This document shows positions 1 through 45,860 of a stretch of 45,860 nt of DNA, in pieces. The stretch's first letter is position 1. The number at the start of each line of letters is the position of its first letter. Under the pieces are notes generated by a model. The model saw only the letters and a list, made by a program, of their open reading frames with translations. It did not search any database and had not been told where the DNA came from. The position numbers were made by a program, and so were the translations under genes. Location: contig NZ_SAXY01000002.1 in assembly GCF_008016535.1 (NCBI RefSeq), positions 1 to 45,860 on the forward strand. The letters run 5' to 3'. The stretch comes from Brachyspira pilosicoli. Lineage in GTDB: Bacteria; Spirochaetota; Brachyspiria; Brachyspirales; Brachyspiraceae.

Positions 1-377
1 TATTGAAAACTTCACCTTTTAGGATACAATCTATACAGACCGATAATGGTATGGAATATACTTATCGCTGTATTAATACTCCTAAAATAAATATTTTTGA
101 TGAATATTGTCTTAAAAATAAATTAGAACGAAGATATATTCCTGTAGCAACACCAAGATATAACGGCGTAGTAGAAAGAGTACACGGCATAGACGAAAGA
201 GAATTTTATTCACGATTAAATAAAAATATCACAGTAGAATTATTAAGAGAAAAATTAAAAGAATATACACATTTTTATAACAATCAAAGATTGATTTCTT
301 CGTTAGGTTATATTACAATCAAAGAAAGAATCAAAAATATTATAGCAAGTAAAAGTACAATATCTATGGCTCCATGA
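1..377 (+). CDS. IS481-like transposase, C-terminal part (copy 1)
   Basis: The frame opens at base 3 and covers about the last 124 residues of a DDE transposase. The second catalytic Asp (QTDNG) and the Glu (GVVERVHG) are visible. The rest of the catalytic core and the N-terminal helix-turn-helix lie beyond the window edge. The stop codon TGA (375-377) overlaps an ATG at 374-376, so the element ends in an ATGA stop-start. It is nearly identical to the C-termini of the complete copies. Whether this copy is intact upstream cannot be judged here. Confidence 0.9.
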   Translation, partial: LKTSPFRIQSIQTDNGMEYTYRCINTPKINIFDEYCLKNKLERRYIPVATPRYNGVVERVHGIDEREFYSRLNKNITVELLREKLKEYTHFYNNQRLISSLGYITIKERIKNIIASKSTISMAP

Positions 378-379
378 CA
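1..379 (+). mobile_element. IS481-like element, copy 1 (3' end only)
   Basis: This is the right end of the same insertion sequence that is complete at 17937-18972 and 34665-35701; the left part lies outside the window. The element ends in ACA at 377-379, matching the right ends of the other copies. The ends form an imperfect inverted repeat beginning TGT, with shared blocks GGAG and AGATATTG. The right flank (from 380) matches no other IS flank in the window, so this is an independent insertion. Confidence 0.9.
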
Positions 380-1180
380 ATGAGCCTTATACTTTATCAG
401 AAAAATCAAAAAAAAAAACTTGGAAATAATTTTCAAACATTAAAGCATAGCGATATAGCTTTATGGCTTGAGAATATTTTAGGAAATGAAAAATATTCTT
501 TTCTTCATGATTCAAATATTTTATTTAAAGATAATGATAATAAATATATAAGAGATTATAGGCTTTTGAAGTCTGCTATGATACAGACTATACATAATGC
601 CAACATGCTAAGCAATAATACAAAGGAGCTTGATATGACAAAATCAAAAATACAAAAATTATTGGAAGAAAATATTTTTAAAGATATACAAACAGTAGAA
701 GACACGGAAGAATATAGAAAAATATTTACTAGTGTTATAGATATTATTAACCAAAAACAAATTCACATAATAGTTAAACCACATATTGAGTTTACAGAAA
801 AAGTATTAGACTATTTAAAAAATAATGATAAATCAAAATATTATATTTTTTTGACTGAAAGAAAAATTATTAATGATATATATCAAGAAGGATATTCTCA
901 TAATATAAAATATAGTTTTTGTAATGGAGAAGTTGAGTTGATATTGGAGAGTAGTAAAGATTATTTTTTTCTTCATATTTACTTGTATAATTTAAATGAT
1001 AATAAGAAATATAATATTTTAAGAAAAAAATTAAATTTAGAAATAAATAAAATATTTTGTAAGTTTTATGAAGATAAAAATTATGTTTATCGTTATAATA
1101 TAGATACAGAAAAAGACAGCCCAGAGGAAATTGCTGAGGCTATGATTAAGCTTTATAATCTTTTGAAAGAGAATTTATAA
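374..1180 (+). CDS. unknown protein, probably 5'-truncated by the IS
   Basis: I do not recognise this 268-residue, Asn/Lys/Ile-rich protein. It has no signal peptide or clear membrane segment, and is predicted to be soluble and largely helical in the first half. The open frame begins at ATG 374 inside the IS right end, giving ATGA overlap with the transposase stop, or at a second ATG at 380, the first base after the IS. No Shine-Dalgarno sequence precedes either. The likely history is that the IS landed in or just upstream of a gene and removed or displaced its native start. It could now be translated by coupling to the transposase, or be a dead remnant. The C-terminus (EEIAEAMIKLYNLL) looks like a natural helical end. 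Confidence 0.55.
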   Translation: MTMSLILYQKNQKKKLGNNFQTLKHSDIALWLENILGNEKYSFLHDSNILFKDNDNKYIRDYRLLKSAMIQTIHNANMLSNNTKELDMTKSKIQKLLEENIFKDIQTVEDTEEYRKIFTSVIDIINQKQIHIIVKPHIEFTEKVLDYLKNNDKSKYYIFLTERKIINDIYQEGYSHNIKYSFCNGEVELILESSKDYFFLHIYLYNLNDNKKYNILRKKLNLEINKIFCKFYEDKNYVYRYNIDTEKDSPEEIAEAMIKLYNLLKENL

Positions 1181-1274
1181 TTATTAAATACTAAAAAAAT
1201 TAAAATTCGTAAATTTTGACTTATTAGTTTTATTACTTAAATAAAAAAATTATTTAAAAAAATTTATTTTACTG

Positions 1275-1280
1275 TATAAT
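1275..1280 (+). promoter_or_regulatory. -10-like box upstream of hicB
   Basis: A perfect TATAAT lies 30 bases before the hicB start, within very A+T-rich DNA. No convincing -35 box is seen at 16-18 bp spacing. AAGGA at 1299-1303 is the ribosome-binding site. The call is weak because such hexamers are common in this composition. Confidence 0.35.
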
Positions 1281-1309
1281 AAAAAAATAATGCTAATTAA
1301 GGATTTTTT

Positions 1310-1510
1310 ATGGTTTTTAAAGCTATAATTCATCAAGATGAAGATGGTTTATGGGCTGAAGTGCCTGCTATAAAGGGGTGTTTTACTCAAGCGGATACTA
1401 TGGAAGAGTTAGAATACAATATAAAAGAGGCTATTGAAGGTTGTCTTTCTGTAAACGTAGAAGAATATTCTAAAGAAAATATTGTTAAAACTATTGAAGT
1501 TGTTTTATAA
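1310..1510 (+). CDS. hicB: HicB-type antitoxin (short form)
   Basis: This 66-residue protein has the partial RNase-H fold signature of HicB: an N-terminal strand pair (FKAIIHQDEDGLWAEVPAIKGC) followed by an Ala/Glu-rich helix (TMEELEYNIKEAIEGCL). HicB proteins bind and neutralise the HicA mRNA interferase. It lacks the C-terminal HTH or ribbon-helix-helix DNA-binding part found in longer HicB proteins, so autoregulation may need another factor. An AAGGA ribosome-binding site sits 6 bases before the ATG. hicA follows after 3 bases, so the two are cotranscribed. Confidence 0.88.
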   Translation: MVFKAIIHQDEDGLWAEVPAIKGCFTQADTMEELEYNIKEAIEGCLSVNVEEYSKENIVKTIEVVL

Positions 1511-1513
1511 TTT

Positions 1514-1720
1514 ATGAAGACAATTAGCGGAAAGAATTTTTGTAAATTATTAGAAAGTCATGGTTGGATTTTAGCTAGAATAAATGGAAGTCATTATATA
1601 TATGTGAAATCTGATAGCGGACTTAGAATTTCTATACCTGTTCATAAAAATGATGATTTAAAAATAGGTTTGCTAAAGAAATTATTAAAAATAACTAATA
1701 TATCAGAAGACGAGTTATAA
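1514..1720 (+). CDS. hicA: HicA-type mRNA interferase toxin
   Basis: This 68-residue YcfA/HicA protein has a double-stranded-RNA-binding-like fold. The catalytic His is visible in the conserved motif GSHYIY at about residues 25-30, after KLLESHGW, and the C-terminus carries the usual LKKLLKITNIS helix. HicA toxins cleave mRNA and are held inactive by HicB. The order is antitoxin then toxin, the opposite of E. coli hicAB, with only 3 bases between them. The reading frame is intact, so the pair is probably functional. Confidence 0.9.
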   Translation: MKTISGKNFCKLLESHGWILARINGSHYIYVKSDSGLRISIPVHKNDDLKIGLLKKLLKITNISEDEL

Positions 1721-1771
1721 TATAAATCATACTAATCATATTTAAAATTTGAGATAAAGCATATATCTTGG

Positions 1772-1845
1772 ATAAAAAATGCAGTCTTTTTGGTTCTTTG
1801 TGACGACAAAAGAACTGGGGTGCGGGGCAAAGCCCTGCAAATATT
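1772..1845 (+). repeat. dispersed two-hairpin intergenic repeat, copy A
   Basis: First of four copies in the window (others at 26314, 27948 and 31581). It begins ATAAAAAATGCAG and ends GCCCTGCAAATAT. An upstream hairpin has arms GTTCTTT and AAAGAAC, followed by a G+C-rich hairpin with arms TGCGGGGC and GCCCTGCA around AAA. The upstream loop (around GACG) differs from the other copies. It fills the hicA-permease spacer; the rest of that spacer shows nothing recognisable. Confidence 0.85.
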
Positions 1846-1888
1846 AAATAAAAAATTAATTTTTTATAAACTTTATTATACTATATTT

Positions 1889-2656
1889 CTATTTAATTAT
1901 ATCTATTAATATTTTCAATGTCGTTAATAGTGATATAGTAACAAATATTGGCTTTATAACTTTTATTCCTTTTTTGATTGCAAACTTAGCCCCAAAATAT
2001 GTTGATGTCATTATAAACGGTATAACAAATATCCCAGCCATATAATTAACTTTTCCTTCTGTTGCAAATATTATTAATGAACATAAATTGCTTGTAAGGT
2101 TCAAAGCCTTAGCATTGCCAGAAGCAAGAAGAAAATCCATTTTATAATAAACTACAAAAAACATTATTAAAAAACTTCCTGTACCGGGTCCAAATACTGC
2201 ATCATAAAACCCCAAAAGAAAAGCGAAAAACATTCCTGTTATATAATTTTTTATTTTAAGATTGTTTTCGTCGAATAAGTTTTCTGTACCAAAAGTTTTT
2301 GAGAATAATGTATAAAGTCCTACTAGTAGAATAAGTATCATTATTAAAGGCTGTAATACTTTTGCATCTATAAGCACAATAATCCGAACACCTACAATAG
2401 AGCCTAATATTGTCATAGGTATTAAAAACTTTATTAGTTTGGTTGTTAGTTTTCCGTTTTTGAAGAATGTAAAAGCAGAAACTATAGCACCAGATGTGGA
2501 AGTGAGTTTATTTGTAGCGAGGGCAGTGTGGGGAGGAATACCCGCGATTAAATATGCAGGCAAGCTTATAAGTCCGCCTCCTCCTGCAGCAGCATCAACA
2601 AAACCGGCTATAGAACAGCCTATGATTACTATAATTAAATTTTCTATACTTAGCAT
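1889..2656 (-). CDS. TSUP-family (TauE/SafE) membrane permease
   Basis: This 255-residue, highly hydrophobic protein has about seven to eight membrane segments and the family's N-terminal signature: IAGFVDAAAGGGGLISLP, then ALATNKLTSTSG. A second, diverged repeat lies around FYDAVFGPGTGSF. TSUP proteins (YfcA, TauE, SafE) are inner-membrane exporters or importers of sulfite, sulfoacetate, sulfonates or other small anions. The substrate cannot be told from the sequence. It stands alone on the minus strand, convergent with hicBA. Confidence 0.9.
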   Translation of the reverse strand: MLSIENLIIVIIGCSIAGFVDAAAGGGGLISLPAYLIAGIPPHTALATNKLTSTSGAIVSAFTFFKNGKLTTKLIKFLIPMTILGSIVGVRIIVLIDAKVLQPLIMILILLVGLYTLFSKTFGTENLFDENNLKIKNYITGMFFAFLLGFYDAVFGPGTGSFLIMFFVVYYKMDFLLASGNAKALNLTSNLCSLIIFATEGKVNYMAGIFVIPFIMTSTYFGAKFAIKKGIKVIKPIFVTISLLTTLKILIDIIK

Positions 2657-2855
2657 AATAATAGTACCGATGATTTTTAATTTTATTAAGAAAGGATATT
2701 ATATCTATGATGTTTTTTTGTCAAATGTTTTATATTTGTTTTATGTTTTATTTATTTTTTTTATTGTTTTTTATTTAAAAAATATTTAATGGTATTTACA
2801 AAAATGAAAAAAGAGTTATCATATTACAGTTTACATAATAAATTTGAAATTTGCT

Positions 2856-3353
2856 ATGATTATAAGAGAAGTGCATATAACAGATGCTGAAAATGTTGTT
2901 GATTTTATAAAAAAAGTATCAGATGAGAGTGATTTTTTAATATGTGCATCTGATGAGAGGGAGCTTAGTGCAGAAAAAGAGAGTGAGTTTATACAGGCAA
3001 TAGAAAAATCTGTATTAGAGAAGATGTTTTTGTGCGAGATTGATGAAAAAATAGTTGGCATATGCAGTATTAGAGGAATTAATAAAAAGAGGGTAAAGCA
3101 TAGAGTTAGTTTAGGTATAAGTGTTTTAAAAGAGTATTGGGGCAGAGGTATAGCTTCAAAGCTGCTTGAACATACAATAAATTATTGCAAGGACAATAAT
3201 TTAAAAAAGATAGAGTTAAACGCAAGAGTTGATAATAATAGAGCTATAGGTTTATATAAAAAATTTGGCTTTGAAATAGAAGGGGAGATAAGAAATTTTT
3301 TTTATTTGAATGGGGTTTATTATAACTGCTATTTGTTTGGTCTTTTACTATAA
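2856..3353 (+). CDS. GNAT-family N-acetyltransferase
   Basis: The protein has about 165 residues with the GNAT fold. The acetyl-CoA pyrophosphate-binding loop is visible as WGRGIASKLL, followed by the late motif NNRAIGLYKKFGFEIEGEIR, as in RimI/RimJ-like and phosphinothricin-type acetyltransferases. I prefer ATG 2856 (MIIREV) to an in-frame TTG at 2844; neither has a strong ribosome-binding site. The substrate is unknown. It precedes the flagellar train by about 130 bases and is probably a separate transcription unit. Confidence 0.85.
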   Translation: MIIREVHITDAENVVDFIKKVSDESDFLICASDERELSAEKESEFIQAIEKSVLEKMFLCEIDEKIVGICSIRGINKKRVKHRVSLGISVLKEYWGRGIASKLLEHTINYCKDNNLKKIELNARVDNNRAIGLYKKFGFEIEGEIRNFFYLNGVYYNCYLFGLLL

Positions 3354-3485
3354 ATGATAATTTTTATATAGTTTTGTCTAAAAATAGTTAACATAATACT
3401 TGACTTTTTATTGTAATATGTTACCTTATATATTAACGGTATAATTCTAATTATATTTAATAAAAAAATTGGAGTATGATTAAAA

Positions 3486-4268
3486 ATGAAAAAGTTTCTC
3501 GCTGTTATTGTTGTATTATGCTTATTTGCTCCGATTACTGTTTATGCTCAAACACAAATACCTATACCGACAATAGATTTAAATGTTACACAAGCTCAAA
3601 CACCTCAGCAAGTTAGTTTAGGTCTTCAAATATTATTTTTGCTTACTATACTTTCACTTTCTCCGTCTATAATAATAATGACTACAAGTTTTGTGAGAGT
3701 TTCTATAGTTTTAAGTTTTGTTCAAAGAGCATTGTCATTACAAGAAACACCTCCAAGAGCATTAATAATGGGGCTTTCTTTGTTTTTAACATTTTTTATA
3801 ATGATGCCAACATTAACTCAAATAAATAATGACGCACTTCAGCCTTATTTAAACGGTACTATAGGTGTTAATGATTTATACAGCAGAGGAATACAGCCTA
3901 TAAGAATGTTTATGTTTAACTCTTTAAGAGGCGAAAACGGCATGAAGAGTTTGGACTTATTTTTAGGTATTAGCGACACTAATGTTAGATTAAGAGATAT
4001 TCAGTCTGTAGAAGATTTAGCAAAGATTCCAACTATAGTTGTTGTGCCTGCATTTATTATCAATGAACTTACTATAGCATTCAAGATGGGTATATATTTA
4101 TTTGTACCTTTTATAGTTATAGACTTGGTTGTAGCTTCAATATTAATGGCTATGGGTATGATAATGCTTCCTCCAATTATGATATCGTTGCCTTTAAAAA
4201 TAATATTGTTTGTAGCTGTTGATGGTTGGAAGCTATTAATATTACAGCTTGTACAAAGTTTTAATTAG
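3486..4268 (+). CDS. fliP: flagellar export gate protein FliP
   Basis: This 260-residue protein has a cleavable signal peptide (about residues 1-21, ending VYAQ) and four membrane segments, and matches FliP along its length (VRVSIVLSFVQRAL, PPRALIMGLSLFLTFFIMMP, PAFIINELTIAFKMG). FliP forms the pentameric core of the FliPQR gate through which flagellar axial proteins are exported. GGAG at 3471 is the ribosome-binding site. It is the first gene of the train; the 130-base leader contains TTGACT (3400) and TATAAT (3440), but not at standard spacing to each other. No fliO or fliM/fliN lies upstream. Confidence 0.97.
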   Translation: MKKFLAVIVVLCLFAPITVYAQTQIPIPTIDLNVTQAQTPQQVSLGLQILFLLTILSLSPSIIIMTTSFVRVSIVLSFVQRALSLQETPPRALIMGLSLFLTFFIMMPTLTQINNDALQPYLNGTIGVNDLYSRGIQPIRMFMFNSLRGENGMKSLDLFLGISDTNVRLRDIQSVEDLAKIPTIVVVPAFIINELTIAFKMGIYLFVPFIVIDLVVASILMAMGMIMLPPIMISLPLKIILFVAVDGWKLLILQLVQSFN

Positions 4269-4292
4269 GAAATATTAATAAGAGGGTAAATT

Positions 4293-4562
4293 ATGAATGA
4301 CACTTCTATTATTGTTTTAGTTCAAGAAACTTTATGGACTTTTATGCTTCTTTCAGCTCCTGTTTTGGGGGTTTCTATAATAGTTGGTCTTATTATCTCT
4401 ATAATACAGGCCACTACAAGTATTCAAGAGCAAACTTTAACTTTTGTTCCAAAAATGATAGCTATGCTTGCAGTTATATATTTTTTAGCCTCTTGGATGA
4501 TAAATTATATAAGCGGTTTTACAGTTAGACTTTTTAATATATTGCCTACTATAGCAAGATAA
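4293..4562 (+). CDS. fliQ: flagellar export gate protein FliQ
   Basis: This 89-residue protein has two transmembrane hairpin helices and the FliQ signature (ETLWTFMLLSAPVLG, IISIIQATTSIQEQTLTFVPK). FliQ subunits pack around the FliPR core in the export gate of the flagellar type III secretion system. Size and order (after fliP, before fliR) are canonical. AGAGGG lies just before the start. A short plus-strand frame at 4334-4528 is a shadow of this gene. Confidence 0.97.
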   Translation: MNDTSIIVLVQETLWTFMLLSAPVLGVSIIVGLIISIIQATTSIQEQTLTFVPKMIAMLAVIYFLASWMINYISGFTVRLFNILPTIAR

Positions 4563-4590
4563 TAAATAAAAAAAACGGAATAATTAGAAG

Positions 4591-5394
4591 ATGGATAATT
4601 TTGTTAATTTCTTTCAGATTTACCTTCTCATAATGGTAAGATTTTTGGCTATACTAATAGTAGCTCCTTTGTTTTCTTCTAATGTTATTCCAAATACTAT
4701 AAAGGCAGGATTAGCGTTTATAGCAACAGCAGCAATTTTTCCGCTAGTAGCAAATACATCAGTACAAGCAGCTCCTACTTTTTTAGAATATTTTTTAAGT
4801 TTGTTAAATGAAGCATTAATAGGATTATTAATCGGCTTTTTAATGTCTATAATATTTTTAGCTTTTCAAGTTACAACTAACTTCTTTGAGATACAAATGG
4901 GTTTTGGTATATCTGAGGCAGTTGACCCTATAAGCCAAATTACAGTTCCTGTGTTAGGTCAGCTTCAGGCTTTGATTGTAATACTTATATTTATAGCTAT
5001 AGATGGTCAGAATTGGGTAATAAGAACTTTATATAATAGTTTTAAAGCTATGCCAGTGTTGAGTGAAGCTTCAAAGGCTGTGTTTTTAGGCTCTTTTCAA
5101 GGTGTAATAGATAGAATGATTTATTATATGAGTTCTATGTTTTCTATTGCATTATCACTTGCTTTGCCTATAATGCTTACTTTATTTTTACTTTCATTAA
5201 GTTTAGGGTTACTAGCAAAAGCTGCTCCTCAAATGAATGTATTAATGCTTGGTTTCCCTATGCAAATAGCAGTTGGAATTGTCGTATACTATATACTTAT
5301 TCCTGTACTCATTACTAATTTTATGAAGATAATGCAAAACACAATTGCAGATATTAATAATTTATTTGTTTTTTTGTCAGGAGGCACAGTATGA
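4591..5394 (+). CDS. fliR: flagellar export gate protein FliR
   Basis: This 267-residue, six-span membrane protein matches FliR (FLMSIIFLAFQVTTNFFEIQMGFG, then DPISQITVPVLGQLQALI and LAKAAPQMNVLMLGFPMQI). It completes the FliPQR gate. It is separated from fliQ by 28 bases, and its TGA stop overlaps the flhB start (ATGA), implying translational coupling. Confidence 0.97.
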   Translation: MDNFVNFFQIYLLIMVRFLAILIVAPLFSSNVIPNTIKAGLAFIATAAIFPLVANTSVQAAPTFLEYFLSLLNEALIGLLIGFLMSIIFLAFQVTTNFFEIQMGFGISEAVDPISQITVPVLGQLQALIVILIFIAIDGQNWVIRTLYNSFKAMPVLSEASKAVFLGSFQGVIDRMIYYMSSMFSIALSLALPIMLTLFLLSLSLGLLAKAAPQMNVLMLGFPMQIAVGIVVYYILIPVLITNFMKIMQNTIADINNLFVFLSGGTV

Positions 5395-6605
5395 TAATGC
5401 TTGTTTCTCTGATTAAACATTTACAAGTAAAAGATTTGTTTATTTCTATAAGAGCCAAACTTTATAGAAAATATTTGCGTTTAACGGGCAGAGGTTTCAC
5501 CCTAACTTTATTTGCATCCGCTGAAGATGAAGGAAGAACAGAACTTCCTACAGAGAGAAAAAAGAGAAGAGCAAGAGAAGAAGAGGGACGTGTTGTAAAC
5601 TCTGTAGAAATTAATCAAACTTTAGTGTTGGCTGTTACCACTGTTTTAATAGCTTTGCTTATAGGCTATCTTACTCACACATTATCACAATTTTTTATTG
5701 ATATTATAAATAGAATTGCAAATGCTGATGCGGCAATGACTATGGATGGACTTCCTGATATATTTATAGAAATAGTTTTATTGATAGCAAAAACAGCTGG
5801 CATAATTTTACTTGCAGCATTAATTATTGGAGTTGGAGTAAATTTAGCACAAACACAATTCTTATTTACTACAAAAAAATTAAAACCAAATTTCAAAAGA
5901 ATAGCACCTACTTGGTCAAATTTTAAAGAGAGAGTTTTTATATCTTCTCAAAACTTAATGAACTTAGCTAAAATACTTTTTAAAATGCTTGTAATAGCAG
6001 TATTAACATTTACAACAATAAACGGCAGACGCAATGATTTATTTAATATGGTTCATATGGAATTATCTCAGGCTATGAATGTATTTTTCTTTATAGTTTT
6101 AGATATGATAGGAAAGGTAATGATATTTATGATAATAGTTGCTGTAGTGGACTATTATTTTCAAAGAAGACAATATATTAACAGCTTAAAGATGACAAAG
6201 CATGAAATGAAAGAAGAGTTTAAAGAGATGGAAGGAGACCCTTTAGTAAAGAATCAGTTACAGGAGATGGCTAGAAAGATAGTAAGCAGAACAATGCTTA
6301 AATCAGTACCGGAGGCAGATGTAATAATCACAAACCCAACACACTTTGCCGTTGCTTTAAAATATCAAAGCGGAGATTATGCTCCTATAGTAACTGCAAA
6401 AGGCGTTGATAATATTGCTTTAAAAATAAAAGAGATAGCAAAAGAACATGATGTAGAAATAGTAGAAAATAAACCTTTAGCCCGCGAGCTTTATTATAAT
6501 GTGGATATAGGGCAATATATACCAGAGAAGCTGTTTCATGTTGTGTCAAGAATACTTGGCGAGGTATATAGAATACGTAATGAAAAAATGGCAAGGGCTA
6601 TATAG
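5391..6605 (+). CDS. flhB: flagellar export switch protein FlhB
   Basis: This 404-residue protein has four membrane segments and a cytoplasmic domain carrying the autocleavage motif NPTH at residues 315-318, required for the switch from rod/hook to filament substrates. Relative to common FlhB proteins, which begin near the conserved TELPTERKKRRAREEG segment, there are about 45 extra N-terminal residues. No better internal start is seen, and the ATGA overlap with fliR supports this one. The C-terminal tail after the cleavage domain is short. Confidence 0.96.
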   Translation: MIMLVSLIKHLQVKDLFISIRAKLYRKYLRLTGRGFTLTLFASAEDEGRTELPTERKKRRAREEEGRVVNSVEINQTLVLAVTTVLIALLIGYLTHTLSQFFIDIINRIANADAAMTMDGLPDIFIEIVLLIAKTAGIILLAALIIGVGVNLAQTQFLFTTKKLKPNFKRIAPTWSNFKERVFISSQNLMNLAKILFKMLVIAVLTFTTINGRRNDLFNMVHMELSQAMNVFFFIVLDMIGKVMIFMIIVAVVDYYFQRRQYINSLKMTKHEMKEEFKEMEGDPLVKNQLQEMARKIVSRTMLKSVPEADVIITNPTHFAVALKYQSGDYAPIVTAKGVDNIALKIKEIAKEHDVEIVENKPLARELYYNVDIGQYIPEKLFHVVSRILGEVYRIRNEKMARAI

Positions 6606-6618
6606 GAGGAAATGAAAA

Positions 6619-8739
6619 GTGGCAACTATTAATAATGCTAAATCACTTTTAGATTCGATAAAATTACCTACAAATCTTAGTAGGCATAGCGACATAATGT
6701 TTGCTATAGGTGCGGTTATGGTAATAATGATGCTTATTATACCGCTTCCTTCTATGGTTTTGGATTTTCTCCTTATCATAAATATAGTTATATCTTTGCT
6801 AATACTTCTTATGGTTTTAAGCATAAAGAGTGCCAGTGAGTTTAGTGTATTTCCTTCTGTGCTTTTGGTTATGACTGCATTTAGACTTGCATTAAATGTT
6901 TCTACTACAAGAGCAATACTTACACAGGGTGCTAATTTTAATGGTAAGGTTATCACTTCATTTGCTGAGTTTGTAGTTGGTAATAATATAGTTGTTGGTG
7001 TTGTAATATTTATCATACTTATAATAGTTCAGTTTGTAGTAATTACTAAGGGTGCTACGAGGGTATCAGAAGTAGCAGCAAGATTTGCATTAGACAGTAT
7101 GCCTTCAAAGATGATGGCAGTTGAAAGCGAACTTCAGGCTGGTGCTATTACAGACAAAGAAGCAGAAGATAAAAGAAAAAAGATAAGAAGCGAGAGTGAT
7201 TTTTATGGTACTATGGACGGTGCTTCAAAGTTTGTTCAGGGTGATGTTATAGCGGGAATTATAATCACTATCATAAACATAGTAGGCGGGCTCATAATTG
7301 GTATGACAATGAGAGGAGAGCCTTTTGCTCAGGCTGCTGATGCTTATACTCGTTTTACTGTGGGGGATGGATTGGTAAGTCAGATACCTTCTTTCTTTAT
7401 GAGTTTCGCTACAGGTTTGCTTGTTACTAGAAGCAGCAGTGAAGATAATTTGTCTACTCAAATTGCTGTACAAGTTTTTGCTAAACCAAAGAATTTGTTC
7501 ATTGGTGCAGGTTTTGCATTCTTTTTAATGTTCTTACCTGGCTTTCCAAAGATAGCATTATTTGTTATAGCATTAGCATTATTTTTAGCAGGTTATGCTA
7601 TAAGAAAAGAACAGCAAGAGCTTGGTCTTAATGAAGATGGTACAAAAGCAGAAGCTCAAGAACAGCCTCAAAATGGTCCTTTGGATGTTACACCTTTCTT
7701 AAAAGTAGAAAAGATAGAATTATCCATTGCTACATCATTAGTACCTTTGGCATTAGAATCTGAAGGGGGAGATTTAATACATAGAATAACACAGATTCGT
7801 AGAGAACTTGCTTTGGAAGTTGGACTTGTAGTTCCACCTGTTCGTATAGTAGATAATCAGGCTATAGAACCAGATGAATATACTATTAGCATTAATAATA
7901 CAGAAATGGCTAGAGGTTTCGTTCGTCCTAATATGCTTCTTGCTTTGAATGCTAATTCTAAAGAAGGTCCTACTCCTGATTGTGAAAGCGTTAAAGACCC
8001 TGCTTTTGGACTTCCTGCTTATTGGATTAGGGTTGCTGAAAAAGACACTGCAGAAAGAAAGAACTTTATGTTGTTTGAGCCTACTGCAGTTATTGCTACA
8101 CATTTCAGCGAAATAATTAAAAGAAATGCTAATCTTCTTATCGGACGAGAAGAAGTACAGAATATGCTTGACCTTATTAAAGATGACAATAAGGCTCTTG
8201 TATCAGAAGTTCTCGCCGCTAAACCTCATAATGAGAGTCCTCTTGGATATATACAAAAAGTATTGCAGAATTTGCTTCAAGAGGAAATACCTATCAGAAA
8301 CAGTGTTGCTATATTAGAAGGTATTGCTGATGCTATAACCATTATGGGAAGTGAACAGGCTACTGAATTGGTAAGAAGCAGATTAGCTCCTCAAATATCA
8401 CAGCTTATAGCTGATGACCAGAGAAATATAAGAGTTATCACATTAAGTCAGCAGTTGCAAAATAATATAGCTCAAAATTTAGCTGACAGCGGAAATATAC
8501 AAGGCTCTCAAATGATAGCGATGAGTTTTGAGAGCATGCAGGCTCTTATAAGAAATATAAAAGATGCTGTAAAATTAGTTCAAGAGTCTGGAGTTGATGA
8601 GATAGTGTTCTTAGTTTCACCACTTATAAGAAGACCTTTGTATCAGTTTATTGCTAAGAATGTTGGTAAGTATAAAGTAGTTGCAACAACCGAAATAGCA
8701 CAGGGTTACAATGTGATGGGTGTTGCTAGCATAAAATAA
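6619..8739 (+). CDS. flhA: flagellar export protein FlhA
   Basis: This 706-residue protein has about eight N-terminal membrane segments (residues ~25-330), the FHIPEP-region loop (ALDSMPSKMMAVESELQAG, SESDFYGTMDGASKFVQGD) and a large cytoplasmic domain that docks chaperone-substrate complexes. The GTG start at 6619 is chosen because GGAGG (6605-6609) sits 9 bases upstream; an ATG at 6612 is out of frame. It lies 13 bases after flhB. The linker after the last membrane helix (QEQPQNGPLDVTPF) is normal. Confidence 0.97.
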   Translation: MATINNAKSLLDSIKLPTNLSRHSDIMFAIGAVMVIMMLIIPLPSMVLDFLLIINIVISLLILLMVLSIKSASEFSVFPSVLLVMTAFRLALNVSTTRAILTQGANFNGKVITSFAEFVVGNNIVVGVVIFIILIIVQFVVITKGATRVSEVAARFALDSMPSKMMAVESELQAGAITDKEAEDKRKKIRSESDFYGTMDGASKFVQGDVIAGIIITIINIVGGLIIGMTMRGEPFAQAADAYTRFTVGDGLVSQIPSFFMSFATGLLVTRSSSEDNLSTQIAVQVFAKPKNLFIGAGFAFFLMFLPGFPKIALFVIALALFLAGYAIRKEQQELGLNEDGTKAEAQEQPQNGPLDVTPFLKVEKIELSIATSLVPLALESEGGDLIHRITQIRRELALEVGLVVPPVRIVDNQAIEPDEYTISINNTEMARGFVRPNMLLALNANSKEGPTPDCESVKDPAFGLPAYWIRVAEKDTAERKNFMLFEPTAVIATHFSEIIKRNANLLIGREEVQNMLDLIKDDNKALVSEVLAAKPHNESPLGYIQKVLQNLLQEEIPIRNSVAILEGIADAITIMGSEQATELVRSRLAPQISQLIADDQRNIRVITLSQQLQNNIAQNLADSGNIQGSQMIAMSFESMQALIRNIKDAVKLVQESGVDEIVFLVSPLIRRPLYQFIAKNVGKYKVVATTEIAQGYNVMGVASIK

Positions 8740-8775
8740 ATAAGTTTTTAATAAAATATTATTGGAGTAATGATT

Positions 8776-8949
8776 ATGAAAACTATTAAAATTTTTGGAA
8801 AAAACAGAGAAGAAATTGAAAAACAGGCTAGGGACAAATATGGTGAAAATTATTTTATTATTAGTATAAGAGAATTAAGCAGAAAAAATATATTTGGCAT
8901 TATAAAAAAAGAATTTGAAGTATCTATCGGCGTTTTAGAGCAGTATTAA
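8776..8949 (+). CDS. free-standing FlhF N-terminal (B-domain-like) mini protein
   Basis: This short reading frame between flhA and flhF encodes 57 residues from ATG 8776 (59 from ATG 8770; TGGAG at 8763-8767 suits either). It aligns end to end with the first ~52 residues of the adjacent FlhF. Both share a beta-strand start, GK, then AR..YG.N, an I-S pair, a F-G turn and KK.E....I. The same fold type is seen in Jag-N-like modules. The gene fills the 228-base flhA-flhF gap almost exactly and has its own ribosome-binding site, so it is probably translated. Its function is unknown; it may modulate FlhF or be a decayed duplicate. Confidence 0.72.
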   Translation: MKTIKIFGKNREEIEKQARDKYGENYFIISIRELSRKNIFGIIKKEFEVSIGVLEQY

Positions 8950-8967
8950 TTTTAGGGAGTTATTAAG

Positions 8968-10746
8968 ATGGTCGATATAAGAACAATCAGAGGAAAAGAT
9001 AAGACAGATGCTTTCGCTAAGGCTAGAGTTGAGTATGGGAGCAATTTTTATATATTATCTAGTAAAGATATTCAAGTGGGCGGTTTTTTGGGACTTGGAA
9101 AAAAGACTGAACATGAAATTAGAATAATGCTAAATAACTCTATATATGATAAAAAGAATGCTGATAAAGAAGTAAATGTAGAAGAAGAGAGTTATAATAA
9201 TAAATTAAATAGTGATAGAATAGAAATGAACAAGCATAAAACAGAAGTGTTGGATGCTAGTGAAATGGCTGAGAGATTAATTAATCTTAATAATGCTTTA
9301 AAAAAATCAGCACGTGAGAGAAACGAAAATTTAATCGCTAAAAAGAATGCTGTAAATATTACTGAAGTTGAAAATGCTGAACTTAATAATAATAATAAAC
9401 CTTTTAAGCCTATACAATTTGAAGAAAGATTCGAAGAAAGAAAAGTAAATAATAGTTTAAATGATTTTAATAATAATTTTGGTATGATGGGCAGTGCCTT
9501 ATTAAGTGATTCTGACACTTCTTATGCTAAAAATACTTATAATGATTATTTATCGTATAATTCTCATCAGTACAACAAAAAAAATAATGTTGATAACATA
9601 GAAGAAAATGTAAAAAGAATTGTTCAAGATCAGTTAAAAGATATAGTTAAAGAGTATCTTGATAATAATATTCCAAATATAGATAGAAATAATTTTAACT
9701 CCAAAAATTATTCTAATGATAGAAGAGAAAAAAATAATTTTTATAATAATTATGATAGTATATTTCAAAATGAAGAGAGAAGTTTCAAAAATAAAATTGA
9801 AGAAATAAAAAATTATAGAGAGGAAAATCATTTAAACTCTTCTATTAGTGATAATAATAATAATTTTTATCAAGATGATAATTATTATAATTATGAAGAA
9901 GATGATGATTCATATTCTGATAAAAATATAGTTAATAAAGATTCTTCTGCTTCAGATAGTATGGAAGAGAGTTTTAATTTCTTAAGACATAGAGAGTTTC
10001 CAGAAGAGGTTTTACTTGAGTTAAGAGAATATTTACTTACTTCAAGCAATGCAAGATTTTTTCAATCTAAAGATGTTATAAAAGAAGAGATAGAGAGATA
10101 TTTTTCAAGTAAATTACTTCTTGCTAATGGAATAGATATAGGTGCTAAAAAGAAGATAGTAGTATTTGTTGGTCCTACTGGAGTTGGTAAAACTACTACA
10201 ATACCTAAAATAGCAGCACAGTATATGAGATCCGGTAAGAGGGTATCATTTGTAACAATAGATAATTATAGAATAGCAGCTGTTGACCAGCTTCAAAGAT
10301 ACGCTAGTATAATGAAAGTTCCTTTTACTAGTGCTAGCACTCCTGAAGCTTTGAGAGCAGAGATAAGAAAATTAGATAGTTCATCTTTACTTTTTATAGA
10401 TACTATGGGACGTTCTCCTAAGAGTGTTGAAGAGATAGTAGCTATGTCAAAATATTTTAACACTGTTGGAAGATTTGATATGGACGTTCAGCTTGTAATG
10501 AGCTCTACTGCTAAATATAAAGATGCTCTAAAGATTATGAATGCATTTAAACCTGCAAATTATAAAGGCATTATTTTAACTAAAGTAGATGAGACTGATT
10601 ATTTGGCTTCGTCTTTATGTGCTATATCCAAAAGTAAGATACCTATTACCTATGTAACTTATGGTCAGGGGGTTCCTAAAGATATTGCTCCTGCTAAAAG
10701 ATATGCTCATAAAATGATAGAAGGTTTATTTGGAAACGATAGATAA
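8968..10746 (+). CDS. flhF: flagellar placement SRP-type GTPase FlhF
   Basis: This 592-residue protein is long for the family. It has an N-terminal B domain (residues 1-55), then a long Asn/Asp/Glu/Tyr-rich, probably disordered linker (about 60-335), and a C-terminal NG GTPase domain. G motifs seen are P-loop GPTGVGKTTT (~401-410), DTMGRS (~477) and TKVDETDY (~538). FlhF recruits the first flagellar parts to the cell pole; in spirochaetes it helps set subterminal motor position and number. GGGAG lies 9 bases before ATG 8968. FlhG follows as its usual partner ATPase. Confidence 0.95.
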   Translation: MVDIRTIRGKDKTDAFAKARVEYGSNFYILSSKDIQVGGFLGLGKKTEHEIRIMLNNSIYDKKNADKEVNVEEESYNNKLNSDRIEMNKHKTEVLDASEMAERLINLNNALKKSARERNENLIAKKNAVNITEVENAELNNNNKPFKPIQFEERFEERKVNNSLNDFNNNFGMMGSALLSDSDTSYAKNTYNDYLSYNSHQYNKKNNVDNIEENVKRIVQDQLKDIVKEYLDNNIPNIDRNNFNSKNYSNDRREKNNFYNNYDSIFQNEERSFKNKIEEIKNYREENHLNSSISDNNNNFYQDDNYYNYEEDDDSYSDKNIVNKDSSASDSMEESFNFLRHREFPEEVLLELREYLLTSSNARFFQSKDVIKEEIERYFSSKLLLANGIDIGAKKKIVVFVGPTGVGKTTTIPKIAAQYMRSGKRVSFVTIDNYRIAAVDQLQRYASIMKVPFTSASTPEALRAEIRKLDSSSLLFIDTMGRSPKSVEEIVAMSKYFNTVGRFDMDVQLVMSSTAKYKDALKIMNAFKPANYKGIILTKVDETDYLASSLCAISKSKIPITYVTYGQGVPKDIAPAKRYAHKMIEGLFGNDR

Positions 10747-10775
10747 AAAATAATTATTAGGAATTGTAAAATATT

Positions 10776-11654
10776 ATGAAAGATCAAGCAGATGAATTAA
10801 GAAAAATGATGGAAGTAAAAGATAAGCGACCTCAACGCATAATTAGTATCACTAGCGGTAAGGGCGGTGTAGGAAAAACTAATATTGCTATTAATTTGGC
10901 TATAGCATTGCAGCAGTTAGGGAAAAATGTACTTCTAATAGATGCAGATCTTGGACTTGGCAATGTTAATGTTATATTAGGTACTATACCTGAATATAAT
11001 TTATATCATGTTATAAAGGGTAATAAGAAGATACATGAGGTTGTACTAGAAACTGATTATGGAATCAGATATATTGCGGGGGCTTCTGGTTTTTCTTCTT
11101 TGGCGAATCTATCCAGCAGAGGTTTGACTAAATTAATAAATAGCATGGATTCTTTAAATGATGCTGATATAATTATAATTGATACTGGGGCTGGAATATC
11201 TGATAATGTTTTATATTTTTTACTTTCTTCAGATGAGAATATTGTTGTTACTATACCAGAGCCTACAGCTATACTTGATGCTTATGGGGTGATAAAATCT
11301 ATAGCTCCAGAAAATCCTAAGGCAGATATAAAAATTTTAGTTAATAGGGTAACTAAGGCATCTGAAGGTAAGGATGTTGGAGATAAAATTATAGAAGTTA
11401 GTAAAAGATATTTGGATATGGATATTAAATATTTGGGATATGTTCTTGAAGATAAGACTATAGCATATTCTGTATCGCAGCAGCTTCCTTTTTATCAATA
11501 TGATAATAAATGTCATGCTTCTATTTCCATATACAATATAGCTAAAAAAATTGTTGATATGGAATATGAGGAAGAGAAAGATAGTAAAGGATTATCTGGT
11601 TTTATGGAGTCATTATTTGCTTTTGTCAGCAAAAAAGAGACTAGAACTTATTAA
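10776..11654 (+). CDS. flhG: flagellar number regulator FlhG (MinD-like ATPase)
   Basis: This 292-residue ParA/MinD-family ATPase has a deviant Walker A motif (SGKGGVGKTNIAINLA, residues ~27-42), the switch DADLGLGNVNVILG and DTGAG. It belongs to the FlhG/FleN/YlxH group, which controls flagellar number by acting on FlhF GTPase activity. The N-terminus (DQADELRKMM) resembles the DQA[EQ]xLR activation helix of FlhG that stimulates FlhF. The C-terminus is long enough for a membrane-targeting helix, but I cannot define it firmly. Confidence 0.95.
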   Translation: MKDQADELRKMMEVKDKRPQRIISITSGKGGVGKTNIAINLAIALQQLGKNVLLIDADLGLGNVNVILGTIPEYNLYHVIKGNKKIHEVVLETDYGIRYIAGASGFSSLANLSSRGLTKLINSMDSLNDADIIIIDTGAGISDNVLYFLLSSDENIVVTIPEPTAILDAYGVIKSIAPENPKADIKILVNRVTKASEGKDVGDKIIEVSKRYLDMDIKYLGYVLEDKTIAYSVSQQLPFYQYDNKCHASISIYNIAKKIVDMEYEEEKDSKGLSGFMESLFAFVSKKETRTY

Positions 11655-11679
11655 AAATTGAAGTTATAGAGGTTTATTT

Positions 11680-12369
11680 ATGAATGATTTAATAGCTAAG
11701 GTAAAAAAATATTTTTCCAGCAATTTTGGAAAACTGTCGCTTATTATAATGGGTATATCATTTATATTTACTTTTATATTTTCTACATTGTTTAGAAATA
11801 GAATAGATGTATCTATTATAAGAGCTTTTATATCTACAGTAATTACCGGTATTATATTGTATACTTTAGCTATAGTTCTAAAAAAATTCTTATCTGATGT
11901 TATAGAATCTTCTGGGGTTTTTGATAATAATGTTTCCGATTCTTCCAATGTTTCTAATAATACTAATGATGAAATATTTAATAATAATGAAGAAGCTAAA
12001 GAAAATATAGATGTTAATAGTATAGATAATATTATAGGAAATAATAATTCTGAGCCTTCTATTGCTGATCCTTTAGATATTAATAAAACTGATAATAATG
12101 TTGCAGACAATGATATAATGCCTAGTATTGATAATATAAATGTTGATAAAAATAAAAAAGTAGATTATCATAATATGGGCGATATAGGGGACATAATATC
12201 TTCCGTTACAGATAATTCTAATACAGAAGATGTTAATGATTATTTTCCTCTCAAAAAAGAAACTGCTGATGCGGCTAGTTTAGAGAGAGAAGTAAAGGAG
12301 GACCCCGAAAAGGTTGCTAAAGCGGTAAGAACTATGCTTTCTAAAGAAGAGAAAAAAGAAAGTAAATAA
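11680..12369 (+). CDS. unknown two-span membrane protein with acidic Asn/Asp-rich tail
   Basis: This 229-residue protein has two transmembrane segments (about residues 16-36 and 45-66), followed by a low-complexity tail rich in Asn, Asp, Ser and Ile and a short charged C-terminus (EKVAKAVRTMLSKEEKKE). I do not recognise a family. It sits between flhG and the sigma-28 gene, 25 and 23 bases from its neighbours, so it is cotranscribed with the flagellar regulators. The Asn-rich tail resembles the FlhF linker in composition. A membrane anchor or scaffold role is only a guess from context. Confidence 0.85.
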   Translation: MNDLIAKVKKYFSSNFGKLSLIIMGISFIFTFIFSTLFRNRIDVSIIRAFISTVITGIILYTLAIVLKKFLSDVIESSGVFDNNVSDSSNVSNNTNDEIFNNNEEAKENIDVNSIDNIIGNNNSEPSIADPLDINKTDNNVADNDIMPSIDNINVDKNKKVDYHNMGDIGDIISSVTDNSNTEDVNDYFPLKKETADAASLEREVKEDPEKVAKAVRTMLSKEEKKESK

Positions 12370-12392
12370 AAAATAAAAAGTAGAGTATCATT

Positions 12393-13205
12393 ATGAAAAA
12401 GAATAAGAAAGGCATAATACCAAGTATAACAGATGATAATGAACATGAGTATTGGATTGAGTATAAAAAGACTCTCTCTCCTCATATAAAAGAAGCATTA
12501 GTAATAAAATATTCTAATTTAGTTAAATATGTTGCTAATCAGATAAACTTTAATATGAAAGCTACTCGTGATATAGAATTTGATGATTTAGTAGGTTATG
12601 GTGCTTTAGGTTTAATAGATGCTATAGATAAGTATGATCCAAATAAGGAAGTTAAGTTTAAAACTTATGCTACAACAAGGATAAAAGGTTCTATTTATGA
12701 TGAGCTTAGAAAAATAGATAAACTTCCAAGGTCTATAAGAAGAGAGATAAAAGATATAGAAATAGCAAGAGAGTTTTTAGAGAGTAAATTAGGACGTAAT
12801 GTTAACTCTCAAGAGATAGCAGATACTATGGGTATACCTTTGAGTAAAATTAATGAAACTATGAGATATTCTATAGAGGCATCTACAACTTCTTTAAGTG
12901 AGGTTTGGTATCATGGAGATGATTCTGATGAAATATCTATAATGGATACATTAAAAGCTAGTGATAAAAATAATCCTGAGTATCTTGCTGAGAGAAAAGA
13001 TGTACAAAAAAAGATTGTTGAGGCTTTAGATAAGTTACCTGAAAAAGAGAGAAGTGTTCTTATATTATATTATTATGAAGAGTTAACTTTAAAAGAGATT
13101 GGTAAAGTATTAGATGTATCAGAGAGTAGGGTATCTCAGCTTCATACTAAGGCTGTGCAGCAATTAAGATACAGTCTTTCAGAGATAAAAAAACAATTAC
13201 TATAG
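12393..13205 (+). CDS. fliA: flagellar sigma factor sigma-28 (FliA/WhiG type)
   Basis: This 270-residue sigma-70-family factor of the FliA/WhiG class shows region 2 (KYVANQINF, DLVGYGALGLIDAIDKYDPNKEVKFKTYATTRIKG), region 3 (LPRSIRREIKDI) and region 4 with its helix-turn-helix (LPEKERSVLILYYYEELTLKEIG, ESRVSQLHTKAVQQLR). It directs transcription of late flagellar genes such as filament and motor components. It lies between the membrane protein and fapA with small gaps. No anti-sigma FlgM gene is seen nearby. Confidence 0.95.
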   Translation: MKKNKKGIIPSITDDNEHEYWIEYKKTLSPHIKEALVIKYSNLVKYVANQINFNMKATRDIEFDDLVGYGALGLIDAIDKYDPNKEVKFKTYATTRIKGSIYDELRKIDKLPRSIRREIKDIEIAREFLESKLGRNVNSQEIADTMGIPLSKINETMRYSIEASTTSLSEVWYHGDDSDEISIMDTLKASDKNNPEYLAERKDVQKKIVEALDKLPEKERSVLILYYYEELTLKEIGKVLDVSESRVSQLHTKAVQQLRYSLSEIKKQLL

Positions 13206-13218
13206 TAGGTGGTTTTTT

Positions 13219-15186
13219 ATGAATGAATTAAAAAGAAAAATTTTACAAAGTGATTTTTACAAAGATATTTATAATAATCAGAATTCGCGTTCTATAGAAT
13301 TGGAGGTTGAGAATTTAGAAGACGGTATGCATCAGGCAGCTGCTATATTTCAATGTCCTGTATATGAATTATCTTATAAAATTATTAGAGATAGAAGCAC
13401 TGGTATTTTTAAAAAGTTTCATTTTACTCCTTATTTAATAAGATATACGCATATAAAATATGATAAATCTAGTATTACATATGGTCAAGCAGTTGATTAT
13501 TCTACTACTTCTAATATGAGTCATAATGATAGCGTTGTAATTGACAAAGATACAAGCATAGTAGTAAGAGTAAAGAGAGATGGGGTATTTTTAAAAGTTT
13601 CTCCTCCTACTGCAGATGGAACTAGAATTGAAGATGTAAAATTATTAGAGAAGAAATTAATAGAAGCTGGTCTTAAACATTATGATTCTAATTTAGCCAA
13701 AGAAATTTTGCATGAACAAAAAGGTGAGTATGTAAAAATAGCCGATTGGGACCCTTCAAAATCTGTGTATAATGCTAAAATTACATATTCTATTACAGAA
13801 GATAATATGCAAGCTTATATTACCGTTAGTAAACCTAATAATGGCGGAAGAGAGATTGACTTACAGGATGCTAAGGAGTTATTAGAAAATTGCGGAATAA
13901 CATTTGGAATAAAAGAGGATAATATTTCAAAACTTTTAGATGAGGGTACTTTTAATGTTCCTATACTTGCAGCTGAAGGGCTTTATCCTAAAATTGGGGA
14001 GAATGCTAAGATAGAATATTTAGTTAAGGTTAATAAAGACATTATACCAAAATATATAGATGAAGATGAGTCTATAGATTACAAAGATTTGAGTATAGTT
14101 GAGAATGTATCTGAGGGTCAGAAGTTAGCACATAAGATTCCTGCTACAGAGGGGGAGCATGGTATTAATGTTTTAGGTACAAAGATAGAGGCTAAAGACG
14201 GTAAAGATATAGATTTAAAAGATATACTAGGTGACAATGTTGTTATAGAGGGTGATTATATAGTTGCTGGTATGAATGGTCAGGTTTTATTAAAGGGTAA
14301 ATTATTAAGCGTTGAGCCTGTATTTGAGGTTTCTGGAGATGTTGGAGCTGAAACAGGAAATATTAGTTTTATAGGAAGTGTACTTGTTAAAGGAAGTGTT
14401 AATGATAATTTCTCTATAAAAGCTGAAGGTAATATTGAGGTTAATGGTACGGTTGGTAAATGCGATCTTGAGGCTAAGGGAGACATTATAGTAAAACTTG
14501 GTATTCAAGGTAATGAGAATAGTTTTGTTAGGGCAGGCGGAGATGTTATTGCTAAGTTTATACAGTTCTCTAATGTTGAATCTGGAAATAATGTTATAGT
14601 TACTGAAGCTATACTTAATTCTAATATAGATGCTGATAATAGAATAATACTTACTGGTAAGAGGGCTTCTGCGAGTGGAGGAGTATTAAGAGCTTTATAT
14701 GAAGTTAATGGTAAAGTATTAGGTTCTCCTTCTGGAACCAAAACTACTATAGAAACAGGAGTTAGTCCTGCTAAAAGAAGAAGTATTGCTGCTATGGATA
14801 AAGAAAAAGAAGAGCTTGATGTTGCTATAGAAGAGATAGAAAGAAATATTAAATCATTAGAACAGGCTGCTAAGGTGAGAAAATTAGATGATGAAAAAAC
14901 TGAGCAATTACAAAGTTTGAAAGAACAGCTTGAACAGGCTAATAGCAGAAGAGAAGAGATTGTTTTAGAGAGAGAGGCTTTAATACAGCAAATGGAAATA
15001 GAAAAAGTAGATTCTACAATAAGTGCTGGTAAAGAAGCATTTGCTGGGGTTAAGCTTATTATAGGAAGCGGAGAATTTGATATTAGACAAACTTATAAGG
15101 CTGTTACTTTCTATGAAGATAAAGGTTTAATACAAATTGATAAATACAGAGGTGAGCCTAAAAATGATAAGAAAAATGATATTTAA
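13219..15186 (+). CDS. fapA: FapA family (DUF342) protein
   Basis: This 655-residue protein matches the FapA/DUF342 family: an N-terminal alpha/beta part, a central right-handed beta-helix with Gly/Val/Asp-rich turns (VSGDVGAETGNISFIG through KGDIIVKLGIQG), then a long charged coiled coil (~525-610) and a short terminal domain. Family members are often linked to flagellar genes, though the biochemical role is not settled; polymer scaffolding or regulation has been suggested. It lies 13 bases after fliA, with AGGTGG before its start. Confidence 0.9.
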   Translation: MNELKRKILQSDFYKDIYNNQNSRSIELEVENLEDGMHQAAAIFQCPVYELSYKIIRDRSTGIFKKFHFTPYLIRYTHIKYDKSSITYGQAVDYSTTSNMSHNDSVVIDKDTSIVVRVKRDGVFLKVSPPTADGTRIEDVKLLEKKLIEAGLKHYDSNLAKEILHEQKGEYVKIADWDPSKSVYNAKITYSITEDNMQAYITVSKPNNGGREIDLQDAKELLENCGITFGIKEDNISKLLDEGTFNVPILAAEGLYPKIGENAKIEYLVKVNKDIIPKYIDEDESIDYKDLSIVENVSEGQKLAHKIPATEGEHGINVLGTKIEAKDGKDIDLKDILGDNVVIEGDYIVAGMNGQVLLKGKLLSVEPVFEVSGDVGAETGNISFIGSVLVKGSVNDNFSIKAEGNIEVNGTVGKCDLEAKGDIIVKLGIQGNENSFVRAGGDVIAKFIQFSNVESGNNVIVTEAILNSNIDADNRIILTGKRASASGGVLRALYEVNGKVLGSPSGTKTTIETGVSPAKRRSIAAMDKEKEELDVAIEEIERNIKSLEQAAKVRKLDDEKTEQLQSLKEQLEQANSRREEIVLEREALIQQMEIEKVDSTISAGKEAFAGVKLIIGSGEFDIRQTYKAVTFYEDKGLIQIDKYRGEPKNDKKNDI

Positions 15187-15201
15187 TTTGGAGTTTTAAT
15201 T

Positions 15202-16176
15202 TTGGCTAAGTATTTTAATATAAATGATTTTTATAAGACTGCTGTAGAATGTGCAATAGATGCTGACCCGAGGGGAAGAGATATTGTAGAAAAAGAGCTT
15301 GATATAGTAAAAAAAGATTATGAGGCTATAAAAGATAAAAGAAAAAAAGAATGTTTTGATAAGGATAATTTATTTAATCCATATGCTGATAGCAGAATAT
15401 TAAATATTGCAGAAGATAAAGAGATAAAGAAAATATTTTGCGGTATTGATATGCAAACTTCAGAGCTTTTACTTGCTGATAGATTAAATGAAAAAAAAGC
15501 AAAAATTGATTTAGTTATTACTCATCACCCTAATGGTTATGCTTATGCTAAGTTTTATGAAGTTATAGCTATGCAGACTGATAAAAACTATCTTAATGGT
15601 GTTAATATAAATATCTCTGAAGCTCTTACCAATAAAAAGATGCATGTAGTAGAACGTTCTGTTTCTCCTTCTAATCATAATAGAGATGTTACTGCTGCTA
15701 AGCTTCTTAATCTTAATTATATGTGTATGCATACATTAGCAGATAATCATGTTGAAACTTTTTTAACTAATCTTATAAAAGAAAAAAATCCTTATAAGCT
15801 TTCTGATATATTGGATTTACTTAATGATATTGAAGAATATAAAATATCATCAAAGAATAATAATCCTCCTAAACTTTTTAATGGGAGTGAAAAAAATAGG
15901 GTAGGTAAAGTAGTTGTAGATATGACAGGAGGAGCTTCTTTTGATATAGGTATGATTGCTGCTTTAGCTAATGCGGGTGTTGGTACTTTGCTTGTGATGT
16001 ATTTATCTGATAACTATATAGAAGAGTGTAAAAAATATAATATCAATATTGTTTGTGCTGGGCATATGGCTAGTGATAGTTTAGGGCTTAATTTACTTTT
16101 TAAGGCTATGAAAGAAAAGGCTAAAAAAAGTTTTGAGATACTTCCTGCTTCCGGATATATATTTGTGGAAAGATAA
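15202..16176 (+). CDS. NIF3-like (DUF34) metal-binding protein
   Basis: This 324-residue protein carries the two metal-binding blocks of NIF3/DUF34 proteins: ITHHPNG near residue 110 and CAGHMASDSLGLN near residue 285. It has an insert between them and a helical N-terminal extension of about 60 residues. The family is widespread and binds metal ions; GTP cyclohydrolase-like and other activities have been proposed without consensus. The TTG start at 15202 follows TTTGGAG. The stop overlaps the next gene's ATG by one base, so the pair is coupled. Confidence 0.82.
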   Translation: MAKYFNINDFYKTAVECAIDADPRGRDIVEKELDIVKKDYEAIKDKRKKECFDKDNLFNPYADSRILNIAEDKEIKKIFCGIDMQTSELLLADRLNEKKAKIDLVITHHPNGYAYAKFYEVIAMQTDKNYLNGVNINISEALTNKKMHVVERSVSPSNHNRDVTAAKLLNLNYMCMHTLADNHVETFLTNLIKEKNPYKLSDILDLLNDIEEYKISSKNNNPPKLFNGSEKNRVGKVVVDMTGGASFDIGMIAALANAGVGTLLVMYLSDNYIEECKKYNINIVCAGHMASDSLGLNLLFKAMKEKAKKSFEILPASGYIFVER

Positions 16177-16850
16177 TGAAAAGTAAATATAAAAATATTC
16201 TATTCGATTTAGACGGTACTATTACAGATTCTGCTAATGGTATTATAAATGGTGTTAAATACGGCATAAAAAAAATGTCTGAGATTTATCCTGATTTAAA
16301 TATTGTATTGCCTGAAGATTATATTTTAAGAAAGTTTATTGGTCCTCCTCTTGATATTAGCTTTAAAAAATATATTTATGATAATCAAGATAAGGCTATG
16401 GAGTTTATAAAGTATTACAGAGAAGACTATAATGGAAACAATGGACTTTTTAATTGCACGCTTTATGACGGAATATATGATTTAATAAGAACTCTATATA
16501 ATAATAATTTCAATACTTATTTAGCAACTGCGAAGCCTTTAGAATCTGCTGTTAGAATAATAAGGCATTTTGATTTGGATAAATACTTTACTAATATGTA
16601 TGGAGCTATTTTTGGAGGAGTTATAAAAAATAAGTTTGATGTTTTAAAAGAGGCTTCTCTTAAAGAAAACTTTAATCAAAATGAAACCATTATGATTGGC
16701 GACAGAATAGATGATATAGAAGCTTCAAAGAATATGGGGTTTGATTCTATTGCTGTGAGATATGGTTTTGGAAATGATGAAGAGTTTAGAGATGCTACAT
16801 ATATAGCAGATAACACTAAACAAATTTTAGACATTATTATTACTAAATAA
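16176..16850 (+). CDS. HAD-superfamily phosphatase (phosphoglycolate phosphatase-like)
   Basis: This 224-residue HAD hydrolase has motif I FDLDGTITDS, motif II region (ATAKP), motif III Lys (NKFDVLKEA) and motif IV GDRIDDIEAS, with an alpha-helical C1 cap as in Gph/PpaX enzymes. It probably dephosphorylates a small phosphometabolite such as 2-phosphoglycolate; the substrate cannot be fixed from the sequence. It overlaps the preceding stop by one base, and its 3' end overlaps the convergent recO by 24 bases. Confidence 0.9.
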   Translation: MKSKYKNILFDLDGTITDSANGIINGVKYGIKKMSEIYPDLNIVLPEDYILRKFIGPPLDISFKKYIYDNQDKAMEFIKYYREDYNGNNGLFNCTLYDGIYDLIRTLYNNNFNTYLATAKPLESAVRIIRHFDLDKYFTNMYGAIFGGVIKNKFDVLKEASLKENFNQNETIMIGDRIDDIEASKNMGFDSIAVRYGFGNDEEFRDATYIADNTKQILDIIITK

Positions 16851-17612
16851 AATTTCTTCTAATACTTTTAAGCTTTTTAATTCTCTATGTATATGATTGT
16901 ATATTGATTTTTGTAATATATCTCTTATTGTTGTTATTGAATTATTATAATATTTTATTATATCGTTATTGTTTGCTATATTGAGCATAGAAGAATGTTT
17001 TATTAATTTCATAAATGTTATATCAGTATAATCTAATTCCATAGCATCTTTTATATTTATTTTGCAATTGCTGCAAACTAAGCCGCCTTCATTAATGGAA
17101 TAATAATTTGCATCTTCTCTTTCACATAATACGCAATTATCTAACAGAGGAGAAAGCCCAGCTATGTAGAGCAATTTTATTTCAAAGGCTTTTAATAATA
17201 TATTTATATAATATTTTAAATTATTTTGATTTTGTTTTTCATTTTCTTCTAGTGCATATAGTGTTTTTTCCATTAAAAGAAAATATCTCTCATCAAAATC
17301 TTTTGCAAAATAGAGCAATAATTCTCTTATATAAAATACTGCTAAAGATGAATAAATAGATTTTTCTAAAATATTATAATTTTTTATTATATTTGATTCT
17401 TTTAATATAGATAAAGTATCAGATTTTTTTTCGTATATATTAATATTTAATTTTGATATGCTTTCTAAATCAGAGCCGAATGCTTTAGAGTTTTTTTTAG
17501 CTTGATAACAGATTGAAGATATTATATTTTTTTTTGTAAGAAAAGAAGCTATAATAGATGAGTTTTTATAATTATTATATGATAATATAAAAGCCTCATA
17601 ATTTTGTATCAA
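16827..17612 (-). CDS. recO: DNA repair protein RecO
   Basis: This 261-residue protein has an N-terminal OB-fold (EAFILSYNNYKNSSIIASFLTKK), a helical middle and a zinc-binding pair of Cys motifs (CVLCERE and CSNCK, about residues 160-185). RecO loads RecA with RecR in gap repair and anneals SSB-coated DNA. The TTG start at 17612 is preceded by AAGGA at 8 bases. It is convergent with the HAD gene, and a terminator separates it from the upstream ferredoxin gene. Confidence 0.9.
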   Translation of the reverse strand: MIQNYEAFILSYNNYKNSSIIASFLTKKNIISSICYQAKKNSKAFGSDLESISKLNINIYEKKSDTLSILKESNIIKNYNILEKSIYSSLAVFYIRELLLYFAKDFDERYFLLMEKTLYALEENEKQNQNNLKYYINILLKAFEIKLLYIAGLSPLLDNCVLCEREDANYYSINEGGLVCSNCKINIKDAMELDYTDITFMKLIKHSSMLNIANNNDIIKYYNNSITTIRDILQKSIYNHIHRELKSLKVLEEILFSNNNV

Positions 17613-17627
17613 ATTTTATTCCTTTTT

Positions 17628-17663
17628 AAAAAAATTAGAGGGCAGCTCATAAATGACCTGCCC
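17628..17663 (-). terminator. rho-independent terminator after ferredoxin gene
   Basis: Read on the minus strand, GGGCAG, a G/G mismatch, TCAT, a TT loop, ATGA and CTGCCC form a long stem, followed by CTAATTTTTTT. It lies directly downstream of the ferredoxin stop and upstream of recO. Confidence 0.88.
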
Positions 17664-17686
17664 CCATACTTATGCCCACCTAAGCA

Positions 17687-17854
17687 TCAAGCTGGATGTA
17701 TAGCATTGCTAGGACAAACAGGTTCACAAGCACCGCAATCAGTGCATTTGTTAGGATCTATTTTGTAAATATCTCCTTCGCTAATAGCATCGAAAGCACA
17801 CTCAGGAAGACATGATCCGCAAGCTACACAATCGTTATTTATAACACGTGGCAT
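17687..17854 (-). CDS. 2[4Fe-4S] ferredoxin
   Basis: This 55-residue bacterial ferredoxin has two complete cluster motifs, CVACGSCLPEC and CTDCGACEPVCP, spaced as in clostridial-type 2[4Fe-4S] ferredoxins. It is a soluble low-potential electron carrier, probably serving oxidoreductases of an anaerobic fermentative metabolism. GGAGG sits 6 bases before ATG. It is transcribed alone, from a good promoter at 17889-17917 to the terminator at 17628-17663. Confidence 0.95.
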   Translation of the reverse strand: MPRVINNDCVACGSCLPECAFDAISEGDIYKIDPNKCTDCGACEPVCPSNAIHPA

Positions 17855-17888
17855 AATTTACCTCCATAAAAAATTAAACTGTAATATT

Positions 17889-17917
17889 ATTATAACATAA
17901 CTAAAAAATTATAGCAA
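17889..17917 (-). promoter_or_regulatory. promoter of the ferredoxin gene
   Basis: On the minus strand, TTGCTA (17912-17917) and TATAAT (17889-17894) are separated by exactly 17 bp. The -10 box is 35 bp before the ferredoxin ATG. The IS target duplication begins only 5 bp upstream of the -35 box, so the insertion left the promoter core intact. Confidence 0.7.
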
Positions 17918-17921
17918 TATT

Positions 17922-17936
17922 TGATATTATATAAAG
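17922..17936 (+). repeat. 15-bp target duplication, left flank of IS copy 2
   Basis: TGATATTATATAAAG abuts the IS left end. Its exact reverse complement abuts the right end of the oppositely oriented copy 3 (34650-34664), not the other side of copy 2. The duplication partners are therefore split between the two elements. Confidence 0.92.
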
Positions 17937-17980
17937 TGTTTAGGAGTGTGAGATATTGGACATTTTTTAGTATAAAAAAA

Positions 17981-18033
17981 GCAGTATCCTTGTTATAATA
18001 TTTTGAACATAAAACAAATAAAAAGGATGCTAC
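17981..18033 (+). promoter_or_regulatory. IS leader: internal promoter box and ribosome-site-hiding stem
   Basis: The left arm GCAGTATCCTT (17981-17991) is complementary to AAGGATGCTAC (18023-18033), which contains the transposase ribosome-binding site. TATAAT (17994-17999) lies in the loop. Transcripts entering from outside would contain both arms and hide the site, while a transcript starting inside the loop lacks the left arm. Copy 3 has A in place of G in the right arm, which improves the pairing. Confidence 0.6.
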
Positions 18034-18034
18034 T

Positions 18035-18970
18035 ATGAAAAAAGATTATAGCACAGAATTTAAATTATTTATAGTGGATGAAGCATTAGAAACTAAAAAT
18101 ATTAAAAGATTTTTAAAGATAGAAGAAATATCTAAATCCACTTTTTATACTTGGCTTAAGAAATATAAAGCCACTGGAACTATTGCTAATTTTAGCACTA
18201 GACCGAAAACTTCTCCAAATATCTTTAATAATCAAAAAGCTATTAATTTAATTATTAAACTCTATACTGAAGAGTATAGGGGAAAACATTATATTAAAGC
18301 ATATTTGAACCGTGAAGGCATTAAGATAGGTGTTACAGCTATAGAGAATGTACTAAAAAGAAATAATCTTTGGAGATATAAAACAAAAAAGAAAAAGAAG
18401 CGATATGATAAACGAAAATTTGTCTCTAAAATACAAAAAGAAGGCAAAATAGTTCAAATAGATACGAAATATATCAAATTAGGCAGAAAAACAGTTTATC
18501 AATTCACAGCTGTCGATTTAGCTACTCGTTATAGTTGGAGGCAGATCTATGAAGATAAAACACCTTATAGTGCTTTATTTTTCTTAAAATATGTCTTAAA
18601 AACTTCACCTTTTAAGATACAATCTATACAGACCGATAATGGTATAGAATATACTTATCGCTGTATTAATACTCCTAAAATAAATATTTTTGATGAATAC
18701 TGCTTAAAAAATAAATTAGAGAGGAGATATATTCCTGTAGCTACACCAAGATACAACGGTGTAGTAGAAAGAGTACACGGTATAGACGAAAGAGAATTTT
18801 ATTCACGATTAAATAAAAATATCACAGTAGAATTATTGAGAGAAAAATTAAAAGAATATACACATTTTTATAACAATCAAAGATTGATTTCTTCGTTATT
18901 GTATATTACAATCAAAGAAAGAATCAAAAATATTATAGCAAGTAAAAGTACAATATCTATGGCTCCATGA
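18035..18970 (+). CDS. IS481-like DDE transposase (copy 2)
   Basis: This 311-residue transposase has an N-terminal helix-turn-helix (EISKSTFYTWLKKYKATG, residues ~31-48), a second helical DNA-binding part with basic linker (KTKKKKKRYDKRK), and an rve integrase core. The catalytic acidic residues are in QIDTKY, QTDNG and GVVERVHG. It differs from copy 3 at about 17 residues, all outside the catalytic triad, so both look intact. ATG follows AAGGAT. The stop TGA overlaps an ATG at the very end of the element. Confidence 0.95.
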   Translation: MKKDYSTEFKLFIVDEALETKNIKRFLKIEEISKSTFYTWLKKYKATGTIANFSTRPKTSPNIFNNQKAINLIIKLYTEEYRGKHYIKAYLNREGIKIGVTAIENVLKRNNLWRYKTKKKKKRYDKRKFVSKIQKEGKIVQIDTKYIKLGRKTVYQFTAVDLATRYSWRQIYEDKTPYSALFFLKYVLKTSPFKIQSIQTDNGIEYTYRCINTPKINIFDEYCLKNKLERRYIPVATPRYNGVVERVHGIDEREFYSRLNKNITVELLREKLKEYTHFYNNQRLISSLLYITIKERIKNIIASKSTISMAP

Positions 18971-18972
18971 CA

Positions 18973-18987
18973 TGTAATTTTCTAATA
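18973..18987 (+). repeat. 15-bp target duplication, right flank of IS copy 2
   Basis: TGTAATTTTCTAATA directly follows the IS right end. Its exact reverse complement lies directly outside the left end of copy 3 (35702-35716). It is therefore the partner of copy 3's original duplication, displaced by inversion. Confidence 0.92.
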
Positions 18988-19025
18988 TAGTGCATTTTAC
19001 TTAGAAGAGAATGTAAAAGTTTTAG

Positions 19026-19053
19026 TTTACATAAGAAAATTATAGTTTATAAT
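19026..19053 (+). promoter_or_regulatory. promoter of the ankyrin gene
   Basis: TTTACA (19026-19031) and TATAAT (19048-19053) are spaced by 16 bp, 35 bases before the ankyrin ATG. It lies outside the IS, so the gene kept its own promoter. Confidence 0.6.
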
Positions 19054-19088
19054 GATTAACAATAATTTATATGTAACGGAAAATAATA

Positions 19089-20369
19089 ATGATAAAAAAA
19101 CTCCTAATACTATATATCCTAATAATAAACATATCATACGCACTAACAGAAAATGAAAATAAAATGATTAATGCTGTAAAAATAGGAGACATAAAAACTA
19201 TACAAAGCATGTTAAGTCAAAATGTTAATCCAAATATAAAAGATGAAAGAGGATTTTATTTAATACATATAGCAGCAGAAAACAACAAAACTAATTCTAT
19301 AAAAGCATTAAAAAACTCTCCATATTTGGATTTAAATAAATTATTAGATAAAAATACAAAAATTATAAAAAGCAATGAAACTATAGATGCTTCATATTTC
19401 TCTGCTATGGACATTGCTGCAATATACAACAATTTTGAAACATTAAAATTATTAATAGACTATGGAGCTAATATTAATTTTAAGATGATAGAAAAACCAA
19501 GAAGTGAATTTTTAGCTTCAAGATATTCTAACTCAAAAATATTAAGAGCATATTTAGATAAAAATATATATTTACTTATGAATAGCGAAGATGTTATATC
19601 AATAATGAAGTCTGCTATTTTTGGTGATAATGTAGAAAATATAAATTATTTAGTAAGAGAGCTTGGCATAGATGTAGACACTAAAGATACAAACACAATG
19701 CTTCATTATGCTTCTGGAGCTGGGGCTATAGAATCTATGAATACACTTATTTATCTTGGTGCTAATGTTGATAATACCAATTCTTATTTTCAAACAAGCC
19801 TGCATTATATTTTAGAAATTAATGCTAATAAAAAAATAGAAAGCGTAAAAATACTTTTAGATGGTAATGCAAATATTAATTTACAAGAAACAAATGGAAA
19901 CACTCCTTTACATTTATCATTAATTAATGCAAGCAAATCTCAAGACTACAGCAAAGTAATAGATATGCTCTTAGAAAAAAATGCAAATGTTAATATTACA
20001 AATAAAAATAATGAAATAGCATTAAATATAGCAGTAAAAAATAATGATTATAATAATTCTCTAAAACTCATAAATAAAGGTTCTGACATAAATCATATAG
20101 ATAAATATTATAGTCCTCTTCATATGGCAATAAAAAATAATAATGCAGAACTAGCAAAATCCTTAATAGATAATGGTGCTAATATAAGTTTGAGAGATAA
20201 AGAAAAAAATTACACACCATTAAATATGGCAATAGAAGTTGGAAACTTTGATATATGCAAACTTCTTGTAAAAAATGGTGCTGCTGTGGATAATGTTTCT
20301 ATAGAATTAGCAAAAAAATCTAAAAATGAAAATATTAGAAACCTTTTTGAAAGCAGCCGTATGAATTAA
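19089..20369 (+). CDS. secreted ankyrin-repeat protein
   Basis: This 426-residue protein has an N-terminal signal peptide (residues 1-18, KKLLILYILIINISYA) and many ankyrin repeats through the C-terminus. Typical units read NTPLHLSLINA, YSPLHMAIKNNNAELAKSLIDNGANISL and YTPLNMAIEVGNFDICKLLVKNGAAV. Ankyrin arrays bind protein partners, and the signal peptide places this one in the periplasm or outside the cell. No enzymatic domain is seen. The stop overlaps the convergent hisS by 4 bases. It lies in the inverted segment and would originally have been divergent from ftsY. Confidence 0.9.
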   Translation: MIKKLLILYILIINISYALTENENKMINAVKIGDIKTIQSMLSQNVNPNIKDERGFYLIHIAAENNKTNSIKALKNSPYLDLNKLLDKNTKIIKSNETIDASYFSAMDIAAIYNNFETLKLLIDYGANINFKMIEKPRSEFLASRYSNSKILRAYLDKNIYLLMNSEDVISIMKSAIFGDNVENINYLVRELGIDVDTKDTNTMLHYASGAGAIESMNTLIYLGANVDNTNSYFQTSLHYILEINANKKIESVKILLDGNANINLQETNGNTPLHLSLINASKSQDYSKVIDMLLEKNANVNITNKNNEIALNIAVKNNDYNNSLKLINKGSDINHIDKYYSPLHMAIKNNNAELAKSLIDNGANISLRDKEKNYTPLNMAIEVGNFDICKLLVKNGAAVDNVSIELAKKSKNENIRNLFESSRMN

Positions 20370-21616
20370 TTAATAAATTTAGCTATATCAGATAAAGCAA
20401 CATCTCTCTCTTCGCTAGTATCCATATTCTTTAGCTTAAACTTATTATTTTTTAATTCTTCTTCACCTACTATTAAAGCATATTTAGCATTTCTTTTGTT
20501 AGCAGATTTAAACTGATTTTTAATAGATTTAATATTATAATAAAAATCACAAGAAATATTTTTAGCTCTAAGAATCTGCATAATATTTAATACTTCATTT
20601 TGAGTCTCTTTAAAAGCTATAACAAAAACATCTAATCTATCATTTATAATGTTGTTATTGTTTTCAAGCACTATAAGAAGCCTCTCAAGCCCCATAGCAC
20701 TTCCAACAGCAGGAACATCTTTATTAGAATTAAAAATACCTATCAAATTGTCGTATCTTCCGCCTCCAAGTATGGCACTCTGTGAACCTAATGCATTAGT
20801 CTGCACCTCGAAAGCGGTTTTTGTATAATAATCAAGCCCCCGCACAAGCATATTGTCTATAGTAAAGTTCTGATTAATTTTTGTAAGCTCATTACATAAA
20901 GAATCAAAATGCTCTTTACATTCATCACATACATAATCATAAAACTTTGGTATATCTTTTAATATTTCTTTACACTTTTCATTTTTACAATCTAATATTC
21001 TTAAAATATTATTTTCGTATCTATTTTGGCAAGTTTCACAAAGCTCAGTTTTTTTATCTCCAATAGCTTCTCTAATAGCCTTATTATAATTAGGCTTACA
21101 ATTACTGCATCCAACAGTATTAATTAGTAAATTAACATTATCTATACCAAACTCTTTTAATATGTTGATATTTAAAGCTATAACTTCAGCATCTATTACA
21201 GGAGAAGTTCCCCCAATACATTCTATTCCAAATTGATTGAACTCTCTATATCTGCCCTTTTGAGGTCTCTCAGCCCTATACATAGTACCCAAATAAAAAA
21301 GCTTGTTAATAGCAAACTCATTTTGCAAAGAATTTTCAACATAAGCACGAGCAACCGAAGCAGTACCCTCAGGTCTTAAAGTAAGAGAACGTCCTCCCCT
21401 ATCTTCAAAGGTAAACATCTCCTTACCAACTATATCAGTACCCTCTCCAATGCCTCTAGTAAAAAGATCCGTATACTCAAATAAAGGAGTTCTTATTCTT
21501 TTATAACCATATAATCTTGCTATCTCTTTTATTTTATTTTCTATAAATTCTAATCTTTCTGCAGAATCATAGAAAAAGTCATTTGTACCTCTAGGTTTTT
21601 TTATATTAAGCATCAT
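20366..21616 (-). CDS. hisS: histidyl-tRNA synthetase
   Basis: This 416-residue class II aminoacyl-tRNA synthetase charges tRNA-His. Motif 1 region (KPRGTNDF, TPLFEYTDLFTRGIGE), motif 2 (TLRPEGTASVARAYVE, YRAERPQKGRYREFNQFGIE) and the HisRS-specific GLDYYTKTAFEV are present, with the C-terminal anticodon-binding domain. A Cys-rich insert (CSNCK, CETC, CDEC) of the kind found in some bacterial HisRS is present. Two ATGs in tandem start the frame; the second (21613) has better spacing to GGGG. Confidence 0.96.
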   Translation of the reverse strand: MMLNIKKPRGTNDFFYDSAERLEFIENKIKEIARLYGYKRIRTPLFEYTDLFTRGIGEGTDIVGKEMFTFEDRGGRSLTLRPEGTASVARAYVENSLQNEFAINKLFYLGTMYRAERPQKGRYREFNQFGIECIGGTSPVIDAEVIALNINILKEFGIDNVNLLINTVGCSNCKPNYNKAIREAIGDKKTELCETCQNRYENNILRILDCKNEKCKEILKDIPKFYDYVCDECKEHFDSLCNELTKINQNFTIDNMLVRGLDYYTKTAFEVQTNALGSQSAILGGGRYDNLIGIFNSNKDVPAVGSAMGLERLLIVLENNNNIINDRLDVFVIAFKETQNEVLNIMQILRAKNISCDFYYNIKSIKNQFKSANKRNAKYALIVGEEELKNNKFKLKNMDTSEERDVALSDIAKFIN

Positions 21617-21659
21617 ATCCCCGCAACTATTAATATTTTAAACAACGCTTAATATATAT

Positions 21660-22910
21660 CTATTGATTATTCATGTTATTGACTAATTTACCCTCTCTTA
21701 CTTCTATATGGAGCAAATTATAATAACCCTTAGTTACTTTTACTTTATTGTTATACATCTTATCAGCTATATAAATCTGTACATCATATTCGCCTTCAGG
21801 CAAATCAATAGTAAAATTATTATTATAAACATTATATTCTTTTCCAGCAATATTTATTCTAACATTATCATAAGTATTAACTTTATCTACAAGTACATTT
21901 AAAGTATATGTATCCACATTAGAGAAAGTTTCTATGCTCTCATCAACAATTACCTCATTCGTAATAAAGTCATTAGTATTTATCATCTCATTTGTAACTA
22001 CAGTATTTGTAAGTAAATCATCTGTAATAATATCATTAGTTACAGTTTCATTTGTTTCAATATAAAACTTTTCTGTAAATATTTTCTCTAAAGCTTCTCT
22101 CTCTTCTATAAGTCTTCTTCTATTATCGCCAGGGTCAGGCACTCGGCTTCTAGGAGGATATTCTTCAAAAGAAGGAGAAACCTGTACACCATATAGAGGC
22201 AATACTTTATCTTCTGGTATAATAGGCACAGAATCGCTAACTAAAGTATATATATTCATACCATTTTGTGTCCATTGATAAGTATTTGGTTTTACATCTT
22301 TAGGTGCAGGTATTTTAGCCAGCATTTCTGGAATACTTTTATAAGTAGCTGTAGCATAATCATATATTATAGCTACTGGATAAATTTGAGTTTCTTCAAG
22401 TGAAACTAATCTATTATAGTAAGTATTATATGTTTCTTTATCAAGATAATTTAAATATAATGCCCAATATACTGCAGTAGGATAATCAGGATCGAATGGA
22501 CTTGTATTTGCTATATAATAATTAAATATTCTAGCAGGCAATTCTTTATCTCCCGGTATAGTAGCAAGAAGCCCACCTAAATATAACATAGCTCTATTGT
22601 TAAAATAAAATACATTATCATTTGGTATTTCTAAAGCCTGTCTAAAATCGCTTGCTGCTCTATTAGCATCATCTATACTGCCATTATATCTGGCATATTT
22701 ATGATATCTGCTTATACCTCTATAAAAAATGAATATGCGTTTATCTACACCATAAGCATCAGAATATCCATTTTCTTCAAACCATTGTATAGCCTTTTTA
22801 GGAACTTGTCTTTGAAGTCTTTCCATATATTCTGGAAAAGTATAGTTATTTTGTGCCATTAAAGGTGATAAGATAGATATCATTAAAATTATAGAAATTA
22901 TCTTTTTCAT
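21660..22910 (-). CDS. secreted protein with helical repeats and PEGA-like C-terminal domain
   Basis: This 416-residue protein has a signal peptide (residues 1-19, ending PLMAQ). The N-terminal ~220 residues are helical, Tyr-rich and TPR-like (ISRYHKYARYNGSIDDANRAASDFRQAL). A Thr-Asn-rich spacer follows (~280-325, repeated TN-D/E units), then a C-terminal beta domain resembling PEGA (NVLVDKVNTYDNVRINIAGKEY, DLPEGEYDVQIYI). PEGA domains occur on surface and periplasmic proteins. The function is unknown. It shares a ~200-base divergent intergenic region with the GHL10 gene, and GAGGAAA precedes the start. Confidence 0.82.
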   Translation of the reverse strand: MKKIISIILMISILSPLMAQNNYTFPEYMERLQRQVPKKAIQWFEENGYSDAYGVDKRIFIFYRGISRYHKYARYNGSIDDANRAASDFRQALEIPNDNVFYFNNRAMLYLGGLLATIPGDKELPARIFNYYIANTSPFDPDYPTAVYWALYLNYLDKETYNTYYNRLVSLEETQIYPVAIIYDYATATYKSIPEMLAKIPAPKDVKPNTYQWTQNGMNIYTLVSDSVPIIPEDKVLPLYGVQVSPSFEEYPPRSRVPDPGDNRRRLIEEREALEKIFTEKFYIETNETVTNDIITDDLLTNTVVTNEMINTNDFITNEVIVDESIETFSNVDTYTLNVLVDKVNTYDNVRINIAGKEYNVYNNNFTIDLPEGEYDVQIYIADKMYNNKVKVTKGYYNLLHIEVREGKLVNNMNNQ

Positions 22911-23112
22911 TATTTTATTTCCTCAATAGTTACATATATTATTATTCATTATCGTCATAAAAAACATAAAAATAATAGCATATGCAAAAAACTAGAATTA
23001 TAATATAAATTTACATTATTATAGATATTTTGCAAGTACAAATTATAATTGCCTCAATAGTTTATATATAAATACCGAAAACTAATAAACAAATTTTTAT
23101 TTTGTAGGTTTT

Positions 23113-24924
23113 ATGAAAAAACAAATATTATTTATAACGATATTATTAACAATTATCTTATCATGTCAAAGTATAGAATATAAGGACAATAAAATTATTA
23201 ATAAAATGCTTTTAAATAGTATCGATGAAGATAGAAGCCAAAACCCTATGTATAGAGAATTTAGAGCTGCTTGGTTTTCAACAGTTGCTAATATTGATTG
23301 GCCTATAATGGGAGAAAGTGAAGTAAAACAAAAGGCTTTAATAATAAAATATTTAGATACTCTTTACAACAATAATTTTAACGCAGTTTTTGTTCAAGTT
23401 AAGCCTGATGCCGGAGTAATATTTAAATCAAAAATCAATCCTACTACTAGGTACTTTTTTGGTATTAATCCAGAAGATGAAAGAGATGATTACCCATTTA
23501 AAACAGATATGCTTGAGTTTATAATAAATGAAGCTCATAAAAGAAATATAGAAGTTCATGCTTGGTTTAACCCCTACAGAATATCATTAAAATACGATAC
23601 TAATAAAAGCTATGAAGAACAATTCTCCAAAAAAAATTTTATTCACACATATGTTTCAAATGGACTTAAGCCCGTTCATTGGTATGACAATAGATTATAT
23701 TTAGACCCTGGTGAACCTATAAGTGCAAAATATGTAATGGATTCTATTATAGAAGTAGTTGAGAACTATGATATAGACGGTATTCATTTTGATGATTATT
23801 TTTATCAAAACTCATTAAACGGCAAAACATATAGAGATTGGCCTGATAGTGTAAGCTCTTCAAAATATGCAAGCAATCTAGGATATGATGCCAATAACAC
23901 TTCTTATGATGATTATGGAGTTAATGGTTTATATGCTTGGAGAAGAAACAATATTAATAATTTAGTTAGCAGCATATATAAAGAAATAAAATTAAGAAAG
24001 CCTTATGTAAAATGGACTATATCACCTGCTGGAGTTTGGAGGAATAAACAGCCTTTAAGCGAATATAAGGGCTATATTAATGGAAGCGATAGTAAATCTT
24101 ATAATCCAAACTTTGATGCTTTGCATGCTGATGTTTTACTTTGGATGCTTAATGGACAAAAAACAGCAACTCTCAGCAATGCTACAGAAAAAGACGGTTT
24201 AAATAAAATGTATATTGATGCTATTATTCCTCAAATTTATTGGAGCTCTTCGCATCAAACAGTACCTTTCGATAAAATGGTTGATTGGTGGATAGGTGAA
24301 GCAAGAAAATCTACAAACAAAAATATTGCTGACATATATATAGGACATGCTTTATATAAAATGGGAAGAGAAGATAAATATGAACCTTGGAAAGATGTAT
24401 GGGTGATGTCTAAGCAAGTTGATTATATAAGATATGTCGGCAGAGATTATATAAAGGGCTCTTCATTTTTTACTATGCATAATATGTATTTAAATGATGT
24501 AGGCACTGGTGATTATGGATATAAGGCTATTGATAATATAAAGAAAAATAATTATATATTCAAAGCAGTAGTTCCAAAAATGAACACAATGAGAGATATT
24601 AATACTCCTCCTTTAAAATTGGAAAATCCAAGTTTAAAAAAATCTTTTGGTGTAAATGTAATTAGTTTTACAGACCCTAATGAATATAAGATTGATAAAT
24701 ACTCTCATGTTTTAAATGGCGTTTCAGTTTATTATGTAATATATAGAAAAAAACTAAATGACGGCAAACTTGAAATTCTAGATAAAATTAGAAGAGAAGA
24801 TTTTAATACTAATTGTAAGATAGTTTATAGAGATGAAAAAGCTAATAAAAACATTAAATATATCTATTATGTTACTGCTTTAGATAGAATACATAATGAA
24901 AGCGAATATCTTGTAATACAATAA
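23113..24924 (+). CDS. GHL10-family (DUF187) glycoside hydrolase lipoprotein
   Basis: This 603-residue protein has a lipoprotein signal with lipobox ILSC (Cys ~18). The TIM-barrel motifs of GHL10/DUF187 are visible in order: EFRAAWFSTVANIDWP, VFVQVKPDAGVIF, VHAWFNPYRIS, DGIHFDDYFYQ, WTISPAGVWR and AIIPQIYWS. The C-terminal ~90 residues look like a fibronectin-type fold (YVIYRKKLNDGKLEIL). Some family members (E. coli DigH) cut peptide-free peptidoglycan strands. The conserved acidic residues in the FDD motif support activity. The SpoIID gene follows on the same strand. Confidence 0.9.
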   Translation: MKKQILFITILLTIILSCQSIEYKDNKIINKMLLNSIDEDRSQNPMYREFRAAWFSTVANIDWPIMGESEVKQKALIIKYLDTLYNNNFNAVFVQVKPDAGVIFKSKINPTTRYFFGINPEDERDDYPFKTDMLEFIINEAHKRNIEVHAWFNPYRISLKYDTNKSYEEQFSKKNFIHTYVSNGLKPVHWYDNRLYLDPGEPISAKYVMDSIIEVVENYDIDGIHFDDYFYQNSLNGKTYRDWPDSVSSSKYASNLGYDANNTSYDDYGVNGLYAWRRNNINNLVSSIYKEIKLRKPYVKWTISPAGVWRNKQPLSEYKGYINGSDSKSYNPNFDALHADVLLWMLNGQKTATLSNATEKDGLNKMYIDAIIPQIYWSSSHQTVPFDKMVDWWIGEARKSTNKNIADIYIGHALYKMGREDKYEPWKDVWVMSKQVDYIRYVGRDYIKGSSFFTMHNMYLNDVGTGDYGYKAIDNIKKNNYIFKAVVPKMNTMRDINTPPLKLENPSLKKSFGVNVISFTDPNEYKIDKYSHVLNGVSVYYVIYRKKLNDGKLEILDKIRREDFNTNCKIVYRDEKANKNIKYIYYVTALDRIHNESEYLVIQ

Positions 24925-25008
24925 ATATATCAAGTAGTTTTATTAACTTCCGATATTAATTTACGATAATTAAAAAACTACATTTATTTTTGGAGGAAAA
25001 ATATATTT

Positions 25009-26154
25009 ATGAAATTAAATAGATTTTTATTTCTAATATTAGTCTTATTTATAATTAATTCTATTTTTGCATTTGCTCAAATTAATAGTATAAGAGTATA
25101 TTTAACAGATGTAAAAGCTCCATATACAATCAATATAAAAGGTCCATACAAGGCATATAATTATAAATATGAAAGTGAAATAATATCAGGCTTAACCAAT
25201 GAAACAGTAATGGTTGTAGAAAACAGATTAGGCTTAAAGGTTAATGATGTTGGAGTTTATAAAGAGGGAATAGTTTTTGAAACTAAAGATGGTTTTACAT
25301 TAAACGGCAAAGAATATTATGGTTCATTAAAGTTTATACCTTACAACGACACTATGATAGTAATTAATGAATTAGATATTGAAGATTATGTTAAAGGAGT
25401 ATTACCTCATGAAATGTCTCCTTCTTGGCCTATGGAAGCATTAAAAGCACAGGCTGTTGCTGCACGTACTTATGCTATATTTCATATATTAAAAAACAAT
25501 AATGAAAAACCTTTCGATGTTGATAATACTACAAAATATCAAGTATACAACGGCAGAGAAAAAATTAATTGGAACACAGAGCAGGCAGTAGACAGAACAA
25601 AATCTGAAATAGCTGTATATAATAATAAAGTAATAGCTACATATTTTAGTGCTTTATGCGGAGGATACACTGACAGTGCTAAAAATGTGTTTGGTGCTAA
25701 TGTGCCATATTTAGAGGGAGTTGAATGTCCTTATTGTAATGCTCAAATAAAACCTTGGACTAATGCTTTAAGTTATAAAGAATTAAATAATGACTTTGCT
25801 TTAGAAGCTAATGAAAACTCTTCTATAAAAGTAAATAAAGACCCTAAATCTGGAAAGGCTATTAATATAAAAATAGATGAAAAAGATATACCTTCAAGAA
25901 ATTTCAGAAATAAATTATCTCCTGTAATAGTGCCTTCTTTACAGTTTAATATAGAGAAAGTTGATAATGGAATAATAATCACTGGTAAAGGAAGCGGACA
26001 TGGTGTTGGTATGTGTCAGTGGGGAGCATTTGGTATGGCTCAAGTAAAAAAAGACTATAAAGAAATTTTGAAATTCTATTATAAAGGCATAGAAATAGTT
26101 GATTACAATAAAGTAAATATAAAACTTGAACCAGATATATGGATTGAAAATTAA
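25009..26154 (+). CDS. SpoIID/LytB-domain cell-wall protein
   Basis: This 381-residue protein has a signal peptide (about residues 1-24, ending FAFAQ). The SpoIID domain is clear: DYVKGVLPHEMSPSWP with the catalytic-type Glu in PHEM, LKAQAVAARTYA, TYFSALCGGYT and the C-terminal GSGHGVGMCQWGA. SpoIID is a lytic transglycosylase in spore formers; in non-sporulating bacteria these proteins are less studied. A GGAGG at 24992 is 12 bases from the ATG, a wide spacing. A terminator follows at 26180. Confidence 0.92.
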   Translation: MKLNRFLFLILVLFIINSIFAFAQINSIRVYLTDVKAPYTINIKGPYKAYNYKYESEIISGLTNETVMVVENRLGLKVNDVGVYKEGIVFETKDGFTLNGKEYYGSLKFIPYNDTMIVINELDIEDYVKGVLPHEMSPSWPMEALKAQAVAARTYAIFHILKNNNEKPFDVDNTTKYQVYNGREKINWNTEQAVDRTKSEIAVYNNKVIATYFSALCGGYTDSAKNVFGANVPYLEGVECPYCNAQIKPWTNALSYKELNNDFALEANENSSIKVNKDPKSGKAINIKIDEKDIPSRNFRNKLSPVIVPSLQFNIEKVDNGIIITGKGSGHGVGMCQWGAFGMAQVKKDYKEILKFYYKGIEIVDYNKVNIKLEPDIWIEN

Positions 26155-26179
26155 TTTATTTTTTAATAATTAAATATAA

Positions 26180-26206
26180 ACGCTCTTTTATTAAAGGGCG
26201 TTTTTT
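26180..26206 (+). terminator. rho-independent terminator after the SpoIID gene
   Basis: ACGCTCTTT, loop TATT and AAAGGGCGT form a 9-bp stem with one G-T pair, followed by six T residues. It ends the GHL10-SpoIID unit. Confidence 0.88.
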
Positions 26207-26313
26207 ATTTATAAAATTTATTTCAAAAGTAAATTAATAAATATTTATATTGTTTTAATTTTACTGATTATAAATATATATTAAATAATGATATATGTTT
26301 GTAGCTATATTAC

Positions 26314-26388
26314 ATAAAAAATGCAGTTCTTTTGCTTCTTTTATACCAATAAAAGAAGTGGGGTGCGGGGCAAAGCCCTGCAAATATC
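26314..26388 (+). repeat. dispersed two-hairpin intergenic repeat, copy B
   Basis: This is the cleanest copy. A perfect 10-bp stem CTTCTTTTAT / ATAAAAGAAG (26335-26358, loop ACCA) is followed by TGCGGGGC / GCCCTGCA around AAA (26364-26382). It has the same orientation as copy A. It lies in the 353-base spacer between the SpoIID gene and the aldehyde dehydrogenase remnant. The spacer otherwise holds the terminator at 26180, the hairpin at 26431 and featureless A+T-rich DNA. Confidence 0.88.
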
Positions 26389-26430
26389 TTAATTTAAACA
26401 AATAATTTTTATATTGATGTATGTTTTATT

Positions 26431-26456
26431 CAACTTTTTCCCGCAGCAAAAAGTTG
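26431..26456. repeat. perfect 9-bp inverted repeat with G+C-rich loop
   Basis: CAACTTTTT and AAAAAGTTG enclose CCCGCAGC, and the right arm is followed by another GCAAAAAGTGC. Neither strand has a T-tract after the stem, so it is not a standard terminator. The CCCGC core recalls the structured island at 28081. Confidence 0.6.
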
Positions 26457-26507
26457 CAAAAAGTGCAAATTTACAGAACTTAAATCATATTATATATAAA
26501 ATAATTT

Positions 26508-27875
26508 TTACTTCTTAAATAACTCAAACAAAAACTTTAATGCTTTTATATTTTTGCTGTAAGGAGGATATTTAGTATTAAGTTCAAAATTATAACTCTT
26601 TTTTAATACTGTTGTTTTCTTTGTAAAGCATTCAAAACTATAATAACCGTGATACTCCCCTATTCCACTTGTTGACACTCCTCCAAAAGGAGCATTATTG
26701 TTTAATATATGGCTTATAGTATCATTTATAGATGCACCGCCAAAAGAAATATTGTTTAAGAAATGTTCTACAAAATTATTATCATCAGAAAAAACATACA
26801 TAGCCAATGGGTGAGTACATACTTTATCTATAATATCTCTTGCCTCTTCTTTAGTGTTGTAATAAATTATAGGGAAAATAGTCCCAAATATCTCATCTCT
26901 CATAACATTATTTTCTAAACTATTAGGCTCTATTAATGTAATTGCGAGAGATAATTTTTCATCATCATATTCACCGCCATATAATATTTTTCCGTCATTT
27001 AAATAACTTTTTAACCTATCATAATGACTTTTATTGATAATTCTGTTTAATTTTCTCTCATCTTCAAATAGTTTTATTTCTGTATTAAATGCCTCCAAAA
27101 ACTTATCTTTAATATTTTTGTTTACTAATAAATAATCAGGCGACACACATGTTTGCCCAGAATTAATAAACTTTCCCCATATTATTCTCTTTAGAGCCTT
27201 ATTGATATTTTTTATATTATCATCAACTATAACAGGGGATTTTCCTCCAAGCTCCAAAGTAAGAGAAGTTAAAAAATTAGAAGAATTATTCATTATAATT
27301 TTTCCAACCCTAGGAGAGCCTGTAAAAAATATTTTATCATATTCTATTTTTGTAGTATATTCTGCAGGAAAAGATTTATCTACAACAGCAATATACTATT
27401 CATTAAATGTTTCTTTTATAGAAGAATATATTACATCATAAACATTACTTGTTAATTGAGAAGGAAGTATTATAGAAGTATTACCTCCTGCAATAGAGCC
27501 TATAAGAGGAAGAAAAGTTAATTGCAAAGGATAATTCCAAGGCGATATTATAAGTGATACCCCATAAGGTTTATTCATTATAATTGTTTTAGAATCTATT
27601 GTGAGGAAATTTCTTTTAACTTTTTTATCTTTCATCCAAGTTCTTAATTTTTTTATAAACAAATTTATCTCATCAATTATAATAAATAATTCAGTGCCAA
27701 TAGCCTCAAACTCAAGTTTAAGCATATCCTTATTTAGAGCATTAATAAAATTAGCCTCATTTTTTATAATCATAGCCTTTAGTTTTTTTAGCTGCTCTAT
27801 TCTAAAAGAATATTCTAACATATCACCGCTTTTAAAAAACTCTCTTTGCTTATTTCTTAACTCTTCTATATACAT
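26508..27875 (-). pseudogene. class 3-type aldehyde dehydrogenase interrupted by an in-frame TAG
   Basis: One continuous minus-strand frame of 455 codons encodes an NAD(P)-dependent aldehyde dehydrogenase, broken only by TAG at 27396-27398 (codon 160). Before it are ISPWNYPLQLTFLPLIGSIA and a cofactor-binding SIILPSQLTS. After it come DKIFFTGSPRVGK, LELGGKSPVIV with the catalytic Glu, GQTCVSPDYLL with the catalytic Cys, and EIFGTIFPII. There is no frameshift. The family converts aldehydes to acids. The nonsense codon makes the full enzyme unlikely unless suppressed. The downstream part reopens at ATG 27293, too late to include the whole cofactor site. Confidence 0.9.
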
Positions 27876-27947
27876 AAAAAATAGTATCCTTTAAAATATC
27901 TAATATATATTAAATATTTATCAAAATAAAGTTATATTTTAGTTTTG

Positions 27948-28044
27948 ATATCTGGGGCTTTGCCCCGCACCCCAGTTCTTTTACGACCGTAGGAAGTGCC
28001 TTCGGTATTGGTATAAAAGAACCAAAAGAACTGCATTTTTATTA
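27948..28044 (-). repeat. dispersed two-hairpin intergenic repeat, copy C (with loop insertion)
   Basis: This copy is inverted relative to A and B. The arms of the first hairpin are GTTCTTTTA and TAAAAGAAC. Its loop is enlarged by about 20 bases that form their own small stem (CCGTAGG / CCTTCGG on the plus strand). The G+C-rich hairpin retains GGGGC AAA GCCCC. It lies in the 315-base spacer between the aldehyde dehydrogenase remnant and deoD. Confidence 0.85.
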
Positions 28045-28080
28045 TAAATTTTATAATTTAATTGTACATTAAAAGGCACT

Positions 28081-28160
28081 CTCCCGCACGACTAAGAAAT
28101 TATAATTAAAGCATAACATTACCGTGCGGCAAGGTGGTACAGCTCGTACGCGGGAAAAAG
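28081..28160. repeat. G+C-rich structured island, function unknown
   Basis: This is a conspicuous G+C-rich block in A+T-rich DNA just downstream of deoD. CCGCACG (28084-28090) is perfectly complementary to CGTGCGG (28123-28129). An overlapping TCCCGC (28082-28087) can instead pair with GCGGGA (28150-28155). A GTAC/GTAC mini-stem lies between (28137-28149). It could be a repeat element or a structured RNA. No long open frame crosses it, and no second full copy is present in the window. Confidence 0.5.
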
Positions 28161-28190
28161 AACAAGAAAAAACAATAATCTTCGTATATA

Positions 28191-28889
28191 TCAAGCAAGC
28201 GATAAAGCCACTTCCATCATATTAGTAAAAGTTTTCTCTCTCTGCTCTGCTGTTGTAGCTTCTCCTGTAACCAAAGAATCTGATATAGTTACCATACAAA
28301 GAGCATTCACTCCTGCATATGCGGCATTCATATATAAAGCAGCAGCTTCCATCTCTACAGCTAACACCCCCATTTTTGCCCATTTAGGTGTAGCATTATT
28401 AGCTCCATAAAATACATCAGATGATACAATATTGCCTACATGATAGTTTATTTTCATCTCATCAGCCTTATTAACAGCCTTTCTAAGTAAATCATAACTA
28501 GCAATAGGAGCATAAGTGCCAGGAAGTTCATACTGTGAAGCATAATTAGAATCAGTACAAGCCCCCATTCCTATAACTAAATCACCAATATGAAGTTTAT
28601 CAACTAAAGCACCAGCAGTACCAATACGTATTAAATTCTTACAATCATAAAAATGTATAAGCTCATAAGAATAAATACTGCAAGAAGGTATACCCATACC
28701 AGTGCCCTGAACAGAAACTCTTTTGCCTTTATATGTTCCAGTATATCCAAACATATTTCTTACACTATTATACTGCTTTACATTCTCTAAAAAATTCTCT
28801 GCTATAAACTTAGCCCTAAGAGGGTCACCCGGAAGAAGAATAGTTTCTGCAATGTCTCCTTTATTTGCTGATATATGCGGTGTAGCCAT
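28191..28889 (-). CDS. deoD: purine nucleoside phosphorylase, DeoD type
   Basis: This 232-residue protein is full length for hexameric DeoD. Motifs are [53 protein letters not shown], the substrate-binding VEMEAAALY and SDSLVTGE. It phosphorolyses purine (deoxy)nucleosides to base and (deoxy)ribose-1-phosphate in purine salvage. AAGGAG precedes the ATG. It is separated from the upstream HAD gene by 61 bases and has no neighbouring nucleoside genes. Confidence 0.96.
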
Positions 28890-28950
28890 AATATATAAAC
28901 TCCTTTTTTTATATAATTAATTATAACATAATAAAACTTTAATATATATA

Positions 28951-29721
28951 TCAAAGTTTATCAACATCTATTTCTGCCACAGAATTAAATACATAATTTG
29001 GTTTATATGGAAACTCTTTTAGCATCTCCATTTTTGTAACACCAGATAATACTAAACAAGTTCTCATTCCAGCACCAAGCCCTCCAAGTATATCAGTATC
29101 CATTCTGTCGCCTATCATTACAGTATTTTCACTATGTGCATTAATTTTATTTTTTGCAATAGACATCATGATTGGATTAGGCTTACCTACTATATAAGGC
29201 TTTTTTCCAGTGGCAGTTTCTATAGCAGCAAGTATAGGTCCCACTGCAGGTATAAGTTCGCCATCTGGAGCAGGGTCTGTTATGTCTGGATTACAACCTA
29301 TAAACCTAGCACCTTTATTTATAAGCGAAACAGCCTTTTTAAGCATATCAAAATTAAAAGCACTAGTCTTACCAACTACAACATAATCAGGATTAACATC
29401 ATTTATACTATAGCCTATATTATAAAGCTCACTCACTAAACCGCCCGTACCTATCACATAAGCACTTCCATTCTCTTGCTGAGTCTTTAGAAAATTTGCC
29501 GTAGCTTGTGCTGCTGTAAAAAAATGTTTATCTTCTAAACCAGATACACCAAGAGATTCTAATTTTCTTTTTAAATCAATAGGTGTCTGCTCTGCATTGT
29601 TTGTTAAAAATAAAAAAGATACATTTTTTTCTAAAAGCATATTAATAAAATCTTTAGCACCATCTATTAAATTGTTTCCTCTATAAATTACTCCGTCCAT
29701 ATCTGATATTATACTAACCAT
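28951..29721 (-). CDS. HAD-IIA family phosphatase (NagD-like)
   Basis: This 256-residue protein has HAD motif I SDMDGVIYRG, motif II FLTNNAEQTP and motif IV IGDRMDTDILGG, with the C2-type cap expected of the NagD/4-nitrophenylphosphatase group (VGKPNPIMMSIA supplies the motif III Lys). These enzymes dephosphorylate nucleotides or sugar phosphates; the substrate here is unknown. AAAGGAG is the ribosome-binding site. It is followed by deoD on the same strand, so a nucleotide-salvage role is possible but unproven. Confidence 0.92.
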   Translation of the reverse strand: MVSIISDMDGVIYRGNNLIDGAKDFINMLLEKNVSFLFLTNNAEQTPIDLKRKLESLGVSGLEDKHFFTAAQATANFLKTQQENGSAYVIGTGGLVSELYNIGYSINDVNPDYVVVGKTSAFNFDMLKKAVSLINKGARFIGCNPDITDPAPDGELIPAVGPILAAIETATGKKPYIVGKPNPIMMSIAKNKINAHSENTVMIGDRMDTDILGGLGAGMRTCLVLSGVTKMEMLKEFPYKPNYVFNSVAEIDVDKL

Positions 29722-29763
29722 ATAATTTTACTCCTTTTATTATTTTTTATATCTATTTTTATA

Positions 29764-31455
29764 TTATTTTTTGTATAAAGTTTTTCCTTCTTTTATTGTT
29801 TCTAAAACTTCTATACTGTTCATATCTTTACTATCTATTTTTAATGGGGCAGCAGAAAGTATTACTAAATCTGCTAATTTACCCTCTTTCAAACTTCCTT
29901 TTATATCCTCTTCTCCATTTTGATAAGCTGCATTTATTGTGATAGCCTTAAAAGCATTTAGAGCATCTATCTTCTGATTTTTTCCAAGTAATACTCCATC
30001 TTTTGTAGTTCTATTTAAAGCACAGCTTATAGTTTCTATCATATTAGGTTTTATAACTGGTGTGTCTTGATGATATGTAAAAGGTAAATTATTTTCTAAT
30101 GCAGTTTTACTTGCACTTATTTGAGAAGCTCTCTCCATTCCTAAGTTTATTATATGAGTATCGCCCCAATAATATATATGAGCAACAAATAAGGAAGGTA
30201 TTATATTAAACTCACTCATTCTTTTATATTCATTTTCTTTTACAATCTGGCTATGAACCAATACAGCTCTATAATTATTTGTAGTATTTCTCTCTGTCAT
30301 AACCTCAGATATTGCATCAACATATTGCTCGGCAGCTGCATCCCCATTACAATGAGCCTGCAATTGCATTTTATCATCAAAAGATTTTCTTACATATTCT
30401 TTTACAGTGTTATAATCATGTATAGGATATCCTCTATAGCCTTTCTCTCCTGTTATATAAGGCTCTTTTAACCAAGCCGTTTTAGCCTGAGGAGAACCAT
30501 CTAAAAATATTTTGTAGCCTGATATTTTAAATCTATTGCTATACTTACCAATTAAATCTTTATGTTCATCAAAAATATTAGGAGCATTCTTTAAATCTAT
30601 AAAACCTATTATATCTATTTTAAATCTATTATTTGTTATCATATTCTCTATTAATGGGAAATCAGTATTAACTATTAAAGAGTTTTGAGCAGTTGCAATA
30701 CCATAACTTAAATAAAAATCTTCTGCCTGATTAACAAAGTTCATCATGTCTTCATCACTAACCTTAAAATCAACCTCTCTAGCATATTTCATAAAAGCAG
30801 CCTCTTCCATATAACCTGTAGGCTTTCTGCTATTAGGATATCTTTCTATAACCCCGCCTTCTATATCTGGAGTATTTTCATCTACACCAAAATATTCTAA
30901 TGCCTTAGAGTTCATGCTTCCAACATGTCCAGATGCATGCGTAATAAATATAGCTAAGTTTGTAGAAACTTTATCTAAATCATCTCTTGTAGGATTTTTT
31001 TTATCTGGAAGTAAATTATTATCATAACCAAAACCTATAACCCAAGCACCGTTTGTAAGATTATTGTTTTTTATATAATCTTCTAACCTTGAATCAATTT
31101 CTGCTACATTTGCTGTGCCTGATAAATCTACTGTTGTAAGAGCCTGAGCAAAACTTATTATATGACTATGTGCATCTATAAAAGCAGGCATTAAAGTTTT
31201 ACCTTTCAAATCTACTGCTGATTTATTTTTTATTAAATTATTTGCTTCTTCATCAGTGTATGCCACTTTTGTGATTACTCCGTTACTTACTTCTAAAGCC
31301 TTAGCATATAGAGTATCTTCTGTGTTTCCTTCCATAGTTATAATATTGCCGTTATAATAAACTTGCAAATTACTATCTTTTTTACTTGCACAAGAAACAC
31401 AAATAAACGAAATAACTGAAATAAACAAAATTGATAAATATAACAATCTCTTCAT
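29764..31455 (-). CDS. YtcJ-like amidohydrolase lipoprotein
   Basis: This 563-residue protein has a lipoprotein signal (lipobox VSCA, Cys ~22) and an amidohydrolase_3 (YtcJ/exoenzyme regulatory protein) barrel. Metal-ligand motifs include DAHSHI, QAHCNGDAA and YHQDTPV, and the C-terminal beta strand set closes with KLADLVILSAAP. The family hydrolyses amides or N-acyl bonds, with poorly known substrates. It is probably attached to the outer face of the inner membrane or to the outer membrane. AGAGGA precedes the start. It stands 42 bases from the NagD-like gene downstream. Confidence 0.9.
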   Translation of the reverse strand: MKRLLYLSILFISVISFICVSCASKKDSNLQVYYNGNIITMEGNTEDTLYAKALEVSNGVITKVAYTDEEANNLIKNKSAVDLKGKTLMPAFIDAHSHIISFAQALTTVDLSGTANVAEIDSRLEDYIKNNNLTNGAWVIGFGYDNNLLPDKKNPTRDDLDKVSTNLAIFITHASGHVGSMNSKALEYFGVDENTPDIEGGVIERYPNSRKPTGYMEEAAFMKYAREVDFKVSDEDMMNFVNQAEDFYLSYGIATAQNSLIVNTDFPLIENMITNNRFKIDIIGFIDLKNAPNIFDEHKDLIGKYSNRFKISGYKIFLDGSPQAKTAWLKEPYITGEKGYRGYPIHDYNTVKEYVRKSFDDKMQLQAHCNGDAAAEQYVDAISEVMTERNTTNNYRAVLVHSQIVKENEYKRMSEFNIIPSLFVAHIYYWGDTHIINLGMERASQISASKTALENNLPFTYHQDTPVIKPNMIETISCALNRTTKDGVLLGKNQKIDALNAFKAITINAAYQNGEEDIKGSLKEGKLADLVILSAAPLKIDSKDMNSIEVLETIKEGKTLYKK

Positions 31456-31580
31456 AATATTCCTCTATAATCATTTATTGATAACAAGATTATATATTAT
31501 AAAGTAAAAATTACATAACACTTTTTATTCTGTTAAATATCTAAAAACTATATTTTATGAAAATATTTTTAATTTTTTTA

Positions 31581-31655
31581 TTTGCGGTGGCTTTGCCCCC
31601 GCACCCCCACTTCTTTTATTGGTATAAAAGAAGCAAAAGAACTGCAATTTTTATA
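31581..31655 (-). repeat. dispersed two-hairpin intergenic repeat, copy D
   Basis: This copy is inverted relative to A and B. The first stem is CTTCTTTTAT / ATAAAAGAAG as in copy B. The second has arms TGCGGGGGC and GCCACCGCA with one mismatch. It is the only recognisable element in the 369-base spacer between the amidohydrolase gene and folA; the remainder is A+T-rich with no open frame. Confidence 0.86.
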
Positions 31656-31824
31656 TAAAGAATTATCAGTTATATAACATATAAAATATTGTTTATATAA
31701 CTAAAAGTATAAAGATTTTAAAACTAATTATTTATTAATTATAATATAATTAATAAAATATTTTGTTTTATACAATAATAAGTAATAACGTGTGGAAAGA
31801 TTTTACAACCTACAGTTTACAAAG

Positions 31825-32325
31825 CTAAAAATTTTTAGTATATTCCACAATATTAACATCTGCATCATCATAAACAAAGTTCTTTAATATTTTTGAAGAA
31901 AATAATTTGCTGTCTACTTCTGGAAAAAATCTGTCGCAATTATAGTCTTTATTTATATGAGTGAGATATATTTTATCAGCATAACAAATCGCTCTTTTAT
32001 AAATGGACTCCCCTCCTATAATAAATATTTGACTATGCTTTTCTAATAATAATTTAGAAATAGCATTTTCAAAATTGTCATCATAAAAAAGGTTGTCGTA
32101 TTTATCTGAAAGCTCATTTTTATTAGATGATATAACAATGTTTTTTCTGTTTGGAAGAGGCTTTGAACCTAATGACTCAAAAGTAACTCTCCCCATAACA
32201 ACAGCATATCCTGTGGTAGTGCTTCTAAAAAACTGCATATCCTCTTTAATGTGCCCCCAAGGCATTACACCATTTAAGCCTATGCCGTTTTTTGAATCAA
32301 CTGCGGCAATTAATGATACTATCAA
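31825..32325 (-). CDS. folA: dihydrofolate reductase
   Basis: This 166-residue DHFR has IAAVDSKNGIGLNGVMPWG with the substrate-binding region, GYAVVMGRVTFESLG, PLPNRKNIVISS and FIIGGESIYKRAI. It reduces dihydrofolate to tetrahydrofolate, regenerating the cofactor oxidised by ThyA. The start is TTG at 32325, overlapping the thyA stop (TTGA), with GGAGG inside the thyA end as the ribosome-binding site. The pair forms a compact thyA-folA operon. Confidence 0.95.
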   Translation of the reverse strand: MIVSLIAAVDSKNGIGLNGVMPWGHIKEDMQFFRSTTTGYAVVMGRVTFESLGSKPLPNRKNIVISSNKNELSDKYDNLFYDDNFENAISKLLLEKHSQIFIIGGESIYKRAICYADKIYLTHINKDYNCDRFFPEVDSKLFSSKILKNFVYDDADVNIVEYTKNF

Positions 32326-33122
32326 ACAGCCACCTCCGCTTTTATAGTTGGGTGATATTTATAGCCTTCTAATCTAAAATCCTCATAAACATGGCTAAAT
32401 ATATTCGGACGCTCTTCTATAAACAATTCTGTAGTCTGTTCATATGGCTCTCTTGAAAGCTGAAGTTTAACTTGCTCCATATGATTATTATAAATATGGG
32501 CATCGCCAAATGTCATTATTAATTCTGAAGCTTTAAGCCCGCTATGCATAGCTAAAAGCCTTGTAAGTATAGCATAAGAGCTTATATTAAAAGGAACACC
32601 CAAAAACAAATCTGCAGAACGTTGATATAAATGAGTTATTATTCCGCCTTCATTATTAACAAAAAATTGGCACATCATATGGCAAGGAGGCAAATGCATT
32701 TTATCAATCTCTCCCACATTCCATGCATTCAAAATATTTCTTCTGCTTGTTGGGTTATTTCTTAATGTATTAACAACATTAGAAATTTGGTCTATTTTAT
32801 TTCCTTCTTTAGTCTCCCAAGCTCTCCACTGCTTTCCGTATACTGGTCCAAGCTCTCCCATATCATCAGCCCACTCGTCCCATATATGTACATTATTTTC
32901 AAGCAAAAATTTTATATTTGTTGAGCCTTGCAAAAACCATAACAATTCTATTATAACACCTTTCATAAATACTTTTTTTGTAGTTATAATAGGTATTTTA
33001 TTATCTTCAAATTTAAATCTTAACTGCGGAGCAAATATTCTTCTCGTGCCAACCCCAGTTCTGTCTTTAATATCTTCACCCTCTTCTAAAACTTTTCTTA
33101 ATAATTCTAAATAGTTTTTCAT
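32322..33122 (-). CDS. thyA: thymidylate synthase
   Basis: This 266-residue ThyA is the usual length for the family. Motifs include DRTGVGTRRIF, ELLWFLQGSTN, the catalytic Cys region LPPCHMMCQFFV, QRSADLFLGVPFNISSYA and a GDAHIYNNHMEQ substrate site. It converts dUMP to dTMP using methylene-tetrahydrofolate. ATG 33122 is preferred over a TTG at 33128 because AGGA lies 6 bases upstream of the ATG. Confidence 0.97.
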   Translation of the reverse strand: MKNYLELLRKVLEEGEDIKDRTGVGTRRIFAPQLRFKFEDNKIPIITTKKVFMKGVIIELLWFLQGSTNIKFLLENNVHIWDEWADDMGELGPVYGKQWRAWETKEGNKIDQISNVVNTLRNNPTSRRNILNAWNVGEIDKMHLPPCHMMCQFFVNNEGGIITHLYQRSADLFLGVPFNISSYAILTRLLAMHSGLKASELIMTFGDAHIYNNHMEQVKLQLSREPYEQTTELFIEERPNIFSHVYEDFRLEGYKYHPTIKAEVAV

Positions 33123-33150
33123 AAACAATCCTAATTTGTTTTTAAAACTA

Positions 33151-33178
33151 ATTATACATGTTTAATGATTTTTAGCAA
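33151..33178 (-). promoter_or_regulatory. promoter of thyA-folA
   Basis: On the minus strand, TTGCTA (33173-33178) and TATAAT (33151-33156) are spaced by 16 bp, 28 bp before the thyA ATG. The -35 hexamer is the same as that of the ferredoxin promoter. Confidence 0.6.
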
Positions 33179-33357
33179 TTATATATTTGATATAATCAAA
33201 AAACACTAATAAAAATAGCTATTGTAATTTTTTTTATATATTATAAAATATTAAAATATAGGAAATTATTAACAAATATGCCGCTGAGTAATAACATTTT
33301 CAAAAATCAATCTTATTTTTTCATGAGTAAAATCTACTACTTTTTTAAGGGAATATA

Positions 33358-34638
33358 ATGGACATAATTATTATTATAATATTAATACTTTTAAATGGAA
33401 TATTTGCTATGTCGGAAATAGCTATAATATCGGCAAGAAAAAGTTCTTTAACAAAAGACATTAAAGACGGAAATAAAAATGCACAAATAGCTTTAGATTT
33501 AGCTAATGAACCAGATAAGTTTTTATCAACTATACAGATAGGTATAACATTAATAGGAATACTAACAGGTATATACTCAGGAGACACTATATCAAAAGAT
33601 TTATCAAACCTCTTACTAAAAATAAATATCCCAGCATCATATTCTCTAGTAATATCACAAGTAATAATAGTAGCATTAGTAACTTATTTAACATTAATAT
33701 TTGGAGAATTAGTACCAAAAAGGTTGGGCATGGTTATGCCTGAAAAAATAGCAAAAGCTGTGGCTAGCCCTATGACTATATTATCAAAAATAGGAGCCCC
33801 TTTTGTGTGGATATTATCAAACAGTGCTATTATAGTTTCTAGAACTTTGGGCATAAAAGATGAAAAAACACCTATAACAGAAGAAGAAATAAAATCTATG
33901 GTAGAAGAAGGAAAACAAGGCGGAGAAGTAAAAGAAGTAGAACAAGATATTATAGAAAGAGCATTTTTTTTAGGGGATAGAAAAATAGAATCTATTATGA
34001 CTCATAGAGCTGATATAGTATATTTGGATATAAATATGACTAATGATGAAATAAAAAAAACAATATCCAAAAATCCTTATACTATATACCCTCTAATAGA
34101 CAAAACTTTAGATAATATAATTGGCGTTATAAAAATAAATGAAATATTTGACAAATTAAATAACAGCAAAGCAAAAATTGAAAAATATGCACAAAAAGCT
34201 ACATACTTTCACAACAATATGGAAGTTTATTTAGTATTGGAAGAAATGAAAAAAAATAATACTAAAATAGGCTTTATATCAGATGAGTTTGGAAATATAG
34301 ACGGTATGATTACACAGCATGATATATTTTCTGCTTTGGTTGGCTCTATTAGCGAGACAAACAAAAATATGGATATAAGAAAAAGAAAAAACGGCGGGTA
34401 TTTTGTAGACGGACAATGCCCTATTTATGACTTTTTAGAATATTTTGAAATAGAAGATGAAAACATATCAAATAACTATAACACTATAAGCGGACTAATA
34501 TTAGAATTATTACAGCATGTACCAAAAGAGGGAGAATCCATAAACTGGAAAAACTTATCTTTAGAGATAGTTGATATGGACGGAGCTAGAATAGATAAAG
34601 TTATAGTAGAAAAGTTAGAAGACAGCAAAGATAATTAA
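33358..34638 (+). CDS. CNNM/CorC-type membrane protein (DUF21-CBS-CorC_HlyC)
   Basis: This 426-residue protein has an N-terminal DUF21/CNNM membrane domain of about four spans (residues 1-180, including NGIFAMSEIAIISARKSSL and FGELVPKRLG), a CBS pair (~205-330, IMTHRADIVYLD through FISDEFGNIDGMITQHDI) and a C-terminal CorC_HlyC domain. Relatives are linked to magnesium or cobalt efflux and were formerly called haemolysins. AGGGAA precedes the ATG. It is the last gene of the inverted segment, next to IS copy 3. Confidence 0.93.
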   Translation: MDIIIIIILILLNGIFAMSEIAIISARKSSLTKDIKDGNKNAQIALDLANEPDKFLSTIQIGITLIGILTGIYSGDTISKDLSNLLLKINIPASYSLVISQVIIVALVTYLTLIFGELVPKRLGMVMPEKIAKAVASPMTILSKIGAPFVWILSNSAIIVSRTLGIKDEKTPITEEEIKSMVEEGKQGGEVKEVEQDIIERAFFLGDRKIESIMTHRADIVYLDINMTNDEIKKTISKNPYTIYPLIDKTLDNIIGVIKINEIFDKLNNSKAKIEKYAQKATYFHNNMEVYLVLEEMKKNNTKIGFISDEFGNIDGMITQHDIFSALVGSISETNKNMDIRKRKNGGYFVDGQCPIYDFLEYFEIEDENISNNYNTISGLILELLQHVPKEGESINWKNLSLEIVDMDGARIDKVIVEKLEDSKDN

Positions 34639-34649
34639 TCATATTGTAT

Positions 34650-34664
34650 CTTTATATAATATCA
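34650..34664 (-). repeat. 15-bp target duplication beside the right end of IS copy 3
   Basis: Read on the minus strand this is TGATATTATATAAAG, identical to the left flank of copy 2 (17922-17936). It lies between the CNNM gene and the IS. Confidence 0.92.
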
Positions 34665-34666
34665 TG

Positions 34667-35602
34667 TCATGGAGCCATAGATATTGTACTTTTACTTGCT
34701 ATAATATTTTTGATTCTTTCTTTGATTGTAATATAACCTAACGAAGAAATCAATCTTTGATTGTTATAAAAATGTGTATATTCTTTTAATTTTTCTCTCA
34801 ATAATTCTACTGTGATATTTTTATTTAATCGTGAATAAAATTCTCTTTCGTCTATGCCGTGTACTCTTTCTACTACGCCATTGTATCTTGGTGTTGCTAT
34901 AGGAATATATCTCCTCTCTAATTTATTTTTTAAGCAGTATTCATCAAAAATATTGATTTTAGGAGTATTAATACAGCGATAAGTATATTCCATACCATTG
35001 TCCGTTTGTATAGCCTGTATCTTAAAAGGTGAAGTTTTTAAGACATATTTTAAGAAAGATAAAGCACTAGAAGGTGTTTTATCTTCATAGATTTCTCTCC
35101 AACTATAACGTGTAGCTAAATCTACAGCAGTGAATTGATAAACTCTTTTTCTGCCTAATTTGATATATTTAGTGTCTATTTGAACTATTTTGCCTTCTTT
35201 TTGTATTTTAGAGACAAATTTTCGTTTATCATATCGCTTCTTTTTCTTTTTTATTTTGTATCTCCAAAGATTATTTCTTTTTAGTACATTCTCTATAGCT
35301 GTAACACCTATCTTAATGCCTTCACGATTTAGATATGCTTTAATGTAATGCTTACCTCGATATTCTTTAGTATAGAGTTCAATAATTAAATTAATAGCTT
35401 TTTGATTATTAAAGATATTTGGAGAAGTTTTTGGCTTAGTACTAAAATTAGCGACAGTTCCAGTGTATTTATATTTCTTAAGCCAAGTATAAAAAGTGGA
35501 TTTATTTATTTTTTCTATCTTTAAAAATCTTTTAATATTTTTAGTTTTTAATGCTTCATCCACTATAAATAATTTAAATTCTGTGCTATAATCTTTTTTC
35601 AT
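34667..35602 (-). CDS. IS481-like DDE transposase (copy 3)
   Basis: This 311-residue protein has the same architecture as copy 2: helix-turn-helix (KINKSTFYTWLKKYKYTG), basic linker, then an integrase core with Asp in QIDTKY, Asp in QTDNG and Glu in GVVERVHG. About 17 substitutions separate it from copy 2, several in the helix-turn-helix and linker. No stop or frameshift is present. It ends with the same ATGA stop-start as the others. Confidence 0.95.
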   Translation of the reverse strand: MKKDYSTEFKLFIVDEALKTKNIKRFLKIEKINKSTFYTWLKKYKYTGTVANFSTKPKTSPNIFNNQKAINLIIELYTKEYRGKHYIKAYLNREGIKIGVTAIENVLKRNNLWRYKIKKKKKRYDKRKFVSKIQKEGKIVQIDTKYIKLGRKRVYQFTAVDLATRYSWREIYEDKTPSSALSFLKYVLKTSPFKIQAIQTDNGMEYTYRCINTPKINIFDEYCLKNKLERRYIPIATPRYNGVVERVHGIDEREFYSRLNKNITVELLREKLKEYTHFYNNQRLISSLGYITIKERIKNIIASKSTISMAP

Positions 35603-35603
35603 A

Positions 35604-35657
35604 GTAGTATCCTTTTATTTGTTTTATATATCAAAAATATTATAACAAGGATACTGC
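35604..35657 (-). promoter_or_regulatory. IS leader stem and promoter box, copy 3
   Basis: The left arm (35647-35657) and right arm (35604-35614) pair as in copy 2. The right arm reads AAGGATACTAC, giving an A-T pair where copy 2 has G-T. TATAAT (35639-35644) sits in the loop. The loop sequence is diverged while the arms are kept. Confidence 0.6.
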
Positions 35658-35701
35658 TTTTTTTATACTAAAAAATGTCCAATATCTCATACTCCTAAAC
35701 A

Positions 35702-35716
35702 TATTAGAAAATTACA
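35702..35716 (-). repeat. 15-bp target duplication beside the left end of IS copy 3
   Basis: On the minus strand this is TGTAATTTTCTAATA, identical to the right flank of copy 2 (18973-18987). Confidence 0.92.
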
Positions 35717-35720
35717 TAAC

Positions 35721-35748
35721 TTGAAAAAATATTAATAGCTTATATAAT
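35721..35748 (+). promoter_or_regulatory. promoter of ftsY
   Basis: TTGAAA (35721-35726) and TATAAT (35743-35748) are spaced by 16 bp, 33 bases upstream of the ftsY ATG and 5 bases beyond the IS target duplication. Confidence 0.6.
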
Positions 35749-35781
35749 ATTATAATAAATTTTTTACTGGAGAATAAATAG

Positions 35782-36735
35782 ATGCAAAATTTATATATAA
35801 TAATAGCTGTTGTTGTAATTTTAGCTTTAATAATATTATTGGTATTAAAAAATAAATCGAAAAAACCTCAAGTGTCTTTAACAACTTCAAAATCAAAATT
35901 TTCTTTATCATCATTATTTAATAAATCTTCAATTAATGATGAGTTTTTTGCAAGTTTAGAGAATATGCTTATAACAGCAGATGCAGGAGTAGAAACTACA
36001 AAAGATATTATTTCAAAATTAAGAGAAGTTGTAGAAAAAGAAAATATAAAAGATTCATCAGAAGTAAAAAAGCATTTAAGAGAGATTTTAATATCTAAGT
36101 TCATAAATAAAAAAATAGAATTAAAAGAAAAGAATATATTATTTATAGTGGGTGTAAATGGTGTAGGCAAAACTACTTCGATTGCAAAATTAGCAAACAT
36201 ATTAAAACAAAATCATAAAATAATTTTAGCAGCATCAGACACATTCAGAGCAGCCGCTATAGAACAGCTTGAAGAATGGGCTAATAGATTATCTGTAACA
36301 ATAGTTAAAGGTCAGCAAGCAGGAGACCCAGCTAGTGTATTATTTTCTGCTTTAGATAAAGCAAAAGCAACAAATGCTGATATAGTAATAGTTGATACGG
36401 CTGGCAGATTTCACAATCAGGATAATTTAGTTAAACAATTAGAAAAGATGAAAAAAATAGCTACAGAAAGATTTAGCGAGTTTAATTTTGTGCCTATACT
36501 TGTATTAGATGCTAATGTTGGGCATAATGGTATAGAGCAGGCTAAAGTATTTACTAATGCTTTAAATATACAAGGTGCTATTGTTTCAAAATTAGATAGT
36601 TCTGCTAAGGGGGGGGTTGCTATAAGTGTGGCTCATTATTTATCGCTTCCTATATATTATGGAGGTTTTGGTGAGAAGGTAGAAGATTTTAGAGAGTTTA
36701 ATGCTGAAGAGTTTATTGATTCTATTTTGCAATAA
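35782..36735 (+). CDS. ftsY: signal recognition particle receptor FtsY
   Basis: This 317-residue SRP-family GTPase has an N-domain followed by a G-domain with P-loop GVNGVGKTTSIAKLA (~124-138), ASDTFRAAAIEQLEEW, DTAGRFHNQ and SKLDSSAKGG. It docks ribosome-nascent chain-SRP complexes at the membrane. Unlike E. coli FtsY, it lacks a long acidic A-domain and starts with a hydrophobic stretch (residues ~4-22) that looks like a true transmembrane anchor. CTGGAG precedes ATG 35782. aroA follows 18 bases later. Confidence 0.95.
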   Translation: MQNLYIIIAVVVILALIILLVLKNKSKKPQVSLTTSKSKFSLSSLFNKSSINDEFFASLENMLITADAGVETTKDIISKLREVVEKENIKDSSEVKKHLREILISKFINKKIELKEKNILFIVGVNGVGKTTSIAKLANILKQNHKIILAASDTFRAAAIEQLEEWANRLSVTIVKGQQAGDPASVLFSALDKAKATNADIVIVDTAGRFHNQDNLVKQLEKMKKIATERFSEFNFVPILVLDANVGHNGIEQAKVFTNALNIQGAIVSKLDSSAKGGVAISVAHYLSLPIYYGGFGEKVEDFREFNAEEFIDSILQ

Positions 36736-36753
36736 TTGTTTTTGGAGATTCGT

Positions 36754-38022
36754 ATGTCTTTAGTAGTAAAACCTTCTTATGATATTTATGGTTCTTTATA
36801 TATACAAATAAGTAAAAGTGATGCCCATAGGGCTTTAATAGCTGCCGCTCTTTCTAAAGAGATAAGCATATTAAAACCTTGGATGAAAAATGTAGGTGAT
36901 GATATAGAAGTAACAAAAAATGCTATTTCTAATTTTGCTGACTTAGTTCCAGAGTTAGATTATTTGAGAGTTATTCCTAAAAAAGATAATTCTATTAATG
37001 ATATAGTGGTTGATGTTAAAGAGTCTGGCACTAGCTTAAGACTTCTTATTCCTATAATGTCTGCACTTAATATTAATACTACTTTTATTGGTTCTAAAAA
37101 ACTATTTTCTAGACCTATATCGGTATATGAACAAATATGGAAAGAACAAGGATTATTTTTTGATAAAAAAGAAGATTCTCTTACAATAAAAGGTCAATTA
37201 AAAAGCGGAGATTTTACAATAAAAGGTAATATCAGCAGTCAGTTTATAAGCGGTTTATTGTTTGCTGCTCCTTTGCTTGAGGGTAATTCTAAAATTATAA
37301 TTGAAGGCGAATTAGAATCATCTCCTTATGTGTTTATGACTTTAAAAACATTGAAAGAGGCAAAGATAGAAATATCAAAAAACATGGAAAACTCACTTAT
37401 AGAAATATATGGCTCTCAAGAATATTCAGCTCTTAACTATGAAATAGAGTCCGATTGGTCGCATGCTGCTTTTTTTGCTGCTGCTGGTACTTTGGGAGGA
37501 GAGGTTACCCTTTATGGATTAAATAAATATTCTATACAAGGTGATAAAGAAATATTAAATATTTTAAAGTTTATGGGGGCTTCTATTAATTGTAATGAAG
37601 ATTGTTCTATTACAGTTAAAAAAACAGGAAGACTTCATGCTATGGATATAGATGTGTCAGATATACCAGATTTAGCTCCTATTATTACAGCATTAGCTTC
37701 TACTGCTAAAGGAACTACAAAACTATATAATGCAAGCCGTTTAAGATATAAAGAAAGCGATAGAATTAATGATTTAAAAGATAGTTTCACTAAAATAGGG
37801 GCAAAAATAGAGGTTACAGATGATGAAATCTATATAGAGGGTGTTGAAAAGTTAGAGGGAGGAAGCACCACCTCTCATAACGATCATCGTATAGCTATGG
37901 CTTTAAGTATTGCTTCTACAGTATCTAATAATGATATTATTATAGATGATGCTGAGTCCATTAATAAATCTTCTTTTAACTTTTTGGAACAGTTTAAAAG
38001 TATAGGTGCTAGAATTGACTAA
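36754..38022 (+). CDS. aroA: 3-phosphoshikimate 1-carboxyvinyltransferase (EPSP synthase)
   Basis: This protein of about 422 residues transfers enolpyruvate from PEP to shikimate-3-phosphate in aromatic amino acid synthesis. Motifs are SKSDAHRALIAAAL, ESGTSLRLLIP, SSQFISGLLFAAPL, SRLRYKESDRI and HNDHRIAMAL. ATG 36754 is chosen over the upstream TTG 36736 because TTTGGAG (ending 36747) is correctly spaced for the ATG. The substitution pattern is fairly divergent but active-site segments are intact. No other aro genes are adjacent. Confidence 0.93.
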   Translation: MSLVVKPSYDIYGSLYIQISKSDAHRALIAAALSKEISILKPWMKNVGDDIEVTKNAISNFADLVPELDYLRVIPKKDNSINDIVVDVKESGTSLRLLIPIMSALNINTTFIGSKKLFSRPISVYEQIWKEQGLFFDKKEDSLTIKGQLKSGDFTIKGNISSQFISGLLFAAPLLEGNSKIIIEGELESSPYVFMTLKTLKEAKIEISKNMENSLIEIYGSQEYSALNYEIESDWSHAAFFAAAGTLGGEVTLYGLNKYSIQGDKEILNILKFMGASINCNEDCSITVKKTGRLHAMDIDVSDIPDLAPIITALASTAKGTTKLYNASRLRYKESDRINDLKDSFTKIGAKIEVTDDEIYIEGVEKLEGGSTTSHNDHRIAMALSIASTVSNNDIIIDDAESINKSSFNFLEQFKSIGARID

Positions 38023-38029
38023 TATGTAA

Positions 38030-38752
38030 TTATTTATTAAAATATTTTGACTTATCTCTAAATCTTAAACGAACAACTCTAAATAATGCTTCAGTTATTA
38101 TATTTTTAGACATTTTTGATTGACCGCTTCTTCTTTCATAAAATATAATAGGCTCTTCTGCTATTTTTTTACCATTGCTTTCAAAAGAATAATTCATCTC
38201 TATTTGGAAAGAATATCCAGCCGATAAAATATTGTCAAAGTTCATAGTTTTTAACACAGATACTCTAAAACACTTAAATCCGCCAGTAATATCCATTATC
38301 TTTGAACCTAATATAAATGAAGCATATCTATTTCCATAATATGATAAAAATAATCTTCTTAAAGGCCAATTAACTACACTAATACCATTACAATACCTTG
38401 AACCTATCACCAAATCCAAATTCTCTTTTTCCATTCTATCAACAAAATTAATAACAAAATTATGGTCATGAGAAAAATCTGCATCCATCTCTATAACATA
38501 ATCAGGATTATACTGAAAAGAATGTTTAAACCCAGCTATATAAGCAGGTCCAAGTCCTTCTTTCTTTTCTCTTTTTAATAAATGGACTCTATTGTTATTC
38601 AAATATTTTTCAACAATACTTGCTGTACCATCCGGACTATTATCATCAACTACTAGTATTTCTATATATTCTGGTAATGCCAATACAGTATTAAGCATTT
38701 TTTCTATATTATCTTTTTCATTGTAAGTAGGTATTATTATTATTGCTTTCAT
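38030..38752 (-). CDS. polyprenol-phosphate glycosyltransferase (DPM1-like GT2)
   Basis: This 240-residue family 2 glycosyltransferase of the dolichol-phosphate mannose synthase type shows IIIPTYNEKDNIEKML, VVDDNSPDGTASIV, the DXD region EMDADFSHD and VIGSRYCNG, ending at the catalytic domain without C-terminal membrane spans. It likely transfers a sugar from a nucleotide donor to a lipid phosphate for glycan assembly. AGGAA precedes the ATG. It is convergent with aroA across 7 bases and no terminator is seen. Confidence 0.93.
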   Translation of the reverse strand: MKAIIIIPTYNEKDNIEKMLNTVLALPEYIEILVVDDNSPDGTASIVEKYLNNNRVHLLKREKKEGLGPAYIAGFKHSFQYNPDYVIEMDADFSHDHNFVINFVDRMEKENLDLVIGSRYCNGISVVNWPLRRLFLSYYGNRYASFILGSKIMDITGGFKCFRVSVLKTMNFDNILSAGYSFQIEMNYSFESNGKKIAEEPIIFYERRSGQSKMSKNIITEALFRVVRLRFRDKSKYFNK

Positions 38753-38820
38753 TTACATTCCTGTTTTTCTATTTTAAAATATTATATATTATTTTTTTAT
38801 GTTTTCAATATAATTTTTTA

Positions 38821-39858
38821 TTATTTAGAATAATTATCAAGCTCATTACAAAATTTTACAAAGTCTTCATAAACAGTTATAGACTGCAAATATCTTAAAT
38901 ATATCATTAACCCAGAATCTATATGCTTAAAAAACTCAACATCCCATAGCTCTGTTTCTACAAATCCTCTTTTATAATCATATTTATAATATTCAAACTT
39001 ATAATAAAATGTCCTAAAATATTTTACTTTAGCAAAACATAATTTATATATTCTAAATATTATTCCAATAGTATCATTAGTGTTAAAAAACTTATCTGTA
39101 AAAATTAATGCTTTATGTGAGTTTTCTTTTTCCTGATACCATTTATCATTTTCTTTTATTAGTTCATATTTTTTTATTATATTTTCTTTATCAAGAGAAT
39201 ATAGGGAGTTATAATTATAATCATATCTTACTATTTTGTTATTATAATCTATATCCTCACATATTATATAAAATGTTTTATTATCTGTATGAATATTTAT
39301 TTTTATATTAGAATCGTTATAGTTTTCATCTACTCTAAAAACATCATATTCTGATGGGCAAGCATTAAAATGTGTATCACATTCTATATGTATTACATTT
39401 TTAAATATTATCTCTATATCATGATAACAAGATAAATCATTGCTTCCTACTATATGCAAGTCTATTTTATAATCATTAATCATAAAATCTAACCACATAT
39501 TGTCTTTAATTGATTCATTAATTTTTTTTAATGTATTTTTTGCTTCTATAATATTAATAGTACTTATATAATTATAAAATTCATTTTCTAAATATGTAAT
39601 ATTATTAAAAGCTAATTTATCTTTATGTTTAATTATTTTTATGTTTATATTATTTTCTTTACTAAAGAATAATTCATATTTAAAATCATTATTTGTTATT
39701 GTTATTTTATCATCTAATTCAGTAATATCTGCTTTATTATTGTTTTTTTCTGCAATATGTTTTGCTAATTTATATAATATAGTTCTATTATTTTCTTTTG
39801 AATTATTAGCTATATTTATTATTTTATTATCATTATCAAGAAATAGTATTTTATACAT
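38821..39858 (-). CDS. unknown Asn/Ile/Tyr-rich protein
   Basis: I do not recognise this protein of about 345 residues. It is soluble, extremely rich in Asn, Ile, Lys, Asp and Tyr, has no signal peptide and looks like alternating beta strands (ILFLDNDNKIINIAN, NIHTDNKTFYIICEDIDYN). The open frame extends upstream to 40008, but I prefer ATG 39858. It has AAGG at 9 bases, and the extra 50 residues translate A+T-rich spacer. It has no obvious operon partner. Base use is even more A+T-biased than its neighbours. Confidence 0.7.
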   Translation of the reverse strand: MYKILFLDNDNKIINIANNSKENNRTILYKLAKHIAEKNNNKADITELDDKITITNNDFKYELFFSKENNINIKIIKHKDKLAFNNITYLENEFYNYISTINIIEAKNTLKKINESIKDNMWLDFMINDYKIDLHIVGSNDLSCYHDIEIIFKNVIHIECDTHFNACPSEYDVFRVDENYNDSNIKINIHTDNKTFYIICEDIDYNNKIVRYDYNYNSLYSLDKENIIKKYELIKENDKWYQEKENSHKALIFTDKFFNTNDTIGIIFRIYKLCFAKVKYFRTFYYKFEYYKYDYKRGFVETELWDVEFFKHIDSGLMIYLRYLQSITVYEDFVKFCNELDNYSK

Positions 39859-40070
39859 ATATAATAGCCTTAATATTTTAATAGTATATTGATTATATAT
39901 GAAAATAGTATTTATTGAAATAGTTAATTTATTTAATTTCCTTGAAATATTTTGTAAATAGACTAAAATAATATAAAATATATATATAAATAGGGAACTT
40001 TTTTCCATTTATATACGTCTAATATTTTGAATAAAGAGATATATTTGATTAAAGAGGTTAAGGTTAGTAC

Positions 40071-40517
40071 ATGAGAAAAAGGCTTATATTATTATTTATA
40101 TTATTATTTTCATCACTCCTTATTGCACAGCCTCCTGCACCTAGGCATGGCAGAGGAATGGGCGGCGGCAGAGGAATGCATAGAGGAACTGATAAATTGG
40201 GTCCGGATGCTTTACGATTTTTACAAATGGCAGGCATTGTATTAACAGAAGAGCAAACAAAAAAGGTTTATGATATAGCTATTAAATTTGTTCAAGAAGA
40301 AGAAAACATTAGACTAGAAATAGAAAAAATAGACTATAATATAAGAGAAGAACTTATTAAGGATAATCCAGATAGAAATATGTTGAGAAATCTTATTAAA
40401 TCTAAAAAAGATTATGAAGCGGAGAGAGATTATTTAAAAATGGTTCGGGATTTAGATATAATAGATGTATTAACACCTCATCAAAGATCTCAGCTTCTCA
40501 ATTGCAAAATGAGGTAA
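40071..40517 (+). CDS. Spy/CpxP-like periplasmic protein
   Basis: This 148-residue protein has a signal peptide (about residues 1-20, ending LLIAQ), a Gly/His/Met/Arg-rich segment (RHGRGMGGGRGMHRG) and a helical body with the LTxxQ-like motif twice (LTEEQTKK, LTPHQRSQL). This matches the Spy/CpxP/zinc-resistance-associated group of periplasmic chaperones and metal sensors. It sits 9 bases before an ECF sigma gene and its anti-sigma, suggesting it feeds envelope or metal stress information to them. Confidence 0.8.
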   Translation: MRKRLILLFILLFSSLLIAQPPAPRHGRGMGGGRGMHRGTDKLGPDALRFLQMAGIVLTEEQTKKVYDIAIKFVQEEENIRLEIEKIDYNIREELIKDNPDRNMLRNLIKSKKDYEAERDYLKMVRDLDIIDVLTPHQRSQLLNCKMR

Positions 40518-40526
40518 TTATTTTTT

Positions 40527-41081
40527 ATGAGTGGTGTAGAGATGGCATTTGATGAAAATAATTTTTTAGAAGCTTTTAAAAATGGAGATGAAGCTGCTTT
40601 CAAAGAACTTATGGAGGCTTATAAAAAACCTTTGATTAATCTAGTATATTCTCTTGTTTCTAATTATGATGAGGCAGAGGAGATTATACAGGATGTTTTT
40701 GTTAGCTTTTATATAAAGAGAGAGAGCTTTGAGGGACGGTCTAAGATTTATACTTGGCTTTATAGGGTTTCTTTTAATAGGACAGTTGACCATATAAGAA
40801 AAAAAGAAAGAGAAAAGAGATACAGACTTAAAGAATACAGAAATGCCCAGATGCAGGAAGCTCATGATAATGATAGTATAAATAAAATAATTGTAGCTGA
40901 GAGTTTATCTAAGTTGGAGGATGATTTTAGAATACCTCTTATGATGGCAGAATATGAGAATTATTCTTATACTGAGATATCTGAGAAATTGGACTTGCCT
41001 ATTAATACCGTGAGAACAAGGATATTTAGGGCAAGAAAGAAATTATTAGAAATAATAAAAAAAATGGGGGTAACTTTATGA
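40527..41081 (+). CDS. ECF-type RNA polymerase sigma factor
   Basis: This 184-residue sigma-70 family ECF factor has region 2 (EAFKNGDEAAFKELMEAYKKPLINLVYSLV, DEAEEIIQDVFVSFYIKR, WLYRVSFNRTVDHIRKK) and region 4 (LEDDFRIPLMMAEYENYSYTEISEKLDLPINTVRTRIFRARKKL). It should direct an envelope-stress-type regulon. An internal ATG at 40542 is an alternative start. The TGA stop overlaps the anti-sigma start (ATGA), so the two are translationally coupled. Confidence 0.93.
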   Translation: MSGVEMAFDENNFLEAFKNGDEAAFKELMEAYKKPLINLVYSLVSNYDEAEEIIQDVFVSFYIKRESFEGRSKIYTWLYRVSFNRTVDHIRKKEREKRYRLKEYRNAQMQEAHDNDSINKIIVAESLSKLEDDFRIPLMMAEYENYSYTEISEKLDLPINTVRTRIFRARKKLLEIIKKMGVTL

Positions 41082-41551
41082 ACAACACACATGAGTATTA
41101 TGAAATGCTTGTCAGCAGATATAAAGATAATGATTTAAATGATGAAGAAATAGCAGAAATGGAAGAGCATTTGCATGAATGTGCTAAGTGCAGAAAGTTT
41201 AAAGAAGAAATTTTTGCTATGTCATCTATTTTAACGGGTAAGATGCCTATAGAAGTTAATAATACCAAAAAGAAATTTAAATTTGTACCTTATATTGCTT
41301 TTATAGCAGCTATGTTATTGATATTTGTTGGAATAGGTGTAGTCATTAACAACAATAATAATACAGCATCTGCTCCAATAGTAGCTTCAACAGCTGTTTC
41401 ACAAGAACAACAAGAAGAGAATGTATATAGCGAAGATGGCTACAGTGATTATGCACTTTTATCTACATACTTTGATTATGCTGAAGAAAATCAAAGCACT
41501 GAAGAAGACAGCATAACAGTATTATCTGCTTATATGGCTTATATGGAATAA
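41078..41551 (+). CDS. membrane-bound zinc-finger anti-sigma factor
   Basis: This 157-residue protein has an N-terminal anti-sigma domain with the zinc-binding motif H-x3-C-x2-C (His31, Cys35, Cys38), one transmembrane helix (~68-90) and a low-complexity, acidic C-terminal tail (~65 residues) outside the membrane. It probably holds the ECF factor inactive until a signal releases it. The stop is only 3 bases from the convergent histidine kinase stop. Confidence 0.85.
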   Translation: MNNTHEYYEMLVSRYKDNDLNDEEIAEMEEHLHECAKCRKFKEEIFAMSSILTGKMPIEVNNTKKKFKFVPYIAFIAAMLLIFVGIGVVINNNNNTASAPIVASTAVSQEQQEENVYSEDGYSDYALLSTYFDYAEENQSTEEDSITVLSAYMAYME

Positions 41552-41554
41552 AAA

Positions 41555-43093
41555 TTAATTTTTGGAAGTATTTACAACTCCAAACGGTATTCTTAATTTT
41601 ACTATTGTACCAGCACCTTCAGAACTATCTATTGCAATGGCACCTTGCATAGTATCAAGAAGGTCTTTAACTACAGATAAACCTATTCCTATGCCGCCGT
41701 ATTCTCTTTCAAATCTTGAGTCGCTTTGATAGAATGGTATAAAGATTTTCTTTAGTTTGTTTTGCTTTATTCCCTTGCCTGTATCTTTTACTGTAATTTC
41801 TATTTCATTTGGCATGATGTTTTGCATAGAATGATAATTAAATAAGTCTGGTGATAAATCTATAACTTTAGTTTCAATAGGATCAAGCATTCTAACATTT
41901 ATAGATATTGTGCCAGACTTTGTAAATTTAAATGCATTAGAGATTATACCTTCCATTATTAATCTAAATCTCTCTTTGTATCCTATTAAAGTTTTACAAT
42001 TTTCTTCTATATTGATTTCTGTTTTAATATCTTTTGGGTATATAATTTTATATCCTTCTATTATTGAGTTTAATTCATCTTCAACATTAAATTCAGAAGT
42101 ATAACTATAGCTCTCATCATCTTTAATAGCAATTTGTATTAAATTATTATTATTGTCATATAGTTTTTTTATACTCCTAGATATAACATTAATAGCCTCT
42201 TCTTTTTTATCTTCAGCAAGAGTTTTTCTTTTTAATAAGTTAATATATCCCATTATCTCTGTAAATGGATGTCTTAGTTCATGAGTGATAGTTGCCTTAA
42301 ACTCTCTTATAAGCTTATTATAATAATTAACACTTTTTTTCAAAGAGTTTATTTCATTAAATAAAGAAACCAATCTTTTTTGTAAAATATCGGTATGCTT
42401 TTTTTGCTGTTCATAGAGTATTGAAAAATAAAGTCTGTTTAAGCCTATTTCTGTACCTGCATTTTTTATTATGCCTTCTTTGCACCACTTTATTGCCTCA
42501 GTAAACTCTACAAAAAAAGAATCAATGTTCTCTTCCATAACAGAACCGTCTGTTTTCACTTTTTTAGGTTTTAATCCTGTTATATCGCATGTAGCAATAT
42601 TTATTCTCTCTGTAATAATTCCAGAAGAGCTGTAATACTGATGACCTAAAACTTTAATATTTTTTATATTAGCACTATAGCCTGTTTCTTCTTCTAATTC
42701 CCTTTGAGCACATTTTCTTATACCCATATTGCTGTCTTTCATATTAAGTTCATCTTCTTCAAGCATTCCAGCAGGAAACTCTAAAAATGACATAATATTT
42801 TCATCTATTTCCTCAGCAGTTTTGTTATTTAATACTTTTTCTTTATAATAAACTACGGGTCTGAAATTTTTAATCATAAGTACATGCATTTGATTATTTA
42901 TATAAGTATATGGAACTATTATAACAGCATCAGAGCCTTTTCTATTAATGATGTCGCAATTATATTCTTTTGAAAAACTGCCGTCATCATATTCATTTAT
43001 AGCTATAAATCTTTCTAGTGTAACAAAACCAGTGTCCAATTTTATTTCAGGAGATTTATGAAAAAATTTAGTATCTTTGACTTTTTTAGGCAT
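41555..43093 (-). CDS. cytoplasmic Nudix-histidine kinase fusion
   Basis: This 512-residue protein has an N-terminal Nudix domain of ADP-ribose-pyrophosphatase type (~50-215; Gly109, Glu115 and RELEEETGY at 131-139, with an 8-residue insert inside the Nudix box). A coiled coil follows (~225-265), then a HisKA domain with phospho-acceptor His271 in THELRHP and an HATPase domain (N-box Asn386, G1 DTGKGI, G2 YGGIGIGLSVVK). No membrane segment is present, so it should sense a cytoplasmic nucleotide-type metabolite. No response regulator is adjacent. It follows an RsbW-like ATPase gene by 24 bases. Confidence 0.9.
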   Translation of the reverse strand: MPKKVKDTKFFHKSPEIKLDTGFVTLERFIAINEYDDGSFSKEYNCDIINRKGSDAVIIVPYTYINNQMHVLMIKNFRPVVYYKEKVLNNKTAEEIDENIMSFLEFPAGMLEEDELNMKDSNMGIRKCAQRELEEETGYSANIKNIKVLGHQYYSSSGIITERINIATCDITGLKPKKVKTDGSVMEENIDSFFVEFTEAIKWCKEGIIKNAGTEIGLNRLYFSILYEQQKKHTDILQKRLVSLFNEINSLKKSVNYYNKLIREFKATITHELRHPFTEIMGYINLLKRKTLAEDKKEEAINVISRSIKKLYDNNNNLIQIAIKDDESYSYTSEFNVEDELNSIIEGYKIIYPKDIKTEINIEENCKTLIGYKERFRLIMEGIISNAFKFTKSGTISINVRMLDPIETKVIDLSPDLFNYHSMQNIMPNEIEITVKDTGKGIKQNKLKKIFIPFYQSDSRFEREYGGIGIGLSVVKDLLDTMQGAIAIDSSEGAGTIVKLRIPFGVVNTSKN

Positions 43094-43117
43094 AATAGTT
43101 TTCTCTTTATTGTCATT

Positions 43118-43600
43118 TTATATATTCTTATTGAATTTTTTAATGAGCGTAATAACATTTCCTTTTTTATTATGTTTTACTTCATCAAAATAGGATTTTA
43201 TTATTATAATTCCTCTTCCGCTTTCTCTAGCGAAACCATCATCTTTAATTGCTTTTAATGCTCTTTTTATATTAAAGCCTTCTCCATTATCTTTTACTTT
43301 AATTATGATAATTTTATCATTTTCATTTATATCTAAAGTTAATTCTATATTAGTATTTTTTGCAAGCTCGCTTTTTAGTAATTCTTTTAATTTTTTATTA
43401 TATATATTTTTTTGAAGCCACTCTTTTTTTTGTTCATACAATATATTGAGATTGCCGTGCTCTATGGCATTTATTATTACTTCATATAATGCTGATGAGA
43501 AAAGGTCAGTATCTATTATGTATTTATTTATTTTTAGACATATATGTTCTATGAGTTTGCTTATATTATCTAAATCATTATCTAGTATATACTTTTCCAC
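43118..43600 (-). CDS. RsbW-like ATP-binding protein (GHKL)
   Basis: This 160-residue single-domain GHKL ATPase has an N-box ALYEVIINAIEHGN, G1 VKDNGEGFN and G2 ARESGRGIIIIKSYFDEV, as in anti-sigma-factor serine kinases of the RsbW/SpoIIAB type. GTG 43600 is the start, with AGGG about 10 bases upstream. It precedes the Nudix-histidine kinase in the same operon. No RsbV-type antagonist is visible nearby, so its partner is unknown; the neighbouring ECF sigma is one candidate only by proximity. Confidence 0.87.
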   Translation of the reverse strand: MEKYILDNDLDNISKLIEHICLKINKYIIDTDLFSSALYEVIINAIEHGNLNILYEQKKEWLQKNIYNKKLKELLKSELAKNTNIELTLDINENDKIIIIKVKDNGEGFNIKRALKAIKDDGFARESGRGIIIIKSYFDEVKHNKKGNVITLIKKFNKNI

Positions 43601-43632
43601 TTAAAAACAACCCTATAATAGCTTTACTCTAA

Positions 43633-43661
43633 AGTATACCATTATAATGATATTATATCAA
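43633..43661 (-). promoter_or_regulatory. promoter of the RsbW-like/Nudix-kinase operon
   Basis: On the minus strand, TTGATA (43656-43661) and TATACT (43633-43638) are spaced by exactly 17 bp, 32 bp before the GTG start. Confidence 0.65.
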
Positions 43662-43795
43662 ATTTAATGTTTATATTTTTTATGAAGTATTGTTTATTAG
43701 TTGTAATTTTTATATTGTATAATTGTATTTTAGTGGTATTTTTTGCGTTTTATTAATATAATATTAGTGATAATACTAGTTTAAGGATATAAATA

Positions 43796-44995
43796 ATGTG
43801 TAAATTTGATAAGCACTTTTTAATGAATACAGAAGATGTCAAGGAATATTGTAAGAAGGTTTTAAAGTATTTTAATGAAGATGAAGAAATCGATGCTATT
43901 GAAATAGGAGACGGTAATATAAATTATGTGTTTAAGGTTTTTAATAAAGATAAAAAATCTATCATAATAAAGCAGGCTGATGAGTTTTTACGCTCTTCTG
44001 GCAGGGCTTTAGATGTTTATAGAAGCAAGATAGAAGCTGAAATATTAAAAATAGAGTATTCTTTGTCGCCTAATCATATACCTAAAGTTTATTCTTATGA
44101 TGAGAATATGCATGCTTTGGCTATGGAAGATATATCTGATTATAAAAATATGCGTAAAGAGTTATTAGAAGAAAAACAGTTCGATAATTTTTCTGATGAG
44201 ATAGCTGATTTTTTATCTAATGTTTTGCTTCCGACAACTGATTTAGTAATGGATAGAGCAGAGAAAAAAGATAATGTGAAGCTTTTTATAAATAAAGAAT
44301 TATGCGATATTACAGAGGATTTAGTTTTAACAGAGCCTTATTATAATTATAAAAATAGAAATATAATATCTAAGGGGCAAGAAGATTTTGTAGAGAAGTT
44401 TTTGTATAATGATGAAAGCTTAAAATTTGAAATATGCAAATTGAGAGATAGGTTTATGAATTATTCTCAGGCACTTATACATGGAGATTTGCATACTGGG
44501 TCCATATTTATAAACAAAAACGGCATAAAAATAATAGATCCAGAGTTTGCATTTTATGGACCTATAGGATACGACATTGGTAATGTTATAGGAAACTTAT
44601 TTTTCTCTTTGGCTAATAAAACTTATTTTTCTAATAATAAAGATTTTGTTCAATGGATAAATAAAACAATAATAGATACATTTGATAAAATAAATATTTC
44701 TTTAAGAAAGAAGTATGATGATATAGTTACATTTAGTCTTTATAAAAATGAGAGTTTTAAAGAATATTATTTGAGTTCTATATTATCAGATTCTATAGGA
44801 TATGCAGGCACAGAGATAATAAGAAGAACAGTGGGGGATTCTAAAGTAGCCGAAATATCATCTTTAGAATTATCTGATAAAAAACTTATGATGGAGAGAG
44901 CCTTAATAAAAACAGCAATATTGTTTATAAAAAACAGAAATACTATAAATGAAGGTAAGAAATTAATAGATATATTTGAGTTTATAAAAGAGTAA
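43796..44995 (+). CDS. mtnK: S-methyl-5-thioribose kinase
   Basis: This 399-residue protein of the APH/choline-kinase fold is full length for MtnK. Motifs are IGDGNINYVFKV, the Lys strand IIIKQADEFLRSSGRA, LIHGDLHTGSIF with the catalytic Asp, and IIDPEFAFYGPIGYDIG for metal binding. It phosphorylates methylthioribose in the methionine salvage pathway. AAGGAT precedes ATG. No other mtn genes are adjacent, so the rest of the pathway must lie elsewhere. No SAM riboswitch is seen in the leader. Confidence 0.92.
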   Translation: MCKFDKHFLMNTEDVKEYCKKVLKYFNEDEEIDAIEIGDGNINYVFKVFNKDKKSIIIKQADEFLRSSGRALDVYRSKIEAEILKIEYSLSPNHIPKVYSYDENMHALAMEDISDYKNMRKELLEEKQFDNFSDEIADFLSNVLLPTTDLVMDRAEKKDNVKLFINKELCDITEDLVLTEPYYNYKNRNIISKGQEDFVEKFLYNDESLKFEICKLRDRFMNYSQALIHGDLHTGSIFINKNGIKIIDPEFAFYGPIGYDIGNVIGNLFFSLANKTYFSNNKDFVQWINKTIIDTFDKINISLRKKYDDIVTFSLYKNESFKEYYLSSILSDSIGYAGTEIIRRTVGDSKVAEISSLELSDKKLMMERALIKTAILFIKNRNTINEGKKLIDIFEFIKE

Positions 44996-45025
44996 GATTT
45001 TATAGATAAATAAACTTTTAATACT

Positions 45026-45054
45026 AAAAAGGCTTAATCAGAAAAGATTAAGCC
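45026..45054 (-). terminator. bidirectional terminator between mtnK and the barrel protein gene
   Basis: GGCTTAATC, loop AGAAAA and GATTAAGCC form a perfect 9-bp stem. On the minus strand it is followed by TTTTTAGT, a good T-tract serving the barrel gene. On the plus strand the tail ATAATTTT is weaker but could end mtnK. Confidence 0.85.
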
Positions 45055-45077
45055 ATAATTTTAGCAAAACTTGAATA

Positions 45078-45644
45078 TTAGAACCAGTATCTAAATCCTA
45101 ATTGACCAGCAAAGCCAAAGAATGAACCAAAATCAAAACCGCTTCCGCCTTCACCTATATATATACCTAATAATCTAAATCCGCCGCTTCCAACACTAAG
45201 TACACCTACACTAGGAGCCAATTCCACAAATACTTCCCAGTTTTTAGCAAATATAAAAGAGAATCCTATAGGCACTCTTAAAGCAGCACTAATATTCCAA
45301 TATTGGCTTCCAAAATCAACGCTTGCTCCAAGTCCAGGTCCTAAATAGAAATGAATACCAACTGAATCTTTCAACAAAGGAATTTTTAAACCCCACCAAT
45401 CCATAGTAAATCCAATACCGAAAAGCTGATAACCTTCACCAAATAATATTCTGCCTGTTACTCCAAACATTAAAGGAACGCCTTTAAATTGTCCTGTTAA
45501 GCCTAAAGAAGTACTAGCAGGAAAACCTCCCATAAATGCAGCACCAATAGCAGCACCATCAGAATAGGCTGCATGTGCTTGAGTAGGAACAGTTGTTATT
45601 AATGCCAAAGCAAGAATAATAGATAAGATAATTCTTTTTAACAT
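45078..45644 (-). CDS. predicted outer-membrane beta-barrel protein
   Basis: This 188-residue protein has a signal peptide (about residues 1-25, ending AHAAYS). The mature part is Gly-rich and made of alternating amphipathic strands (GVPLMFGVTGRILFG, GLGASVDFGSQYWNISAALRVPIGFSF). It ends GFAGQLGFRYWF, with the C-terminal Phe typical of BamA-inserted barrels. It probably spans the outer membrane as a small barrel. AGGAG precedes the ATG. The function is unknown; spirochaetes have several such small barrels. Confidence 0.8.
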   Translation of the reverse strand: MLKRIILSIILALALITTVPTQAHAAYSDGAAIGAAFMGGFPASTSLGLTGQFKGVPLMFGVTGRILFGEGYQLFGIGFTMDWWGLKIPLLKDSVGIHFYLGPGLGASVDFGSQYWNISAALRVPIGFSFIFAKNWEVFVELAPSVGVLSVGSGGFRLLGIYIGEGGSGFDFGSFFGFAGQLGFRYWF

Positions 45645-45721
45645 AATACATCTCCTTCTATTTAATATAATTTAAATATATATTTTTGATTAAAAAAAGT
45701 CAATAGATTTGTAGTTGGTAT

Positions 45722-45860
45722 TGTTTAGGAGTGTGAGATATTGGACATTTTTTAGTATAAAAAAAGCAGTATCCTTGTTATAATATTTTGAACATAAAAC
45801 AAATAAAAAGGATGCTACTATGAAAAGAGATTATAGCACAGAATTTAAATTATTTATAGT
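45722..45860 (+). mobile_element. IS481-like element, copy 4 (5' end only)
   Basis: The left end TGTTTAGGAG starts at 45722, and the leader, through the transposase start, is nearly identical to copy 2. It has the same orientation as copies 1 and 2. The window ends inside the transposase gene. Confidence 0.9.
45820..45860 (+). CDS. IS481-like transposase, N-terminal part (copy 4)
   Basis: Only the first 13 codons are inside the window (MKRDYSTEFKLFI), differing from copies 2 and 3 at residue 3 (Arg instead of Lys). The leader stem and AAGGAT ribosome-binding site are conserved. Confidence 0.88.
   Translation, partial: MKRDYSTEFKLFI

Follow-up and report, generated by a model that had tools for sequence, protein, structure and literature searches.

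The gap between flhA and flhF in Brachyspira pilosicoli raises the question of whether a very short open reading frame can be a gene in its own right and, if so, what its product could do beside a complete FlhF. In this study, we have explored this frame, here called the mini-gene, in a window of 45,860 nucleotides (the whole stretch of DNA that was analysed, contig 26 of a 2.755 Mb genome) and in a set of 61 genomes, made up of this genome and 60 relatives. A first-pass annotation had described a frame of 57 residues with its own ribosome-binding site between the two flagellar genes, and the arrangement of the locus bears this out:

6619..8739, plus strand: flhA, the upstream neighbour (Pfam FHIPEP, E 3e-227; TIGR01398 FlhA, E 1.3e-224)
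8764..8767, plus strand: GGAG, the ribosome-binding core, 8 nt 5' of the ATG at 8776
8776..8949, plus strand: the mini-gene, 57 aa, 6.8 kDa, predicted to encode a stand-alone FlhF N-terminal domain like the FliG-interacting domain (FID); ATG 8776, TAA 8949
8968..10746, plus strand: flhF, the downstream neighbour, 592 aa (SRP54 GTPase domain at residues 396-586; TIGR03499)
8968..9141, plus strand: the FID-like head of FlhF itself, residues ~1-58 (TIGR03499 at residues 3-57, E 1.1e-6; model pLDDT 81.0; best PDB match 9en1, Z 7.3)
10776..11654, plus strand: flhG, an open reading frame for a MinD-type ATPase (Pfam CbiA, E 3.4e-17)

The frame had also been considered to be under typical gene-calling length, which is not upheld at 57 codons, as gene callers usually accept frames shorter than this. 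The mini-gene is separated by 36 nt from the flhA stop (8739) and by 18 nt from the ATG of flhF (8968), and the full-length flhF beside it retains its own N-terminal domain. A second in-frame ATG at 8770 is only 2 nt past the GGAG; the start common to 31/31 genomes of the order is the ATG at 8776. We looked for a promoter and a terminator belonging to the mini-gene and found 29 promoter-like matches, compared with 28.9 in shuffled sequences, and four terminator-like sites, every one on the minus strand; because of these two results, we assume that the mini-gene is transcribed as part of an operon. Joining of the mini-gene to flhF by read-through or frameshifting was considered and rejected: the two share one frame in the window, but the spacer holds a TAG after the TAA, and the gap between them varies from 17 to 323 nt across 30 genomes, so that the frames differ among genomes. 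Further downstream, the N-terminus of the flhG product (MKDQADELR) fits, by eye, the activator motif DQAxxLR that is named in the excerpts of PMC11236974 consulted here. A 229-aa frame at 11680-12369, 3' of flhG, matched no Pfam or NCBIfam family; two hydrophobic stretches can be made out in it by eye, and its tail is of low complexity. It may be a candidate FlgV, as its place and make-up fit what is described in excerpts of PMC11607428.

The annotation had proposed to search the flhA-flhF spacers of all spirochaetes for the frame, and this comparison delimits its distribution. The mini-gene was found, at E 6.6e-8 or better, in 31/31 genomes of the order of Brachyspira (our own, 25 more of the genus, three of the family and two of another family), and the 30 other spirochaetes of the set gave nothing better than E 0.0087. 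All 31 copies sit between flhA and flhF and start with ATG, 30 of them are intact, and each is preceded within 18 nt by GGAG, GAGG or AGGA at a spacing of 6-10 nt. The named matches are all from Brachyspira (18 loci), including B. pilosicoli T010, whose protein is identical to that of the window; further copies occur in B. alvinipulli, B. hampsonii 30446, B. innocens, B. catarrhinii and uncultured relatives. In the outgroup, flhA and flhF are immediate neighbours in 24 of the 28 loci fetched, and their spacers, three of which carry unrelated frames of 30-38 codons (by eye), contained no FID-like frame. A wider search of the phylum, which a strongly diverged short FID copy could escape, returned a match in 231 of 392 genomes and none in 161, and outside the order, among the matches listed, from which the weaker ones were trimmed, every one lay in a frame no shorter than 285 aa. 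Six genomes with multiple matches were re-examined together with G201 and G027, and those outside the order contained partial matches only and no full-length short FID. The weak second match of G027 (C17:22738) falls within a 466-aa frame that is, by eye, a tRNA-modification GTPase, and is therefore regarded as a chance match.

The pattern of substitution is that of a coding sequence. In G000-G024, the 25 genomes of the genus whose frame is intact, frame 0 contains no stops in any genome, the other two plus-strand frames average 4.4 and 6.8 stops, and the variable columns are distributed 16/16/50 over codon positions 1/2/3. As genome pairs are not independent, the following ratios are descriptive: pN/pS is 0.090 for the mini-gene (300 pairs, pN<pS in 299), 0.125 for flhF codons 1-57 (23 genomes, leaving out G006 and G010, in which the start differs), 0.123 for the last 100 codons of flhA, and 2.9 and 2.1 when the DNA of the mini-gene is read in its other two frames. 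The mini protein is identical in 72/300 pairs, with up to 25 synonymous differences between the genes. A lack of coding constraint, which the annotation had raised as a possible objection to the gene, is thus clearly contradicted. Based on these results, the mini-gene is a real and old gene that has been retained throughout the order of Brachyspira, and it is more strongly constrained than the start of flhF itself.

The identity of its product can be read from several comparisons. Within the genome, tblastn relates the mini protein to FlhF with 35% identity (E 0.0043), and the NCBIfam model of FlhF, TIGR03499, matches mini residues 1-54 with its profile positions 1-52 (E 2.8e-5); the same model matches 12 of the 15 distinct mini proteins at E<=0.01. 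Alignment of the mini family with the order's own FlhF heads by hhalign scored 96.5% (E 9.5e-10), and a profile for which 17 FlhF heads were taken solely from other spirochaete orders recovered all 15 distinct minis (18-41 bits) as well as 18/18 FlhF heads (26-54 bits). The motifs GK, AR..YG.N, I-S, FG and KK.E, on which the annotation had based its assignment to a free-standing FlhF N-domain, are all present. The homology extends over FlhF residues ~1-55 and ends there: with 57 aa, no NG domain and 24.3 bits against the TIGR03499 cut-off of 174, the mini protein is not itself an FlhF, that is, an SRP-type GTPase.

Structure prediction, also proposed at first pass, agrees with this assignment. 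The mini protein is predicted to form strand 2-8, helix 11-22, strand 26-37 and strand 43-53, and its AlphaFold2 model (pLDDT 88.5) has the same beta-alpha-beta-beta order, with three antiparallel strands and one helix as in 9en1, the FID of FlhF from Shewanella putrefaciens. This entry was the best PDB match of the model in both programs. Foldseek gave E 0.058 and a TM-score of 0.82 by target length, and structural alignment gave Z 7.5 (1.6 A, 48/48 residues), a Z below 8 not being specific alone; the window's own FlhF head, used as a yardstick, reached Z 7.3 (1.8 A over 47 residues). By sequence, the mini profile alone did not match 9en1, a mixed profile ranked it first (E 0.017) and a profile of FlhF heads only ranked it second (E 0.54). 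The other structural neighbours of the mini model are dodecin (Z 7.0), the Jag-like 3gku (Z 5.8) and Alba (Z ~5). As dodecin is a tie with 9en1 by the rule of the tool, the fold alone would not decide; the sequence and the place of the gene do.

These neighbours, together with a basic pI of 9.3, are what could suggest a nucleic-acid or flavin binder that merely shares the fold with dodecin, Alba or the N-domain of Jag. We regard this as very improbable, since the window's own FlhF head has the same neighbours and a pI of 9.5, and since the mini protein has sequence homology to FlhF only and its gene lies in the assumed operon. The Jag/KhpB N-domain (3gku) and dodecin share the beta-alpha-beta-beta arrangement but no sequence relation to them was found, no Pfam family matching the mini protein above cut-off; the likeness is structural only, and compared with 9en1 it is weaker for 3gku and tied in Z for the dodecins. 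Separately, the nearness of the FID fold to dodecins and to 3gku in the models leaves room for a remote relationship of the heads of FlhF to the N-domains of Jag. Taking sequence and predicted fold together, the mini-gene encodes the FID-like domain of FlhF as a separate protein, without linker or GTPase.

We then consider how a second FID came to stand beside FlhF. In a tree of 54 heads, built on 60 columns so that few of its forks resolve, the 15 minis and a second copy from G010 form one clade (98/98), and the 18 FlhF heads of the order, with second copies from G003, G020 and G024, form another (97/94); support for the two clades as sisters is 55/0, so the duplication may either have originated in this order or have been lost in others. 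The pair G029/G030 is set apart from the rest in both clades, from which it follows that the duplication took place before the two families diverged and predates the order of Brachyspira. Other copies are also seen. In G003 (B. hampsonii 30446), G020 and G024, a further flhF-start copy of ~84 codons lies between the mini-gene and flhF:

L013:1716-1970: second flhF-start copy
L017:1715-1969: second flhF-start copy
L016, reverse strand: second flhF-start copy

These three copies group together within the flhF clade (100/98). In G010, an extra short FID of 56 aa (L026:1693-1863) lies directly 3' of the mini-gene; it groups with the minis, though at the end of a long branch, and matches TIGR03499 at E 0.015. 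The release of an FID by tandem duplication therefore recurs in the order, with one copy retained, at least one further copy drifting and one further copy in G010.

The three flhF-start copies bear directly on the other reading that the annotation had offered, in which the mini-gene is a duplicated start of flhF that has drifted, considered here as a remnant without function. They establish that such partial copies do arise here, and they also show how differently a drifting copy behaves: their pN is 0.08-0.15 and their pS 0.15-0.31 (pN/pS ~0.5), while the mini-gene of the same three genomes has pN 0 and pS 0.19-0.33. As the adjacent copies drift and the mini protein remains unchanged, the mini-gene is not a drifting remnant. 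Its presence before the split of the two families and a constraint exceeding that of the start of flhF (0.090 vs 0.125) point the same way, and we reject the remnant.

What the protein does can be approached from the published role of the domain. According to excerpts of PMC11236974, residues 1-60 of FlhF from S. putrefaciens are necessary and sufficient for binding FliG, chiefly its middle and C-terminal domains (FliG-MC), and FliG bound to FlhF can bind FliF and not FliM/FliN, a block that FlhG is proposed to lift via the FlhF GTPase. FlhF of P. aeruginosa likewise binds FliG and requires a free N-terminus to do so (excerpts of PMC12713375). The suggestions of the annotation, that the mini protein could compete with or cap FlhF or share its partner, would agree with what PMC11236974 describes for the domain. 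The 9en1 domain and the mini protein are alike in homology, length (44-60 residues), predicted fold and adjacency to flhF. The key distinction is that the mini is a separate protein without linker or GTPase, found beside a full-length FlhF with its own head, and that its binding to FliG is putative. In the order, one FliG_C match was found in 29/31 genomes (none in G006, which is 88% complete, and three in G030, two of them in one frame). As a rule there is thus one FliG, so the mini protein and the FlhF head would meet the same one. Among the other spirochaetes, 20/30 have two or more FliG_C matches and 10/30 have one. Two simple explanations of the gene were rejected on these counts: a second FID is not needed for telling FliG paralogues apart where there is a single FliG_C, and a rule by which a single FliG calls for a mini-gene fails on the 10 outside genomes with a single FliG_C, given that no FID-like frame occurs in the spacers examined.

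Based on this, we infer, with a probability of roughly one half, that the GTPase-less FID binds the FliG of FlhF and acts in trans on the hand-over between FlhF and FliG. The mini protein would occupy the site on FliG used by FlhF's own FID. Because FliG bound to FlhF is open to FliF and closed to FliM/FliN, a free FID would keep FliG in this pre-assembly state, untethered from the site of FlhF; alternatively, it could displace FlhF from FliG. It lacks both a GTPase that could be switched and an NG domain for localisation. By either route, it would help to set the number of motors started, or the timing of C-ring completion, at each cell end. A more elaborate form of this model, possible though we hold it only tentatively, is that of a soluble anti-FlhF in the Brachyspirales: the stand-alone FID would cap the FliG pool in competition with the FlhF head, and the balance between free and FlhF-borne FID, governed by the two neighbouring genes, would decide how many periplasmic flagella are started per pole and when the C-ring closes.

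The residues that separate the two classes allow a different partner to be considered. Four positions are conserved within each class and differ between mini and FlhF (26 Y/F, 29 I/L, 40 F/L, 50 S/R), and other residues are conserved in one class only (R11, E24, K37, V49 and E55 in the mini; D3, N26, R52 and M54 in FlhF), so that the binding face may differ. Such a changed face could bind the head or linker of FlhF, FliF or another motor protein, without competing for FliG. The clear separation of the two clades would agree with this, as would the scores of the Brachyspira minis, which lie below those of the FlhF heads on the other-order profile. However, in G029 and G030 it is the mini that outscores the FlhF head on this profile (37-41 vs 26-32 bits), and FEVSIGVLE, which forms strand three of the mini, resembles by eye the corresponding strand of other-order FlhF heads (for example YEIEIGIPE in L066, L087); both observations suggest that the canonical face may be kept. 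We regard another partner as the less likely reading.

It could also be that the mini protein is a permanent small subunit of the C-ring or the export gate that remains attached to FliG or FlhA once the motor is complete, without regulating assembly, which would account for its strong and uniform constraint and its fixed linkage to flhA and flhF in 31/31 genomes. Such a subunit should be hard to lose, and yet in Brachyspira sp. G79 (G025; L093 / L111) the mini-gene has lost its frame through two deletions of one base each, both in A runs, with flhA and flhF intact and free of frame-breaking deletions. In a comparison with the close relative L102, 21 other A or T runs of at least six in the adjoining coding regions show no frame-breaking difference in G79, for which reason a true loss is as probable as a sequencing error. 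From the two deletions, the mini-gene may be dispensable in G79, and a permanent subunit appears unlikely. Breakage in close relatives, which the annotation had named as evidence against the gene, is thus seen in one of 26 genus genomes, all other order genomes searched carrying it intact.

The proposed action of the mini protein on FliG can be placed beside that of FipA and HubP, which also act where FlhF and FliG meet (excerpts of PMC11236974 and PMC12826062). These are unrelated membrane or landmark proteins, unlike the mini, which is a copy of FlhF's own domain. The FID is already known as a domain; no description of a conserved gene that encodes it alone was found among the open-licence papers listed in the searches.

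In conclusion, our results present an example of a domain freed from its enzyme that is proposed to act in trans. The mini protein would bear on the question of how FlhF and FlhG control the number and position of the several flagella at each pole of spirochaetes, and a 2025 review considers it unclear whether non-monotrichous flagellation patterns use the FlhF-FliG contact (excerpts of PMC12826062). A FliG-contact domain that is kept twice, with its lone copy under the stronger constraint, points to this contact being important in the order, and the mini protein offers a 57-residue handle for testing it. In Brachyspira and its relatives, the mini-gene may modulate the site or the timing of flagellar motor assembly.

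Follow-up and report, generated by a model that had tools for sequence, protein, structure and literature searches.

Architecture of the fusion gene

The window analyzed here, a 45,860-nucleotide stretch of contig NZ_SAXY01000002.1 of Brachyspira pilosicoli, carries on its reverse strand one open reading frame in which a Nudix domain is followed by the HisKA and HATPase domains of a histidine kinase. The features of this gene are as follows.

41555..43093 (-), Nudix-HisKA-HATPase fusion gene, 512 aa from its ATG (Pfam, NCBIfam, conservation)
42431..43093 (-), Nudix module, residues 1-221, comprising an N-terminal strand domain and the Nudix fold (AlphaFold and structural matches)
42677..42769 (-), Nudix box, residues 109-139, with catalytic E132, E135, and E136 intact (invariant in 31/31)
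42725..42748 (-), Nudix-box insert, about residues 116-123 (+8 relative to GX5EX7REUXEEXGU)
42455..42463 (-), N211-A212-G213, the site of the D-x-K motif of NDP-sugar hydrolases, where the last Nudix helix begins (alignment)
42308..42460 (-), linker helix, residues 212-262, the last Nudix helix running into the DHp helix (AlphaFold; heptads)
42131..42307 (-), HisKA (DHp), residues 263-321, with the phospho-acceptor H271, E272, and H275 (Pfam, alignment)
41582..41977 (-), HATPase_c, residues 373-504, with N/G1/F/G2 motifs (Pfam, motif inspection)
41798..41884 (-), family-specific part of the ATPase domain, about residues 404-432, containing PDLFNYH (invariant in both of the order's families)

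An earlier, sequence-only reading had described a single frame joining Nudix, HisKA, and HATPase domains, and Pfam bears this out with three matches above their curated cut-offs: NUDIX at residues 105-154 (8.9e-6), HisKA (PF00512) at 263-321 (5.4e-8), and HATPase_c (PF02518) at 373-504 (9.1e-20). The NCBIfam model TIGR00052 (YffH/AdpP) aligns to residues 19-220 at 7.7e-18, scoring 66.6 bits and thus remaining below its cut-off of 79.55. The protein is soluble and has no transmembrane segment, since its highest 19-residue hydropathy is only 1.16, and no Pfam match to PAS, GAF, or any further sensory domain is observed; on both points the same reading had been correct. The ortholog of B. pilosicoli T010 shares 97% identity across the Nudix part. 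The source genome is 2.76 Mb in size.

Two other observations concern the window itself. A transposase-like ORF of 311 aa (MKKDYSTEFKLFIV...; integrase-type by eye) is found at 18035-18970 (+), 34667-35602 (-), and 3-377 (+), one of these copies being cut by the contig end, and it also lies beside other loci of the source genome (L181, L184, and L188). At 26508-27875 (-), an aldehyde-dehydrogenase-like gene (by eye) consists of two ORFs of 159 and 261 aa, perhaps as the result of a frameshift; L077 contains a single 458-aa ORF with a similar start.

Conservation and distribution

The fusion is present as an open, single-copy frame, linker included, in all 29 Brachyspiraceae genomes and the two available from a second family, and thus in 31 of 31 genomes sampled from an order that includes intestinal spirochetes of people and animals. 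The Nudix part (dN/dS, 0.042-0.069), the linker (0.018-0.041 in three of four pairs, the fourth being saturated), and the kinase part (0.041-0.064) are all under strong purifying selection (0.02-0.07 overall). Because the fusion is open in every one of the 31 genomes and dN/dS is low in all parts, a product of chance or an artefact of the frame can be dismissed. That the locus holds two separate genes, or a mere error of annotation, has a negligible probability given the uninterrupted frame in these genomes, with no internal stop and with a linker under selection; nothing was found that would favor it.

No fusion was recovered from the remaining 362 sampled Spirochaetota genomes, where the matches are frames of 175 to 220 aa, a size fitting free-standing Nudix proteins. 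The genome-wide contig scan employed two short patterns only, and the restriction to this order is claimed for sampled Spirochaetota and not for other phyla. The fusion is the only TIGR00052-type protein found in every family genome. Being universal and single copy in the order's sampled genomes, it probably controls something basic there. Candidate origins on mobile elements were rejected: no phage match spans 80% of the protein and the Nudix domain is encoded on no viral contig, and the best plasmid matches are kinase-type proteins of 22 to 31% identity. Similarly, a kinase of G068 considered as a Nudix-less ortholog turned out to be a membrane kinase carrying HELKTP and can be no more than a distant cousin.

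The Nudix domain and its insert

Structure prediction of the Nudix region, as proposed by the sequence-only reading, yields a Nudix fold: residues 1-262 are modeled by AlphaFold with a mean pLDDT of 91.7, and the closest structural matches of the module are E. coli NudK, a GDP-mannose hydrolase (Z 19.5), Bd-NDPSase (19.0), and E. coli ADPRase (18.5), three scores that are tied within the error of Z. The Nudix signature GX5EX7REUXEEXGU is complete, and the spacing between its first E and RE is longer by 8 residues. The acidic residues had already been read as kept, and we observe that R78, E105, G109, E132, E135, E136, and E162 are invariant across the 31 fused proteins and 20 free-standing relatives. 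The domain appears to be of the ADP-ribose/NDP-sugar pyrophosphatase type and to be catalytically equipped.

The 8-residue insert within the Nudix box is likewise real. The box excess is +8 in 28 of the 31 fused proteins, +9 in one, and +5 in two, and in the AlphaFold model the insert is a confidently modeled loop or turn immediately before the catalytic helix. It had been suggested to lower catalysis and to favor sensing, a suggestion that we do not uphold. Since the free-standing relatives carry a box insert too (+4/+5 in 20/20) and the catalytic glutamates are invariant, the insert does not mark a loss of catalysis that came with the kinase.

These relatives belong to the phylum of L078, a locus of a Deltaproteobacteria-labeled genome (G393). 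The phylum is probably Myxococcota, and 78 of its 379 genomes (about a fifth) contain Nudix-profile matches, which are free-standing where examined and about 225 to 290 aa long. None of the 20 free-standing loci examined showed a kinase motif in frame, and the L078 relative was rejected as a second fusion, its ORF stopping at 267 aa. In a maximum-likelihood tree, a single clade (100/99) holds the fused proteins together with the free-standing Nudix proteins of this phylum and leaves out 18 other Nudix proteins; the fused proteins all fall to one side of a branch (86/86), which fits a single fusion event.

The D-x-K site and the putative ligand

NDP-sugar hydrolases read the sugar through an Asp-x-Lys motif (D-x-K) at the N terminus of the last helix, whereas ADP-ribose hydrolases are without it, a rule derived from three structures; ADP-ribose hydrolases also have a Pro that follows the box Gly by 15 residues (PMC4629899). 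We observe both D and K at this site in 20/20 free-standing relatives and N-[A/G]-[G/A/V] in 31/31 fused proteins. D-x-K is also present in several other Nudix proteins of the comparison set, and profile alignment matches the N211 site to RDGKT of NudK and to DNAAS of Klebsiella ADPRase. At the ADPRase Pro position (157), 5 of the 31 fused proteins have Pro and 26 have Ser, with Ser in Brachyspira itself.

The loss of D-x-K, which the sequence-only reading had missed, is a more telling change than the insert. It goes with the fusion. Since the rule stems from three structures and other Nudix proteins of the set also have D-x-K, it is suggestive rather than proof, and it could simply mean that a preferred substrate was lost. 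Going by these few residues, ADP-ribose or a close relative would be the most likely ligand and an NDP-sugar the next.

Linker helix and kinase domains

The N211 site caps a helix that is modeled unbroken into the kinase. One helix covers residues 212-261 in the model of residues 1-262 and residues 212-287, past H271, in the full-length model, where a mean pLDDT of 65.6 leaves helix continuity beyond residue 262 weakly supported. Hydrophobic residues occupy 72% of the linker's heptad a/d positions.

The key kinase residues, including His271, had been visible from the sequence, and the kinase boxes are present as H271-E272, N386, D437-x-G439-x-G441, and G467-G471, with N, G1, F, and G2 intact. 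HELxHP is invariant in 11 aligned members spanning both families, and the PDLFNYH stretch has a partial counterpart in a membrane kinase from another spirochete (L160). The residue at H+4 is His (H275) in 11/11 aligned family members, and the three other recognizable HisKA kinases of the source genome keep T/N there. In a study of four HisKA kinases, phosphatase activity depended on Thr/Asn at H+4 and kinase activity did not, and His was not among the H+4 substitutions reported (PMC3510030). With H275 in place of the Thr/Asn on which dephosphorylation of the regulator depends, the fusion protein is predicted to act only as a kinase.

Neighboring genes and candidate partners

The fusion gene is bordered by the following genes.

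43118..43600 (-), RsbW-like HATPase_c_2 gene, 160 aa (PF13581, 3.9e-11), 24 bases upstream of the fusion
40071-41551 (+), Metal_resist/Spy-like, ECF sigma factor, and zf-HC2 anti-sigma genes in a row, downstream of and convergent with the fusion

In 28 of the 29 family genomes the RsbW-like gene adjoins the fusion; G019 and the second family have no such gene at this place. Several relatives (e.g., L159:3622-4068) carry a convergent RsbW-like gene just past the fusion gene, and at L183:3703-4906 (-) (G000:C68) a second RsbW-like gene adjoins a PP2C-like gene. ORFs that resemble the sigma/anti-sigma cluster by sequence are also found at the site in G019 (L088) and in a second genus (L076). Further along, at 38821-40008 (-), lies an ORF of 395 aa for which Pfam gave no match at 0.1; a 345-aa ORF resembling it (L088:959-1996) is located near the same sigma-factor cluster.

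No response regulator linked to the fusion gene was found in its surroundings, and the source genome contains 15 receiver matches. One of its receiver proteins, encoded outside the window (L090:646-1923 (+), G000:C53; 426 aa), joins a receiver (PF00072, 4e-32) to LpxC (PF03331, 3.8e-69), the committed step of lipid A synthesis, and places this step under receiver control; a search of the literature by title and abstract returned no description of such a REC-LpxC fusion. In addition, a single-domain receiver gene (L187:4159-4521 (-), G000:C92) overlaps a GalT-like uridylyltransferase gene (3161-4159 (-)) by one base. It is tempting to see in these two cases a tie between receivers and nucleotide-sugar enzymes, which here is a co-occurrence in one genome. 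A REC-SpoIIE (PP2C) phosphatase gene (L182:5863-7029 (-), G000:C75) abuts FtsW/RodA and PBP2-type genes.

Proposed mechanism and alternatives

We propose, with moderate confidence, that the protein is a cytosolic dimeric HisKA kinase sensing an NDP-X ligand through a catalytically equipped Nudix input domain. HisKA kinases dimerize through DHp. The Nudix domain, with its catalytic residues in place, probably hydrolyzes its ADP-ribose-like or NDP-sugar ligand. Hydrolases of this type that act on ADP-ribose or NDP-sugars form dimers in which the N-terminal domains are swapped and the ligand sites shared (PMC4629899), whereas for an output domain the precedent is AraR: there the Nudix dimer brings about a ligand-driven rotation of the output domain (PMC4666351). 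By analogy, we infer a coupling that would lead from ligand to helix cap, to autophosphorylation, and to hydrolytic reset. The NDP-X ligand would bind between two swapped Nudix protomers and shift the region around N211, which caps the last Nudix helix; the shifted cap would turn or tilt the unbroken helix that continues as DHp helix 1, and this movement would change autophosphorylation of H271. The phosphoryl group may then pass to a response regulator encoded elsewhere, and hydrolysis of the ligand would reset or end the signal. What the sequence-only reading had made of this protein thus survives as regards the architecture, the lack of further sensory domains, and the broad notion that a nucleotide-diphosphate ligand governs the kinase; its argument from the insert falls away.

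A variant compatible with this explanation is that the sensor reads a UDP-, GDP-, or ADP-sugar and reports on the supply of envelope sugars. The top structural match, NudK, is a GDP-mannose hydrolase (though it ties with ADPRase within the error of Z), the NDP-sugar motif is present in the free-standing relatives, and the genome encodes both the REC-LpxC fusion and the receiver overlapping a GalT-like gene. However, the signature D-x-K is gone from all 31 fused proteins, and the link to those two receivers is one of co-occurrence in a single genome, so that we hold this variant to be plausible but rather doubtful. An elaboration joining several of these elements, namely a kinase-only sensor that would reset itself by destroying its own ADP-ribose or nucleotide-sugar signal, with the former sugar-reading site as cap and an envelope or nucleotide-sugar output such as REC-LpxC, is speculative and, taken as a whole, unlikely.

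A different possibility is that a housekeeping ADP-ribose/NDP-sugar hydrolase is tethered to a kinase that is controlled otherwise, by a protein partner or the ATP level, in which case the fusion would only co-regulate or co-localize the two activities. The catalytic residues are all kept, and enzyme activity could explain the conservation of what is the sole AdpP-type enzyme of every family genome. Nevertheless, the linker is constrained like the domains (dN/dS as given above), a continuous Nudix-to-DHp helix is predicted, no other sensory domain is present, and D-x-K is altered in every fused member and in 0/20 free-standing relatives; we consider simple tethering improbable. The output side has an alternative of its own, in which the kinase, its RsbW-like neighbor, and the REC-SpoIIE phosphatase would form a partner-switching circuit in place of a classical regulator. 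The RsbW-like gene stands directly upstream in nearly all family genomes and a REC-SpoIIE (PP2C) protein is indeed encoded, but G019 and both second-family genomes keep the fusion without such a neighbor, and the REC-SpoIIE gene is located among rod-shape genes. We give such a circuit a small chance. The preferred reading remains the Nudix-sensing kinase that signals to a regulator encoded elsewhere.

Significance

Histidine kinases read many ligands, yet we found no account of input by a catalytically intact nucleotide-diphosphate hydrolase. If the proposed reading is true, the state of NAD/ADP-ribose or of nucleotide sugars would feed directly into two-component output, through a sensor that also clears its own signal. 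Bacteria of this order probably rely on a nucleotide-metabolizing enzyme for sensing in the cytoplasm. The sequence-only reading had named no characterized protein of this design, and we found neither a characterized Nudix-histidine kinase nor a description of one in the literature searched, in which subscription papers are little covered; an account elsewhere is possible.

Comparison with known systems

E. coli NudK and Bdellovibrio Bd3179, the latter an NDP-sugar hydrolase, share with the fusion protein the Nudix fold and N-terminal strand domain, the metal-binding glutamates, and the L9 base. Both are free enzymes with D-x-K, whereas the fusion protein is without this motif and is followed by a kinase; NudK also has no insert in its Nudix box. 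The ADPRase of E. coli and Klebsiella (NudF/AdpP) is alike in fold (Z 18.5), in the E162-type base, and in the N-A-x at the last helix. It is, however, a free enzyme without insert, with about 25% identity over the structural alignment, and TIGR00052 stays below its cut-off in the fusion protein.

NrtR and AraR resemble the fusion protein in that they are dimers whose Nudix domain senses a ligand and is coupled to an output domain. Their output is DNA binding, and the Nudix boxes of these sensors are broken, with several of the proteins inactive (PMC4666351), whereas the box of the fusion is intact and no HTH is present. On the kinase side, soluble HisKA kinases such as CrdS and the HK853 catalytic core have the H-box and the N, G1, F, and G2 motifs in common with it, as well as the DHp and CA folds; the fusion differs from them in its Nudix input, the His at H+4, and the PDLFNYH stretch.

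The free-standing clade of the L078 phylum comprises the closest relatives by tree, which share the box insert and mostly a DGSxxEE-like motif. They differ in being without a kinase motif in the 20 loci and in retaining D-x-K in 20/20. Together, the fused and free-standing clades offer a ready comparison of enzyme and sensor with one clear candidate switch, from D-x-K to N-A-G.
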